This document shows, piece by piece, positions 1 to 45,583 of a stretch of DNA of 45,583 nucleotides. The notes beneath the pieces are model-generated. The model searched no databases, was not told where the DNA came from, and worked only from the letters and a program-made list of their open reading frames with translations. The translations under genes were made by a program, and so were the position numbers. Source of the DNA: a virus; IMG/VR virus record IMGVR_UViG_3300028802_000025, positions 1-45,583 of that record; one strand, 5' to 3'. Within the stretch, counting starts at the first letter, position 1. Each line of letters begins with the position of its first letter.

Positions 1-20
1 GGCACCTCGCAATCTGTACG

Positions 21-81
21 GATTTCCCTAACTCTAGGTAGTTTCCCTGCGTGACCCTCTCCCGCCTTCACTGTCCGTGAC
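21..81. other. Left-end repeats, possible cos / terminase-binding region
   Basis: The non-coding left end has direct repeats TTTCCCT at 23-29 and 42-48, and GTGAC at 51-55 and 77-81. The right end carries these in inverted form (GGGAAACT at 45561-45568, three GTCAC between 45493 and 45532). Together with the terminase genes on one side and HNH genes on the other, this resembles a cos packaging region split by the window edges. The repeats are seen; the role is inferred. Confidence 0.4.
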
Positions 82-117
82 TTCACCCTGTGTTACTTGC
101 CGTCGGGAGGTGCCGTC

Positions 118-534
118 GTGGGCCGTCTTCCGTCCGAGAATCCGGTGCGCCGTAACGCCCGCGTCGGCCCGCTGGTGCTGCCCGCTGAAGGCCGCCGGGG
201 TCTCGCCCCGAACTGGCCGCTCGCCGGCGGCGCGTCGTCCGCCGAGGCGACGCTCTGGGCCGAGCTGTGGGCCACTCCGCAGGCCGTGGCCTGGGAACAT
301 CACGGCTGGACGCGCGTCGTGGCTCGCTACGTGCGCTGTGCGCTGATGGCCGAGGAGCTCGAGAAGAACGCGCTGGCCGAGGCCCGGCAGCTTGAGGACC
401 GTCTCGGGCTTACGCCGAAGGCTATGCGCATGCTGCTGTGGACGATCTCCGCTGACGATCTCGCCGAGAAGCGCGCCGAGAAGACCGAGGCGGCGGACGA
501 CGACCCGCGAAAGCGATTCAAGGCGCTCGGCTGA
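118..534 (+). CDS. terS: Terminase small subunit
   Basis: The predicted 138-aa protein would bind the packaging site and hand the DNA to the large subunit. The start is the GTG at 118 because a GGGAGG ribosome site lies at 105-110, seven bases upstream; the TTG at 97 would read through that site. The protein is helical, Ala/Glu-rich and charged at the C-terminus. I assign it mainly by size and by position: its TGA overlaps the ATG of the large terminase (534). Small terminases diverge strongly, so the family is inferred from context. Confidence 0.75.
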   Translation: MGRLPSENPVRRNARVGPLVLPAEGRRGLAPNWPLAGGASSAEATLWAELWATPQAVAWEHHGWTRVVARYVRCALMAEELEKNALAEARQLEDRLGLTPKAMRMLLWTISADDLAEKRAEKTEAADDDPRKRFKALG

Positions 535-2135
535 TGCCGTGGCGTGGCCCGTCCGAGCCTAGAGAGTTCCCCACGCTCGGCTTCGATGTCGGCAAATGGA
601 TCGAGGCGCATTGCGTCGTCCCCGACGGCTATCTGCAGGGCCAGCCGTACAAGCTCACCGACGAGATGTGGAACTTCCTGATCCACTTCTACCGGCTCTA
701 CTCGTACGCCGAGCCCTGGCCGGCCCCCGACTCGCTGCGCTACACGGGCGGGCAGCTGCGCCGCTCCCAAAAGTGGGGGAAAGACCCATTTGGGGCGGCA
801 GTCATCTGGGCGGAAGCTGAGGGCCCGACCCGCTTCGACGGCTGGAACGCGAACGGCGATCCGGTGGGCGCGCCGTACCCGACGCCGCTGATCGTCTGCC
901 TGGGCACGTCGGAGGAGCAGACCGACAACACGTGGCGTCCGTTCGTCGCCATGGGCCAACTCGGCCCGCTCGCGAATATGTCCGGCCTGGATATCGGCCT
1001 GACCCGGTGCCTGCTGCCCGGCGGCGGCAAAGTCGAGCCCGTCACCACCAGCGCGAAGGCCCGCCTCGGCGCCCCGCTGACATTCCTGACGATGACCGAG
1101 TCGCACCTGTTCACGCTGCAGGGCGGCTACCGCAAGGTGGCCGGCGCGGTGAAGCGGAACGTCGCCGGCATGGACGGCCGCTGGCTCGAGCTCACCAACG
1201 CATGGGACCCCACCGAGGGCTCCGAGGCGCAGGTCACGCACGACAACCCGGACGACCGGGTGCTGATCGACACGATCGAACCGCAGCGGGTCGAGGATCT
1301 CAACGACGACGAGGCGCTCTACGCCGAGCTGCTGCGCCAGTACGGCGACAGTGCGCGGGAGCGCGGCGGCTGGGTGAACCTCAGGGGCCGGATCATGCAC
1401 GAGGTCCGCTCGCCGCGGCACCTCGAGGCGGACCGGCGCCGGTTCTTCCTGAACGAGATCGTCGTCGGCGAGTCCGTGTTCGTGGATCCGATCCGCTGGG
1501 ATGCCCTGGCGGCGGAGGAGACGCTGCGGCCGGGCGAGGCGATCGCGCTGGGCTTCGATGGCTCGAACGCCCGGGACGCGACGACACTGGTCGGCTGCCG
1601 CCTGTCGGACGGAAAGCTGTTCAACCTGCGCACCTGGGAGCGCCCGTCGGATGCGATCGGGTGGCGGGTGCCGCACGCCGAGGTCGATCAGACCGTGCAG
1701 GCCACGTTCGCCGCGTACGAGGTTGTGCTGATGTTCGCCGACCCGTACCGATGGCAGGACTACCTCGCCGCGTGGGCGGGCCGCTGGCCGAAGCAGGTCG
1801 TCGAGTTCCCGACGAACGTCGAGCAGCGCATGGACAAGGCGATCGAGCGGTTCACGACCGCGTTCGGCGCCGGTGAGATCCCGAACGACGGCGACGAGGT
1901 CCTGACCCGGCACGCGAAGAACGCGGTGCTGGTGAAGGGGTCGCGGAAGAAGCAGCGGCCCGGCGAGGAGCAGGACATCGCCTCGCACTACCTGAAGATG
2001 GCCAAGCGCGGCACCGGCCAGCTCATCGACGCCGCGGTCGCCTCCGTGCTGGCCTACGCGGCACGCGGGCAGGCCATCGAGGACGGCGCGCTGATCCCTG
2101 AAGAAACACAGCCGTTCTTCGCGTCCTGGCGCTGA
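534..2135 (+). CDS. terL: Terminase large subunit
   Basis: The 533-aa protein is the packaging motor: an N-terminal ATPase and a C-terminal RNase H-like nuclease that cuts concatemers. Residues 76-89 hold a degenerate Walker A-like stretch (RRSQKWGKDPFGAA). A hydrophobic strand near 183-190 ends in TES, where Walker B is expected. The nuclease domain shows GFDGS near 343, ADPYRW near 400, and a late acidic helix (LIDAAVASVLAY). Length and order (terS-terL-portal) are normal for HK97-like actinophages. It starts at the ATG overlapping the terS stop. Confidence 0.93.
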   Translation: MPWRGPSEPREFPTLGFDVGKWIEAHCVVPDGYLQGQPYKLTDEMWNFLIHFYRLYSYAEPWPAPDSLRYTGGQLRRSQKWGKDPFGAAVIWAEAEGPTRFDGWNANGDPVGAPYPTPLIVCLGTSEEQTDNTWRPFVAMGQLGPLANMSGLDIGLTRCLLPGGGKVEPVTTSAKARLGAPLTFLTMTESHLFTLQGGYRKVAGAVKRNVAGMDGRWLELTNAWDPTEGSEAQVTHDNPDDRVLIDTIEPQRVEDLNDDEALYAELLRQYGDSARERGGWVNLRGRIMHEVRSPRHLEADRRRFFLNEIVVGESVFVDPIRWDALAAEETLRPGEAIALGFDGSNARDATTLVGCRLSDGKLFNLRTWERPSDAIGWRVPHAEVDQTVQATFAAYEVVLMFADPYRWQDYLAAWAGRWPKQVVEFPTNVEQRMDKAIERFTTAFGAGEIPNDGDEVLTRHAKNAVLVKGSRKKQRPGEEQDIASHYLKMAKRGTGQLIDAAVASVLAYAARGQAIEDGALIPEETQPFFASWR

Positions 2136-2145
2136 GGAGACCCCC

Positions 2146-2361
2146 GTGACGTTCATCGATCAGGTCATGACCGACCGGATCACCGCCGAAGCCCGTCAGA
2201 TCCACTTCTGGCGCACCGTCCTGACCGTCGTCGCCGGATTGCTGTTCGGGCTGGGCTGGATCAGCTACAAGGCCGTCGCCGGGCTGTGGCTCGTCGTGGC
2301 CTGGTGTGCCGCCGCCGTGAAGGTGGGCTGGCAGGAGGCCCGCACCGCCGCTCGCACGTGA
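2146..2361 (+). CDS. Small membrane protein between terminase and portal
   Basis: A 71-aa protein starting at GTG 2146 after a GAGGAGA ribosome site. A hydrophobic stretch at about residues 24-60 (VLTVVAGLLFGLGW followed by AVAGLWLVVAWCAAA) could form one long or two short membrane helices. The ends are basic and polar. It lies in the gap between terminase and portal, 10 bp after terL and 17 bp before portal. I do not recognise a family. A role in head assembly at the membrane would be guesswork. Confidence 0.7.
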   Translation: MTFIDQVMTDRITAEARQIHFWRTVLTVVAGLLFGLGWISYKAVAGLWLVVAWCAAAVKVGWQEARTAART

Positions 2362-2378
2362 CAGAAACGGAGTGACCG

Positions 2379-3791
2379 GTGGGCCTGCTGGAAAGAATTG
2401 CCGCTGCCCGCGGTCGCGACGAGAGCCGCTTCTCAGCCGACCAGTGGATCAGCGAATACCTGATCCCGTCGCAGTTTCAGTACAACGGCAGCACCTACCC
2501 GGTCGGCCTGAACCAGACCGTGACCGGCCTGACCCAGACCATGGCCGGGCAGAAGGTCCAGCGGATCGCCGCGACGCTGCCCGGCTACGAGGCCGCACTG
2601 CGCTGGTGCCCGCCGGCATTCGCCGCGCAGATGGTCCGGGCGCTGGTGCTGTCCGGGATGCGGTTCACCTGGCGGAACCTCCCGTCGTCGCCGACGCCGC
2701 GGCGGCTGTTCGGCAACCGCGAGCTCGGAGTGCTCGAGCGGCCGTGGCCGAAGGCAACCACCGGCGACCTGGTCGCAACCATGGAGTGGCACTCGGGTCT
2801 GGCCGGCAACGCGTTCGTGGCGCGCCGTCCGGACCGGCTGCGGGTGCTGCGCCCGGACTGGTGCGGCCTGATCTTCGGGTCGAACCAGGACCCGGAGGAG
2901 ATCGCGGCCACCGCCCTCGACGGCGAGCTGCTCGGCCTGGTGTACCAGAACGGCGGTATCGGGGTCGGCCGCGGGCAGATGAACACTCTGCTGCCCGACG
3001 AGTTCGCGCACTGGTCGCAGATCCCCGACCCGGCATGCCCCGGCATGGGCCAGTCGTGGATCACGGCTGCGCTGACCGACATCCAGGGCGACCGGGCCGC
3101 GACCGAGCACAAGCTGAAGTTCTTCACCAACGGGGCCACCCCGAACATGGTGGTCAAGGGCATCTCTGCGGCGTCGCAGGAGCAGTTCAAGGAAATCGTC
3201 GACCAGCTCGAGCGGGGCCACGCCGGCGTCGCGAACGCCTACCGGACGCTGTACCTGGCCGCCGGTGCTGATGCGACGGTCGTCGGCTCCGACCTCAAGC
3301 AGCTGGACTTCAAATCCACCCAAGGCGCGGGTGAGACCCGGATCGCGATGCTCGGACGCGTCCCTGCGCCGCTGCTGGGCATCTCGGAGGGCCTGGCCGG
3401 GTCGTCGCTGAACGCGGGCAACTTCGGCATGGCGCGGCGGATCTTCGCCGACTCGTGGATCTATCCGTCGCTGCAGGACCTGTGCGCGTCGATCGAATCG
3501 ATCATGGTCCGGCCGAAGAACCCGCGGACCGGTCAGCAGGACGCCGAGCTGTGGTTCGACACGGCGGACATGCCGATCCTGCGCGAGGACGCTAAGGACG
3601 CCGCCGAGATCACGTCCGTTCAGGCGTCGACCGTCGGTCAGCTCGTCCGCGACGGCTACACCTCCGACTCGGCGAAGGCGGCCGTGATCGCCAACGACAT
3701 GTCGCTTCTCGTCCACACCGGCCTCGTGAGCGTGCAGCTACAGGTGCCCGGCAGTACTCCAACTTCGACTCCGCCGGGAGGCTCAGCATGA
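2379..3791 (+). CDS. Portal protein, HK97 type
   Basis: The 470-aa protein would form the dodecameric ring at one capsid vertex through which DNA enters and leaves. Supporting features are size, position between terminase and prohead protease, and typical HK97-portal stretches: an N-terminal QTVTGLTQTMAGQKVQ region, WHSGLAGNAF near 130, a QFKEIVDQL helix near 270, and the ETRIAMLGRVPAPLLGI segment near 320-336. The start is GTG 2379 with GGAG at 2369-2372. The stop overlaps the protease ATG (ATGA), indicating translational coupling. Confidence 0.92.
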   Translation: MGLLERIAAARGRDESRFSADQWISEYLIPSQFQYNGSTYPVGLNQTVTGLTQTMAGQKVQRIAATLPGYEAALRWCPPAFAAQMVRALVLSGMRFTWRNLPSSPTPRRLFGNRELGVLERPWPKATTGDLVATMEWHSGLAGNAFVARRPDRLRVLRPDWCGLIFGSNQDPEEIAATALDGELLGLVYQNGGIGVGRGQMNTLLPDEFAHWSQIPDPACPGMGQSWITAALTDIQGDRAATEHKLKFFTNGATPNMVVKGISAASQEQFKEIVDQLERGHAGVANAYRTLYLAAGADATVVGSDLKQLDFKSTQGAGETRIAMLGRVPAPLLGISEGLAGSSLNAGNFGMARRIFADSWIYPSLQDLCASIESIMVRPKNPRTGQQDAELWFDTADMPILREDAKDAAEITSVQASTVGQLVRDGYTSDSAKAAVIANDMSLLVHTGLVSVQLQVPGSTPTSTPPGGSA

Positions 3792-4624
3792 CCACGACAG
3801 CAGCGCGGGCCGACGTCCCGCCGCGAACCGACGTTCTGCGCTCGATGCCGTTCGCGGTCCGCGCCGCCGCCGACGGTGAGCCGGACGACGGGCTCACCCT
3901 CGATGGGTTCGCCGCGGTCTTCAACCGCAAGACCCTCATCGACTCTTGGGAGGGGCGATTCTTCGAGCAGATCGCCCCCGGCTCGATGAAGAAGAGCTTC
4001 CGTGAGGCCCCGCCGGTCATCCAGTTCGAGCACGGCCGCCACCCGCTGATCGGGTCCATGCCGATCGCCGAACTGACCCGCATCGAGGAAGCCTCCGACC
4101 CCGAACTCGCCCCCGACGGCGGCGCGCACGTGGTCGGGCGGCTCACCGATAACTGGCTGATCCAGCCGGTCCGGGACGCCATCGCGAACCGCTCCGTCAA
4201 CGGCATGAGCTTCCGGTTCACCGTCGTCCGCGAGAAGTGGGCCGACGCGGCCGGGCGGCAGATCCGCAACGAGGACGAGCTGCAGCAGTTGCTGCGGCGC
4301 ACGTGGATCGAGGACGTCCCCGACGAGGAGCTGCTTACCCGGACCCTCCAGGAGATGCGCGTCCCCGAACTCGGGCCGGTGGTCTTCCCGGCCTACACCG
4401 ATACGTCGGTCGGCGTCCGCTCGATGCTCGACCGCCTCGAACAGCTCCAGCCTTCGGAGCTGAGCGCGCTCGCGGAGCGCGTCAACGACCTCACCGCCAC
4501 CGGCGCGCGGAGTGCCGACGGCGGTGACCTTGCAGGTACGCAGCCAGGAAACGGCGAGCGGCCACCCGTTCCGACCCGTTCGCGCGCCGATACCGACGCG
4601 CTTCGCCTGAGAGGCATCCTGTGA
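3788..4624 (+). CDS. Prohead maturation protease, HK97 (S78/U35) family
   Basis: The 278-aa serine protease would remove the scaffold-like N-terminal domain of the capsid protein during head maturation. The HK97-protease signature is visible: the strand GFAAVFN near 40-46, QFEHGRHPLIGS at 79-90 supplying the catalytic His, and NGMSFRF at 138-144 with the likely nucleophile Ser141. The Pro/Arg-rich C-terminal 60 residues look disordered and may be self-cleaved. The ATG overlaps the portal stop and its own TGA overlaps the capsid GTG. Confidence 0.93.
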   Translation: MTTTAARADVPPRTDVLRSMPFAVRAAADGEPDDGLTLDGFAAVFNRKTLIDSWEGRFFEQIAPGSMKKSFREAPPVIQFEHGRHPLIGSMPIAELTRIEEASDPELAPDGGAHVVGRLTDNWLIQPVRDAIANRSVNGMSFRFTVVREKWADAAGRQIRNEDELQQLLRRTWIEDVPDEELLTRTLQEMRVPELGPVVFPAYTDTSVGVRSMLDRLEQLQPSELSALAERVNDLTATGARSADGGDLAGTQPGNGERPPVPTRSRADTDALRLRGIL

Positions 4625-6207
4625 ACCTCCGCCGCAAGCCGACCCTGCTCGGCTACCGCAAGAACGGCGCCCCGATCTGGCTGGCCCAGGGTGGCGCCCC
4701 CGACTCCGACGACCTCATCGAGAGCTTCCGCGGCAAGGACGTGACCAGCCTCGGCGACGGCACGCCCGATGAGCTGCGCGGCAAGACCCCCGACGAGCTG
4801 GCCCGGTACGTCGAGGTGCTCGACGCGCACCTGCGTTCGCTGCACCAGGACGAGGACACTGGCGAGCTTCGCGAGAAGAGCGCCGACGAGCAGAAGGCCT
4901 TCGACTACGGCCTGAAGCTGCGCGACAAGGCCATCGCGAAGATCGACGAGCACCGCAACATTCAGGAGATCTTCCGCCGCAAGCCCGCCGCGGTGCAGCG
5001 GGCGCTGGCGAACATCAAGACCGGCGGCGACGACGCGTACGGCGACGTCCGCCGGATGCCGAACGCCGAGGCCCGCGACCGGGCCCTGCGCACGCTCGAC
5101 GACCGCAACGCCGCATCGCACCTGCGCTCCGACGAGAAGGACCACGTCGAGCAGCAGATCCGCCGTAACCCCGACATCGCCCGGCGGATCCTCGTCACCG
5201 AGAACGAGCACTACCGCGAAGCGTGGATGAAGCTCGTCACCGACCCCAACGCCGTCGGCCTCCTGTCCGACGACGAGCGGCAGGCGGTCCGCGCCTACCA
5301 GGAGTACCGGGCGGCAAGCGAGGGCACCACCACCGCCGGCGGCTTCGGCATCCCGGTCTTCATCGACCCGTCGATCATCATGACGGCGCAGGGCAGCGGG
5401 AACCCGTTCCTGTCCATCGCGAAGCAGGTCGACGTCAACACCAACGTCTGGAAGGGCGTCAGCTCGGCCGGCGTGTCCTGGTCGTTCGACTCCGAGGCGT
5501 CGGCGGTCAGCGACGACAGCCCGACCCTGGCGCAGCCGATCGTGTCGGTGTTCATGGCCCGCGGCTTCATCCCGTACTCGATCGAGGTGGGGATGGACTA
5601 CCCCGGCTTCGCGAGCGAGATGCAGGCGCTGCTGGCGTCCGGCTACGACGAGCTGCTGGTCGACAAGTTCACCCGCGGCTCCGGCACCGGCGAGCCGAAG
5701 GGCATCCTGACCTGCCTGTCGGCGAACACGAACGTGCGGGTTAAGGTGGCGACCAACCCGGGCATCACCGTCAACGACCCGTACAACGTGTGGCAGGCCA
5801 TCCCGCAGCGCAACCGGCGCAACGCGTCGTGGCTGATGAACGTGGCCGTGAACAACTCCATCCGGCAGCTCGGCGCGGCCAACGTCTACCACGCGTACAC
5901 GGTGAACCTGCCGCAGGGCGCGGTCGAGGAGCTGTTCCAGCGGCCGGTCTACGAGTCGCCGTACATGCCGACCACGACCACGGTGACCACGGCGACCGAG
6001 GGCTACGCCATCGCGGGTGACTTCTCCAACTACGTGATCGCCCGCCGCGGCGGCATGTCGGTCGAGCTGATCCCGCAGATCTTCCAGCAGGCCACGGCGG
6101 GTTCCGCGTACGGCATGCCGACCGGCCAGCGCGGCCTGTTCGCCTACTCCCGGATCGGTGGGTCGTCGGCGAACGACCTCGCGTTCCGGCTGCTGGTGTC
6201 GAGCTGA
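4621..6207 (+). CDS. Major capsid protein, HK97 fold with N-terminal delta domain
   Basis: A 528-aa precursor. Residues 1 to about 225 are charged and helical (Glu/Lys/Arg-rich), as expected for the delta scaffolding domain removed by the upstream protease. From about 230 the HK97 fold begins (EGTTTAGGFGIPVFIDPSI), followed by the E-loop/spine region and conserved SNYVIARRGGMSVELIPQ near 465-485. The cleavage site is probably near the AASEGTTTAGG stretch; this is inferred. The GTG start at 4621 overlaps the protease stop by four bases. Confidence 0.95.
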   Translation: MNLRRKPTLLGYRKNGAPIWLAQGGAPDSDDLIESFRGKDVTSLGDGTPDELRGKTPDELARYVEVLDAHLRSLHQDEDTGELREKSADEQKAFDYGLKLRDKAIAKIDEHRNIQEIFRRKPAAVQRALANIKTGGDDAYGDVRRMPNAEARDRALRTLDDRNAASHLRSDEKDHVEQQIRRNPDIARRILVTENEHYREAWMKLVTDPNAVGLLSDDERQAVRAYQEYRAASEGTTTAGGFGIPVFIDPSIIMTAQGSGNPFLSIAKQVDVNTNVWKGVSSAGVSWSFDSEASAVSDDSPTLAQPIVSVFMARGFIPYSIEVGMDYPGFASEMQALLASGYDELLVDKFTRGSGTGEPKGILTCLSANTNVRVKVATNPGITVNDPYNVWQAIPQRNRRNASWLMNVAVNNSIRQLGAANVYHAYTVNLPQGAVEELFQRPVYESPYMPTTTTVTTATEGYAIAGDFSNYVIARRGGMSVELIPQIFQQATAGSAYGMPTGQRGLFAYSRIGGSSANDLAFRLLVSS

Positions 6208-6392
6208 TGCCCGACCCGAAGCCGGAACCCCGCAAGGCGCCTGACCCGAAGCCGGTCCTGGCCCGCGCGGCCGAGTCCGGTGATCCGGCAGTCCACCAGA
6301 TCATGGCGGAGCTGCAGACGGCGCAGATGAACGGCGACGAGATGAAGGTCGCCGAGCTGAGCAAGCAGCTGGCCGCACTCGGCTACTGCTGA
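6207..6392 (+). CDS. Small acidic/proline-rich protein after capsid
   Basis: A 61-aa protein whose ATG overlaps the capsid TGA (TGATG). The first 20 residues contain a repeated DPKPE/DPKPV motif; the rest is a predicted amphipathic helix (MAELQTAQMNGDEMKVAELSKQLAAL). No family recognised. Being coupled to the capsid gene it is probably made in quantity, so a head-associated or assembly role is plausible but unproven. A strong hairpin follows it. Confidence 0.65.
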   Translation: MPDPKPEPRKAPDPKPVLARAAESGDPAVHQIMAELQTAQMNGDEMKVAELSKQLAALGYC

Positions 6393-6399
6393 TAGACGG

Positions 6400-6428
6400 G
6401 GCGGCCCGGACCCACGTTCCGGGCCGCC
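6400..6428 (+). terminator. Perfect 11-bp hairpin downstream of capsid operon
   Basis: GGCGGCCCGGA (6400-6410) pairs with TCCGGGCCGCC (6418-6428) around a 7-base loop. No T-run follows. It may partly stop transcription or protect the 3' end of the abundant capsid message. Seen directly; function inferred. Confidence 0.6.
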
Positions 6429-6451
6429 TCACCTACGTGGGAGGTAAAGAG

Positions 6452-6694
6452 ATGGATGTGGTCTACGCGGTGGACACCGCGCAGATACCGACCGAGGCGT
6501 GCGGCGTCGTCCTGGTCAACAAGGGCGAGCACTGGGCGGCGGACGACCCGGTGGTGAAGGCCGCCCCGACCCTGTTCTCGACCGATGCGCGGTACGGGAT
6601 GCGGTACAGCGCGGAGCCGCCCGGCTACAACGACCCGCCGGTGGAGCAGGCCACCGCCGCTCCCGGCGAGAAGCGGAGCGTCCGGCGTGGCTGA
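6452..6694 (+). CDS. Hypothetical head-region protein
   Basis: An 80-aa protein. The ATG at 6452 is chosen because GGGAGG lies at 6439-6444; the upstream in-frame GTG (6437) overlaps that site. The sequence is Ala/Pro/Glu-rich with a VVLVNKGEHWAADDPVVKA core, recalling small phage proteins that follow the capsid gene and sometimes act as head decoration or connector accessories. It overlaps the start of the glycosyltransferase fusion gene by 8 bp. Function not known. Confidence 0.6.
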   Translation: MDVVYAVDTAQIPTEACGVVLVNKGEHWAADDPVVKAAPTLFSTDARYGMRYSAEPPGYNDPPVEQATAAPGEKRSVRRG

Positions 6695-8087
6695 GGCTCC
6701 CGACGCTCCGGCCGACGCGGTCGTCCTGGCCTACGTGTGCGGCAACGAGGTCGCCTACTCGTGGCACCGGTCGATGGTCCAGCTGATCGGCTACGACGCC
6801 CAGACCAACCAGCGGCTCGGCGACGGCCGCGGCGGGTTCCTGGCCCTGCGCTACGGCACCGGCGGGCTGATCCAGGCCCGCAACCAGGCCGCCTACGACT
6901 TCCTCAACGACTACCCGGACGCCGACTGGCTGTTCTGGATCGACACCGACATGGGCTTCCCCGAAAACGCGCTCGAGCAACTCCTCGAAGCGGCGGACCC
7001 GGTCGAGCGGCCGATCGTCGGCGCGCTGTGCTTCTCGCAGCAGGAGATCGAGTCCGACGGTATGGGTGGCCGCCGCGTCCAGCCGACCCCGGTCATCTAC
7101 GACTGGATCACCGTCGATGACCAGTCCGGGTACGCGGTGCGCTGGGACTACCCGCGTGACACGGTGACCCAGTGCCATGCGACCGGTTCGGCGTGCATCC
7201 TGATTCACCGCAGCGCCCTGGAGCGCATCCGGGACGAATTCGGGACCTGGTACGACCGGGTGCCGAACCCCAGCACGCAGCAGCTGTTCTCCGAGGACCT
7301 GTCGTTCTGCGTCCGCGCCGGCGCCCTGGACATCCCGGTATTCGTCGACACGCGGGTGAAGACGACGCACCTGAAGCCGATCTGGGTGTCCGAGGACTTC
7401 TACGTCCGGGAGCGGGCCGCGCTGGCCATCCTGGAGCGCCGGCCGGACATCTCCGGGTTGAAGCGGGTCGCGATGACCCGCGAGCAGGCCTGGACGTTCG
7501 ACCTGCTGCCGGACGCGCTGGCCGAGTTGGACATCACCGCGAAGGCGATCCTGCACGTCGGAGCGCACCGTGGTGAGGAGATCCCGGTCTACCGCAAGTG
7601 CGGCTTCGAGCAGATCACCCTGGTGGAGCCGGACCCGGACAACGCCGCGTTCCTGCGGACCGAGTTCCCGGACTGCGCCGTCGTCGAGTGCGCCGTCGGG
7701 CCCGAACTCGGCGCAGCCACTTTGCACCGCGCCGTCGACAGCGTGTTCAGCGGACTGAAGGCCGACGCGGGTGTCCCGACTGTCGGCCAGGTCGAGGTGG
7801 CGGTCCTGCCGTTGCGCGAGATCCAGGCCGATCATGCCGCGAACGTGCTGGTCGTCGATACCCAGGGCACCGAACTGGCGGCCCTGGCATCGGCCGACCT
7901 GGGCGGCGTCGACCTGCTGGTGGTGGAGACGCAGGAGCTGTCCCGGGATCTGTACGCCGCGTTCTGGCCGGACGCGGTGGAGGCGCTCGGGAAGGTGGGT
8001 TTCGTCCCGGCGATCCGCTGGGAGCACGAGGCCCACTTCGCCGACACCCTGTTCGTGCGGCAGTCGGCCGACGCGGTGGCGTCGTGA
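6687..8087 (+). CDS. Glycosyltransferase fused to FkbM-type methyltransferase
   Basis: A 466-aa two-domain protein. Residues 1-265 look like a GT-A glycosyltransferase: AYVCGNEVAYSW at the N-terminus and WLFWIDTDMGFP, whose D86-x-D88 would hold the metal-nucleotide-sugar. Residues from about 285 look like an FkbM-family SAM methyltransferase: ILHVGAHRGEE (SAM-binding loop), TLVEPDPDNAAF (ribose-binding acidic residue) and VLVVDTQGTELAAL. GTG 6687 is chosen from GGAG at 6675-6678; longer upstream reading would replace the neighbouring gene. It lies inside the structural operon, so transfer of a sugar and its O-methylation on a virion protein is the best inference. Host-wall or DNA modification are alternatives. 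Confidence 0.82.
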   Translation: MAEAPDAPADAVVLAYVCGNEVAYSWHRSMVQLIGYDAQTNQRLGDGRGGFLALRYGTGGLIQARNQAAYDFLNDYPDADWLFWIDTDMGFPENALEQLLEAADPVERPIVGALCFSQQEIESDGMGGRRVQPTPVIYDWITVDDQSGYAVRWDYPRDTVTQCHATGSACILIHRSALERIRDEFGTWYDRVPNPSTQQLFSEDLSFCVRAGALDIPVFVDTRVKTTHLKPIWVSEDFYVRERAALAILERRPDISGLKRVAMTREQAWTFDLLPDALAELDITAKAILHVGAHRGEEIPVYRKCGFEQITLVEPDPDNAAFLRTEFPDCAVVECAVGPELGAATLHRAVDSVFSGLKADAGVPTVGQVEVAVLPLREIQADHAANVLVVDTQGTELAALASADLGGVDLLVVETQELSRDLYAAFWPDAVEALGKVGFVPAIRWEHEAHFADTLFVRQSADAVAS

Positions 8088-8263
8088 ACATCTGGGCTGT
8101 CGTCTACGGAAACTACGAGCCCGCCGAGGTGGATTCGCTGTGGGCCACGGAGGACCTCGCCCTCAGGCGCGAGGAGAAGCTCGATGAAGCCGCTGATGGC
8201 GACATGAGCATGTGGCGCGTAGTTCAGTGGAAAGTCGGCACTGAGGATCCCGATGGGGTCTGA
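8084..8263 (+). CDS. Small hypothetical protein between glycosyltransferases
   Basis: A 59-aa protein. GTG 8084 overlaps the stop of the fusion gene (GTGA) and its end overlaps the next glycosyltransferase by 11 bp. The sequence starts NIWAVVYGNYEPAEVDSLWAT and contains a charged helix, similar in style to small phage proteins that begin with an aromatic beta strand. No motif gives a function. The tight coupling suggests it belongs to the glycosylation cassette. Confidence 0.6.
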   Translation: MNIWAVVYGNYEPAEVDSLWATEDLALRREEKLDEAADGDMSMWRVVQWKVGTEDPDGV

Positions 8264-8981
8264 CCTGCTGGTCATCGTCCCGTCGCGGGGCCGCCCGGAC
8301 TCCCTGGAACGGGTCGCTGATGCCTGGGACGCCACCGGGGCATTCGCTGAGTCAGCGGGTCTCATCTTCGCCGTCGACGTCGACGACCCGCGCATGCCGG
8401 GCTACCGCGCCGCCCTGGATCGCCTGGCGGCGGCCAGTCCCGGCCCTAGGACCATCAACCTGATGAACTGCGGCCCGTGGCAGCCGATGGTGGCCAAACT
8501 CAACCACGCCGCCACCATGTTCGCCGGTCAGGGCCACTTCGCACTCGGTTTCGCAGGCGACGACCACCTACCCCGCACGACCGGCTGGGCCGCCCGCTAC
8601 CTCGAGACCCTGCGCGAGATGGGAACCGGGATCGCCTACGGCAACGACCTGCTGCAGGGCGAGCGGCTGTGCACGTCGTGGGCAATGACGTCGGACATCG
8701 TGCGGGCGCTCGGCCGGATGGTCCCGGCGCCGGTGGACCACATGTACTGCGACAACTCGGTGATGGACCTGGGCCGGGATGCCGGCTGCCTGCGTTACCT
8801 GCCGGACGTGGTCATCGAGCATTGCCACCCGCTCGCCGGTAAGGCGGAGTGGGACACCGGGTACGCGCGGGTCAACCGGGCCGAGCAGTTCCAGCGTGAC
8901 GAGGCGGCCTACCGGCAGTGGTGCGGTTCCGGCCGTGATGCGGACGTGGCAACGATCAAGTCACTCGCTACAGAAAGCTGA
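8253..8981 (+). CDS. Glycosyltransferase, GT-A fold
   Basis: The 242-aa protein begins LLVIVPSRGRPDSLERV, the typical first strand and loop of GT2-like glycosyltransferases, and has HFALGFAGDDHLP near 100-113, where DDH is the metal/nucleotide-sugar site. VDHMYCDNSVMDLGRDAG near 155-172 fits the acceptor/catalytic half. No membrane segment is visible, so it is probably cytosolic. Start ATG 8253. It follows the fusion enzyme in the same transcript, so the two likely act in sequence on the same glycan. The acceptor is unknown; the Ser/Thr-rich proteins encoded at 10138-12816 are candidates. Confidence 0.82.
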   Translation: MGSDLLVIVPSRGRPDSLERVADAWDATGAFAESAGLIFAVDVDDPRMPGYRAALDRLAAASPGPRTINLMNCGPWQPMVAKLNHAATMFAGQGHFALGFAGDDHLPRTTGWAARYLETLREMGTGIAYGNDLLQGERLCTSWAMTSDIVRALGRMVPAPVDHMYCDNSVMDLGRDAGCLRYLPDVVIEHCHPLAGKAEWDTGYARVNRAEQFQRDEAAYRQWCGSGRDADVATIKSLATES

Positions 8982-9195
8982 GCGGGTCGGCCTTCCAATC
9001 GTCGGCATGCGAACAGCCGGGATGATGCAGGACTGGCGGTAGCCCGTCCGACCGGAAGTTACCGCAGTCGGGACACTGCCCTGCCGCGAAGCCGGACTCC
9101 GCACGCGCCACCTGAAGCTGCGTGTAGATCTGGTCGGCCGTTGGATGGTTCTTCGCCTGGTGGATCAGTTCCCGCAGTTCTTCCGCCGTCGTCAT
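8968..9195 (-). CDS. Small zinc-site protein on the opposite strand (moron-like)
   Basis: A 75-aa protein read leftwards inside the rightward late operon. The N-terminal half is helical (TTAEELRELIHQAKNHPTA); the C-terminal half has CPDCGNF and HHPGCSH, a plausible zinc site. The ATG (9195) has no clear Shine-Dalgarno site, but TACCTT lies seven bases upstream, which could be the -10 of a leaderless transcript. Its 3' end overlaps the glycosyltransferase by 14 bp and its 5' end abuts the adaptor gene. An independently expressed cargo gene is the likely reading. Confidence 0.6.
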   Translation of the reverse strand: MTTAEELRELIHQAKNHPTADQIYTQLQVARAESGFAAGQCPDCGNFRSDGLPPVLHHPGCSHADDWKADPLSFL

Positions 9196-9231
9196 GCATT
9201 CCAAGGTAGCCGAGCGGATTGGGGGCGGGCT

Positions 9232-9765
9232 GTGACCCAGTACGCGACCGCCACTGAGCTGGCCGGCAGGCTGCAGAAGGACCTCGACACGTACAGCGCC
9301 AACCAGGTCCTCACCCTCACCTCCAGCCTGTTCTCCCGGACAGCGGACACGTGGTGGGAAGCAACGACCGTCACCTACACGGTCCTCGGGACGTTCTGCC
9401 CGTCGATCGCCCTGCCGTTCCGGCCGATCAGCGCGGTCACGGCGGTGCGGATCAACGGGGTGGCCGTCACCGGCTGGACGCTGATCAAGCGGACGCTGTG
9501 GCGTACCGGCGGGTTCGGGGTCTCGTGCGTGATCCCGCCGGACGAGGTCGACATCGACCTGACCCACGGCTACGCGGCCCCGACCGACGACGTCAAAGGC
9601 GCGGTCCTGGAGACGGCGGCTCAGGCATATGAGGTCCCGCCCAGTGCCGTGATCAGTGAGTCCATTGATGACTACGCGGTCAAATACGCCACTGCCGGCG
9701 GCCTGCAGCTCACCGCGTCGGCGCGGGATCTCGCGTACATGTACCGCGGCACTCTCGTCGCCTGA
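9232..9765 (+). CDS. Head-tail adaptor (HK97 gp6-like connector)
   Basis: A 177-aa protein starting at GTG 9232 (YATATELAGRLQKDLDTYSANQVLTL); the longer reading from 9145 would overlap the opposite-strand gene. Layout fits the first head-tail connector: an N-terminal helical segment, a central beta-rich part (CPSIALPFRPISAVTAVRINGVAVTGW; DEVDIDLTHGY), then C-terminal helices (VKGAVLETAAQAYEVP). It would form the ring below the portal. The assignment uses this pattern plus position ahead of the stopper and gp10-like genes. Confidence 0.78.
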   Translation: MTQYATATELAGRLQKDLDTYSANQVLTLTSSLFSRTADTWWEATTVTYTVLGTFCPSIALPFRPISAVTAVRINGVAVTGWTLIKRTLWRTGGFGVSCVIPPDEVDIDLTHGYAAPTDDVKGAVLETAAQAYEVPPSAVISESIDDYAVKYATAGGLQLTASARDLAYMYRGTLVA

Positions 9766-9792
9766 CCCCTTCTCACTGCCCCGGGAGGGCGC

Positions 9793-10119
9793 ATGTCCGT
9801 CGGACGAGGCATCACCAAGAACGGCATCGACCTGCGGATGGCGTCGGTCGTCGAGCAGGTCTGGGGAGCGCTCGACCTGGCCAACCGGGCGTCGCTGTGG
9901 CTGGCGAACACGAACATCATCCCGAACGATGCGTTCCTCGTCAGCCTCGGCTACCAGACCACTCCGACAAACGAGGTCACGCTGCTCCGGGCCGCAATCA
10001 ACGACCTCGGTTCGGCTAACGGCCTTTGGGGTGTCGCGCACAACCAGAAGACCGTGCTGGCGACCAACAACTTCTTCTTCAACGGCCAGCAGATCACTGG
10101 CGAAAATTACGCGGGCTAG
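9793..10119 (+). CDS. Hypothetical structural protein
   Basis: A 108-aa protein with GGGAGGG at 9783-9789 before its ATG. It begins SVGRGITKNGIDLRMASVVEQVWGALDLANRA and is predicted to be mainly helical, with an Asn/Gly-rich C-terminus (TNNFFFNGQQITGENYAG). It lies among presumed virion genes. I do not recognise the family. A minor head or neck component is likely from position. Confidence 0.65.
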   Translation: MSVGRGITKNGIDLRMASVVEQVWGALDLANRASLWLANTNIIPNDAFLVSLGYQTTPTNEVTLLRAAINDLGSANGLWGVAHNQKTVLATNNFFFNGQQITGENYAG

Positions 10120-10137
10120 ACCGGCGAGGGGTAGGCC

Positions 10138-10821
10138 GTGGCTCCGACGCTGGTCACCACTCCGTACTACGTCCAGATCTCCCCGCAGGGCACCTCGGCG
10201 CTGACGACAACGAGTTTTACGCCCAGCAACGGCGAAGTCCTCGTGATCAAGCTGGGCACCTGGGACACCAACTCGCCGCTGGGCGCGCCGACCGGTGGAA
10301 GCCAGACCTACACGGCGCGCGTCACGAACGCGCCTGGCGGATTCAACCAGTGGTGCGCCATCTACACCTGCGTCATCAGCGGCTCGCCCGGGTCGATGAC
10401 GGTCAGTTCAACGCCGTCGATCAGCCTGCGCGGCAGCATGGTTGTCGAGCGCTGGTCCGGCGCCCAACTGGCCGCAACGCCGGTGACGGCGACCTCGGCC
10501 TCCACCGGTGCGGCGTCCGGCTCGATCACCCCGTCGTCGGGGTCGAGCATCATCTCCTGGACCGCTGGGGACGTTAACTCGGTCGACCCGGCCACGCGCA
10601 CGTATCTGGCCTCGGCCACCCAGGACGGCCTACGGGACGACCATGTGGGCTCGAACGGCGTCGACTACCACGCCTACCAGTCGTCTACCGGCACAGGCAG
10701 CCAGAGCTACGGGCTGTCCGCCCCGACCGGTATGGCCTATGTGACCGCTGCCATCGAGGTCCAGGACTCCGGCGGCGCACCCGCCATCCCACCGATCTTG
10801 ATCATGGCTCCACGACGTTAG
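10138..10821 (+). CDS. Ser/Thr-rich beta-type virion protein
   Basis: A 227-aa protein starting at GTG 10138. It is rich in Ser, Thr and Gly and alternates hydrophobic and polar residues, with repeated short strands (GEVLVIKLGTW; SMTVSSTPSISLRGSMVVERWSG; AYVTAAIEVQD), suggesting an Ig-like or jelly-roll surface domain. The last residues (PPILIMAPRR) form a hydrophobic tail. Its position between the adaptor and stopper genes, in a run of similar proteins, suggests a capsid decoration or head-fibre component. It could be a substrate of the upstream glycosyltransferases. Confidence 0.65.
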   Translation: MAPTLVTTPYYVQISPQGTSALTTTSFTPSNGEVLVIKLGTWDTNSPLGAPTGGSQTYTARVTNAPGGFNQWCAIYTCVISGSPGSMTVSSTPSISLRGSMVVERWSGAQLAATPVTATSASTGAASGSITPSSGSSIISWTAGDVNSVDPATRTYLASATQDGLRDDHVGSNGVDYHAYQSSTGTGSQSYGLSAPTGMAYVTAAIEVQDSGGAPAIPPILIMAPRR

Positions 10822-10834
10822 GGAGATTGATCCG

Positions 10835-11281
10835 ATGGCGCGTTTCTCCTCGTCGTGGCGCACGGGCGGCGCCGGGTCGACGACCCTGCCGATCGGCGGC
10901 CTGATGTCGGTGTCCGGCTGCCGCCCCCGGCTGGTCGAGGTCGGCGTCTTCAACACGACCACTACGGCGTGTGCGGTTGCGCTGCGCCGGGTGACCGCGG
11001 CGGGAACGTCCGGTTCCACGCAGTCGGTGCTGTACGAGTCCGACTCGGCGCAGACGGCCCTGGCCACCCCGAAGGACACGTGGACGGTCACGCCGACGTT
11101 CGTGTCCGGCAACATCCGGGTGGCGTCGCTGGGCGCGGCGATCGGCTCCGGAATCATTTGGACGTTCGGCGGACCCGCGGGCGGCCTGGTCATCCCGAAC
11201 ACGACCGGCGACGGGATCGTCGTCTCCGTGCTCACCGGCACCGGCCAGATCTGCGACCTCTCGCTGACCTGGGACGAGTGA
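10835..11281 (+). CDS. Hypothetical beta-rich virion protein
   Basis: A 148-aa protein with GGGAG at 10821-10825 before ATG 10835. It is Thr/Gly/Ser-rich with probable strands (RPRLVEVGVFNTTTTACAVALRRVTAA; DGIVVSVLTGTGQICDLSLTWDE). This pattern resembles small phage proteins forming beta-sandwich trimers on heads or tails. No enzymatic motif is present. It is grouped with the neighbouring genes as a probable surface component. Confidence 0.62.
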   Translation: MARFSSSWRTGGAGSTTLPIGGLMSVSGCRPRLVEVGVFNTTTTACAVALRRVTAAGTSGSTQSVLYESDSAQTALATPKDTWTVTPTFVSGNIRVASLGAAIGSGIIWTFGGPAGGLVIPNTTGDGIVVSVLTGTGQICDLSLTWDE

Positions 11282-11306
11282 CCGAACCGGGCGAGAGGGC
11301 TAGCCG

Positions 11307-12215
11307 ATGAGCCAGTTCGTCCGTTACCCGCTTCCGCAGGCCGGAGCCACGAGCGTCCGGCATCCGGTCATCATCCAGCCGCTCGCCACGACGTCCACCA
11401 GCAACGGCACCGCCACGGTCACCGGCGCCGGTACAGTCACCGCGCTGGCGACTCAGGCCGCCGGCCAGACCGTCACCGGCACTGGCGCCACGTCCGCCGC
11501 CATCACGATCATCGCCACGGCGACCGTCGCCGGCGCAGGGTCCGTAACCGCCCTGGCGACCCTGCCCGGCTCCGCAACGGCAATCGGCACCGGAACGACG
11601 GCTGCCCTCGTCACCGAGGTGGCCAGCGCAACCGTCACGGGCGCGGGCTCGGTCTCGGCGAACTCCGGCGGCACCACGTCGGGCACAGCCACCGTTACCG
11701 GGGCCGGCTCCACCGCGGCGCTCGCTACGGCCGCCGCCCCAGCCTCCGCCACCGGCGCAGGGTCGGTTTCGGCCCTGGCAACGGTCGCGGCAGGCAAGAC
11801 GGTCTCCGGATCGGGTTCGGTCACTGCCGTCGCTGTCCAGATCGCCACCGCCACGATCGCGGGCGTCGGCTCGGTCACCGCGAACTCAGGCGCGGCAAGC
11901 TCCGGCACTGCGACGGTCACGGGCGCTGGATCGGTCAGCGCGTCCGGCTCGATCGTCGGCTCGGCCACCGTCACGGGAGCCGGAGCGGTCACCGCACTGG
12001 CTCGGCTTCAGGCCACCGCGGGCCGGACCGGCGCGGGCTCCGTCTCGGCTTCCGGCGGCCTGGTCATCACCGGCACCGCGACCGTCGCTGGGCAAGGCTT
12101 CGTCACCGCGAGCTCCAACTCGCGGATCACCCCGCGCCCGTTCTCGGGCACCACGTCCCGCCCGAACTCCGGCATCACGCCACGACCGTTCGCGGGCACC
12201 ACCGCTCGCCCCTGA
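11307..12215 (+). CDS. Thr/Ala/Gly-rich repeat protein, likely surface fibre or decoration
   Basis: A 302-aa protein built almost entirely of about 13 imperfect repeats of 16-20 residues with consensus TATVTGAGSVTALAT. After a short leader (residues 1-35) the repeats run to about residue 265. The C-terminus has a second repeat of the type ITPRPFSGTT-RPNSGITPRPFAGTTARP. The alternating pattern predicts a beta-solenoid or beta-helix. Very high Thr/Ser content makes it a candidate acceptor for O-glycosylation by the upstream enzymes (inference). Repeats like these expand and contract by recombination. Confidence 0.72.
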   Translation: MSQFVRYPLPQAGATSVRHPVIIQPLATTSTSNGTATVTGAGTVTALATQAAGQTVTGTGATSAAITIIATATVAGAGSVTALATLPGSATAIGTGTTAALVTEVASATVTGAGSVSANSGGTTSGTATVTGAGSTAALATAAAPASATGAGSVSALATVAAGKTVSGSGSVTAVAVQIATATIAGVGSVTANSGAASSGTATVTGAGSVSASGSIVGSATVTGAGAVTALARLQATAGRTGAGSVSASGGLVITGTATVAGQGFVTASSNSRITPRPFSGTTSRPNSGITPRPFAGTTARP

Positions 12216-12223
12216 GGAGCGCC

Positions 12224-12388
12224 ATGACCGACCAGAGCGAATCGCCGGAGTTCGACGAAGGGCAGGGCTGGCGGGTGCTCGACGCCGACGGGAACGTCGT
12301 GCAGTCCGGTGGCATCTCGATCGCCCTGGCTGACGGCCAACTTGCCCAGCTCATCGAGCAGTTCAGCACCGAAGGAGAGCAGGAGTAA
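12224..12388 (+). CDS. Small acidic protein
   Basis: A 54-aa protein. The ATG at 12224 follows GAGGAGCG (12214-12221) and the TAA shares its last base with the next ATG (12388). It is acidic with two parts: GWRVLDADGNVVQSGG, a short beta hairpin, and a helix LADGQLAQLIEQFSTEG. Function is unknown. Coupled translation and good codon use support a real gene in the structural block. Confidence 0.6.
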   Translation: MTDQSESPEFDEGQGWRVLDADGNVVQSGGISIALADGQLAQLIEQFSTEGEQE

Positions 12389-12816
12389 TGGCCGGTCTTC
12401 CCAACACGTTGATCTCGAACGTTCTCAACGCCACCACGCCGACCGGCACCTCGGGTGCGCCCGGCTCGTTCACCGCGTTCGCGGGCTCGGCGATGAAGGT
12501 CCGGCTCAACTCGACCAGCTCGACCGCCTCGGCGAACGGCACCCAGCTCACAGGCACCGGCTACACCGCCGGCGGCACCGCCGTCCCGGCCGCGTCGACC
12601 GCGTCCAGCTCGGGCAGCAACGTGACCCTCCCGGCGTCGTCGGCACTGTCGTGGACGAATGGCTCGGGCGGCTCGTGGTCGATCCAGTCGTTCGACCTGA
12701 CCGACTCGGCCGCGGCCCGGTCCTGGTTCGGCGACTTCAACGGCGCGCCGATCAGCGTGGCGAACGGCAACACCTTCCAGATCGCGGTCGGTGGGATCAG
12801 CATCGGGCTCGCATGA
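12388..12816 (+). CDS. Ser/Thr/Ala-rich virion protein
   Basis: A 142-aa protein coupled to both neighbours (start overlaps the preceding TAA, end overlaps the stopper ATG). The N-terminal 100 residues are Ser/Thr/Gly/Ala-rich; the C-terminal part (SWFGDFNGAPISVANGNTFQIAVGGISIGLA) is a compact beta segment that resembles a conserved module in actinophage proteins encoded before the stopper. Probable head decoration or head-tail accessory protein; not an enzyme by visible motifs. Confidence 0.65.
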   Translation: MAGLPNTLISNVLNATTPTGTSGAPGSFTAFAGSAMKVRLNSTSSTASANGTQLTGTGYTAGGTAVPAASTASSSGSNVTLPASSALSWTNGSGGSWSIQSFDLTDSAAARSWFGDFNGAPISVANGNTFQIAVGGISIGLA

Positions 12817-13205
12817 GCCGCGACTCCGTCCTCGCCCGAGGTCAGGCTGCCGCCGTGGCGAGCATGGTCGACACGTGCACGATCCGCAGGGTCACCGGCA
12901 CGTCGACGAATCAGGACACCGGCGTCATCACCCCGGCCTACACCACGGTGTATGCCGGAAAGTGCCGGACCCAGCAGCGCGCGTCGATCGCCAGGCAGCA
13001 CGACGCGGGCGAGGACCAGGAACTGCTGCTCATGCTTGAGGTGCAGATCCCAATGGCCGTGACCGGCGTCCTGGTCGGCGACGAGGTGCTCATCTCCGCG
13101 TCGCGGGATGCCGACCTGATCGGCCGCTCCTTCCTGGTCCGCGAGCTGGCGCACAAGACCGACGCCAGCGCCCGGCGGATCGGCGTGACGGAGCGGACGA
13201 CCTGA
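12813..13205 (+). CDS. Head-tail stopper-type connector
   Basis: A 130-aa protein starting at ATG 12813. The sequence opens SVLARGQAAAVASMVDTCTIRRVTG, then a predominantly beta domain (CRTQQRASIARQ; LMLEVQIPMAVTGVLVGDEVLI; FLVRELAHKTD). Size, beta character and position immediately before the gp10-like gene match actinophage head-tail stoppers, which close the portal after packaging and dock the tail. Its stop overlaps the next ATG (TGATG). Confidence 0.78.
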   Translation: MSRDSVLARGQAAAVASMVDTCTIRRVTGTSTNQDTGVITPAYTTVYAGKCRTQQRASIARQHDAGEDQELLLMLEVQIPMAVTGVLVGDEVLISASRDADLIGRSFLVRELAHKTDASARRIGVTERTT

Positions 13206-13597
13206 TGGGCATCGACGTCGATTCCAGAGAGGTCGAGGAGTTCCGCGTGATCCTCGCCCACGCGGCCGACGCCGCGCCGGGCGAGGTCCGCAAGGTCGTC
13301 GGCAAGGGCGCCCTGAACGTGAAGAACGACGCCAAGAAACGCGTCTCCGGCCTGGCGCACGCCCCCGCCTATCCGCGGGCCATCAGCTACGACACGGGTA
13401 GCAATGCCACGTCAGCGTGGGCGGAGATCGGCCCGGACAAGGCGAAGCGGCAGGGCGCGCTGGGGAACCTGCTGGAGTACGGCAGCGTCCACAATGCGCC
13501 GCGCCCGCACGTCGGCCCGGCCGGCGACGCGGAGCTGCCCCGTTTCGAGAAGGCGCTGGGCGACCTCGCAGTGAAGCTGATCGAGGATCCGCGGTGA
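13205..13597 (+). CDS. HK97 gp10-like neck / tail-completion protein
   Basis: A 130-aa protein with the family's hallmark segment near residues 95-115: LEYGSVHNAPRPHVGPAGDAE, preceded by RPISYDTG-type beta strands and an N-terminal helical region (EVRKVVGKGALNVKNDAKKRV). Proteins of this group sit at the head-tail interface. The order stopper - gp10-like - terminator is the usual one. Starts at ATG 13205, coupled to the preceding stop; its own TGA overlaps the next GTG. Confidence 0.85.
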   Translation: MGIDVDSREVEEFRVILAHAADAAPGEVRKVVGKGALNVKNDAKKRVSGLAHAPAYPRAISYDTGSNATSAWAEIGPDKAKRQGALGNLLEYGSVHNAPRPHVGPAGDAELPRFEKALGDLAVKLIEDPR

Positions 13598-14022
13598 GCT
13601 GGCCGCTGCAGGACCATGCGAACGCGGTGCTGGCGCTGCTGGCCGCCGATGCGCAACTGGTGACGTACGACGGGAAGGTGCCGGATCCGCCGGCCGTGCC
13701 AGCGCAGCAGTACGTCCTGGTCTACATGTCCGGGTCGACGCCGGACGGGTCGGTCGCGCCGGACAAGGTGCGGCTAAGCAACGACTCCGACGTGCTGGAC
13801 CTGTCGGTCGTCTGTCACTGCGTCGGCGGGAACGCGGCCGCGGCCCGGGCGATATCCGGGCGAGTGCGGGCGTTGCTGCTGAACGTGCGCCCGACCATCG
13901 CGAACCGGGTGTGCCTGCCGATCCGCTGGCGTGAGGGCCAGCCTGCGCAGCGGGACGAGACGACGGGGCGACTGGTCATGGATCAGGTCGACGTGTACGG
14001 CCTCGTAACAGTTCCGGGCTGA
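13594..14022 (+). CDS. Tail terminator protein
   Basis: A 142-aa protein starting at GTG 13594 (GTGA overlap). A helix at the N-terminus (LQDHANAVLALLAADAQLV), a central strand QYVLVYMSGSTPDG, then VCHCVGGNAAAARAISGRVRALLLNV and the closing strand MDQVDVYGLVTVPG follow the alpha/beta layout of tail terminators, which cap the tail tube and join it to the head. Position before the major tail protein supports this. Confidence 0.78.
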   Translation: MSWPLQDHANAVLALLAADAQLVTYDGKVPDPPAVPAQQYVLVYMSGSTPDGSVAPDKVRLSNDSDVLDLSVVCHCVGGNAAAARAISGRVRALLLNVRPTIANRVCLPIRWREGQPAQRDETTGRLVMDQVDVYGLVTVPG

Positions 14023-14050
14023 TCATCATCCATCGAAAGGGGAGCGGCGC

Positions 14051-14404
14051 ATGGCCGTGCTCACCACCAACGTCTCGACGGGTGTCGGCATGACGCCGGT
14101 CGCTCCGGCCCAGATCACCGCCTGGTCGACCGGGGACACCATCAACCAGGCGGACATCGGCACCGACGGCGTCACCGCCGTCGTGAGCAACACCTCCGGC
14201 GGCTCCCTCGATTTCCGCGTCGAGGACCCCAACACGACCCCGGCCGGCAACCCGGCGGCGAACGGCTACACGACGGTGACTGTGCCGAACACGCAGAGCC
14301 GGGGCGTGTTCATCGGCCCGAACAACGTCAACAAGGCGAACAACAACGTCAAGGTCGGGGCGTCGACGACGAACGCCGCGTTCACGGTTCAGCTGTGGAA
14401 GTGA
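14051..14404 (+). CDS. Hypothetical tail-region protein
   Basis: A 117-aa protein with GGGGAGCGG just upstream of ATG 14051. It is beta-rich (DGVTAVVSNTSGGSLDFRVED; GYTTVTVPNTQSRGVFIGPNNV; AAFTVQLWK) and Asn/Thr-rich. It probably forms a small beta sandwich of the kind found as extra modules of tail-tube or decoration proteins. Its stop overlaps the following GTG. No catalytic motif. Confidence 0.65.
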   Translation: MAVLTTNVSTGVGMTPVAPAQITAWSTGDTINQADIGTDGVTAVVSNTSGGSLDFRVEDPNTTPAGNPAANGYTTVTVPNTQSRGVFIGPNNVNKANNNVKVGASTTNAAFTVQLWK

Positions 14405-14712
14405 CCGTGACGCGGATCTGGATCGCCGACCCGCACGGCGTGCACGCCCTGATCGACGCCGGCCAGCGTGACCTGTGGGTCCGCGCGCGAGGCTGGCGCG
14501 ACGCCACCGAGCCGGGCGTGACCGACCAGGTGCAAGTCGTCAACGGCGACATGTCCGGCCGCATGCCGTACGGCGCACTGGCTGCCTTCAGCGCCGACCT
14601 GGGCTGGGCTGCCGGGCCGCCGCCGGAACCGGTCGACCCGACTCGCGAGCAAGCGCCCGTGAACGCGCCGGTTGCGGCCGGCCCAACCGAGAAGGAGCAG
14701 GCGCGTGGCTGA
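14401..14712 (+). CDS. Hypothetical tail-region protein
   Basis: A 103-aa protein; GTG 14401 overlaps the preceding TGA (another in-frame GTG lies at 14395). Residues 1-75 are compact (TRIWIADPHGVHALIDAGQRDLWVRARGW); the C-terminal 30 residues are Pro/Ala/Glu-rich and probably disordered. It overlaps the major tail gene by 8 bp. Family not recognised. Possibly an accessory in tail assembly. Confidence 0.6.
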   Translation: MTVTRIWIADPHGVHALIDAGQRDLWVRARGWRDATEPGVTDQVQVVNGDMSGRMPYGALAAFSADLGWAAGPPPEPVDPTREQAPVNAPVAAGPTEKEQARG

Positions 14713-15184
14713 TATCACCGCCGATGGATTCACCCGGGTCGCGTGGATCACCACGATTGCGAACATCGCCGCCCCCACCGTCGCCGAACTGAACGCCGGG
14801 CTGCTGCTGCACGACGTGATGACCGTCGACGGTTTCACGGGCTTCAACCCGGACACCGCCGCCGTGTCGACGTCGAAGTTCTCCGGCCGCTTCGACACCA
14901 ACCGGCCCGGCCGCGTGTCCTACAGCGGCACCAAGCTCAGGCTGTTCAAGCAGACGGCGACCGACACGGCGTTCATCGCGCTGCCGTACGGCACCGACGG
15001 ATTCCTGGCGGTCCGCCGCGACCTGATCACGACAACGGCGTGGACGTCGACTCAGCCGCTCGAGATCTACCCGGGTACGACCGGGGAGCGGGTCCACGTG
15101 GATCCGGAGCCGAACTCCTACCACCGGTGGGAGTGTCCGCTGTTCTTCAACGCGCAGCCGAACCTCAACGCCGTCGTGGCCTGA
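14705..15184 (+). CDS. Major tail protein
   Basis: A 159-aa protein forming the tail tube. GTG 14705 is preceded by AAGGAG at 14692-14697. Typical features are the ADITADGFTRVAWITTIAN opening, a central beta sandwich (SGRFDTNRPGRVSYSGTKLRLF; YGTDGFLAVRR) and the closing YHRWECPLFFNAQPNLN. A strong terminator follows directly, as expected for the most abundant tail gene. The Ala/Asn tail end and the position before the chaperones agree. Confidence 0.88.
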   Translation: MADITADGFTRVAWITTIANIAAPTVAELNAGLLLHDVMTVDGFTGFNPDTAAVSTSKFSGRFDTNRPGRVSYSGTKLRLFKQTATDTAFIALPYGTDGFLAVRRDLITTTAWTSTQPLEIYPGTTGERVHVDPEPNSYHRWECPLFFNAQPNLNAVVA

Positions 15185-15197
15185 CCCCTTCTCTCAC

Positions 15198-15222
15198 GCC
15201 ACCCCGGCCGGGGTGGCTTTTT
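15198..15222 (+). terminator. Rho-independent terminator after the major tail gene
   Basis: A perfect 20-base palindrome (GCCACCCCGG and its complement, 15198-15217) is followed by TTTTT at 15218-15222. This is the clearest intrinsic terminator in the window. It would lower expression of the chaperone and tape-measure genes relative to the tail tube. Confidence 0.9.
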
Positions 15223-15287
15223 CGTGCCCGGATCCGGCCCGCCTGGCGGTGGCTGGGTCCGGGCGCTCAACCGCCAGGAGACCCGCT

Positions 15288-15917
15288 ATGCCCGCACGAC
15301 CCCGCAAGACCGAAGCCGCCAAGTCTGACTTCGCCGCACTTCTGGCCGGCGCGAAGCTGCCCGAGCGCACCGTGCCGGTGTGCCTGCGCGGTGACCTGGT
15401 CGCCGAGCACGAGGCCGCCGACCGGGAATTGGAGGTGCTTGCCGAGAAGCCGGTGACCCGGTTCGGCGGCGACGGCAGCGGCGAGCTGCAGGCACGTATC
15501 CGCGACCTCGAAGAGCAGATGCGGGCCGGTACCTACGACTTCCGCCTGCGCGCCCTGGGGCGCACCGTATGGCATGCGTTCGTCGCCGAGCACGTACCGC
15601 GCCCGGACAACGAGCAGGACGCGGCAATCGGCGTAAACACCGAGACGTTCTTCGAGGCGCTTATCAAGGTCTCCACGGTCGATCCGGACATGGGCATCGA
15701 CGTCGAGGCCTACCTGAAGGCGCTCGTCGCGGCCAAGGCCAGCGGATCGCCGTCCCCGAACCTTCCCGACGGCCGATGGCCGGAACTATTCGAGAAGCTC
15801 ACCGACCGACAGTTCGATTCCCTCTCCGATGCGGCGTGGGGCCTGAACCGGCGGGACGTGGACGTCCCTTTCTCGCCCGCCGCATGGCGGCAGAACGGGA
15901 CTTCCGAGCCCGAGTAG
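15288..15917 (+). CDS. Tail assembly chaperone, upstream frame (gpG-like)
   Basis: A 209-aa protein; ATG 15288 has AGGAG at 15276-15280. It should coat the tape measure during tail-tube growth. N-terminal residues are basic and polar, the centre is helical (IRDLEEQMRAGTYDFRLRALG), and the C-terminus contains a helical LFEKLTDRQFDSLSDAAWGLNRR segment often found near the end of actinophage chaperones. Some ribosomes should slip at 15866-15872 to make a 330-aa fusion with the next frame. Overlap with the downstream frame is 34 bp from its first ATG. Confidence 0.85.
   Translation: MPARPRKTEAAKSDFAALLAGAKLPERTVPVCLRGDLVAEHEAADRELEVLAEKPVTRFGGDGSGELQARIRDLEEQMRAGTYDFRLRALGRTVWHAFVAEHVPRPDNEQDAAIGVNTETFFEALIKVSTVDPDMGIDVEAYLKALVAAKASGSPSPNLPDGRWPELFEKLTDRQFDSLSDAAWGLNRRDVDVPFSPAAWRQNGTSEPE
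15866..15872 (+). other. -1 ribosomal slippery heptamer CCCTTTC
   Basis: In the reading frame of the upstream chaperone the heptamer reads C-CCT-TTC, an exact X-XXY-YYZ signal. A one-base backward slip re-pairs as CCC-TTT and continues L-A-R-R-M-A-A into the downstream frame without a stop. Programmed slips of this kind between tail chaperone genes are well established in long-tailed phages. Confidence 0.85.
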
Positions 15918-16279
15918 AACTGGCCGAACGACTAGGCGTCCCGCCGTCGCAGTTGGACGGCCGGGAATCCGCCGAGATCACCGTGTACGAGTACGACGCC
16001 GACGGCCGCCTGGTCCGGTCGATGACGACCCGGGAGCCGCTCTACACCGAGCAGGACCGGGCGGAATTGCTGGCCCTCGGCGTCTACCGCGACGGGCTGT
16101 GCTCGGTGTGCGGCGGGCCGGCCGCCGAATGCCAGTCGCACGAAAACACCGGCCTGACGTTCAAGCCGTCGCGGCTGCGCTGCCGGCGCACCGATGCGGT
16201 GATGGCCGCCCAGTCGGCGCTGCAGAACACCGACCGTCCCGAGGCGCTCGCCTGGTTCACGACCACCGTCCGGAGGTGA
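15884..16279 (+). CDS. Tail assembly chaperone, downstream frame (gpT-like), made by frameshift
   Basis: This frame is probably made only as the C-terminal part of a -1 frameshift fusion. The coordinates give the part from its first ATG (131 codons); after slipping, the fusion adds 135 residues from 15872. It includes a helical ARVELAERLGVPPSQLDG segment, an EITVYEYDADGRLVRS beta strand and, unusually, LCSVCGGPAAEC with a later Cys (RLRC), a possible zinc site. No Shine-Dalgarno site precedes its ATG, which supports frameshifting. Confidence 0.78.
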   Translation: MAAERDFRARVELAERLGVPPSQLDGRESAEITVYEYDADGRLVRSMTTREPLYTEQDRAELLALGVYRDGLCSVCGGPAAECQSHENTGLTFKPSRLRCRRTDAVMAAQSALQNTDRPEALAWFTTTVRR

Positions 16280-16286
16280 TCCTGAC

Positions 16287-18347
16287 ATGGCGCTACGCAC
16301 GGTCGGCGTGAAGCTGATGGCGGAGTTCCAGAGCTACGTCGCCGGGATGAAGACGTCGTCGAAGGCCACCGGCGATCTCGTCGACGACCTTGAGAAGGCG
16401 GCCAAGGCGGGCGACGAGACCGCGATGGCGACCGAGGTCTTCGGCAAGACCGCCAAGTCGGCCGCCCAGCACGTCGAGAAGCTCGACCGGGAGATCAACT
16501 CGGTGGAGAAGGAGCTGCGGCAGCTGGCGGTCGCATACGCCGAGGCGGGCACTGCGGCCGAGCGGGCGGACCTGGACGGTGCGATCGCTCGCAGCAACCG
16601 GGAGCTGACCAAGCTCAAGAAGAACAAGATGGTCCTGAAGGACCTCCTCCCGGACAAGGCCGAGGTCGGCAAGGCGCTGGACGATCTGGTCCCTGACGAC
16701 AAGTTCAAGAAGAAGTTCACGTCGGGCATCTTCGAGGGCTTCTCCGACGGCCTGGCCTCGCTGAAGGGGCCGGCTATCGCGGCGCTCGCCCCGATGCTGG
16801 CCGGCGTCGCCTCCGCCGCGATCATCGGCGGAGCCGCCGGCGCGGGCATCCTCGGCGGTCTGCTGCTGGTCGCGAAGGACCCGCGGGTGCAGGCGGCCGG
16901 TAAGTCGCTGGGTGAGAACCTGCTCGGCGAGCTGAAGAAGGATGCGAACGTCTTCGTCGAGCCGGTACTGAAGCAGATCGGCAAGGTCGAGGTCGCGTTC
17001 CACGGCATGAACGACGACATCAAGCACATCTTCGCCGACTCGGCCAAAGACCTGGACCCGCTGGTCAACGGGATGATCGACGGGACTCACGGGATCCTCA
17101 AGGGCGTCGAGGACCTGGTCCACAAGGGCAAGCCGGTCGTTGACCAGCTCGGGCAGAGCATGGCGGAACTGGGCGATGCGACCGGCCACGCGCTGTCGAT
17201 GATCGCGGGTGGGTCCAAGCCTGCCGCACGGGCGCTGGGTGACCTGTCGGAGAACGTCGGCTACCTGATCACCGGTAGCGGCGGACTGGTGCGGGCGCTG
17301 ACCGAGGTGTACGGGGTCCTGTCCTGGCCGTGGGACAAGGCGAACGATGCGCTGTTCAAGTACTACACGGGTGTCGACAAGGCGGCGGCGAAGACGCACG
17401 TGGCGTCGGTGATCTCCGGTGTGTTCGCCGACGTGCAGAAGACCGTCGCCGTGACGACGCTGTCTGCGGGCGAGGCCGCCGGCAAGGCGGGCATGCAGAT
17501 GCAGACCTACGCCGACAGCATGGACGAGGCCTCCGCGAAGGGCCGCGGCCTGTACGACGCGCAGACTGATCTGGCGCAGGCGGAAGCCGATACCACGAAG
17601 GCGGTCAAGGAGAACGGCCGGACCCTCGACATCAACAGCCAGAAGGGCCGCGACAACCGTAAGGTCCTGTCCGATCTGGCGGGCAAGCTTCAGGCCAACT
17701 ACGACGCTTACGTGAAGGTCAACGGTGAGGGGGGGGCCGCGCAGAAGGTCGCCCAGAACAACCGGGACGCGTTCGTCCGTCTGGCGAGCCAGTTCGGGAT
17801 CACCACGAAGAAGGCCCAGGACCTGGCCACCGAGATGGGCCTGCTGCCGGCCAACAAGAAGACGAACTTCTACGCGAACACCCACGACGCCGAGGCCCGG
17901 ATCGCCGCGCTGAAGGGTCACATCGGCGGCGTGCACGGCAAGACCGTCACCGTGCATGTATCCGTCACCGGGACCGAGAGGCTGGACGCGCTCGGCCACC
18001 GGATCGGCGGGGCCGCGACGGGTGGCCCGATCGAAGGCCCGGGCACCACCACCTCGGACTCGATCCCGATGATGCTGTCCCGCGGCGAGCACGTGTGGAC
18101 TGCGCGGGAGGTCGCCGCGGCGGGCGGCCAGGCCGCCGTGTCAGCGCTGCGCGCGTCGGTGCTGTCGGGGTCGCCCCGGGTGATGCCCTCGAACTTCGGC
18201 CCGCAGAAGATCATCGTCGAGAACCGCAACACCATCGAGTTCGCAGGCGGCCCCGACGCGTTCGGCCAGCTGATGGCGAACACCCTGCGGGTCCGGCCCG
18301 GCATCCGGCAGACGATCGCGAAGACCCTCGGCGTACAGGCGGCCTGA
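16287..18347 (+). CDS. Tape measure protein
   Basis: The 686-aa protein sets tail length and is ejected ahead of the DNA. ATG 16287 follows GGAGGTGAT at 16272. Regions: an N-terminal coiled coil (about 15-125), a hydrophobic Gly/Ala segment at about 165-195 (AIAALAPMLAGVASAAIIGGAAGAG in part) that could insert in the membrane, helices to about 450, and a C-terminal part with GGPIEGPGTTTSDSIPMMLS-GEHVW, a motif common at the end of actinophage tape measures. It is short for the group, predicting a tail of roughly 100 nm at 1.5 angstrom per residue. Confidence 0.93.
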   Translation: MALRTVGVKLMAEFQSYVAGMKTSSKATGDLVDDLEKAAKAGDETAMATEVFGKTAKSAAQHVEKLDREINSVEKELRQLAVAYAEAGTAAERADLDGAIARSNRELTKLKKNKMVLKDLLPDKAEVGKALDDLVPDDKFKKKFTSGIFEGFSDGLASLKGPAIAALAPMLAGVASAAIIGGAAGAGILGGLLLVAKDPRVQAAGKSLGENLLGELKKDANVFVEPVLKQIGKVEVAFHGMNDDIKHIFADSAKDLDPLVNGMIDGTHGILKGVEDLVHKGKPVVDQLGQSMAELGDATGHALSMIAGGSKPAARALGDLSENVGYLITGSGGLVRALTEVYGVLSWPWDKANDALFKYYTGVDKAAAKTHVASVISGVFADVQKTVAVTTLSAGEAAGKAGMQMQTYADSMDEASAKGRGLYDAQTDLAQAEADTTKAVKENGRTLDINSQKGRDNRKVLSDLAGKLQANYDAYVKVNGEGGAAQKVAQNNRDAFVRLASQFGITTKKAQDLATEMGLLPANKKTNFYANTHDAEARIAALKGHIGGVHGKTVTVHVSVTGTERLDALGHRIGGAATGGPIEGPGTTTSDSIPMMLSRGEHVWTAREVAAAGGQAAVSALRASVLSGSPRVMPSNFGPQKIIVENRNTIEFAGGPDAFGQLMANTLRVRPGIRQTIAKTLGVQAA

Positions 18348-21300
18348 TGGACCTCTCGACGCTCGGCCGGTTCCACATTGCCCCCGGCTACGACCCGTCG
18401 CTGCCCGCGACCTGGGTGTGGACCGACCGCAGCCAGGACGTCAACCACATCAACGGCGGCGTCCAGATCACCGGCGGCCGGGGCGACGAGACCAGCCAGG
18501 CCGACGCGGGTAGCGCCACGCTGGAGATCGACAACGCGGGCGGACACTACTGCACCGACAACCCGCTCGGCCGCTGGTACGGGCTGCTGTCCGACGGTTG
18601 CCCGGCCCGGTGGGGCACGATCTCCGGCGCCGAGGCGTTCACGGCCAGCGCCTCCAACGGCTGGGGCACGCCGGACGTCGGCACCAGCTGGACGTTGAGC
18701 GGGACCGCAGCGGACTGGTCGGCCAGCGTCGGCGTCGGCCAGCTCTCACAGACCACGATCAACGCGTTCCGCACCGCCATCCTGGTCGGCGCGGACGCCC
18801 GTAACGGAGACGCCACCTTCGTCGCCTCGGTCCCGGCGACCGCTACCGGCGCGTCGCTCGTCGTCGGCCTCGTCGCACGCCGAACGACCGGCGTCAGCCA
18901 GATCTGGTTCTGCATCGACTTCGGCACCGCCGGCGTGCTCGGCGCCCGGATCAAACGCGACGTTGCCGGAACGACCACGGACCTCGCCGGCACGCCTTCG
19001 GCCGGCACCTACACGCCGGGTCAGCGGATCAAGGCCCGCTGCGTGTGGGACGGCCAGGACCTGCGCATGCGGATCTGGACGGACGGATCCCAGGAGCCGA
19101 CCACCTGGCTGGCCACCGCGACGGATACCCAGTGCGACGGGTCCGCGGTCGGCCTGCAGTTTTGGCGGGTCTCCGGCAACAGCAACAGCTCGCCGCTTGT
19201 CTTCGCCGTCGACGACGTCGAGATCGAGGCGGTCGAGATCTCGGGCCAGGTGCCGGACTTCCCGATCCGCTGGGACGACACCGCGCAGCAATCCTGGTCG
19301 CCGATCGAGATCGCCGGCCCGATGCGCCGGCTCGGGCAGGGCAGCGAGGACCTCCGCTCGCCGATCTACCGGCAACTGTCCGCGCAGAACCCGATGGGCT
19401 ACTGGCCCCTCGAGGACGCCAGCGGCGCGACATCGGCTGCCTCGGGGGTCGCCCGCGGCGCACCGGCAACTGTCGTCGACGGCAGCTTCGGCAACTCCGA
19501 TTGCCCGCCCGGCGCTTCGTCGGCGGTCACCTTGAACACCGCCGGCGTGTCCCGGGTGTCAGGCCGCGGCAAGGCCTGGTCGATCCCGCAAGACGGCTAC
19601 GCGACCATGATCTACGCCCGATTCCCGGCCCTGCCGGCGTCCAGCTCCCCGGTCGGCACCCAGAAGATCCTCGAGATCCCGGCCGCCGGAACGGTGAGCC
19701 GGTGGATCATCTACGCGACGTCGACCGGCTGGTATGTGGAGGGCTACCAGGGCGACGGGTCGCTGCTGGTCAACGTCGGCTCATTCGCGTACGGCATCAA
19801 CCCGCTGCAATGGTTCGCCATCCAGCTCGAGGCGCAGGAGACGGGCGGCACCGTCAACTGGGCGCTGATCTGGCACCAGGTCGGATCAACGGCGTTCTCC
19901 AGTGGCTCGGGCAGCTACACGGGCACCGCGGACCGGATCCCCAACGTATCCGCGTGGGCGCCGGTCGACGGCGCGCTGGTGAGCAACCTGTGGTTCGGCG
20001 ACGACCTGCTCCCCTTCGTCGATGCCGTCTTCATGAAGGTGTCGGCCGGATACGCGGGGGAGCTGGCCGCCGACCGGATCGCCCGCCTGCACACCGAGCA
20101 GGGCGAGACGATCCTGGTCGAGCCCGGCGACAGCGAACCACTCGGCGTGCAGAAGGCCGGCGACTTCCTCGGCCTCGTCCGCGAGGCCGAGGCCGCCGAC
20201 ATGGGCATCCTCTACGAGGCCGGCGCGGGCAACGGCTACCGGCCGCGCGGCGCCCGCTACAACCGGCGCGTCGACCTGACCCTATCGATCCCAGGACTCG
20301 ACCTGGGCGACCCGGCGCCGCAGCCCACCAAGGACGACTCCCGAGTCCGCAACTACTGGACCGTCAGCCGCACCGACGGCTCCTCGGCCACCGACTACGA
20401 CCCGGCGGACGTGGCACGCCGCGGCCGCCGCCCGGACCAGACGACGATCAACATCCAGTCGGACGGCCCGCTCGGCGGCCACGCCGCCTGGCGGGTGTCA
20501 CTGGGCACCTGGGGCGAGTACCGGTGGCCGCAGATCACCTTGGACCTGACGGACCGGCCGGACCTGCTCGCCGCCTGGCGCGGCCGGCGCTACGCCCCCC
20601 GGATCGCGCTGACCGGGATCCCGTCGCAGGGCCCGGTCGGGCAAGACGCGTCACTGACTGCTGAGGGCTGGTCGCAGCAGATCAACTCCGACTCGTGGAA
20701 GGTCACGCTCAACTGCTCCCCGGCGAGACCCTGGGACGTGGGCGTCTGGGACGACCCGAACTACCGCTACGACTCCCGGTCGACGACTCTCGAGGCCGGT
20801 CTCAGCTCGAGCGACGCGCTGGCCGGGCTGATCACCGCGGACCCGGGCGAGTACTGGTCGTGGACGAGCCCGCCGTACGGGCTGACGATCTCCGGCCAGA
20901 AGCAACGGGTTCTCGGCATGAGCCAGCCCGGCTCGGTCGCGGTCGTCGACGGCACGTTCGAGCTCGGCGTCAGCACCTGGGCGGTGACCGGCGGCACCCT
21001 GGCGGCCAGCACAGCGCAGGCCCACCGCGGCACCACCAGCGCCCTGATCACCGTGTCCGGGTCGCCGACCACCGCCCTGATCCGCGATCACACCACCGTC
21101 GCGGCGTCGGCCGGGCAGACGTTCACCACCAAGATGTGGGTCTTCTGCTCGATCTCCACGAACGTCACCGCGGTGATCGACTTCTACAACGGGGCCAGCT
21201 TCATCAGCAGTGCGTTCGCCGTCACTGCGGTCACCGCGAACACCTGGACGGAGATCACCGCGTCCGGCACTGCGCCGGCCACGACGACCCGGCTGGAGTA

Positions 21301-21490
21301 CGGGCCGTCGTTGGGCGGCTCACCCGCGAACGGGACGCTGCTGTACGTCGACGACGTCGACATCCTGCGCACCGACGCGCAGTCCGGGCGGCAACTGGCG
21401 ACGCTCACCCGCGGCATCAACGGGATCACGAAGAGCCTGCCGGTGGGTGCGGCAGTCCATGTGAGCAACTCGGGAAGGTGGGCGTTGTGA
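18347..21490 (+). CDS. Large minor tail protein with lectin-like and carbohydrate-binding domains
   Basis: A 1047-aa protein at the tail tip. Its ATG overlaps the tape-measure stop. The start (STLGRFHIAPGYDPSLPATWVWTDRS in part) and an early GDETSQADAGSATLEIDN segment match the distal-tail beta module of actinophages. Middle: two concanavalin/laminin G-like stretches, one around 90-300 and one beginning PMGYWPLEDASGA near 347. C-terminus: VDGTFELGVSTWAVTGGTLA near 865, a CBM4/9-like carbohydrate-binding domain ending DVDILR. It is probably both structural baseplate hub and receptor-binding protein for cell-wall glycans. Stop overlaps the next GTG. Confidence 0.85.
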   Translation: MDLSTLGRFHIAPGYDPSLPATWVWTDRSQDVNHINGGVQITGGRGDETSQADAGSATLEIDNAGGHYCTDNPLGRWYGLLSDGCPARWGTISGAEAFTASASNGWGTPDVGTSWTLSGTAADWSASVGVGQLSQTTINAFRTAILVGADARNGDATFVASVPATATGASLVVGLVARRTTGVSQIWFCIDFGTAGVLGARIKRDVAGTTTDLAGTPSAGTYTPGQRIKARCVWDGQDLRMRIWTDGSQEPTTWLATATDTQCDGSAVGLQFWRVSGNSNSSPLVFAVDDVEIEAVEISGQVPDFPIRWDDTAQQSWSPIEIAGPMRRLGQGSEDLRSPIYRQLSAQNPMGYWPLEDASGATSAASGVARGAPATVVDGSFGNSDCPPGASSAVTLNTAGVSRVSGRGKAWSIPQDGYATMIYARFPALPASSSPVGTQKILEIPAAGTVSRWIIYATSTGWYVEGYQGDGSLLVNVGSFAYGINPLQWFAIQLEAQETGGTVNWALIWHQVGSTAFSSGSGSYTGTADRIPNVSAWAPVDGALVSNLWFGDDLLPFVDAVFMKVSAGYAGELAADRIARLHTEQGETILVEPGDSEPLGVQKAGDFLGLVREAEAADMGILYEAGAGNGYRPRGARYNRRVDLTLSIPGLDLGDPAPQPTKDDSRVRNYWTVSRTDGSSATDYDPADVARRGRRPDQTTINIQSDGPLGGHAAWRVSLGTWGEYRWPQITLDLTDRPDLLAAWRGRRYAPRIALTGIPSQGPVGQDASLTAEGWSQQINSDSWKVTLNCSPARPWDVGVWDDPNYRYDSRSTTLEAGLSSSDALAGLITADPGEYWSWTSPPYGLTISGQKQRVLGMSQPGSVAVVDGTFELGVSTWAVTGGTLAASTAQAHRGTTSALITVSGSPTTALIRDHTTVAASAGQTFTTKMWVFCSISTNVTAVIDFYNGASFISSAFAVTAVTANTWTEITASGTAPATTTRLEYGPSLGGSPANGTLLYVDDVDILRTDAQSGRQLATLTRGINGITKSLPVGAAVHVSNSGRWAL

Positions 21491-21930
21491 CGGTCTTCGC
21501 CGGCGATGTCATCTCCGCGACCGACGTGAACCGGCGGGTCGGCACGACCACGGGACTGTCCGACAGTTCGGCGACCTCCGGCACGACGGAGCTGTCGATC
21601 GATCAGGTCACCGCGTTTCTGATCGCGGGCCGCCGGTACACGATCACGTGGGATACGCAGTGGCTCGGCACGGTCGCCGCTGACGTCTTCTTCCTGCTCA
21701 TCCGGGAGGGCTCTGGGATCGCGGGCAACCAGCTCGACTTCACCACGGTGAAGGTCGGGGCTGCGACGATCACGACCGAAGCGGCAATCCTGATGGTCGA
21801 CTACACGGCCTCCGCCACGGGCAGCCAGACGTTCACGGCGACGTTCCGGCGCTCGTCAGGCACGGGCACGCTGACCGCGAAGGCCAGCTCGACGCAGCCC
21901 CGGACCCTCAAAGCCGAGTACGCGGACTAG
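21487..21930 (+). CDS. Minor tail protein
   Basis: A 147-aa protein from GTG 21487, coupled to the large tail protein. It begins TVFAGDVISATDVNRR, an opening seen in many actinophage tail-tip proteins, followed by a beta-rich Thr-heavy body (RRYTITWDTQWLGTVAADVFFLLIREG in part; SQTFTATFRRSSGTGTLTAKAS), consistent with a small trimeric beta domain at the tail tip. No catalytic motif. Likely a receptor-contact or baseplate accessory. Confidence 0.75.
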   Translation: MTVFAGDVISATDVNRRVGTTTGLSDSSATSGTTELSIDQVTAFLIAGRRYTITWDTQWLGTVAADVFFLLIREGSGIAGNQLDFTTVKVGAATITTEAAILMVDYTASATGSQTFTATFRRSSGTGTLTAKASSTQPRTLKAEYAD

Positions 21931-21939
21931 GAGATCACC

Positions 21940-22692
21940 ATGGCCGACTGGATCCTGATCCCGTGCCTGCGGGCGCTGTTCATGGAGTTCGACCGGATCG
22001 CCCCGTCCCGTGACCACGCGTCGGACGGCGACCTCGGCGACGCGGCGCACCGGCTGGAGGTCTCGGACCACAACCCGGACGAGACCGGGAAGGTGCCGAT
22101 CCACGACGCGGACCACCTCAACGAGGTCCACGCGATCGACGTCGACAACAACCTGAACGAGTCCGACCTGACCATGGAGAAGGTCGTCCAGTTCCTGCTC
22201 GGCCGCTGCAGGTCCGGCGCCGAGAAGCGTCTGCGCTACATCATCTACAACCGCAGGATCTGGTCGGCGAGCTCTGGCTGGGTACAGAAGACGTACACCG
22301 GGTCGTCGCCGCACACCGAGCACGCCCACTTCAGCGCCTCGTACGAAACCAACCTCGAGGCATCGACCGCCTCATGGCACCTGGAGGAGATCCCCGTGGC
22401 CCTGACCGCCGCCGACAAGACCTGGATCACCGGGCAGATCGCCGCCGCCGTGACGAAGGTCGCGGCCGACAACACCGCCAAGGTCGACGACCTCCTCGCC
22501 GTGAAGATCGACGACAAGGCCAACCCGAACCGCACCGTCGGCGACCTCTACCGCGACCTGGCGAAGCTGCGCGGCTACCTCGTCGGCGACAACGCGGACA
22601 CCTCGAATGCCGCGATCCCCGACGTCGCGCCGGTCGGCCAGATGACGATGGCTGCCCGCGCCGTTCTCGCCGCGCCGCCGGCCAAGCCGTGA
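21940..22692 (+). CDS. Endolysin-like peptidase (M15/LAS type) with C-terminal helical domain
   Basis: A 250-aa protein with AGGAG at 21930 before ATG 21940. Residues 30-135 show a LAS-metallopeptidase pattern: a SDHNPD turn near 47-52, HAIDVDNN near 68-75 and SPHTEHAHFS near 124-133, giving the His/Asp/His zinc ligands. Such enzymes cut peptide cross-links of peptidoglycan. The C-terminal part (about 150-220) is a helical, coiled-coil-like region (KTWITGQIAAAVTKVA). There is no signal peptide, so export would rely on a holin from the genes just downstream. A virion-associated hydrolase is an alternative. Confidence 0.78.
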   Translation: MADWILIPCLRALFMEFDRIAPSRDHASDGDLGDAAHRLEVSDHNPDETGKVPIHDADHLNEVHAIDVDNNLNESDLTMEKVVQFLLGRCRSGAEKRLRYIIYNRRIWSASSGWVQKTYTGSSPHTEHAHFSASYETNLEASTASWHLEEIPVALTAADKTWITGQIAAAVTKVAADNTAKVDDLLAVKIDDKANPNRTVGDLYRDLAKLRGYLVGDNADTSNAAIPDVAPVGQMTMAARAVLAAPPAKP

Positions 22693-22717
22693 TCCGGCCT
22701 CGGACCAAGGCGGATCA
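22690..22717 (+). promoter_or_regulatory. Hairpin over the start of the next lysis gene
   Basis: TGATCCG (22690-22696) pairs with CGGATCA (22711-22717), with inner pairing CCT/AGG. The AAGG ribosome-site-like sequence lies in the stem, directly before GTG 22721. It could damp translation of the holin-type gene. Seen directly; function inferred. Confidence 0.4.
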
Positions 22718-22720
22718 TGA

Positions 22721-22987
22721 GTGAGCCCCGAGAAGCTGATCGGCTACGTCCGGGACGCGGGGTGCGTGCTGGTGGGACTGGGCGGGATCACGTATCAGAT
22801 CGTCTCCGGGAACGTGAACGGGCAACTGCTCACCACGTGCATGGGCCTGCTGGGCATCGCCGGGGGGATCAGGGTGTGGCAGCTGCGGCCCGGTTCGAGC
22901 TCGGCTGGTCGCGGGCGGTCGTCGCCGTCGCGCTCGTCGGCCTCGCACTCGCCGTCGTCCTCCTCCTCGGCGGAGGGTGAGTCGTGA
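22721..22987 (+). CDS. Holin-type small membrane protein
   Basis: An 88-aa protein from GTG 22721. The first 52 residues contain two hydrophobic stretches (GCVLVGLGGITYQIV; LLTTCMGLLGIAGG) separated by a short polar turn, which suits two membrane helices. The last 30 residues are Ser/Arg-rich, as often in this actinophage gene family. The stop overlaps the next GTG by four bases. A second frame in the same DNA (22717/22876-22980) also codes a hydrophobic segment. Probably part of the holin system, from position after the endolysin. Confidence 0.65.
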   Translation: MSPEKLIGYVRDAGCVLVGLGGITYQIVSGNVNGQLLTTCMGLLGIAGGIRVWQLRPGSSSAGRGRSSPSRSSASHSPSSSSSAEGES

Positions 22988-23262
22988 GCACGCCGTACGT
23001 GCGCTTCTGGTACGCGATCGCCGTGGCGTTCATCGCGGTGGTCGGGATCGCCACAGCGGGCGTGGTCTACACCAACTACGTCCAGAAGCAGGCGGAGCAC
23101 CGCGCCGAGGTGGCCCGGCAGGAGTCGGACCGGCGCTGGTGCTCGCTGCTCGTCGACATCGGCAACTCGCAGCGGGCGGTACCGCCGAAGACGGAGTCCG
23201 GCAAGCGGTTCGCGGCGGAGATCGACCGACTGCGCCACGAGTTCGGCTGCCCGGAGAAGTGA
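22984..23262 (+). CDS. Membrane protein with one N-terminal helix and coiled coil
   Basis: A 92-aa protein, GTG 22984. Residues 9-31 form a clear membrane helix (AIAVAFIAVVGIATAGVVY); the following KQAEHRAEVARQESDRRW region is a charged helix predicted to lie outside or as a coiled coil, with two Cys near 53 and 89. Layout recalls the small membrane protein that often ends the lysis cassette of actinophages (holin or Rz-like helper). A hairpin ends the operon. Confidence 0.7.
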   Translation: MSTPYVRFWYAIAVAFIAVVGIATAGVVYTNYVQKQAEHRAEVARQESDRRWCSLLVDIGNSQRAVPPKTESGKRFAAEIDRLRHEFGCPEK

Positions 23263-23280
23263 CGGGGGCCTGAGCCCCCG
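23263..23280. terminator. Hairpin between convergent genes
   Basis: CGGGGGC and GCCCCCG pair around CTGA, starting at the stop of the lysis operon and just before the 3' end of a minus-strand gene. It could end transcription in both directions. There is no T-run. Confidence 0.6.
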
Positions 23281-23283
23281 GCC

Positions 23284-23460
23284 CTAGATCAGTCCGAGCC
23301 GGTCGAGGCCTTCGACGATGTCGGCGTGGATCTCGCCGGGGAGCCGGTCGAGGATCTCGTAGAGGTCCGCTCCGGCCTTCAGGTTGGTCTTGATCGCGGC
23401 CAGCAGCCCGGCCAGGAGGATCGTCTCGGTGGTCTGCTCTTCGATCTCCAGCGTGTCCAT
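23284..23460 (-). CDS. Small acidic helical protein
   Basis: A 58-aa protein read leftwards. The ATG (23460) has an AGGGAG ribosome site at 23473-23468, seven bases away. The sequence is wholly helical and Leu/Glu-rich (ETILLAGLLAAIKTNLKAGA; LYEILDRLPGEIHADIVEGL). Upstream lie two copies of the 15-bp palindrome (23490-23504, 23510-23524), each with a TAGACT -10-like core. No family recognised. The shared operator suggests control together with the HTH gene at 23545-23745. Confidence 0.7.
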   Translation of the reverse strand: MDTLEIEEQTTETILLAGLLAAIKTNLKAGADLYEILDRLPGEIHADIVEGLDRLGLI

Positions 23461-23489
23461 CTTCCGTCTCCCTGTCTCGCTCGCCCTTA

Positions 23490-23504
23490 TGTAGATAGTC
23501 TACA
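23490..23504. promoter_or_regulatory. 15-bp palindrome, operator copy 1
   Basis: TGTAGA-TAG-TCTACA, a perfect hyphenated inverted repeat 30 bp upstream of the small acidic gene. On the minus strand its core contains TAGACT, a good -10 hexamer. With copy 2 it is spaced 20 bp centre to centre, about two helical turns. Confidence 0.65.
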
Positions 23505-23509
23505 GGGCC

Positions 23510-23524
23510 TGTAGCCAGTCTACA
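23510..23524. promoter_or_regulatory. 15-bp palindrome, operator copy 2
   Basis: TGTAG-CCAGT-CTACA, identical to copy 3 at 23745-23759 and close to copy 1. The half sites TGTAG/CTACA are shared by all three. It lies between the two minus-strand genes. Confidence 0.65.
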
Positions 23525-23544
23525 AGGGGTTGGGCCGAGGTTCT

Positions 23545-23745
23545 TCAGGAAGTTTTCCGAGGCTTGCCCTGCCACTTCCGCAGCGTCATCCGGTCGATGC
23601 CGGACTCGCGCGCCACCTGCGCCTCAGGCTTCCCCGCCGCCAGCTCAGCCAGGGCAAGCGGCTTGATCAGAGCGGTCACCTCGTCCAGCCGCTCGCGCAA
23701 CTCGACGCGGCGCTGGCCCAACTCGATCAACGTCAGCTCAGTCAT
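23545..23745 (-). CDS. Small helix-turn-helix DNA-binding protein
   Basis: A 66-aa protein read leftwards. The N-terminal half is a charged helix (TLIELGQRRVELRERLDEVTALIK in part), probably for dimerisation. The C-terminal half is a compact HTH: AAGKPEAQVARESGIDRMTLRKW, of the resolvase/homeodomain-like type. The ATG overlaps the last base of operator copy 3 and has no Shine-Dalgarno site, while TAGACT sits at -12 to -7, so the transcript may be leaderless and self-regulated. Likely binds the three palindromes here. Confidence 0.72.
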   Translation of the reverse strand: MTELTLIELGQRRVELRERLDEVTALIKPLALAELAAGKPEAQVARESGIDRMTLRKWQGKPRKTS

Positions 23746-23759
23746 GTAGCCAGTCTACA
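23745..23759. promoter_or_regulatory. 15-bp palindrome, operator copy 3, at the HTH gene start
   Basis: The palindrome (same sequence as copy 2) covers the presumed -10 (TAGACT on the minus strand) and ends on the A of the HTH start codon. A protein bound here would block transcription, fitting autorepression. The next plus-strand gene starts 18 bp away. Confidence 0.65.
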
Positions 23760-23777
23760 CGTGTTCGGGAGGACATC

Positions 23778-23963
23778 ATGGCTCGCGTACGCAAAGCGCT
23801 CGTCGCCGCAGTCACCGCCGGGCTCGCCGCAGGGATCGCCGTGCTCATCAAGGCCGGGACAATCGACGACACCACGATCAGCCAGGCCGTCGGCGCGTTC
23901 GCCGTCGCCGCCATCGCCGCAGGCCTGGCTACCTGGAAGGTGCCCAACGCGGCGGCGGCATAG
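23778..23963 (+). CDS. Holin-like small membrane protein
   Basis: A 61-aa protein with GGGAGGA at 23767-23773 before ATG 23778. Basic N-terminus (ARVRKALVAAVTAGLAAGIAVLIKAG in part), then a short polar turn (TIDDTTIS) and a second hydrophobic helix (AVGAFAVAAIAAGLATWKVPNA). Two helices with a charged turn fit a class II holin, and similar small proteins are frequent in actinobacterial prophages. It is separated from the endolysin by the two minus-strand genes. Confidence 0.72.
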   Translation: MARVRKALVAAVTAGLAAGIAVLIKAGTIDDTTISQAVGAFAVAAIAAGLATWKVPNAAAA

Positions 23964-23996
23964 CGCCGCACCCTATACGTACCCACCGACAGTTTC

Positions 23997-24024
23997 GGCC
24001 CCTCATCCTTCGGGATGGGGGGCC
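23997..24024. terminator. TTCG-loop terminator hairpin
   Basis: GGCCCCTCATCC pairs with GGATGGGGGGCC (one wobble) around a TTCG tetraloop and is followed by GTTTCTT. It lies between the converging holin-like and secreted-protein genes and could serve both. Confidence 0.75.
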
Positions 24025-24041
24025 GTTTCTTGCTGTCTGGA

Positions 24042-24596
24042 TCAGCCAACCGTCAGCTCGACTGGGCCGGCCTTGAGCTTGGCCTCCTCGTACTTCACCG
24101 CGCCGCGATGCGACACCTCGACCCCGTAGAAGCCCTTCCCTGCGGGGATGTTCGGCACCGAGAAGGCCAGCTCGCAGGTGCCTTGCATCCCGTCGCCGGC
24201 GTTCATGCCGCTGAGCTGGCTCACCGCGACGACCGCGCCGGACGCGTCGGTGATCGTGACCGCGGCGCCGAGCGCCAGGTCGTCGAAGCCGCCCTGGCCG
24301 CGGCATCCCCCGATGTCATCGGTCGTGATGAACTGGCCCTCCGCCAGGGTGAGGGTGCCGGAGACCTGGAACGTGGCCGGGGCTGCGGATACCACGGTCG
24401 TCTTGGCCGGCGTCTTGTCGCTGGGCCGTTGGGTCAGCGCGTAGATCAGCCCGCCTGCGGCGAGCACGAGCAGGATGATGACGGCGATCAGGATCGGCAC
24501 GGCCTTGCTCTTCGGCTTCGGCGGCGTCCAGTCGCCCTGCGGCGGCTGGACGGTGTGGCCGGCGACGACGGGCGGCTGCTGCGGCTGGTAGGTCAT
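24042..24596 (-). CDS. Membrane-anchored protein with extracellular domain
   Basis: A 184-aa protein on the minus strand. Residues 1-30 are Pro/Gln-rich and cytosolic, 33-54 form one strong membrane helix (VPILIAVIILLVLAAGGLIYAL), then a Thr/Pro/Lys linker, and from about 75 a beta-rich domain with two Cys (GGCRGQGG; GTCELAFSVPNIPAGKGFYGVEV in part). Topology is N-in, C-out. ATG 24596 has AGGGA eight bases upstream. It lies in the lysogeny block, so expression in the prophage state and a role such as superinfection exclusion or host-surface change are plausible; neither is shown. Confidence 0.75.
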   Translation of the reverse strand: MTYQPQQPPVVAGHTVQPPQGDWTPPKPKSKAVPILIAVIILLVLAAGGLIYALTQRPSDKTPAKTTVVSAAPATFQVSGTLTLAEGQFITTDDIGGCRGQGGFDDLALGAAVTITDASGAVVAVSQLSGMNAGDGMQGTCELAFSVPNIPAGKGFYGVEVSHRGAVKYEEAKLKAGPVELTVG

Positions 24597-24677
24597 GGCG
24601 GATCCCTGCTCGCGGTGACGGGGCGATCACAGGGTGAGGTATCGATGCAAGCCTGGTCTATCGGATGATCGGCCGGG

Positions 24678-24875
24678 TCAGTCGCCCTCGTCCGGCTCGT
24701 TGATCTCCGGCCGGTACTCGCGTATCCACGCCTCGACGTCCTCAGCAGCCCAGACGCTGCCCATCTTCAGCACGGCGTACGGCTCGGGGAAATCCCTTCG
24801 GGTGATCAGCCGCTGCACCCACTCGCGTGAGTACCCGAGCCGCTGCCGGATCTCCCACGCGCCCATGAGCTGCAC
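24678..24875 (-). CDS. Excisionase / AlpA-like winged-helix protein
   Basis: A 65-aa DNA-binding protein. The MerR-type HTH is clear: LMGAWEIRQRLGYSREWVQRLI, then a wing (RDFPEPYAVLKMGSVW) and helix AAEDVEAWIREYRP. Such proteins direct excision with a tyrosine integrase or act as small regulators. I chose GTG 24875 because GGGG lies seven bases upstream and family members begin a few residues before LMG. ATG 24866 and ATG 24896 are alternatives. It lies about 840 bp from the integrase, on the same strand. Confidence 0.75.
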   Translation of the reverse strand: MQLMGAWEIRQRLGYSREWVQRLITRRDFPEPYAVLKMGSVWAAEDVEAWIREYRPEINEPDEGD

Positions 24876-24939
24876 TTTCCTGCCCCGAGGTGGCATCCCC
24901 TGACGGTATGCATTGTCGGTGTGCACTGATGGTGAACGG

Positions 24940-24974
24940 CTACACACCTGCACACGTGTGAACACCACGTGTAG
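24940..24974. promoter_or_regulatory. Nested palindromes in a divergent intergenic region
   Basis: CACACGTGTG (24951-24960) is a perfect 10-bp palindrome, flanked by CTACAC (24940-24945) and GTGTAG (24969-24974); CACGTG occurs again at 24966. The half sites resemble TGTAG/CTACA of the operators at 23490-23759. The block lies between the excisionase-like gene and the gene at 25053, both read away from it. Confidence 0.45.
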
Positions 24975-25052
24975 CGTCCGCGGCGAAGGCGGTCCGGGTC
25001 GGTGCCTGCATGCCCGGCCCGGACTGCCCCTTCGATGCAGCGGAGGAAAGCC

Positions 25053-25247
25053 ATGACCGACGAGAAATGGCCACTGACCAGCAAGGTGATCGCCGACGCC
25101 GAGCGGGCCGCCGGCGAGCCCGACCTGACGGACGACGACGAGCCCGAGCAGGGCATGTCCCTGCTGAGGATGCTGGCGGCGGAGTCCGACGGCCGTATCC
25201 AGGAGTACGAGCCGGGCCGGTTCTACGTGTCGAAGATCGACCCCTGA
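25053..25247 (+). CDS. Small acidic protein
   Basis: A 64-aa protein with GGAGG at 25042-25046, six bases before ATG 25053. Strongly acidic in the middle (GEPDLTDDDEPEQG), then helix MSLLRMLAAES and a short strand (GRIQEYEPGRFYVSKID). It is the first plus-strand gene after the divergent region. Function unknown. Its acidic, small form would fit an inhibitor or mimic, but nothing proves that. Confidence 0.65.
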   Translation: MTDEKWPLTSKVIADAERAAGEPDLTDDDEPEQGMSLLRMLAAESDGRIQEYEPGRFYVSKIDP

Positions 25248-25259
25248 CGTAGCCGATCT

Positions 25260-25275
25260 TCACCCGGACGGGTGA
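25260..25275. promoter_or_regulatory. 16-bp palindrome between small genes
   Basis: TCACCCG-GA-CGGGTGA is a perfect inverted repeat 12 bp after the acidic gene, followed at 25285-25294 by a related CCCGGACGGT. It is framed by GATCTTC (25255-25261) and GAAGATC (25305-25311). It could be a terminator or an operator for the gene at 25369. Confidence 0.45.
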
Positions 25276-25368
25276 CCTTGTGTCGCCCGGACGGTGTGAA
25301 TGCAGAAGATCAGGAGACCTCCCGGCCCCATCCACCCCTGGGCGGGGAGCCGAACAAGGGAGGAGCTC

Positions 25369-25659
25369 GTGACCCGAGCTGTCGCCTTCATACCGTCCAC
25401 CAACTACGAACGGAGCGCCGCCCGCTGCATCGACTACATCCGCGCCATGGGCTACGAGTTCAAAGGCCTCGTCCGGGACTGGAACACCGTCCGTCAGATG
25501 CTCACCGACGGGGAGGTCACCTGCGCCATCGTCGCCGACTGGCGCGACCTGGACCCCGACCGCAAGCCGCGCATCGAGGTCGTCTCTCACCAGCAGCCCA
25601 ACGGCGGCAAGTTCTGGGACGAGCGGACCCGCATCATCAACCGGAACTCGATCAGGTAA
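25369..25659 (+). CDS. Small protein resembling part of a serine-recombinase catalytic fold
   Basis: A 96-aa protein from GTG 25369 with GGGAGGAG at 25358-25365. The pattern RAVAFIPSTNYERSAARCIDYIRAMGYEF in part, then VRQMLTDGEVTCAIVADWRDL and RIEVVSHQ, follows the alternating helix-strand order of the resolvase N-terminal domain. However, the catalytic Ser/Arg motif (YxRxS) is not intact and there is no DNA-binding domain. It may be a regulatory remnant or a conserved actinobacterial protein of unknown role. It lies tail to tail with the integrase. Confidence 0.6.
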   Translation: MTRAVAFIPSTNYERSAARCIDYIRAMGYEFKGLVRDWNTVRQMLTDGEVTCAIVADWRDLDPDRKPRIEVVSHQQPNGGKFWDERTRIINRNSIR

Positions 25660-25679
25660 GCCGCACGACCGCACGACCG

Positions 25680-25704
25680 CGCGTCCCCCAGACCCCGGGA
25701 CGCG
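25680..25704. terminator. Hairpin between converging genes
   Basis: CGCGTCCC and GGGACGCG pair around a 9-base loop, 20 bp after the plus-strand gene and 12 bp before the integrase 3' end. Just upstream is a tandem CCGCACGA repeat (25661-25676). A two-way terminator is likely. Confidence 0.55.
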
Positions 25705-25715
25705 TGCCGCCGGAT

Positions 25716-26561
25716 TCAGCCGGCGAAGCGGGGCAGGGTCGCCCGCGCCGCCCGCTGCTGCTCGTCGGTCGCGTCGGTGTAGATCTGCGTCGACGAGAGC
25801 CGGGCGTGGCCGAGGAGCCGCTGCGTGACCCGGATGTCCTTGAACTCCCGCTGCACCGTCGTCCCGAGCCAATGCCGCAGCCGGTGCATCGACGTCTCGA
25901 TCCCCGCCTTCTGGAACTGATAGGCGGCCTCCGCGCTGATGTAGTGCGCCGACGCCCGTTCGCCGTTGTCCGGCCGGCGCGCGACCGGCCCGGCCGGCAG
26001 ATCCTTCACGGCCTGCCACACGGCGGGGTCGGTGTCGTGGACCCGCGGCCGGTTGCCCTTGCCGAGCGGCACGATGGTCTGCTGGGCGTCGAAGTGGTTG
26101 CGGTCCGCCCGGCTGATCTCGATGCAGCGGAACCCCTGGTACGCGGCCAGGATCGCCCACAACCGGTACGGGTCCGGCACCTGCGTGATGATGCGGCCAA
26201 CCTGCTCGTCGGTGGCGGCCCGGGCGATGCTCTCGGCCGAAGCGACCGGCGGCAGCCGCTCGGTCGGGTCCGCGCTCAGCCACGGGTCGTCGGGGTCGGC
26301 CGCCCAGCCGTAGAACGACTTGAGCGCCCCGTAGTAGGTGGCCCGCGTGTTCTGCGACCAGTCATCGCGGTACAGCCACTCGCGCAGCTCGGCTTCGCGG
26401 ACCTGGCCGATGCCGAACTCCATCTCCCGGTTGAGCCGGTACAGCACCTCGCGCCGCCCCTGGATGGTCTTCTCGGTGCGCCCCTTGTCGTGTAGGTGGC
26501 GTAGATACGCCTCGATGATTTCCATCTCTTGAGGCTCGGCCTGACCGATCCGGATCGACAT
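25716..26561 (-). CDS. int: Tyrosine-type phage integrase
   Basis: A 281-aa site-specific recombinase that inserts the phage genome at the host attachment site. The N-terminal SAM-like core-binding domain covers about 12-90 (YLRHLHDKGRTEKTIQGRREVLYRL in part). The catalytic domain shows R145 (YQGFRCIEIS), K168 (LGKGNR), H226-x-L-R229-H230, H252 (LLGHARLSS) and the nucleophile Y261 (TQIYTDA). All active-site residues are present, so it should be functional. It starts three bases after the repressor stop, so both form one operon. It is short, lacking an N-terminal arm-binding domain of usual length. Confidence 0.93.
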   Translation of the reverse strand: MSIRIGQAEPQEMEIIEAYLRHLHDKGRTEKTIQGRREVLYRLNREMEFGIGQVREAELREWLYRDDWSQNTRATYYGALKSFYGWAADPDDPWLSADPTERLPPVASAESIARAATDEQVGRIITQVPDPYRLWAILAAYQGFRCIEISRADRNHFDAQQTIVPLGKGNRPRVHDTDPAVWQAVKDLPAGPVARRPDNGERASAHYISAEAAYQFQKAGIETSMHRLRHWLGTTVQREFKDIRVTQRLLGHARLSSTQIYTDATDEQQRAARATLPRFAG

Positions 26562-26564
26562 CGA

Positions 26565-27005
26565 TCATCGGTCCCGTCTACTCCGCTTGCCACGTTCGAG
26601 GTAGGCCGTTCGGCCAGGTCCGGCGCCCGCGCCGACCAGCCCTCGGCCGTCCGGCCGATTGTCATCTGGGCGATCCCGGAAAGCCGGCCGTTCGGCCATG
26701 GCGAGATATCGGGGGATAGGTCGACCCTCGCCCGCCTGACCCGCCATCCGGGGCCCGGCCAATAGCCATCCGTAGTCGCAGCCGGTGCGGTCGGCGATGA
26801 GGCTGGCCATCTCGACGACCCGGCGCGGGGCGACGTTGTCCCGTTCCCATGTCCGCCAGCTCTCCGGCGGGATGCCGCATGCGACTGCGGCCTCGCGTAC
26901 GTTTCCCCATCCCATGCGCTGGCGGACGAGCGCCAGCCGGGCCCCGAACGTGGAGTCGTCCGGCATCCAGCCCCTCGCGGTGGACTGTTCCGGTGCCTGT
27001 GTCAT
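26565..27005 (-). CDS. XRE-family repressor, likely immunity repressor
   Basis: A 146-aa DNA-binding protein. The HTH lies at about 18-75: FGARLALVRQRMGW, VREAAVACGIPPESWRTWE and VVEMASLIADRTGCDYGWLLAG, the Cro/CI-type layout. The C-terminal 65 residues are Pro/Arg/Gly-rich without a LexA-like peptidase, so it would not be cleaved by RecA. ATG 27005 lacks a Shine-Dalgarno site but has TAGTCT at -12 to -7, suggesting a leaderless message. It faces the early operon across 137 bp and precedes integrase. Both facts support an immunity role. Confidence 0.8.
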   Translation of the reverse strand: MTQAPEQSTARGWMPDDSTFGARLALVRQRMGWGNVREAAVACGIPPESWRTWERDNVAPRRVVEMASLIADRTGCDYGWLLAGPRMAGQAGEGRPIPRYLAMAERPAFRDRPDDNRPDGRGLVGAGAGPGRTAYLERGKRSRRDR

Positions 27006-27017
27006 GCGGTCAGACTA

Positions 27018-27033
27018 CATGACTTCCCATGAC
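27018..27033. promoter_or_regulatory. Direct CATGAC repeats upstream of the repressor
   Basis: CATGAC occurs at 27018-27023 and 27028-27033, spaced exactly 10 bp, and again at 27142-27147 over the start of the first early gene. They flank both presumed promoters and may be binding half-sites for the repressor. Confidence 0.4.
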
Positions 27034-27066
27034 ATACACGAGTAGTCCGAATTCACGCACATGGAT

Positions 27067-27083
27067 TGGCACGCCATGTGCCA
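27067..27083. promoter_or_regulatory. Palindrome TGGCAC-N5-GTGCCA
   Basis: Six-base arms with a 5-base spacer in the middle of the divergent control region. A second inverted repeat, TGTGC-ATC-GCACA, follows at 27091-27103. Candidate operator sites for the repressor or the first early protein. Confidence 0.45.
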
Positions 27084-27105
27084 CGAAAGATGTGCATCGC
27101 ACAGC

Positions 27106-27135
27106 TTGACATGGGTTGCATGCCAACCCTAGTGT
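27106..27135 (+). promoter_or_regulatory. Early rightward promoter with internal operator
   Basis: TTGACA (27106-27111), an 18-base spacer and TAGTGT (27130-27135). The ATG at 27143 is seven bases after the -10, so the transcript probably starts at or next to the ATG (leaderless). The spacer holds GGGTTG-CATGC-CAACCC (27113-27129), a perfect inverted repeat filling the gap between -35 and -10, an ideal repressor site. Confidence 0.75.
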
Positions 27136-27142
27136 TCTGTGC

Positions 27143-27358
27143 ATGACACAGGACCACTCGTTCCTCACGGTAAGCCAGGCGACGGAGCGCCTCAACAGCG
27201 CCGGCTTATCCGTCTCCCGGGACACCGTGCAGCGGTGGTGCCGCGAGAAGAAAGTCCCCGCCCTCACGCTCCCCGGCGGCTACTACCGCCTCCGCTCCGA
27301 CGATGTCGATGCGCTCCTCGTCACCCAGCCAGTCGACACTGAGCAGGCCTCGGCATGA
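27143..27358 (+). CDS. MerR/excisionase-type HTH protein, first early gene
   Basis: A 71-aa DNA-binding protein. The winged HTH is clear: LTVSQATERLNSAGLSVSRDTVQRW, CREKKVPALTLPGGYYRLRSDDVDALL (each shortened here by family landmarks REKKVPA and GGYYRLR). I chose ATG 27143 because it fits the leaderless promoter; ATG 27116 lies upstream of the -10. It opens the early operon opposite the repressor, so it is a Cro-like switch protein or the excisionase. The other candidate is at 24678-24875. Confidence 0.78.
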   Translation: MTQDHSFLTVSQATERLNSAGLSVSRDTVQRWCREKKVPALTLPGGYYRLRSDDVDALLVTQPVDTEQASA

Positions 27359-28086
27359 CCGCCGCCCTCGTCTCACTCAACCCGGCCGCCCTGGTCACGC
27401 TCGCCGACTGCGAGCAGCGCATCGAGCGCGGCCTGAAGAGCTTCGTCGATGTCGGCGAGGCGCTGGCCACGATCCGCGACAGTCGCCTCTACCGTCGGAC
27501 GCACGCGACGTTCGAGGACTACTGCCGCGAGCGGTGGGGCTTCAGCGATCGTCGCGCCTCGCAGTTCATCGAGGCCGCTTCTGTGGTCCCCAAAATTTTG
27601 GGGACCGGCCTTCCCGTTCCGGTAGTTGAGTCCCAGGCGCGCGCCCTCGCTGCCGTGCCCGAGCCGGAGCGCGCCGAGGTGTGGCGCGAGGCGGTCGAGC
27701 GCACCGAGGGAAGGCCGACCGCGAAGGTCGTTCGCGAGGTCGCCGAGGAGCGCACCGCACCAACCCAGACCCCCGGACCGGCTGCTGCCCCGACTGTTCC
27801 GGTGGCCGGTCCGGGCTCGGCTTCCCCCGAGCCCGGACGTCCGGATCTGCGGCTAGTCAACGACCCGGAGCAGGCCGAGGCCGAGCGCATGGAGACCCAG
27901 CGCGTGCAGATCGTCGAGCGCGCCCGCAAGCGTGCTCCGCGCCTGGTCCACGAGATCCGCGACCTGATCAACGAGGTCGTGGCCGGTATCAACCTCGGCG
28001 AGATCGACCTCGTCACCCCGCAGGCGGTCGCGGACATCCGTGCACTCGTCGACATCCTCGAAGCCCGCATGGAGGCGACCCAGTGA
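27355..28086 (+). CDS. ParB-like / phage DNA-binding protein
   Basis: A 243-aa protein coupled to the preceding gene (ATGA). Residues 15-75 contain the conserved LTLADCEQRIERGLKSFVDVGEALATIRDSRLY-type region (shortened) and FEDYCRERWGFSDRRASQFIEAA, a helical HTH-like module common to actinobacterial phage and plasmid proteins related to ParB/partition factors. Then SQARALAAVPEPERAEVWREA, a Pro/Ala linker and a C-terminal coiled coil (180-240). A perfect 22-bp palindrome lies inside the gene (27585-27606). Role in replication or segregation is inferred. Confidence 0.72.
   Translation: MTAALVSLNPAALVTLADCEQRIERGLKSFVDVGEALATIRDSRLYRRTHATFEDYCRERWGFSDRRASQFIEAASVVPKILGTGLPVPVVESQARALAAVPEPERAEVWREAVERTEGRPTAKVVREVAEERTAPTQTPGPAAAPTVPVAGPGSASPEPGRPDLRLVNDPEQAEAERMETQRVQIVERARKRAPRLVHEIRDLINEVVAGINLGEIDLVTPQAVADIRALVDILEARMEATQ
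27585..27606. repeat. Perfect 22-bp palindrome inside the ParB-like gene
   Basis: The left arm GGTCCCCAAAA is followed directly by its exact complement. The AT core AAAATTTT is striking in this GC-rich DNA. It encodes VVPKILGT. It may be a binding site of the encoded protein or an origin element. Confidence 0.8.
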
Positions 28087-28574
28087 ACGGCGAGCAGGCG
28101 TACAAGTTCGCACTGGCCAATGCGCCTCGCAACACCGACGGCAGCGTCCGCGAGGAGTCGCTGGTCGAGATCGTGGCCCGGGCCATCGACTTCGATCCGG
28201 ACAAGGAGCGCCTCGGCCTGGCCCAGCGCGTCGTGTCCCGGCGCAAGCGTCCTGGACAGACCGAGCCCGCCGGGAAGGTGTGTATCCCCGGCCTGGAGGC
28301 GTACGAGTTCGAGCCGGACCGGCTGGTGGCCGACGAGAACGGCAACGTCGTCGAGAACGCGCGGGCGCTGGCGGCCCACAAGAAGGCGGAGGCCCGGCGC
28401 GCCGAGATGGCCGCCGAGCGTGCAACCGAGCGGCTACGCCGGGAGCAGGGTGAGGCCGACGCCTTCGGCGACTGGTCGGTGGCCGAGTCGGCGAAGGGCC
28501 GCGATCCGCGCGTGCTGACGTTCGAGGCGTTCCTGCGAGAGCAGGGCTTCCTCGAGGATGGACAGTCGGCGTGA
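28083..28574 (+). CDS. Conserved-type hypothetical early protein
   Basis: A 163-aa protein, GTG 28083 overlapping the preceding stop. The N-terminal part (YKFALANAPRNTDGSVREESLVEIVARAI) is mixed; residues 60-75 are basic (RVVSRRKRPGQTEP); the region 110-150 is a strongly charged helix (AHKKAEARRAEMAAERATERLRRE in part), likely coiled coil. It ends with a Phe-rich helix (RVLTFEAFLREQGFLE). It recalls nucleic-acid-associated phage proteins, but no catalytic motif is seen. Confidence 0.65.
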   Translation: MNGEQAYKFALANAPRNTDGSVREESLVEIVARAIDFDPDKERLGLAQRVVSRRKRPGQTEPAGKVCIPGLEAYEFEPDRLVADENGNVVENARALAAHKKAEARRAEMAAERATERLRREQGEADAFGDWSVAESAKGRDPRVLTFEAFLREQGFLEDGQSA

Positions 28575-29128
28575 CCGCCGTCGACCTGGCCGGCCAGTCC
28601 AAGACCCCGCCGCCGCCGGCCAATCCCCCGTCTCGCCCGCCGAAGACGCCCTCGCCTCCGACGAAGCCCCCGAAGCGGGACGCGGCCGAGCGGCTGGCCG
28701 ACGACAGGATCTTCCTCGCGGTCGCGCAGTTGCGCGTCGACCTGGCCCGGCCGCACAAGCCGGCGCCGCCGTCGAAGCCGCCGCGGAAGCCGACGAACAC
28801 GAAGCCGATCCGTTCGGCGTCACAGAACTCCCGCCATGGTGGCCGGGAGGAGTCGCCCACGCCGCCCCGCGTGGCCGCTGACTCGGAGGGCCGTGCCGGG
28901 TTGACCCCGCCCGGCGCGGTTCCCTTCACCCTGCCGCCGACGCCCGCCCTGCCGTCTTTCGGTGATGGCCCGCCGCGTCCGGGGAATCCGCCGCCGCCTC
29001 CGCCGCAGCCGTTCCCGCCGAACCCGTTTCCCCGGCCGGGCTTGGCGTGGCTTCCGGCGCTGATGTTGCCGTCGCTGCTGCTGCTCGCCGCGATCGACTA
29101 CACGGCCTGGGCCGCGTGGTGGATCTGA
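28571..29128 (+). CDS. Proline-rich protein with C-terminal membrane anchor
   Basis: A 185-aa protein, GTG 28571 (GTGA overlap). Residues 10-155 are very Pro/Lys/Arg-rich with PPKTPSPP and GNPPPPPPQPFPPNPFPRPG stretches; the last 28 residues (AWLPALMLPSLLLLAAIDYTAWAAWWI in part) form one hydrophobic helix. Topology suggests tail-anchoring with the Pro-rich domain in the cytosol. A basic patch at 35-60 resembles a short helical domain. Function unknown. The protein at 30504-31103 has the same plan. Confidence 0.65.
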   Translation: MTAVDLAGQSKTPPPPANPPSRPPKTPSPPTKPPKRDAAERLADDRIFLAVAQLRVDLARPHKPAPPSKPPRKPTNTKPIRSASQNSRHGGREESPTPPRVAADSEGRAGLTPPGAVPFTLPPTPALPSFGDGPPRPGNPPPPPPQPFPPNPFPRPGLAWLPALMLPSLLLLAAIDYTAWAAWWI

Positions 29129-29143
29129 ACCCCTGAGACAGAT

Positions 29144-29175
29144 GCGGGCCAGCCGATGCACGTCGGCCAGCCCGC
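29144..29175 (+). terminator. Hairpin between early genes
   Basis: GCGGGC-CA-GCCG pairs with CGGC-CA-GCCCGC around an 8-base loop. It fills the 81-bp gap after the proline-rich gene. No T-run; likely a partial terminator or processing site. Confidence 0.5.
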
Positions 29176-29209
29176 CCGGATCAACTCTCCCGAAGAAAGG
29201 ACCGATCCG

Positions 29210-29905
29210 ATGAACGAGACGGTACGCAAGCAAAAGTCGGGTGACCAGCTCGCCGTTGGCGACTGGCTCGCGCCCGGTGAGCTCGTCGACGGTGCGGCCC
29301 AGGTGCTGCACGTGCTGAAGTACCTACCGAAGGACACTATCGCCGAGGACATCCACGTCCACCTCGTCGTGCGCGAGCTCGGCCATGTCGCGCCGTATGC
29401 CGACGTCGTCTCCGGCAGGTGGCTGGCCGAGCTGGCAAGCGACGAGGACCTCGCCGGGTACCGCGAGGCCGCACGCCGGGCCGAGTCGATCGCCGACATC
29501 CGCCGGTTCGCGGACTGGATGGAGGCGAACCCGTGGGTGATGCTGCCGCACGGCGTGAGGGCGTGGCAGCAGATCGCCTCTCCGGCCTTCAGCGACGGGA
29601 TCTCGCCCGCTGAAGGCCTGGCCAAGGTCCGTGAGCTTGCGGCCAAGCTGGGCGTCGAAGCCGACGAGTCGGCCGATGACCGCACCGAGGTGGAGTTCCG
29701 CATCGGCATGGTGGAGTACCAGCTGCTCACCTGGCACAAGGACGGCCGCCCGGCCGAGCTCTCGCCGGAGACCGCCGAGTGCTCGGCCGCCTGCAAGGAC
29801 CCGAACCGGCCGGATCGGGGTGTGCACTTCCTCGGCTGCCCGAACCACGCGGCCCCGATGGCGACCGCGGATTCCGGTCCGGCCGAGTCGGAGGCCGGGC
29901 GATGA
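29210..29905 (+). CDS. Hypothetical early protein
   Basis: A 231-aa protein, ATG 29210 after GAAAGGA. Segments include VGDWLAPGELVDGAAQVLHVLKYLP, then HVHLVVRELGHVAPYADVVSGRW, a helical central part, and a C-terminal region with three Cys and a His (ECSAACKDPNRPD; HFLGCPNHA), a probable zinc site. The first half looks like a beta-type nucleic-acid or ligand domain. Family not recognised. Coupled by ATGA to the next gene. Confidence 0.65.
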   Translation: MNETVRKQKSGDQLAVGDWLAPGELVDGAAQVLHVLKYLPKDTIAEDIHVHLVVRELGHVAPYADVVSGRWLAELASDEDLAGYREAARRAESIADIRRFADWMEANPWVMLPHGVRAWQQIASPAFSDGISPAEGLAKVRELAAKLGVEADESADDRTEVEFRIGMVEYQLLTWHKDGRPAELSPETAECSAACKDPNRPDRGVHFLGCPNHAAPMATADSGPAESEAGR

Positions 29906-30294
29906 CCGAGCCCGTGCGGATGCGCGCCGACCAGCTCTCGGTCGGCGACCTCGTGCCCGACGCGTACCTGCCGCACCGGTTCAACAAGGGCCCGGCCGAG
30001 GTGCGGTTCGTGGCGGACGACGGCGAGGGGCACACGTTCTTCGCGTTCCGCTACCCGAACGGCCAGCACGACAGCACGACGGTGCTGTCCGAGTCGGCGC
30101 TGGAGATCTGGCCCGCGCCCGCTCCGACCGGCCTGGACTACTCCCGGCCCGCCGACAGTGACGACCCGCAGCCGTCCGGGGGCCGTGAGCCGATGCACAC
30201 GGGCGCGATGACCGACGACGGCCTGGTTGACGAGAGCGGCGTGTGCTGGCTGTGCGGCGGCTCATTTCCGCACGCCCATCCCGAGGCGCAGTGA
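29902..30294 (+). CDS. Hypothetical protein with C-terminal CxxC-HxH site
   Basis: A 130-aa protein from ATG 29902. The N-terminus MRADQLSVGDLVPDAYLPHRFNKG in part resembles the VGD-type strand of the preceding protein (AVGDWLAPGEL), hinting at a shared domain. The beta region EVRFVADDGEGHTFFAFRYPNG follows. The end (GVCWLCGGSFPHAHPEA) is a short zinc-binding knuckle. Function unknown. Confidence 0.62.
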   Translation: MTEPVRMRADQLSVGDLVPDAYLPHRFNKGPAEVRFVADDGEGHTFFAFRYPNGQHDSTTVLSESALEIWPAPAPTGLDYSRPADSDDPQPSGGREPMHTGAMTDDGLVDESGVCWLCGGSFPHAHPEAQ

Positions 30295-30443
30295 TGCCCG
30301 CCGTCTTCCTGCCCTGGTGTGAGTCCTGCGGCATGCACGGCTGCCGCCCTCGCCCCGTGGTGGAGACGCCTGTTCCACCGCCACTGACCCCGGTGCGGCG
30401 GCCTGACACCCTGCCGTACCGGACCGGCCCGGGGCGTACGTGA
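30294..30443 (+). CDS. Small Cys/Pro-rich protein
   Basis: A possible 49-aa protein with ATG 30294 sharing a base with the preceding TGA. It has CESCGMHGC, a metal-site-like cluster, then a Pro-rich tail. The stop falls in the loop of a strong hairpin. The coupling supports translation, but the low complexity leaves doubt. Confidence 0.4.
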   Translation: MPAVFLPWCESCGMHGCRPRPVVETPVPPPLTPVRRPDTLPYRTGPGRT

Positions 30444-30466
30444 CCCCCAGCACGACGCCCCGGGCC
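30426..30466 (+). terminator. Perfect 12-bp hairpin in the early operon
   Basis: GGCCCGGGGCGT (30426-30437) pairs exactly with ACGCCCCGGGCC (30455-30466). The 17-base loop contains the stop of the upstream small gene. No T-run, but hairpins of this kind can stop transcription in actinobacteria. Confidence 0.65.
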
Positions 30467-30503
30467 ACCTACCTCGCAACCTCTGATCGAAGGACATATA
30501 GCC

Positions 30504-31103
30504 ATGACCGACACCCTGCTCGACTACGACCCGAACGACTCCGGCGAGATCTCGCGCCCCGTCGGCGAGAAGCTGACCGTCATCCTCCGCCGCGACACGA
30601 CCGGCGAGACCACGCAGAACCTGGGCCAGTACTTCCGGCCCGACGTCCCCTTCGACGCCATCCCGCGCCGCATCGTCGACCTCGACGACACGGTCACCTT
30701 CCACAGCCCGATGAACGTGGCTACCGGCCTCACCGGGCCGCAGATCCCGCCGACTCCGGACCCGGTGCCGCCGCCCCCGCCGCCGCAGCCGAAGTACAAC
30801 ATGGCTGACGCGCAGCCGATCGCCCCGCTTGAGCGGGTGGCCGGCGCAGCCGAGACCGCGCGGCTGTCGCTGCTGGGCACCGTGGCCGGGCTGGACGGTG
30901 ACCTTCGGCCGGACGGCTACGTCGGACGCCACCGTGACCCGCTGGACCGGTACGCGGTCCAGGGTGAGGCCGCGTGGGGTCGGCTGGTCGAGGCTGCGAA
31001 GCCGGGCGGGGAGCCGCGTCGCTTGCGTGTGCAGGTGGGTGTGGGCGCGTTCATCGCGTTCGCGGCTGCCGTGTCCGTGGTCGTGCTGGCGGTGTTCTGG
31101 TGA
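30504..31103 (+). CDS. Protein with proline linker and C-terminal membrane anchor
   Basis: A 199-aa protein; GAAGGA lies ahead of ATG 30504. Residues 1-80 form a beta-type domain (EKLTVILRRDTTGETTQ), 82-98 a Pro-rich linker (PPTPDPVPPPPPPQP), 105-165 a helical region, and 177-199 a single membrane helix (VGAFIAFAAAVSVVVLAVFW). The charged residues before the helix suggest an N-in tail anchor. Same layout as the protein at 28571. A membrane-localised partner complex is possible. Confidence 0.68.
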   Translation: MTDTLLDYDPNDSGEISRPVGEKLTVILRRDTTGETTQNLGQYFRPDVPFDAIPRRIVDLDDTVTFHSPMNVATGLTGPQIPPTPDPVPPPPPPQPKYNMADAQPIAPLERVAGAAETARLSLLGTVAGLDGDLRPDGYVGRHRDPLDRYAVQGEAAWGRLVEAAKPGGEPRRLRVQVGVGAFIAFAAAVSVVVLAVFW

Positions 31104-31447
31104 CCGCGCCGAACGCCGAGTTGGCGTACGCAGTACTGGACCGGATCGACGCCGACCCGGAGAGCTGGGACCAGACCATCTGGAGCTGCAACACGACGGC
31201 CTGCTTCGCCGGGCATGCCGTGCAGCTCTCCGGCGGGATCCTCGACTACGAGCTGGTCGTCGAGGGGCCCGGCGATCTGGGCGGCCGATCTGTTGAGGAG
31301 GCCGCCTACCGCGTGCTCGGTATCAGCGCGGACGCGTCGTGGCTCCATGACGGCAACGATTGGCTGTTCGCGCAGGACAACGACCGCGAGGACCTCGGCC
31401 GTCTGGTCGCCGAGATCTTCGGCCCGCGCCCGGAGGCTGCGTCGTGA
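31100..31447 (+). CDS. Conserved actinobacterial-type hypothetical protein
   Basis: A 115-aa protein, GTG 31100. The N-terminal signature LDRIDADPESWDQTIWSC-TTACFAGHAVQLSGG is a familiar conserved block in actinobacterial and actinophage proteins of unknown function, with two Cys and a His. The rest is helical (SVEEAAYRVLGISADASWL; REDLGRLVAEIFG). Probably a small all-helical domain. Its stop overlaps the next GTG. Confidence 0.72.
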   Translation: MTAPNAELAYAVLDRIDADPESWDQTIWSCNTTACFAGHAVQLSGGILDYELVVEGPGDLGGRSVEEAAYRVLGISADASWLHDGNDWLFAQDNDREDLGRLVAEIFGPRPEAAS

Positions 31448-31707
31448 CCACCGAGACGCGCCTGCTGCGCTACGGCCTCTACGCCGTCATCACCGCCGCC
31501 GAGGAGCTGGTCTACGGCGCGGGCGATGAGCCCGACATCTACGGCACCGTCCGCCGCCGTGGCCCGCTGTCCGTCGACTGGGAGATCACCGCCGGGCCGA
31601 CCGGGGAGCCGCTGGCGTGGGGCCGGACGTGGACGCGGGGCGGCGCGTGGGTTGCGGCGTCCGCCGCCGCGCACCGGCCGGGGCTCACGAAGGCGGTGAC
31701 CCGGTGA
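31444..31707 (+). CDS. Hypothetical protein
   Basis: An 87-aa protein, GTG 31444, coupled on both sides. A helix (LLRYGLYAVITAAEELVYG) is followed by beta strands (SVDWEITAGPTGEPLAWGRTW in part) and a Trp/Ala-rich end. Nothing identifies its role. Confidence 0.6.
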   Translation: MTTETRLLRYGLYAVITAAEELVYGAGDEPDIYGTVRRRGPLSVDWEITAGPTGEPLAWGRTWTRGGAWVAASAAAHRPGLTKAVTR

Positions 31708-31961
31708 TCACCATGGTCAAGCACGCCGGCGACCACGACGTCATCGCCCACCAGCTCGACCCCGCCGAGCGCCACGCCGCCGCGGAGTTCATCGGCGACT
31801 ACCTCGTCCCGAAGCTCGCTGCGGGATGGGGGAAGGCCACCGACGCCGAGCTGGTCTACGAGATCCGGCGGCTCGCCGCTCAGCCCGAGTCCGAGCTGAC
31901 GACGCTGCTGCTGAACCTCGTCACCGATGAGCAGGTTCGGCGCGAGGTGGTGGCGTCGTGA
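31704..31961 (+). CDS. Hypothetical helical protein
   Basis: An 85-aa protein, GTG 31704; a nearby ATG at 31713 is an alternative start. It is helical and acidic (HAAAEFIGDYLVPKLAAGWG; AELVYEIRRLAAQPESELTTLLLNL in part). Coupled to the next gene. No family recognised. Confidence 0.6.
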   Translation: MITMVKHAGDHDVIAHQLDPAERHAAAEFIGDYLVPKLAAGWGKATDAELVYEIRRLAAQPESELTTLLLNLVTDEQVRREVVAS

Positions 31962-32371
31962 ACCGGGCGCCGAAAACTTACTGGGCCGCCGCGGCCGTGT
32001 GGGTCGTCGTCGGCGGCGTCGTCGGACTGGCAGGCGGATGGGCAGTCAAGCCCGCCCCCGCCGCCGGCCAGTTCGAGCAGCCCGCCCCGACCGCGATCGC
32101 CGAGCGCGCCTTCCCCGGCGTGCGGATCAACTGGGTCGGGTCCGGCACGTTCCAGGTCCCGAACCAGGTGCCCCCGGGCTCGTACATCGTCGCGGCGGGC
32201 AGCACCAGCACGTTCGGCTGCTCGTGGATCCGGCTGAAGGCCGACGACGACAAGCCGAAGTCGGTGATCGACTCCGGGACCGTGAACCGTGGCGGCTTCG
32301 ACCGGTTCACGGTCGGCTCCGGTGACCGGCTGCTGAAGCTGCTGGGCGACTGCACGTGGGCGAGGTTGTGA
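31958..32371 (+). CDS. Small exported or membrane-anchored protein
   Basis: A 137-aa protein, GTG 31958. Residues 8-31 form a membrane helix or uncleaved signal (AAAAVWVVVGGVVGLAGGWAV). The rest is a small extracellular beta domain with two Cys (TFGCSWIRL; LLGDCTWARL), likely disulphide-bonded, and a GSGTFQVPNQVPPGSYIVAAG strand pair. This resembles actinobacterial exported domains. Its role in an early operon is unclear; an effect on the host envelope or superinfection is possible. Confidence 0.68.
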   Translation: MNRAPKTYWAAAAVWVVVGGVVGLAGGWAVKPAPAAGQFEQPAPTAIAERAFPGVRINWVGSGTFQVPNQVPPGSYIVAAGSTSTFGCSWIRLKADDDKPKSVIDSGTVNRGGFDRFTVGSGDRLLKLLGDCTWARL

Positions 32372-33267
32372 TGGCTGAGTTCGCGTTCGCCAAGGCCACC
32401 AAGAAGGCCGCCAAAGGCCGCATCGCCCTCGACGGGCCGTCCGGCTCCGGCAAGACCTACACGGCGCTCACCATCGCCGGAGTGCTCGGCGACCGGATCG
32501 CGGTCATCGACACCGAACACGGCAGCGCCAGCAAGTACGCCGACCTGTTCACCTTCGACACCCTCCACCTGCACCGCTACAGCCCCCAGATCCTCATCGA
32601 CGCCCTCAAGGCCGCCGGGGACGCCGGGTACGACGTCGTCGTCGTCGACTCGCTCAGCCACTTCTGGATGGGCACCGACGGCATGCTCGAACAGGTCGAC
32701 AAGGCCGCCAAACGCGCCGGTGGGCACGGCATGTCCGGCTGGAAAGAGATGCGCCCGGTCGAGCGGCAGATGGTCGAAGCGCTGCTCGCCTACCCCGGGC
32801 ACGTGATCTGCACGCTGCGGGTCAAGACGGACTGGGTCGAGGGCGAGAACGCCCGCGGCAAGCGCCAGATGATGAAGGTCGGCACCAAGGCCGAGCAGCG
32901 CGAGGGCCTCGAGTACGAGTTCGACATCGTCGCGTCGATGGACCTGAACAACGAGCTGACCGTCGGCAAGTCCCGCTGCCCGGCTCTGTCCGGCGAGATC
33001 GTCGACCGGCCCGGGGTGGCGTTCGCCGAGACGTTCAAGGCGTGGCTCGACGCGGGCGAGACCGCCGGGCCGTCCACCTATGACCGGCTCAACGACACGA
33101 TCCTCGACGCCGGCGACAAGGCCGCTCTGACCGCCGCGTGGAGGGACATCGCGCTGGCCCGCAAGACCGGGCAGGTGTCCGACATGCAGGGCGAGGCGCT
33201 GGCCATGGCGTGGAAGGAACGCCGCGACGAGGTCGCGCCTGCCGACCCCCAAGGAGAGCAATCGTGA
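32371..33267 (+). CDS. Sak4-like RecA-type ATPase / single-strand annealing recombinase
   Basis: A 298-aa protein from ATG 32371 (TGATG overlap). Walker A is GPSGSGKT at 22-29 and Walker B VVVVDSLSHFW at about 90-100; DRIAVIDTEHGSASKYAD follows the first strand as in Sak4-type phage ATPases. Further on, EMRPVERQMVEALLAYPGHVICTLRVKTDW in part is characteristic of this group. It promotes strand annealing or exchange in phage recombination and repair. The C-terminal 60 residues are helical. Confidence 0.85.
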   Translation: MAEFAFAKATKKAAKGRIALDGPSGSGKTYTALTIAGVLGDRIAVIDTEHGSASKYADLFTFDTLHLHRYSPQILIDALKAAGDAGYDVVVVDSLSHFWMGTDGMLEQVDKAAKRAGGHGMSGWKEMRPVERQMVEALLAYPGHVICTLRVKTDWVEGENARGKRQMMKVGTKAEQREGLEYEFDIVASMDLNNELTVGKSRCPALSGEIVDRPGVAFAETFKAWLDAGETAGPSTYDRLNDTILDAGDKAALTAAWRDIALARKTGQVSDMQGEALAMAWKERRDEVAPADPQGEQS

Positions 33268-33761
33268 ACCGCCTGGAAGCAACCCAGCAGGTCCTGAAGC
33301 TCGAGGCCGCCGCCGCCCAGCTGCGCGAACGCGCCAAGGCAGTCCGCCTGCAACTCGACGCCGACGCCCGACACGAGTTCGAGGAGCAGGGCGCCGCGCC
33401 GACGTGGCGGCTCGCCGACCTCGGCACCTGGTCGCTGCCGGTGTCGAAGGAGGCCCCGTACGTCGCCGACCCGACCGCGCTGGCCGAGTGGGTGAAGGGT
33501 CGGTATCCGTCCGAGATCCGCGAGGTGGTCAACCCGGCGTTCCAGACGGCGCTGCTGTCCCGGCTCACGCCGCTCGGCGAGGTCGTGATGGACCCGGCGA
33601 ACGGTGAGGTTGTGCCCGGTCTCGGCGTACGCCCGGGCGGGCTGCCGCAGTCGCTGCGGTTCAAGCCGAACTCGGACGCCATGGCCGTGGCCGACCAGGT
33701 GGGCGCCAAGCTGGCCGGCCAGATCCTCGACGGCCTCGGGATCGGCGGTGAGGCGTCATGA
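33264..33761 (+). CDS. Recombination-associated protein next to the Sak4-like ATPase
   Basis: A 165-aa protein, GTG 33264, coupled to the ATPase. N-terminus is a coiled coil (VLKLEAAAAQLRERAKAVRLQL in part), then a compact region (WRLADLGTWSLPVSKEAPYVADPTALAEWV in part) and a C-terminal helix (DQVGAKLAGQILDGLG). Proteins of this form commonly accompany Sak4-like genes in actinophages. Perhaps a DNA-binding partner; no nuclease motif is visible. Confidence 0.68.
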   Translation: MNRLEATQQVLKLEAAAAQLRERAKAVRLQLDADARHEFEEQGAAPTWRLADLGTWSLPVSKEAPYVADPTALAEWVKGRYPSEIREVVNPAFQTALLSRLTPLGEVVMDPANGEVVPGLGVRPGGLPQSLRFKPNSDAMAVADQVGAKLAGQILDGLGIGGEAS

Positions 33762-33949
33762 CTCAGCGGCCCCTCATTTTCGATCACTCCTGGCGCCCGC
33801 CGATGGGTAACGGTGGTGGCTCGATGGTCCGCGACTGGCCCCCGTACTACGAGCGGCCGTGCGAGTACATGAACTGCCGCCGCCCCCGGTCGGATCACCG
33901 CTGGTCCGTCAGCCGCAAGCACAAGCCGGCCAAGGCGGTGACCGCATGA
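33758..33949 (+). CDS. Small Cys/His protein
   Basis: A 63-aa protein, ATG 33758 (ATGA overlap). It has one CEYMNC pair and SDHRWSVSRKHKP, so a partial zinc-ribbon is possible. Basic C-terminus. Function unknown; coupling and conserved style support it as real. Confidence 0.58.
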   Translation: MTQRPLIFDHSWRPPMGNGGGSMVRDWPPYYERPCEYMNCRRPRSDHRWSVSRKHKPAKAVTA

Positions 33950-34110
33950 CCGTCGACTGGGCCGCCTACCAGAAATGCTCGCAGGTCTGCGGCGCTGAGT
34001 TGGGCAAGCCGTGCCTGGCCCTGTCCGGTTTCGTCGTCGAGGGCAACGTGACCATCGCCGTCGAGGCCGAGGAACCGCACAGCCCGCGCGAGCTGAGGGC
34101 GGGCCGATGA
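33946..34110 (+). CDS. Small zinc-knuckle protein
   Basis: A 54-aa protein, ATG 33946. The pattern CSQVCGAELGKPCLALSG matches a phage zinc-knuckle module (three Cys) often found in short early proteins. The remainder is a short acidic tail. It overlaps the next gene by four bases. Confidence 0.62.
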   Translation: MTVDWAAYQKCSQVCGAELGKPCLALSGFVVEGNVTIAVEAEEPHSPRELRAGR

Positions 34111-34478
34111 CCGCCTCGATCAACGCACTCCAAATCCGGCGCGTGCTCGGACGCTCGAACTGGTCGACGCCTGTCTCGTTCGGGCCCGACGGCTGGCGGA
34201 CGCAGCGGCTCGACGGCGCTGCCTCGATCATCGTCACCGCCGCCGACCACGAGGGAGACGAATGGGTGCACGCCTCGATCGCCCGGACCCGCTCGATGCC
34301 GGACTACGACGACCTGAAGCTCCTGCACCTCGCCGTCTTCGGTGACGGTTGGGCCTATCAGGTGTTCGCGCCACCGTCGGACCACGTGAACATCCACGAG
34401 TACGCGTTGCATCTCTTTGGCCGCCTCGACGGCAAGCCCGCCCTGCCGGACTTCACCGACGGAACGGGGTCGATCTGA
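34107..34478 (+). CDS. Conserved actinophage hypothetical protein
   Basis: A 123-aa protein, ATG 34107. The block HASIARTRSMPDYDDLKLLH followed by AVFGDGWAYQVFAPPSDHVN and HEYALHLFGRLDG is a well-conserved signature in actinophage early regions, of unknown function. The many aromatic and His residues suggest a folded ligand- or nucleotide-binding domain. Coupled by TGATG to the next gene. Confidence 0.75.
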   Translation: MTASINALQIRRVLGRSNWSTPVSFGPDGWRTQRLDGAASIIVTAADHEGDEWVHASIARTRSMPDYDDLKLLHLAVFGDGWAYQVFAPPSDHVNIHEYALHLFGRLDGKPALPDFTDGTGSI

Positions 34479-34771
34479 TGCCTCGCCTGACCGCCGCCGA
34501 CATCGACTGGCAGACGCCGCCCGCCGAGCCGCGCATGTCCTCCCGCGTCTGGCGCAACCTCGACCGTCAGGTCCTCGCCGAGCTGCGCGCGATCGACCGT
34601 GACCTGTCCGCGTGGGCCGGTCACGAGCCGAAGGCCGAGGGCGTGGACTACCTGCTCGACGCGCGCCTGTACATCCGCCCGCCGGACGCGATGGATACCT
34701 GGCCGGCGAAGAAGCCACGCCGCACGCGCCGTGTCGACTCGATCATCGACAACTATTGGGAGAACCCGTAA
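34478..34771 (+). CDS. Hypothetical basic protein
   Basis: A 97-aa protein, ATG 34478. Helical middle (SRVWRNLDRQVLAELRAIDRDLSAW in part), then a basic KKPRRTRRVDSIIDNYW end that could contact nucleic acid. The stop shares a base with the next ATG. No family recognised. Confidence 0.62.
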   Translation: MPRLTAADIDWQTPPAEPRMSSRVWRNLDRQVLAELRAIDRDLSAWAGHEPKAEGVDYLLDARLYIRPPDAMDTWPAKKPRRTRRVDSIIDNYWENP

Positions 34772-35040
34772 TGGCCACCGCCATGTTCCTGATCTGGTCC
34801 AACGAGCACGCCATGTGGTGGCGGGCCAACCAGCGCGGCTACACGCAATACATCGAGGAGGCGGGCCGCTACGAACGCGCCGAGGCCGAGGGCATCGTCA
34901 GCCGGGCATCGTGCGGCGGGCGACTGGCCACGCGTCGTGAAGATCCGTTCACCGGCGGGATCAATCTGTGCCTGCCTGAGGTGATGGTGTCCGCGCCGGA
35001 GGAGATCCCGGACCTTCTGCAATGGGAGGTCAGCCCGTGA
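34771..35040 (+). CDS. Conserved actinophage hypothetical protein
   Basis: An 89-aa protein, ATG 34771. The opening LIWSNEHAMWWRANQRGYTQ-YIEEAGRY is a recognisable conserved pattern in actinophage early proteins, function unknown. The end contains EVMVSAPEEIP. Overlaps the following GTG by four bases. Confidence 0.7.
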   Translation: MATAMFLIWSNEHAMWWRANQRGYTQYIEEAGRYERAEAEGIVSRASCGGRLATRREDPFTGGINLCLPEVMVSAPEEIPDLLQWEVSP

Positions 35041-35114
35041 GCGCCGGACAGGTGGTCCTGCTGCCGGTGCTGTGCGTCGTCACGATCGCCCTGTTCACGG
35101 GGAACAAGTCGTGA
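35037..35114 (+). CDS. Tiny membrane peptide
   Basis: A possible 25-aa peptide, GTG 35037 to TGA 35112-35114, overlapping both neighbours by four bases. It is almost all one hydrophobic helix (VVLLPVLCVVTIALF). Coupling at both ends argues for translation; the length leaves doubt. Confidence 0.5.
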   Translation: MSAGQVVLLPVLCVVTIALFTGNKS

Positions 35115-35317
35115 CCGACGAGACCAAGACAATCACCTTTGACCTCGACTACCAGGGCCTGCGCTACAGCAGCCGCAAGGCCGTGTTCGGCCGGACCGAA
35201 TCGGGGCTGCTGATGAGCCTCTCGGGTCCGATGGTCGAGCTGACGGCCGAGGAGGCCGAGCACCTGGGCGTCAGTCTCATCGCGGGTGCCGAGGCGCTGC
35301 GGCGAGGTGTGCGATGA
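35111..35317 (+). CDS. Hypothetical protein
   Basis: A 68-aa protein, GTG 35111. Beta strands (KTITFDLDYQGLRYSSRKAVFG) then a helix (LTAEEAEHLGVSLIAGAEALR). A small ligand-binding-like fold is possible. No family recognised; coupled to the next gene. Confidence 0.62.
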   Translation: MTDETKTITFDLDYQGLRYSSRKAVFGRTESGLLMSLSGPMVELTAEEAEHLGVSLIAGAEALRRGVR

Positions 35318-35607
35318 GCGACCCGTCGACCGAGACCTGGCGGGAGACCATCGGCATGTCCACCTCGGCCCAGCTACGGCAGACCCAGCGGGACCTCGCC
35401 GCGTCGCAGGCCGACCTGAGCCGGATGCAAGCCGACCGCGACGCCGTATCGGCCATCGCCGACATGCTCCGCGCCGAGCTCACCGACGCCCAGAAGCCGT
35501 GCGCCTGGCGGGACCTCGCCGTCGACGCCATGCGTGAACGGGACCTGAGCCGCGCCCAGCTCGACGACGCCATCGCCGAGTTCCGCGCCGAGAAAGAGAA
35601 GTCATGA
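35314..35607 (+). CDS. Coiled-coil protein
   Basis: A 97-aa protein, ATG 35314. Long charged helices with a heptad-like pattern (QLRQTQRDLAASQADLSRMQ; RAQLDDAIAEFRAEKEK) predict a coiled coil. One Cys. Probably an oligomerising accessory protein; role unknown. Confidence 0.65.
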   Translation: MSDPSTETWRETIGMSTSAQLRQTQRDLAASQADLSRMQADRDAVSAIADMLRAELTDAQKPCAWRDLAVDAMRERDLSRAQLDDAIAEFRAEKEKS

Positions 35608-36221
35608 CCCCCGAGAACACCACCGCCCGCCCGGCAGACCTCCACCTGCTCGGCCTCCTCAGCGAGGGCAACGACGGCTACATCGGCGGCATGGAGGCGG
35701 CCGGGCAACGCGAGCTGGTCGCCTCTACCTCGCTGCCGACCCAGCTGTCCTCCGGGACCGACGAGGACTTCGTGAAGCTCGGCTTCATCTTCGGCGAACC
35801 CGACTCGCGCGACCCGCTGTTCCGGCCCGCCACGCTGCCGGAGGGATGGCGCAAGGAGGGCTCCGACCACAACATGTGGTCCTACGTCGTCGACCAGCTC
35901 GGCCGCCGACGGGTCGCCATCTTCTACAAGGCCGCCTACTACGACCGGCGCGCCGACATGCGGCTGGAGAACGTCTACGGCTACGCCAGCACGCTCGCCT
36001 ACGAGGCGTCGGCTTTGCCGGTCTACGACGACGCCTGGTGCACGCGGGAGGCCTTCGCCGAGCAGCTGGCCGCCATCCGGGCCGATCTCGTCCAGCGCAT
36101 CGAGCAGGCGAGGGAGATGGCCGCCTCCCGCAGCGACGACTACTGGCCGCGCCGGGCCAGCAAGCTGAAGGACGATCTGGCGAAGCATGACGCTTGGGCG
36201 GCGAAGGTGGCCGAGGCCTGA
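35604..36221 (+). CDS. Conserved actinophage hypothetical protein
   Basis: A 205-aa protein, ATG 35604. A helix near the start (LHLLGLLSEGNDGYIGGMEAAGQRELV in part), then RPATLPEGWRKEGSDHNMWS and the strand RRRVAIFYKAAYYDRRADMR form a block often seen in actinophage early proteins. The C-terminal third is helical. Function unknown. It overlaps the next gene by one base. Confidence 0.72.
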   Translation: MTPENTTARPADLHLLGLLSEGNDGYIGGMEAAGQRELVASTSLPTQLSSGTDEDFVKLGFIFGEPDSRDPLFRPATLPEGWRKEGSDHNMWSYVVDQLGRRRVAIFYKAAYYDRRADMRLENVYGYASTLAYEASALPVYDDAWCTREAFAEQLAAIRADLVQRIEQAREMAASRSDDYWPRRASKLKDDLAKHDAWAAKVAEA

Positions 36222-36400
36222 TGGCCACCTGCTTCGTCTGCCCGCCCGGCGACCAGGACATCCCCGACGTCGAGATGCTCGACCACCTGCGCGTCATCCA
36301 CCCCGACGTCTACGGCGACGGCCCCGAGCGCTGGTGCGACGGCCGGATCGTCGTCCACGACACCACGCTCGAGCCCGGCGACTTCGGCGGTGAGCGGTGA
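36221..36400 (+). CDS. C2H2-like zinc finger protein
   Basis: A 59-aa protein; ATG 36221 shares a base with the preceding TGA. CFVC, followed by MLDHLRVIHPD, gives a Cys-Cys-His-His finger at residues 4-27. The tail is acidic (CDGRIVVHDTTLEPGDFGG). A nucleic-acid contact is likely. Confidence 0.68.
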   Translation: MATCFVCPPGDQDIPDVEMLDHLRVIHPDVYGDGPERWCDGRIVVHDTTLEPGDFGGER

Positions 36401-36711
36401 GCAGCAGCATGCAGACCCAGATCGACCGTGGCTACCTGGCGCCCGAGACCCGGGCCGCCGCTATCCGCTACATCACCCGCACCGGCAACGCCGACGTCCT
36501 CGAAGCCCTCGGCCTGGTCGCCGACCCGGTCGCTGCCGAACGCACCGCGGCGAAGGCCCGGGCGATGTTCAACGGCCACAACCTGCCCCCGCTGGAGCCG
36601 GGCCGGTGCCCGGTCTGCGACCACCGGCTGGCGTCGCACGGCGGCTGCAACCGGCGGAAAGCCTGCCGTAAGGCCACCCACGAGCGGGTCGTCGCCGGAG
36701 GTGCCGGGTGA
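36397..36711 (+). CDS. Zinc-site protein
   Basis: A 104-aa protein, GTG 36397. N-terminal helices (AAIRYITRTGNADVLEALGLVADP in part), then RCPVCDHRLASHGGCNRRKACRK near 70-92, a Cys/His cluster probably binding zinc. Basic C-terminus. Unknown role. Confidence 0.65.
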   Translation: MSSSMQTQIDRGYLAPETRAAAIRYITRTGNADVLEALGLVADPVAAERTAAKARAMFNGHNLPPLEPGRCPVCDHRLASHGGCNRRKACRKATHERVVAGGAG

Positions 36712-36896
36712 CGCGGGTCGAGGTGTGGCACATCGTCGACGACACCGTCCGCGTCGACAAGCTCGAGACGGACGGCGAGGTCAACGCGAAGATCCACGCG
36801 GACGGGCGCGGCTACGTCAAGACACCGGGCACGGAGCGGCTGTACCGGCGGGTGGAGTTCGTCAGCATCGACGACGAGCCGGGAGGTGCCCGGTGA
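36708..36896 (+). CDS. Hypothetical protein
   Basis: A 62-aa protein, GTG 36708, coupled at both ends. Beta-rich with basic and acidic patches (EVWHIVDDTVRVDKLETDG; RLYRRVEFVSIDDEP). Possibly an OB-like or Ig-like small fold. No family recognised. Confidence 0.6.
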   Translation: MTRVEVWHIVDDTVRVDKLETDGEVNAKIHADGRGYVKTPGTERLYRRVEFVSIDDEPGGAR

Positions 36897-37174
36897 TCGA
36901 GCCGACCGACGAGATCCAGCGCGCCTATGCCGAGGCCTGGTTCCGGGCCATCGGGATGGACGAGCCTGACGTCGAGCAGATGGTGGCCGCTGAGCTGCGT
37001 GACCCGATGCCCTGGCGACTCGCGGCGCTTCGGGCTGTCCTCGCCATCGTCGAGCGGGACTACGCGGCCCGCCACCCGTGCGAAGACCGCTTCTGGGTGG
37101 GCAAGGTCTGCACGAAGCCTCACGGGCACACGCCTCCGCACGACTGGACCAACTCCCCGGATGGCCCATCGTGA
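36893..37174 (+). CDS. Hypothetical protein
   Basis: A 93-aa protein, GTG 36893. Helical first part (IQRAYAEAWFRAIGMDEPDVEQMVAAEL in part) followed by HPCEDRFWVGKVCTKPHGHTPPHDW, a Cys/His cluster that may bind metal. Coupled to the next gene. Unknown role. Confidence 0.62.
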   Translation: MIEPTDEIQRAYAEAWFRAIGMDEPDVEQMVAAELRDPMPWRLAALRAVLAIVERDYAARHPCEDRFWVGKVCTKPHGHTPPHDWTNSPDGPS

Positions 37175-37362
37175 AGCCCGCCCACCGTGTCTGCGGCGGC
37201 ATCTTCACCCCCGACCCGGACCTGCCACCCGACCACCAGGGCCGCCGTACGTGCCGCTGCGGGCTGGTCGGTGAGGCAGGCGACGCCCACCACCCCGAGA
37301 CCGGACCGGCCGGGCTGGACGTGCAGCAGCTACGGGCCGGCGAGACCGGAGGCGAGGCGTGA
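37171..37362 (+). CDS. Small Cys/His protein
   Basis: A 63-aa protein, GTG 37171. Three Cys in VCGG and RTCRCGL, with HH near residue 40. Pro/Gly-rich. Probably a zinc-binding small protein; role unknown. Confidence 0.57.
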   Translation: MKPAHRVCGGIFTPDPDLPPDHQGRRTCRCGLVGEAGDAHHPETGPAGLDVQQLRAGETGGEA

Positions 37363-37586
37363 CCATCTGCGCGACCTGCGGCGACCCGATCGTCAAGACC
37401 GGCGTGACCCAGTCCGGGCTCGCCACCTGGGATCACGACGGCGAGCCCGCGGAGCATCCAGCCACGCCTCAGCCGACATGCCCGGCCTGCCGTTCCACTG
37501 ACTACCGGATGCGCCCAGAAGCCTGGGGCGATAGCTGGGACTGCGGCACGTGCGGCCACCACGAGTTCGTATCGCTGGGGGACTGA
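37359..37586 (+). CDS. Double zinc-ribbon protein
   Basis: A 75-aa protein, GTG 37359. CATCGDP near the N-terminus, then CPACRSTDYRMRPEAWGDSW and CGTCGHHEF make at least one complete four-Cys ribbon (CxxC-CxxC, about 40-67). Likely a nucleic-acid or protein-binding ribbon. Ends in a TGATG overlap with the methyltransferase gene. Confidence 0.7.
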   Translation: MTICATCGDPIVKTGVTQSGLATWDHDGEPAEHPATPQPTCPACRSTDYRMRPEAWGDSWDCGTCGHHEFVSLGD

Positions 37587-38344
37587 TGGAGCCTTACTAC
37601 GAGGACGCCGACGCCGTGCTCTACCTCGGCGACATGCGCCAGGTCCTGCCGGTGCTCGACGTAGCCGCCGACTGCGTGATCGCCGACCCACCGTACGGCG
37701 AGACGTCACTGGCGTGGGATCGGTGGCCTTCCGGCTGGCCTGATGCGCTGATCGGCGCGGCCCGCTCGATGTGGTGCTTCGGCTCGATGCGCATGTTCCT
37801 AACGCGCCGCGACGAATTCACGTCCTGGCAGCTCAGCCAGGACCTTGTCATCGAGAAGGGCGCCGGGGCGGGCATGCACAACGACCGCTTCCGCCGCGTC
37901 CACGAACTGGTCACACATTGGTACCGGGGCCGCTGGGACGCCATCTGGAAAGAGCCGCAACGCGAGCCGGAAGCGCCCGACGCGCGACCCGGCAAGGCGA
38001 TCAAGAGCCACATGCCTGTCACCCACGGCGCGTATGGCAAGCCGAGCATCTGGCTGCCGACCGATACCCGCCTCATGCGGTCGGTGCTGCGCACGCCCTC
38101 GATGCGCGGTCAGGCGCTGCATCCGACCGAGAAGGCCGGGCGGATCCTCACCCCGCTGATCGAGTACGCCTCACCGCCCGGCGGCCTGATCCTCGACCCG
38201 TTCGCCGGCTCCGGCTCGACCGCTGTCGCCGCCCGACTGCTTGGCCGCCGTGCCGTGCTGATCGAGGCCGACGAAAAGTACTGCGAGCTGATCGCCAAGC
38301 GCCTTTGTCAGGGCGTTCTTCCGTTCGGAATGGAGGGTGCCTGA
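37586..38344 (+). CDS. DNA methyltransferase (N6-adenine/N4-cytosine, orphan)
   Basis: A 252-aa SAM-dependent DNA methylase. ATG 37586 is chosen because it overlaps the preceding stop. The catalytic motif DPPYGE is at 34-39 and the SAM-binding DPFAGSGSTAVAARLLGRRA starts near 204, so the catalytic motif comes first (beta-type order). HPTEKAGRILTPLIEYAS precedes it as usual. No restriction partner is seen, so it probably protects phage DNA from host restriction or marks it for control. The target sequence cannot be read from the protein. Confidence 0.9.
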   Translation: MEPYYEDADAVLYLGDMRQVLPVLDVAADCVIADPPYGETSLAWDRWPSGWPDALIGAARSMWCFGSMRMFLTRRDEFTSWQLSQDLVIEKGAGAGMHNDRFRRVHELVTHWYRGRWDAIWKEPQREPEAPDARPGKAIKSHMPVTHGAYGKPSIWLPTDTRLMRSVLRTPSMRGQALHPTEKAGRILTPLIEYASPPGGLILDPFAGSGSTAVAARLLGRRAVLIEADEKYCELIAKRLCQGVLPFGMEGA

Positions 38345-38368
38345 CACCGGCCGAACCGTTCCGATAGC

Positions 38369-38391
38369 GGCCGGGTCTGATACGCCCGGCC
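38369..38391 (+). terminator. Hairpin after the methyltransferase gene
   Basis: GGCCGGG and CCCGGCC pair around a 9-base loop, 25 bp after the stop, then TATTC. It would separate the methyltransferase transcript from the replication genes. Confidence 0.5.
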
Positions 38392-38588
38392 TATTCGGCC
38401 ATCCCCACCAGTGCGAGCGTTTCCGAGGTATACGGGTGATCAGAAATACAGAGGGAATCGGCGCGGCGGAGATCGAAAGCCGCCTGTCGCTGAGAGAATT
38501 GGGGTGCCCGGGAAAGGCGCTTGCGACGCCAGATCCCGGGACTAAGGCACGTCCCGATTCGCCTCACGAACCGGAAGGAGCCCTAGGC
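38392..38588 (+). promoter_or_regulatory. Leader region of the replication genes with alternative hairpins
   Basis: Two mutually exclusive stems: CCCGGGA (38507-38513) with TCCCGGG (38534-38540), nested over GGCG/CGCC, versus CGGGAC (38537-38542) with GTCCCG (38551-38556). TATACG at 38429-38434 could be a weak -10, but no good -35 is visible. A GGAAGGAG ribosome site follows just before GTG 38589. The arrangement suggests attenuation or RNA control of replication. Less GC-rich than the neighbouring genes. Confidence 0.5.
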
Positions 38589-38669
38589 GTGACTATGCCA
38601 TGGGTGAGCCCTCTGTGGCTCCAACGCAACGCTGTGCAGTTCGCCACCGCTCGGATGGGTGGCATCTGA
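38589..38669 (+). CDS. Possible 26-residue leader peptide
   Basis: GTG 38589 has a strong GGAAGGAG eight bases or so upstream. The peptide (about 26 aa, start TMPWVSPLWLQRNAV) ends at a TGA that shares a base with the ATG of the replication initiator (38669). This would couple translation of the initiator to the leader. A longer reading of the same frame from GTG 38337 is less likely. Confidence 0.5.
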   Translation: MTMPWVSPLWLQRNAVQFATARMGGI

Positions 38670-39847
38670 TGGCCCGATCCGAAGCGCGACTGCTCGTCTC
38701 GATCTGGGACGACCCCGACTTCCTCGCTCTGTCGCCGATGTCGCAGCGGATGTACATGTTCCTCATCTCGCAGCCCGACCTGGCCCACGACGGCGTCATT
38801 GCCCTGCGCGAGCGCCGCTGGTCGAAGAAGGCCGCTGGCCTCTCCGTCGAGCGAGTGACCGACACCCTCGACGAGTTGTCCACAGCCCGCTTCGTAGTTG
38901 TGGACGCCGATACCGAAGAGCTGCTCATACGGTCGTTCATCAGGGGAGACAAGGTCTACCGGCAGCCGAACGTGCTCATGTCGGCCGCCGATCATTTGGC
39001 CACGGTCAGCAGCCGCGAGATCCACGCCGTCATCGCCGCAGAGTTGGCGCGGATCGCCGACATGAACGACGTTCCCGAGGGTTCTCGGAAGGCTTTCGCC
39101 CAGATCGTCGCCGTCGCCGAGAAGGGTTCCCGTAACCCTTCCCCGAAGGGTCCCGGGGATGGCAAGGCTTCCGGGAACCCTTCGGTGAACCCTTCCAGCG
39201 GTGAATCACCGTCCGCTGACGATCCTGTGACTGCAAGCGATGGCCCCCAAGTTTCCGCAGGTGATAAGGGTTCCCGGAACCCTTCCGCTAACCCTTCCGG
39301 CAAGGGATGTCCAAGATCTCCCGGGGAACGGGGAATGGTTACGGCCGTAGGTAGTGCTTCCCCGTACCCCGTACCTCGATCCCCGGTCCCCGTTCCCCGG
39401 GAGCTCCCTCCGGTCGCTCCCCCCGCGCTCGCTTCGCTCGACGCGGCGTCGACGGGACAAGTCGAACTCTTCGTCGTCGAGAATTCCGATCTCGACGTTC
39501 CCGAACCGGAAAACGCAGGCCAGCTCACCCGGCAATGGATCGACTACTGCACCGAAAACGAACTCAAGCTCACGAGCACGGCGATAAAGCGCTACGGGCG
39601 GCACATCAAAAACGCGCTCGCTCAAGGCTTCGAGATTCGGATCATCAAGCACGCCCTCGCTGAAATGTTTCGGGACAAGGTCGTCAGCCGCCCGGCGCTA
39701 TTGGAGAACTACCTGATCCGCGTCCAGCAGGGACCGGAGCTTCCGCCGCAGCGGCTCACCCAGCACCAGGCCGCCGCCGAACGCCTCGCCCCACCCGGCA
39801 AGACCGCCACCGAGCAGCTCTACGACACCCTGACGAGGCCCGCGTGA
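38669..39847 (+). CDS. Replication initiator-like protein
   Basis: A 392-aa protein. ATG 38669 is chosen because related proteins begin with the pattern MARSEARLLVSIWDDPDF and because the upstream leader stop overlaps it. Residues 1-130 form a winged-helix domain (ALSPMSQRMYMFLISQPDLAHDGVIALRERRW in part; ATVSSREIHAVIAAELARIAD). Residues 155-260 are a low-complexity linker with repeated GSRNPS/NPSVNPS whose DNA forms iterons. C-terminal 280-390 is helical, DnaD-like. Probably binds the origin and loads helicase with the following gene, like lambda O. Confidence 0.78.
   Translation: MARSEARLLVSIWDDPDFLALSPMSQRMYMFLISQPDLAHDGVIALRERRWSKKAAGLSVERVTDTLDELSTARFVVVDADTEELLIRSFIRGDKVYRQPNVLMSAADHLATVSSREIHAVIAAELARIADMNDVPEGSRKAFAQIVAVAEKGSRNPSPKGPGDGKASGNPSVNPSSGESPSADDPVTASDGPQVSAGDKGSRNPSANPSGKGCPRSPGERGMVTAVGSASPYPVPRSPVPVPRELPPVAPPALASLDAASTGQVELFVVENSDLDVPEPENAGQLTRQWIDYCTENELKLTSTAIKRYGRHIKNALAQGFEIRIIKHALAEMFRDKVVSRPALLENYLIRVQQGPELPPQRLTQHQAAAERLAPPGKTATEQLYDTLTRPA
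39122..39296. repeat. Iteron cluster, candidate replication origin
   Basis: AACCCTT occurs five times forward (39134, 39176, 39188, 39278, 39290) and twice reversed as AAGGGTT (39122, 39266). Two full inverted units, AAGGGTT-N5-AACCCTT, lie at 39122-39140 and 39266-39284. They are inside the linker part of the initiator gene, as in lambda where the origin lies inside O. Confidence 0.65.
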
Positions 39848-40299
39848 ACACCGACGAGATCCGCGAACTGATCGGCGTCTGCGTCGCCACGTATCGGCAG
39901 CCCGCCGACCCGCGCGACGAGATGATCTGGACCGCCACCCTCGGCGACCTGCCCTTCGGCCTCGCCCGCCAAGCCGTCGTCGAATGGGCCCGGTCGTCGC
40001 CGTACTGGCCGCGACCCGCCGACCTGCGCGAGCGGGCCCGGCTCATCGACGCCCAGCAGCAGCGCGAGCAGGCCAAGCGCAAGCAGCTCGCCGGGCGAAC
40101 CGAGGCAGTCGAAGAAGCGATCCGCAGCCAGCAGGCCAGCTCCCGCACCGGCGCGAACATGGTCCGCCACGTCCTCGGCCGCCTCAAGGACGCGGGCAGC
40201 GACCCGCAGAACGGCAAGTTCCTCGGGGCCGAACGCTGCGCCGACGTCGCCGAGGAAGCCGTCAAGGAATGGCTCGACCGAACCCGCGAGGCGTCGTGA
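39844..40299 (+). CDS. Helicase-loader-like protein
   Basis: A 151-aa protein, GTG 39844, coupled to the initiator. The N-terminal block ATYRQPADPRDEMIWTATLGDL followed by ARQAVVEWARSSPYWPRPADLRERA is a conserved pattern of actinophage proteins located after the initiator. Middle: charged helix; end: VADVAEEAVKEWL-type helices. Role as loader or primosome partner is inferred from context, like lambda P. Confidence 0.7.
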   Translation: MNTDEIRELIGVCVATYRQPADPRDEMIWTATLGDLPFGLARQAVVEWARSSPYWPRPADLRERARLIDAQQQREQAKRKQLAGRTEAVEEAIRSQQASSRTGANMVRHVLGRLKDAGSDPQNGKFLGAERCADVAEEAVKEWLDRTREAS

Positions 40300-40339
40300 G
40301 CCTCGCCACCGTCACCCCGATCCGATCCCGGAGGCCCGC

Positions 40340-40867
40340 ATGATCACCGAACGCCCGACGCCCGTGCTCTACCTCGACATCGACGGCACCGTCCGGCAGG
40401 GCAAGGACGACGCCCTCGGCCGGTTCGTCAACGGCCCCGAAGACGTCGTCGTGTTCCCCGAGGCCGTCGAGATGATGCGCCGCTGGAAGCAGGGCGGCGG
40501 CCGGATCATCGGCGTCAGCAACCAGGGCGGCATCGCTCTCGGCATCGTGGACGAGCGTCAGGTCGCCGCCGCCATGGTCGCAACCTACGCGCAGGCCGAG
40601 CAGCTCTTCGACAAGATCGCCTACTGCAAGCACCACCCCGACGCCCCGCACCCGGAGATGGCGCGCTGCTGGTGTCGCAAGCCCAAGGCCGGGCTGCTCA
40701 TCGAATCGGCGCTCGACCTCGCAGCCCAGCACCCCGGCGAGATCTACCCGCCGTACATGGGCCTCATGGTCGGCGACCGGTCCGAGGACGAGGCATGCGC
40801 CGAGGCCGCCGGGCTGGACTTCCAGTGGGCCGCCGACTGGCGCGCGCAAGCCGAGGTGACCCCGTGA
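40340..40867 (+). CDS. HAD-family phosphatase (HisB-N/GmhB/PNKP-3'-phosphatase type)
   Basis: A 175-aa enzyme. Motif I is LYLDIDGTV with the nucleophile D13 and D15; motif II is GVSNQGG near 64; a lysine in CRKPKAGLL near 115 is motif III; motif IV is MVGDRSED near 148. A Cys/His loop (CKHHPDAPHPEMARCWC, about 99-115) is the zinc site found in GmhB/HisB-N and related phosphatases. Substrate could be a sugar or nucleotide phosphate or a DNA 3'-phosphate. Starts at ATG 40340. Confidence 0.85.
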   Translation: MITERPTPVLYLDIDGTVRQGKDDALGRFVNGPEDVVVFPEAVEMMRRWKQGGGRIIGVSNQGGIALGIVDERQVAAAMVATYAQAEQLFDKIAYCKHHPDAPHPEMARCWCRKPKAGLLIESALDLAAQHPGEIYPPYMGLMVGDRSEDEACAEAAGLDFQWAADWRAQAEVTP

Positions 40868-40941
40868 CCTGCCGGCCGACCTGCGTCAAGCCCAGCCCCA
40901 CCAACGCCCACTGCCGACCCGCGTCAGGAGAGACCACGTGA
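40864..40941 (+). CDS. Tiny Cys-rich peptide, possibly a truncated zinc protein
   Basis: A possible 25-aa peptide, GTG 40864, overlapping both neighbours by four bases. It contains C-x3-C then KPSPTNAHC, the typical N-terminal pattern of a longer phage zinc protein, but stops just after it. Probably a remnant or minimal form. Confidence 0.45.
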   Translation: MTCRPTCVKPSPTNAHCRPASGETT

Positions 40942-41333
40942 TCACGAACCTCACCCCGCACCCGATCCGCATCTACGGCTGGGACGTCCCCGACCGGTTC
41001 AACCTCGGCGACCACGAGCCCCTGACCGTCATCGAGCCGTCCGGGACCGTCGCCCGCATCGGTGAGATCGAACTCGGAGGAGGCGGACTCCTGCGCGGCT
41101 GCGACGCCCCCGTTGAGCTGGTCGAATACCGGCACGCCAACGGGCTCCCGCCCAAGTACGAGAACTGGGACAAGAACACCGACTGGTACGTCGTCTCCCT
41201 CGCCCTGGCGCTGGCCTGCGGCAACCCCGACGACAAGATCAGCTTCCGCAACGACCTGCTCGTGCCGTTCCGTGAGATCCGCAACCCCGAGGGCACCGTC
41301 ATCGGCTGCCGGACCCTGGCGCTGCCGGTATGA
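40938..41333 (+). CDS. Conserved phage hypothetical protein
   Basis: A 131-aa protein, GTG 40938 after AGGAGAG. It begins NLTPHPIRIYGWD, an opening found in many phage proteins of unknown function, then IEPSGTVARIGE, VELVEYRHANGLPP, and a C-terminal helix ending with VIGCRTLALPV. Predicted mixed beta/alpha fold. Coupled (ATGA) to the next gene. Confidence 0.7.
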   Translation: MITNLTPHPIRIYGWDVPDRFNLGDHEPLTVIEPSGTVARIGEIELGGGGLLRGCDAPVELVEYRHANGLPPKYENWDKNTDWYVVSLALALACGNPDDKISFRNDLLVPFREIRNPEGTVIGCRTLALPV

Positions 41334-41500
41334 CCGACGACCCGTTCCGCTGCACCTGCCCGGCGATCAGGAACCCGACCGACCCGCCGGACCTGATCTT
41401 CGGGCGGCCACGAGCGGCGAAGGACTGCCCGGCCCACCGAGCGCGGTACATCGCGCAGCAATACGAGATCGAGCGCCTCGCCCGCGAGCCCACCCCGTGA
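41330..41500 (+). CDS. Small Cys/His protein
   Basis: A 56-aa protein, ATG 41330 overlapping the preceding stop. CTC near the N-terminus and CPAH near residue 33 could bind zinc; the end is a charged helix (RYIAQQYEIERLAREP). Unknown function. Confidence 0.58.
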   Translation: MTDDPFRCTCPAIRNPTDPPDLIFGRPRAAKDCPAHRARYIAQQYEIERLAREPTP

Positions 41501-41546
41501 GCCGCCACGCCGGCGCCAACCCACCCGACAGCTGGAGGACCGCACC

Positions 41547-41741
41547 ATGACCGTCAGCGACAAGCCGTGCTCCTGCGGCGACCCCTACTGCCCCTGGAAT
41601 GCCGCCGGTGAAGTCCTCGCCGAGCTCGGCTGGTACCGGCCGTCCCGCAGGCCCATCGCCGGAGCGGAGCCGCTCTCGAAGCCGTGGACCGCCGCCGAGC
41701 ACCAAGCCCGCCTCGCCGCCGAGCCCAAGGAGACGCCGTGA
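41547..41741 (+). CDS. Small Cys-rich protein
   Basis: A 64-aa protein, ATG 41547 with GGAGG at 41534-41538. The start has CSCGDPYCPW, a metal-binding cluster; a helix (AAGEVLAELGWY) and an Ala/Glu-rich end follow. Coupled by four bases to the next GTG. Confidence 0.62.
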   Translation: MTVSDKPCSCGDPYCPWNAAGEVLAELGWYRPSRRPIAGAEPLSKPWTAAEHQARLAAEPKETP

Positions 41742-42043
41742 CGTACCGCGTCGGCAACCACCAGCCGCAGAACATCTACCGCGACGACCAGTACATCGGC
41801 GTCATGTTCACCGCCGAAGACGCGGCCGAGGTCGTCGAGGCGATGAACGAGCGGGAGGCCGAGGACAGGCGCGAGGTCGAGCAGGCAAATGCCAGGTTCG
41901 ACGAATGGGCCGACGTGCGCCGCCGCATAGTCAACCGAGCCGAGCACCGGCCGTCCAGCCTCGGCGACGGACTCGGCTACGGCCCCTGCGTCGGATGCGG
42001 CGAACTCTGGCCCTGCAAGCCCTCTCGGGGTGAGCGGCCGTGA
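41738..42043 (+). CDS. Conserved actinophage hypothetical protein
   Basis: A 101-aa protein, GTG 41738. The opening YRVGNHQPQNIYRDDQYIGVMF is a conserved actinophage pattern; then a coiled-coil helix (EVVEAMNEREAEDRREVEQANARF in part) and a C-terminal CVGCGELWPC zinc-like cluster. Function unknown. Confidence 0.7.
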   Translation: MTYRVGNHQPQNIYRDDQYIGVMFTAEDAAEVVEAMNEREAEDRREVEQANARFDEWADVRRRIVNRAEHRPSSLGDGLGYGPCVGCGELWPCKPSRGERP

Positions 42044-42369
42044 CCGACCTGCGCGACCAGCTCGCCGACTTCGAAACCACCGCACGCCGCCCACGACCCA
42101 TCTGCCACCCCAACCGCAGGCACAAAGCCCGCCGCCTCTGCGCAGGCTGCTACGAACACCACATGGACGCAGGCACCCTCGACCAGTTCCCGCGCATCCG
42201 CAGGCCCGACGCCGAAATCATCGCCACCTACCGCCGCCTGCGCGCCCAAGGCCACAGCTTCCGCTACGTCGCCCACACCCTCGGCATGACCTTCGACGGC
42301 CTCAACAAGGCCTACTACCGCGCCGTCGCCGCCGGCGCCCTCACCCCCGACCGGAGGACCACGACGTGA
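42040..42369 (+). CDS. Zinc-site plus HTH protein, likely regulator
   Basis: A 109-aa protein, GTG 42040. CHPNRRHKARRLCAGCYEHH (about 22-41) is a zinc site; a helix-turn-helix-like part follows: AEIIATYRRLRAQGHSFRYVAHTLGMTFDG in part. Basic overall. It is probably DNA-binding; its place late in the early operon would suit a late-gene regulator, but this is inferred. Confidence 0.68.
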   Translation: MTDLRDQLADFETTARRPRPICHPNRRHKARRLCAGCYEHHMDAGTLDQFPRIRRPDAEIIATYRRLRAQGHSFRYVAHTLGMTFDGLNKAYYRAVAAGALTPDRRTTT

Positions 42370-42566
42370 GCGTCACCGTCACCGTGCTCCACCTCGTCGC
42401 AGGCACCGTCACCCGCGCCACCCACACCGGCCAGCAAGTCACCGTCCAGCACTTCCCCGACGGCCTCGCCCACATCCAGACCTACCGCGACGGCCGCCTC
42501 TCCCACGCCGTCAGCTACCGCACCGCCGAAGTCGTCACCCGCGAATTCGACCTGGAGGACGCGTGA
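42366..42566 (+). CDS. Small beta-rich protein
   Basis: A 66-aa protein, GTG 42366. Alternating strands (TVTVLHLVAGTVTRATHTG; VTVQHFPDGLAHIQTYRDG) predict a small beta sheet. No family recognised. Coupled at both ends. Confidence 0.6.
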   Translation: MSVTVTVLHLVAGTVTRATHTGQQVTVQHFPDGLAHIQTYRDGRLSHAVSYRTAEVVTREFDLEDA

Positions 42567-42886
42567 GCATCGCCGACCAGATCATCGAACAAGGGCCGTT
42601 CCCCCCCGGTGAGACCTTCACCGTCCACTGCTCACCCGCCGAGATCAACGAACTCCGCGCCGAACTCATCACCGGACGCGGCGTGAGCAGGTACGAGGAA
42701 TGGCGGGTCACCGGCACCTGGACTGGGCAGCTGCTCGAGAAGACGTTCCTGCCCGACGACGGCTACTCCCAGCCCGAGACCGACGCCCGCGCCTTCATCG
42801 CCCGACAGGCCAACGACCCCAACTGGACCGACGGCCCGCACCTGCACAAACGCACCGTCACCGTCACCGACTGGGAGGACGCGTGA
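42563..42886 (+). CDS. Hypothetical protein
   Basis: A 107-aa protein, GTG 42563. Acidic, mixed fold: TFTVHCSPAEINELRAELI, YEEWRVTGTWTGQLLE, ARAFIARQANDPNW and a closing strand RTVTVTDWEDA. Function unknown. Coupled to the next gene. Confidence 0.62.
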   Translation: MSIADQIIEQGPFPPGETFTVHCSPAEINELRAELITGRGVSRYEEWRVTGTWTGQLLEKTFLPDDGYSQPETDARAFIARQANDPNWTDGPHLHKRTVTVTDWEDA

Positions 42887-43098
42887 CCACGATCAACTGG
42901 GTTTACGCGACCAGCTACAGCGGCTGGGACATCTCCTGGGCCGGGTTCTTCGGCGGCCTACCGAAGCTCACCGTCGTCTGCGGCAACTGCGGGCGACACT
43001 CCAAGAGCAGGGCCACCGAGTCCACCGATCGCCGAGTGTTCGTCTGGTGCCAGCACTGCGGCATCGCGAACGTGGCGCGCGGGCTGGTAGTCGCGTGA
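42883..43098 (+). CDS. Zinc-ribbon protein
   Basis: A 71-aa protein, GTG 42883. CGNCGRHS and CQHCGIAN form a four-Cys zinc ribbon at about 33-62, preceded by an aromatic N-terminus (NWVYATSYSGWDISWAGFF). Likely a nucleic-acid- or protein-binding ribbon. Confidence 0.7.
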   Translation: MTTINWVYATSYSGWDISWAGFFGGLPKLTVVCGNCGRHSKSRATESTDRRVFVWCQHCGIANVARGLVVA

Positions 43099-44015
43099 GC
43101 GCCACCTGCCTCCGCTGCGAGCGTCCGATGGCCGACCAGGCCTACGCGTGCTCGCCCTGCGCCAACCGGGCCGCCGAGCAGCTGCGCCTCATCTGCGACA
43201 TGCTGCCCGCGGCGAGGGACGTCGCGCACGGGCTCAGCCGGCGCGGTGGCGGCGGGAACGCCAGCGGCAAGCCGGGCTCGCAGATCCCCATCGACCTCAC
43301 GGCCATGGCCAAGCTGGACGCGGTGGAGCGGGAGCTGGGCACGTGGGTTCGGCATGTGGCCGAGGAGCGTGGGCTGAAGATGCCGCAGGCCGGGACGTAC
43401 TCGGTGTACGCGATGGCCGACGACCCGATCCAGTTCGCGGCGTTGTGGCTCACCGAGCACCTCGAGTGGTGGCGGCACCGGCCCGAGGTCGCGGAGTTCC
43501 TGACCGACGTGGACGCCTGCGCGCGGGTCGTGGCCGGGATCGCGCGGGGACCAGCGCCGCAGAAGTACCTCGGGCCGTGCGGGGCCACGTGGGACATCGG
43601 GACTCTCGGCAATCCTGACCAGACGCTCGCCTGCGAAGGCGACATTTACGCCCGCGAGGGTGCCCAGAACGGCCGCTGCCGGACTTGCGGGGCCGAGGTG
43701 GCATCCGAGGACCGCCGGGCCTGGCTGGACGCTGAGGTGAGGGCTCACGCCTTCCGGGCCGCTGAGATCGCCAACGCCTACGGGATCAACGTCAAGACCA
43801 TCCGGTCCTGGGCCACCGACCGCCAAGCCCGCTACGACCACAGCGGCACCTGCGTCCAAGCCGCACGGCCCGCCAAGCTCCACCCGCACGGCTGGGACCG
43901 CGACCAGAGGCCGCTGTTCCTCGTCGGAGACGTCCTCGACCTCGCCGCACAAGAGGCGGCACGACGCGAAGAAGCACGGGCCGAGAGAGCCCGTCGGAAG
44001 GAGCAGGCAGCATGA
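43095..44015 (+). CDS. Zinc-ribbon/HTH phage protein
   Basis: A 306-aa protein, GTG 43095. N-terminal zinc ribbon CLRCERPM-ACSPC (residues 5-22); helical centre (AALWLTEHLEWWRHRPEV); a second zinc site, CGATWD and CRTCGAE, near 162-200; then an HTH near 215-240 (RAAEIANAYGINVKTIRSWA), and a charged C-terminal helix. This layout recurs in actinophage early regions. It is probably a DNA-binding regulator or replication accessory. Confidence 0.72.
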   Translation: MSATCLRCERPMADQAYACSPCANRAAEQLRLICDMLPAARDVAHGLSRRGGGGNASGKPGSQIPIDLTAMAKLDAVERELGTWVRHVAEERGLKMPQAGTYSVYAMADDPIQFAALWLTEHLEWWRHRPEVAEFLTDVDACARVVAGIARGPAPQKYLGPCGATWDIGTLGNPDQTLACEGDIYAREGAQNGRCRTCGAEVASEDRRAWLDAEVRAHAFRAAEIANAYGINVKTIRSWATDRQARYDHSGTCVQAARPAKLHPHGWDRDQRPLFLVGDVLDLAAQEAARREEARAERARRKEQAA

Positions 44016-44248
44016 ACGGCATGGAGTTGTACGTCGTCATGGTCAACGACCGGCACACCGACACCGACGCATACGTGTTCAGCACGCAGGAGGCTGCGCT
44101 GGACTTCGCCCGGCACACGGCTCAGGACTGGCTGGTCGAAGACCCGGAGCCGCCGACCGGATGGCTCTACTACGCCGAGCACCCGACCGAGGAGGACTCG
44201 ATCTGGGTTGAGCGCAAGTTCCTCGACGAGCCGGACCGGAAGGCGTGA
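44012..44248 (+). CDS. Conserved-type small hypothetical protein
   Basis: A 78-aa protein, ATG 44012 after GGAAGGAG. The pattern ELYVVMVNDRHTDTDAYVFST-QEAALDFA, ending WVERKFLDEP, is a familiar small phage alpha/beta protein, of unknown function. The 8-kb chain of coupled genes ends here. Confidence 0.68.
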   Translation: MNGMELYVVMVNDRHTDTDAYVFSTQEAALDFARHTAQDWLVEDPEPPTGWLYYAEHPTEEDSIWVERKFLDEPDRKA

Positions 44249-44261
44249 GCGGCGCGGTTGC

Positions 44262-44290
44262 TTGACAAGGTCAACCGTGCCCACCACACT
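44262..44290 (+). promoter_or_regulatory. Putative promoter with overlapping palindrome
   Basis: TTGACA (44262-44267) is an ideal -35; the best -10 at 17-base spacing is the weak CACACT (44285-44290). TTGAC-AAG-GTCAA (44262-44274) is a perfect inverted repeat over the -35. It precedes the right-end genes and, after circularisation, the late genes. Possible late or activator-dependent promoter. Confidence 0.5.
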
Positions 44291-44386
44291 GCATCCATCG
44301 CTCTGAGGTTTCTATAGCCTGAGACGCGGAACCTCGACCAGGCCTGGCCACTGAGCTGGGCCTTCGTCGTCTCCGGGGGTGAACAG

Positions 44387-44545
44387 GTGAGCAGCATGCA
44401 CGTCCTGAACCTCGTGCTCCTCATCCTGGGCGCCGTGTGCTTCCTGCTGGGCGCAGCCAACGTCGCCAGCAGGATCAACCTGGTCGCGCTCGGCCTGCTC
44501 TTCTGGATCCTGACCGTTCTCATCCCAGCCATCCAGAAGATCTGA
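44387..44545 (+). CDS. Small two-helix membrane protein
   Basis: A 52-aa protein. GTG 44387 is chosen for GGGGGTGA at 44375-44382; ATG 44396 is in frame. Two hydrophobic helices (LNLVLLILGAVCFLLGAA and NLVALGLLFWILTVLIPAI) are separated by a short polar turn. It could be a holin-like or other small membrane factor. The gene overlaps nothing and lies in its own small unit with the HNH gene. Confidence 0.62.
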   Translation: MSSMHVLNLVLLILGAVCFLLGAANVASRINLVALGLLFWILTVLIPAIQKI

Positions 44546-44562
44546 AGCTGCTGGGTGAAGCC

Positions 44563-44889
44563 ATGCCCCAGCGGCCATGCCTCGACTGTGGCCGGCTCAC
44601 CACCCGCGCTGGCTCCCGCTGCTCCACCTGCGCCAGCGCACGTAACCAGGCCAAGGACGCACAGCGCGGCAACCGGCACGAGCGCGGCTATGACGCCGAT
44701 CATGTCCGGCTGCGTGAGCAGTGGAAGCCGAAGGTAGAAGCCGGCCTAGTCGCCTGTGCACGCTGCGGCCTGCCGATTCAGCGCGATGCCGAATGGGCCC
44801 TCGACCACAACGACGAGCGCACCGGCTACCTCGGCCCAAGCCACAAGTACTGCAACAACCAAGCGGGCGGCCAAGCCGCACACCGCTGA
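44563..44889 (+). CDS. HNH endonuclease
   Basis: A 108-aa protein, ATG 44563. N-terminal CLDCGRL-RCSTC zinc knuckle, then ERGYDADHVRLREQW, CARCGLPI and the HNH core ALDHNDERTGYLGPSHKYCN (His/Asn/His pattern, about 83-102). Phage HNH enzymes next to the terminase often help cut cos DNA in packaging. It would be adjacent to the small terminase after circularisation. Confidence 0.88.
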   Translation: MPQRPCLDCGRLTTRAGSRCSTCASARNQAKDAQRGNRHERGYDADHVRLREQWKPKVEAGLVACARCGLPIQRDAEWALDHNDERTGYLGPSHKYCNNQAGGQAAHR

Positions 44890-44905
44890 CCCCAGCCAGC
44901 AAAGA

Positions 44906-44936
44906 AGCCCGGCGAGCGTGTCACCGCTCCCGGGCT
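44906..44936 (+). terminator. 12-bp stem-loop between the HNH genes
   Basis: AGCCCGG-(c)-GAGCG pairs with CGCTC-CCGGGCT around TGTCAC, with one bulged C. It follows the first HNH gene by 16 bp. No T-run. Confidence 0.55.
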
Positions 44937-44964
44937 ATGGCCATTCCTCTCACGAAGGAACAAC

Positions 44965-45480
44965 ATGCAGCAGCGTACGTGCACCGTGCCCGAATGCGAC
45001 AAGCCGACCCGGTCCCCCGGATCCGAGTGGTGCGCCATGCACTACCACCGCTGGTATCGGCACGGAGACGTGAACCGGAGTGCTCGCACATCCGGAGTCT
45101 CCGTCAGTCAAGGACGCCGATACCGGCTGCTTGAGCTTCCAGGTCATCCCCTCGCCAAGGCCAGCCACAAGGTATGGGAACACCAGGTGGTGCTGTACGG
45201 CAGCATCGGTCCAGGCAGTCACCCTTGCCACTGGTGCGGATCCACAGTGCGATGGGAAGCAGCGAAGGGCGAGGCCGACCGACTCGTAGTCGACCACCTC
45301 AACGCCATCGGCGACGACAACCGCATCGACAACCTCGTTCCCTCATGCGCGACGTGCAACAGCGCGCGCGGCACTCAGGCAAGAAGCGATGCGCTCATAG
45401 CCGCAGGTTGGTGGTCGAGTCACGACACCATCGCTGGCTTGAAGCATGGAGCACGACGACCTCGCATAGAACAGACCTGA
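44965..45480 (+). CDS. HNH endonuclease, second copy type
   Basis: A 171-aa protein, ATG 44965 after a GAAGGAA site. N-terminal Cys/His segment (CTVPECDKPTR; WCAMHYHRWYRHG) resembles the recruitment domain of mobile HNH genes; the core is CHWCGS, then VVDHLNAIGDDNRIDNLVPSC and CATCNSARG, an intact HNH motif. It may be a homing-type endonuclease or a packaging partner. Not closely similar to the 108-aa HNH gene. Confidence 0.85.
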   Translation: MQQRTCTVPECDKPTRSPGSEWCAMHYHRWYRHGDVNRSARTSGVSVSQGRRYRLLELPGHPLAKASHKVWEHQVVLYGSIGPGSHPCHWCGSTVRWEAAKGEADRLVVDHLNAIGDDNRIDNLVPSCATCNSARGTQARSDALIAAGWWSSHDTIAGLKHGARRPRIEQT

Positions 45481-45492
45481 CCCAGCGTGATT

Positions 45493-45568
45493 GTCACTCT
45501 CCGTCACATGACGCGGATGGGTCGGCAGTCACAGAGGGTGAGGGGGGCGGGGTCGAGACGGGGAAACT
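45493..45568. other. Right-end repeats, possible cos region
   Basis: Non-coding right end of about 100 bp. It has GTCAC at 45493-45497, 45503-45507 and 45528-45532 and GGGAAACT at 45561-45568, which is the complement of AGTTTCCC at 40-47. The rest is G-rich. Together with the left-end repeats it may be the terminase recognition region. Confidence 0.4.
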
Positions 45569-45583
45569 GGCAGGTCAGAGGAC

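Follow-up and report, generated by a model that had tools for sequence, protein, structure and literature searches.

The window, the whole stretch of 45,583 nucleotides that was analyzed, carries two glycosyltransferases (GT1 and GT2) and an FkbM methyltransferase domain among its virion genes, and GT1 belongs to the head module of the phage. The cassette's probable role is to glycosylate the phage's own particles, with the head as the most likely target, GT1 adding the first sugar, GT2 extending it, and the FkbM domain methylating it. This role, put forward in the original prediction, is well supported because GT1 stays with the capsid gene throughout a deep clade, sister cassettes contain sugar-biosynthesis genes, and enzymes are held in common with the locus of mycobacteriophage Che8. 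Two other parts of that prediction, a Ser/Thr-rich partner and an unusual sugar methylation, did not stand. The features of the region are listed below.

4621..6207, + strand: major capsid protein (MCP), HK97 type, candidate acceptor (phrog_10, E 2e-28)
6207..6392, + strand: 61-aa protein after the MCP (profile matches; kept in most relatives)
6452..6694, + strand: 80-aa small head or head-tail connector protein, g85 (phrog_9538, E 9e-7)
6687..8087, + strand: GT1-FkbM fusion, 466 aa, GTG start and TGA stop (Pfam, phage families, motifs, AlphaFold2)
about 6687-7436, + strand: GT-A glycosyltransferase domain of GT1
6942..6950, + strand: GT1 codons D86-T87-D88, DxD metal/nucleotide-sugar motif (invariant in 27 sequences)
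7293..7298, + strand: GT1 codons E203-D204, ED motif (invariant in 27 sequences)
7554-7913, + strand: FkbM SAM methyltransferase domain of GT1 (Pfam match)
8084..8263, + strand: 59-aa ORFan, present in this window only
8253..8981, + strand: GT2, second GT-A glycosyltransferase, ATG start (phrog_2675, phrog_14945, AlphaFold2, Foldseek)
8559..8567, + strand: GT2 codons D103-D104-H105, metal-motif position (invariant in 16 sequences)
9195-8968, - strand: antisense 75-aa ORF between GT2 and the adaptor
9232..9765, + strand: head-tail adaptor, downstream boundary of the cassette (phrog_442, E 8e-21)
10138-10821, + strand: ST227, Ser/Thr-rich
10835-11281, + strand: ST148, Ser/Thr-rich
11307-12215, + strand: ST302, Ser/Thr-rich
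12388..12816, + strand: ST142, 30% Ser+Thr

The gene order first described from the letters places the GT1-FkbM fusion, the 59-aa ORF, and GT2 after the capsid genes and before the head-tail adaptor; it was confirmed at the level of the ORFs, and profile matches identified the flanks as the MCP upstream and the adaptor downstream. The starts are coupled as described, with overlaps of 8 nt between the 80-aa gene and GT1, 4 nt (GTGA) between GT1 and the 59-aa ORF, and 11 nt between the 59-aa ORF and GT2. The start of g85 was placed at ATG 6452, which has GGAGG on its 5' side; GTG 6437 and GTG 6449 are alternative readings. A single transcript for the cassette and the virion genes is plausible, and a scan found no promoter- or terminator-like sites, which is weak evidence at 69% GC. 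Neither glycosyltransferase ORF is due to chance, since dozens of contigs keep these frames with identities of 42-98%. The 59-aa ORF has no homologue in any fetched locus and no family match in Pfam or PHROGs, and as an ORFan it is probably not a member of the cassette. Apart from this phage, only two near-identical contigs have the antisense 75-aa ORF.

Enzyme families and catalytic motifs were computed for both proteins. In GT1, residues 290-409 matched FkbM (PF05050) with an E value of 3e-7 and 31 bits against a Pfam cut-off of 22.7. The glycosyltransferase domain matched phage glycosyltransferase families in PHROGs (E 1e-17); against Pfam Glycos_transf_2, the window copy scored 14 bits, under the cut-off of 23.3, and relatives such as that on contig L012 exceed it. 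The DTDMGF and ED motifs were invariant in 19 relatives, and we take E203-D204 to be the catalytic ED motif expected for a GT-A fold. Structure prediction and Foldseek searches gave a GT-A fold for both enzymes, in line with the original call of two glycosyltransferases; GT1 combines this predicted fold with the DxD and ED motifs. The AlphaFold2 model of GT1-FkbM had a mean pLDDT of 84.8, and its best PDB fold matches were polypeptide GalNAc-transferases (GT27), which are protein O-glycosyltransferases. This match is weak evidence because GT-A folds are generic, the TM-scores were only 0.29-0.32 of the full query, and a profile search of PDB sequences found no GalNAc-transferase match to GT1. 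GT2 matched phrog_2675 at E 3e-74 and, at E 3e-38, phrog_14945, which is a glycosyltransferase family. Its model (pLDDT 95.5) showed the predicted GT-A fold with the conserved acidic motif D103-D104-H105, and its Foldseek neighbours were mannosyl-, rhamnosyl-, and fucosyltransferases, including a mannosyltransferase at E 3e-8. No membrane-like segments were found in GT1, GT2, or the 59-aa ORF, and the maximal 19-residue hydropathy was 1.37 for GT1 and 0.93 for GT2.

Linkage between GT1 and the capsid gene was computed from contigs collected by a GT1 search alone, after removal of redundancy. The same MCP was present within 4 kb upstream of GT1 in all 84 of the 84 non-redundant loci having upstream sequence. 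Reciprocal searches blind to the glycosyltransferases, using the MCP or the 80-aa small head gene as the query, gave GT1 in 43/43 contigs long enough to show it and GT1 as the next gene in 72/72 contigs with room, respectively. The adaptor family and the downstream genes vary while GT1 stays, and the MCP and the 80-aa gene are always present. GT1 distances were correlated with MCP distances (Spearman 0.70; 0.41 once portal was removed), with the same strength as MCP and portal distances (0.69), and the divergence of GT2 did not track that of the MCP (0.11). Each host genome tested had one GT1 copy, located in a prophage. Such prophages were found in named strains of Streptomyces, Nonomuraea, and Amycolatopsis, some with minimal cassettes of GT1 only, as in Streptomyces speibonae NRRL B-24240 and S. 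chumphonensis KK1-2. On the MCP tree under midpoint rooting, the phages lacking GT1 grouped in a single clade, flanked on either side by GT1 carriers. The linkage ties GT1 to the head module and does not in itself establish the substrate.

Everything in the cassette other than GT1 is swappable. In relatives, GT1 occurs fused to FkbM, to a CmcI-type methyltransferase, or to a GT2-like domain, or alone, and its companions include GDP-mannose dehydratase, C- or O-methyltransferases, or UDP-GlcNAc epimerase. Sister cassettes gave matches to GDP-mannose 4,6-dehydratase (E 5e-111), a C-methyltransferase (E 9e-38), and rhamnosyl-O-methyltransferase/CmcI (PF04989; E 2e-32), and UDP-GlcNAc 2-epimerase was matched at E 2e-86 in cassettes of relatives. 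A GT2-like partner was present in 56 of 68 cassettes and a methyltransferase in 55. The view that sugar methylation would be less usual was not borne out by this count, nor by known systems, since Che8 gp108 is itself a glycosyltransferase-methyltransferase fusion and an O-methyltransferase neighbours the glycosyltransferases of cluster O phages (PMC11600133). A possible membrane protein was observed inside the cassettes of two relatives, L070 and L077.

From these features, GT1 would be expressed from the late operon alongside the capsid protein and would put the first sugar on Ser or Thr of a head protein, either the MCP or the small head protein, with host nucleotide sugars as donors. GT2 would attach a second sugar, and the FkbM domain on GT1 would O-methylate and cap the glycan. 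GT1 is then the fixed core, and GT2, the methyltransferase, and the sugar-synthesis enzymes of relatives form an exchangeable module that may alter the surface glycan from phage to related phage. We infer the acceptor, the sugar, the order of the steps, the placement of the methyl group on the glycan, and any benefit, which could be shielding, stability, or adsorption. We also suggest, tentatively, that head-protein glycosylation by GT1 might be built into capsid morphogenesis, and possibly required for it, in a large actinobacterial phage lineage, with a single loss in the Gordonia/Mycobacterium branch and with outer sugars and methylation swapped like serotype genes. An outlier to this lineage is a GT1 in a Gemmatimonadota metagenome-assembled genome.

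Several acceptor sites were considered within the virion proteins. The conserved tail of g85, VEQATAAPGEKR, was rejected as a GT1-specific O-glycosylation sequon because the motif or a variant is also found in phages that lack GT1, namely, the Gordonia phages Eyre and Kita and the mycobacteriophages Brujita and Sbash. This tail, with the sequon-like ATAAPGEKR, is very conserved and has Pro at +3. Ser/Thr-rich C-terminal tails, a second candidate, are absent from both the MCP and the tail tube: the window MCP ends in LLVSS and the tail tube in NAQPNLNAVVA, without Ser or Thr, and the MCPs of some relatives end in VNA, likewise without them. Judged from these termini, the C-terminal mode of acceptor described for Che8 and Corndog is not evident in this phage. 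Thr459 of the MCP is a lead as a candidate position, confounded by clade: each of the 89 actinobacterial MCPs that were compared and are linked to GT1 has Ser or Thr there, whereas Trp takes this place in 4/4 MCPs lacking GT1, and also in the MCP from Gemmatimonadota that is linked to GT1.

An alternative within virion glycosylation is that the acceptors are not head proteins but the Ser/Thr-rich proteins 3' of the adaptor, which might be fibres or decorations. These proteins had been described as the next genes after the enzymes, and their composition is indeed high, at 26-32% Ser+Thr versus 13% in the MCP; however, the adaptor and a 108-aa gene separate them from the cassette. We surveyed 41 GT1 loci having 6.5 kb downstream, counting a gene at a Ser+Thr content of at least 22%. 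At least one such gene was present in 28/41 loci versus 0/4 relatives lacking GT1, although these four controls are few and all from Mycobacteriales hosts. The remaining 13/41 loci had none, including prophages with the adaptor and neck genes directly after GT1, and GT1 persists when the adaptor and downstream genes change, which speaks against a conserved partnership. ST227, ST148, and ST302 are possible acceptors, though not conserved, and we consider this alternative unlikely beside glycosylation of a head protein.

It is less likely still that the enzymes modify cell-wall or surface glycans of the host for receptor masking, superinfection exclusion, or serotype conversion. Phage glycosyltransferases acting on host surface glycans are well known, and the fold neighbours of GT2 include the wall teichoic-acid transferases RmlT, TarP, and TarS. 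However, neither GT1 nor GT2 has a membrane segment, and neither the membrane flippase nor the polyprenyl-phosphate glycosyltransferase of a Gtr-type serotype-conversion set was found in the window cassette, between the capsid and adaptor genes. In addition, the location within the late head operon and the co-divergence of GT1 with the MCP are unexpected for a host-surface enzyme. Finally, cargo (moron) genes hitchhiking in the late operon and acting on a target that has nothing to do with the virion, for instance DNA or a metabolite, are very improbable: related glycosyltransferases fall in the PHROGs category 'moron, auxiliary metabolic gene and host takeover' and the flanking 59-aa and antisense 75-aa ORFs are sporadic and moron-like, but morons are sporadic whereas GT1 is in every clade contig long enough to tell, the genes that partner it in cassettes encode sugar-nucleotide and sugar-methyl enzymes, and among the window genes scanned PHROGs and Pfam recognized no base-hypermodification genes and a DNA methyltransferase (37550-38344) as the only DNA-modifying gene.

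A few mycobacteriophages are known to glycosylate their virions, so the process itself is not new; what is new here is the cassette architecture and its linkage to the capsid; no description of this cassette was found in the open-licence literature. If glycosylation of the head is correct, a common soil-phage lineage would have sugar-coated capsids as a rule, and its modular system would allow the coat to be changed. The prophages in named strains open this hypothesis to testing, and the enzymes could serve as protein O-glycosylation tools.

Next, we compared the cassette with known systems. The FkbM domain of the window resembles its family in scoring above the Pfam cut-off, and a CmcI (PF04989) domain takes the same place in sister cassettes; it differs in being a predicted methyltransferase fused to a phage glycosyltransferase within a head operon. 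The likeness to GT27 is limited to the GT-A fold, and the C-terminal domain differs. Homologues of GT2 with 34-38% identity are found among glycosyltransferases of Streptomyces and Arthrobacter phages (e.g., MeganTheeKilla gp77), which have genomes of 120-194 kb and, in several records, nucleotidyltransferase neighbours, and are unlinked to this MCP. In Actinoplanes phage phiAsp2 (NC_005885; pas33-pas34-pas35), pas34 has a GT2 homologue at its start (50% over 97%) and carries a methyltransferase domain, which is of the Methyltransf_24 type and fused to GT2 rather than to GT1. This cluster follows virion genes, one of them confirmed by N-terminal sequencing, but it lies behind tail genes instead of the MCP and has no GT1. 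The GT2 homologue of phiAsp2 adjoins a relative of Che8 gp110 (32%, E 4e-21). Virion glycosylation is described for Che8 (gp108-gp110) and Corndog (cluster O), with glycans reported at the C-terminal ends of the capsid and tail tube proteins (Freeman et al. 2023, doi 10.1016/j.chom.2023.05.028, as cited in PMC12363180, PMC11600133, PMC11256854, PMC12619734). In Che8 gp108, a GT2-family domain is joined to a TylF/Methyltransf_24 domain, and both systems have phage-encoded glycosyltransferases with a methyltransferase. Profiles of GT1, GT2, and FkbM gave no match to Che8 gp108-110, and relatives of the gp108 methyltransferase domain (61%) and of gp109 (49%) were seen only in a sister cassette, on a contig with the order MCP-g85-GT1 (L057). 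The Che8 enzymes are near the right genome end, far from the capsid gene, and look accessory, whereas GT1 lies inside the head gene block, where one glycosyltransferase travels and diverges with one capsid family.

The window, a 45.6-kb IMG/VR virus record with a GC content of 69%, comes from a temperate siphophage. Its late genes were ordered terminase, portal, protease, major capsid protein (MCP), 61-aa protein, 80-aa protein, GT1-FkbM, 59-aa protein, GT2 and head-tail adaptor, and the start and stop codons of the cassette overlapped by 8, 4 and 11 nt, in order. A re-check of ORFs and domains showed that the coordinates and domain reading of the cassette in the original prediction were correct. 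The features were as follows:

4621-6207: MCP
between MCP and the 80-aa gene: 61-aa gene
6452-6694: 80-aa gene (small head protein)
6687-8087: GT1-FkbM fusion
between GT1-FkbM and GT2: 59-aa gene
8253-8981: GT2, second glycosyltransferase
9232-9765: head-tail adaptor
after the adaptor, among genes as far as 12816: four Ser/Thr-rich genes
25716-26561, minus strand: integrase

In addition, an antisense 75-aa ORF (8968-9195, minus strand; motifs CPDCG and HHPGC) lay between GT2 and the adaptor. It showed 100% identity in two relatives, was missing elsewhere and is a recent small insertion within the late operon.

The search with GT1-FkbM alone gave 80 loci from viral contigs, and all GT1 loci were clustered at 95% nucleotide identity into 88 clusters. 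The MCP gene was located at most 4 kb upstream of GT1 in all 84 clusters having more than 2.5 kb of upstream sequence, most commonly in the arrangement MCP, 61-aa, 80-aa and GT1. The GT1, MCP and 80-aa queries were independent and their contig sets overlapped: the GT1-blind search with MCP returned 57 new loci, with GT1 in 43 of the 43 extending beyond the 80-aa gene, and that with the 80-aa gene returned 74 new loci, with GT1 in 72/72 with room for it. Divergence of GT1 was correlated with that of MCP (Spearman 0.70; pairwise distances among 82 loci, without a permutation test), on par with MCP against portal (0.69). The partial correlation of GT1 was 0.41 with MCP given portal and 0.15 with portal given MCP, and GT2 showed near-absent tracking of MCP (Spearman 0.11). 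These sequence comparisons place GT1 in the head module.

GT1 was absent, in an otherwise identical gene order, from Gordonia phages Eyre and Kita and mycobacteriophages Brujita and Sbash, where MCP and the 80-aa homologue were followed by the adaptor. The four formed one clade in the MCP tree (support 100/99), and GT1 carriers lay on either side of this clade under midpoint rooting, which does not establish the root. This distribution fits an old gene that may have been lost once. GT1 prophages were found in Amycolatopsis, Streptomyces, Spongiactinospora, Nonomuraea, Acrocarpospora and one Gemmatimonadota MAG, whose GT1 showed 30% identity. The MAG contig (L251) carried a portal-protease-MCP-GT1-adaptor module outside Actinomycetota, suggesting that the module is old or transferred. 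Six prophages (L241, L245-L249) carried GT1 and lacked the other cassette families; therefore, GT1 is the minimal unit. All four host genomes checked had one GT1 copy per genome.

Residues 1-250 of GT1 were aligned with 18 relatives of as low as 42% identity. W81, D86-T87-D88-M89-G90-F91, E203-D204, H228 and W233 were invariant, which is the conservation that an active GT-A enzyme, with its DxD and ED motifs, should show. An FkbM methyltransferase (PF05050, 31 bits against a cut-off of 22.7) formed the C-terminal part. In GT2, D42, D45, D103-D104-H105, D167, H190 and H192 were invariant in the alignment. AlphaFold2 models had mean pLDDT values of 84.8 (GT1-FkbM) and 95.5 (GT2), and Foldseek returned glycosyltransferases as the top PDB matches for both: polypeptide GalNAc-transferases for GT1 (E 2e-6) and mannosyl-, rhamnosyl- and fucosyltransferases for GT2 (E 3e-8). 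The match supports, but does not prove, GT1 as a putative protein O-glycosyltransferase, because GT-A is a generic fold and the whole fusion gave low TM-scores. A profile search of PDB sequences did not place GT1 in GT27.

The region of the GT1 protein beyond residue 250 was FkbM at 21 loci, GT2-like at 43 and CmcI-type at 2, whereas 26 genes were short or truncated; this tally used loci that were not de-duplicated. By hhalign, the GT2-like domain and the stand-alone GT2 of the window were homologues (99.9%, E 1e-36); thus, the common plan is a GT1 and GT2 pair, fused or separate. Among 68 non-redundant cassettes whose downstream region was either complete or long, 56 had this pair, 55 at least one methyltransferase and 23 a GDP-mannose 4,6-dehydratase. 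Pfam matches in representative cassettes were GDP_Man_Dehyd (E 5e-111), UDP-GlcNAc 2-epimerase (E 2e-86), C-methyltransferase (E 9e-38), RMNT_CmcI (E 2e-32 and 8e-35), TylF (E 2e-9), Methyltransf_23 and Methyltransf_24, which point to nucleotide, deoxy and methylated sugars as probable substrates. Two relatives (L070, 6354-7181; L077, 2726-3718) encoded a hydrophobic, possibly membrane-bound protein without a Pfam match directly 3' of GT1 in place of soluble partners. Another (L035, 4973-5590) had a sulfotransferase-like gene there, a weak match under the Sulfotransfer_3 cut-off, hinting that the glycans of some relatives are sulfated.

Ser/Thr-rich genes, originally noted next to the enzymes, occurred within 6.5 kb in 28 of 41 GT1 loci but in none of the other 13, and in 0/4 GT1-lacking controls. 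Their products are plausible candidate acceptors and not a conserved partner. The 302-aa protein at 11307-12215, which had no family, contained 31% Ser+Thr and was made up of short repeats such as GTATVTGAGSVTALA, reminiscent of the repeats in fibres or decorations. The 80-aa protein (6452-6694) and its homologues share a very conserved tail, VEQATAAPGEKR, followed by basic residues. The tail looked sequon-like but was rejected as GT1-specific, since it was also found in phages without GT1; it is perhaps a docking or assembly signal. The position of MCP Thr459, in a loop, was Ser/Thr in 89/89 actinobacterial GT1-linked MCPs and Trp in the Gemmatimonadota GT1-linked MCP and in all four GT1-lacking MCPs. 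It is a candidate position to test, no more.

Altogether, virion self-glycosylation, as first proposed, is the best-supported reading of the cassette. In this reading, GT1 is a constant component of the head module, and the outer module, which usually includes methylation, can be exchanged. Because virion glycosylation by phage enzymes is already known, the cassette is a variant of a known phenomenon. As far as the literature searched shows, what is new is the close linkage to the capsid gene, the interchangeable nature of the fusion partner and the presence of sugar-synthesis genes within the virion operon. Reports citing Freeman et al. 2023 describe glycosylated virion proteins in Che8, Corndog and Myrna, with Che8 gp110 and Corndog gp38 as essential capsid glycosyltransferases (PMC12363180), glycans at capsid and tail tube C-termini (PMC12619734), and an O-methyltransferase followed downstream by three tandem glycosyltransferases in cluster O phages (PMC11600133). 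By Pfam, Che8 gp108 is a fusion of GT2-family and TylF/Methyltransf_24 domains. Profile comparison gave no match of GT1 or GT2 to Che8 gp108-gp110. An ordinary MCP, 80-aa and GT1 contig (L057) encoded relatives of two Che8 products: the methyltransferase domain of gp108, at 61% identity, and gp109, at 49% over 231 residues. Actinoplanes phage phiAsp2 (NC_005885) and contigs L095, L096 and L100, in which no window-type MCP was found, had a GT2 homologue near a gp108-like glycosyltransferase, and would represent a second genomic home of the same glycan module. In L100, domains resembling CmcI and FkbM also lay upstream of GT2, and phiAsp2 pas35 was a relative of Che8 gp110. This sharing in L057 and in phiAsp2, L095, L096 and L100 indicates that enzymes of the GT1 cassettes and the Che8 system mix.
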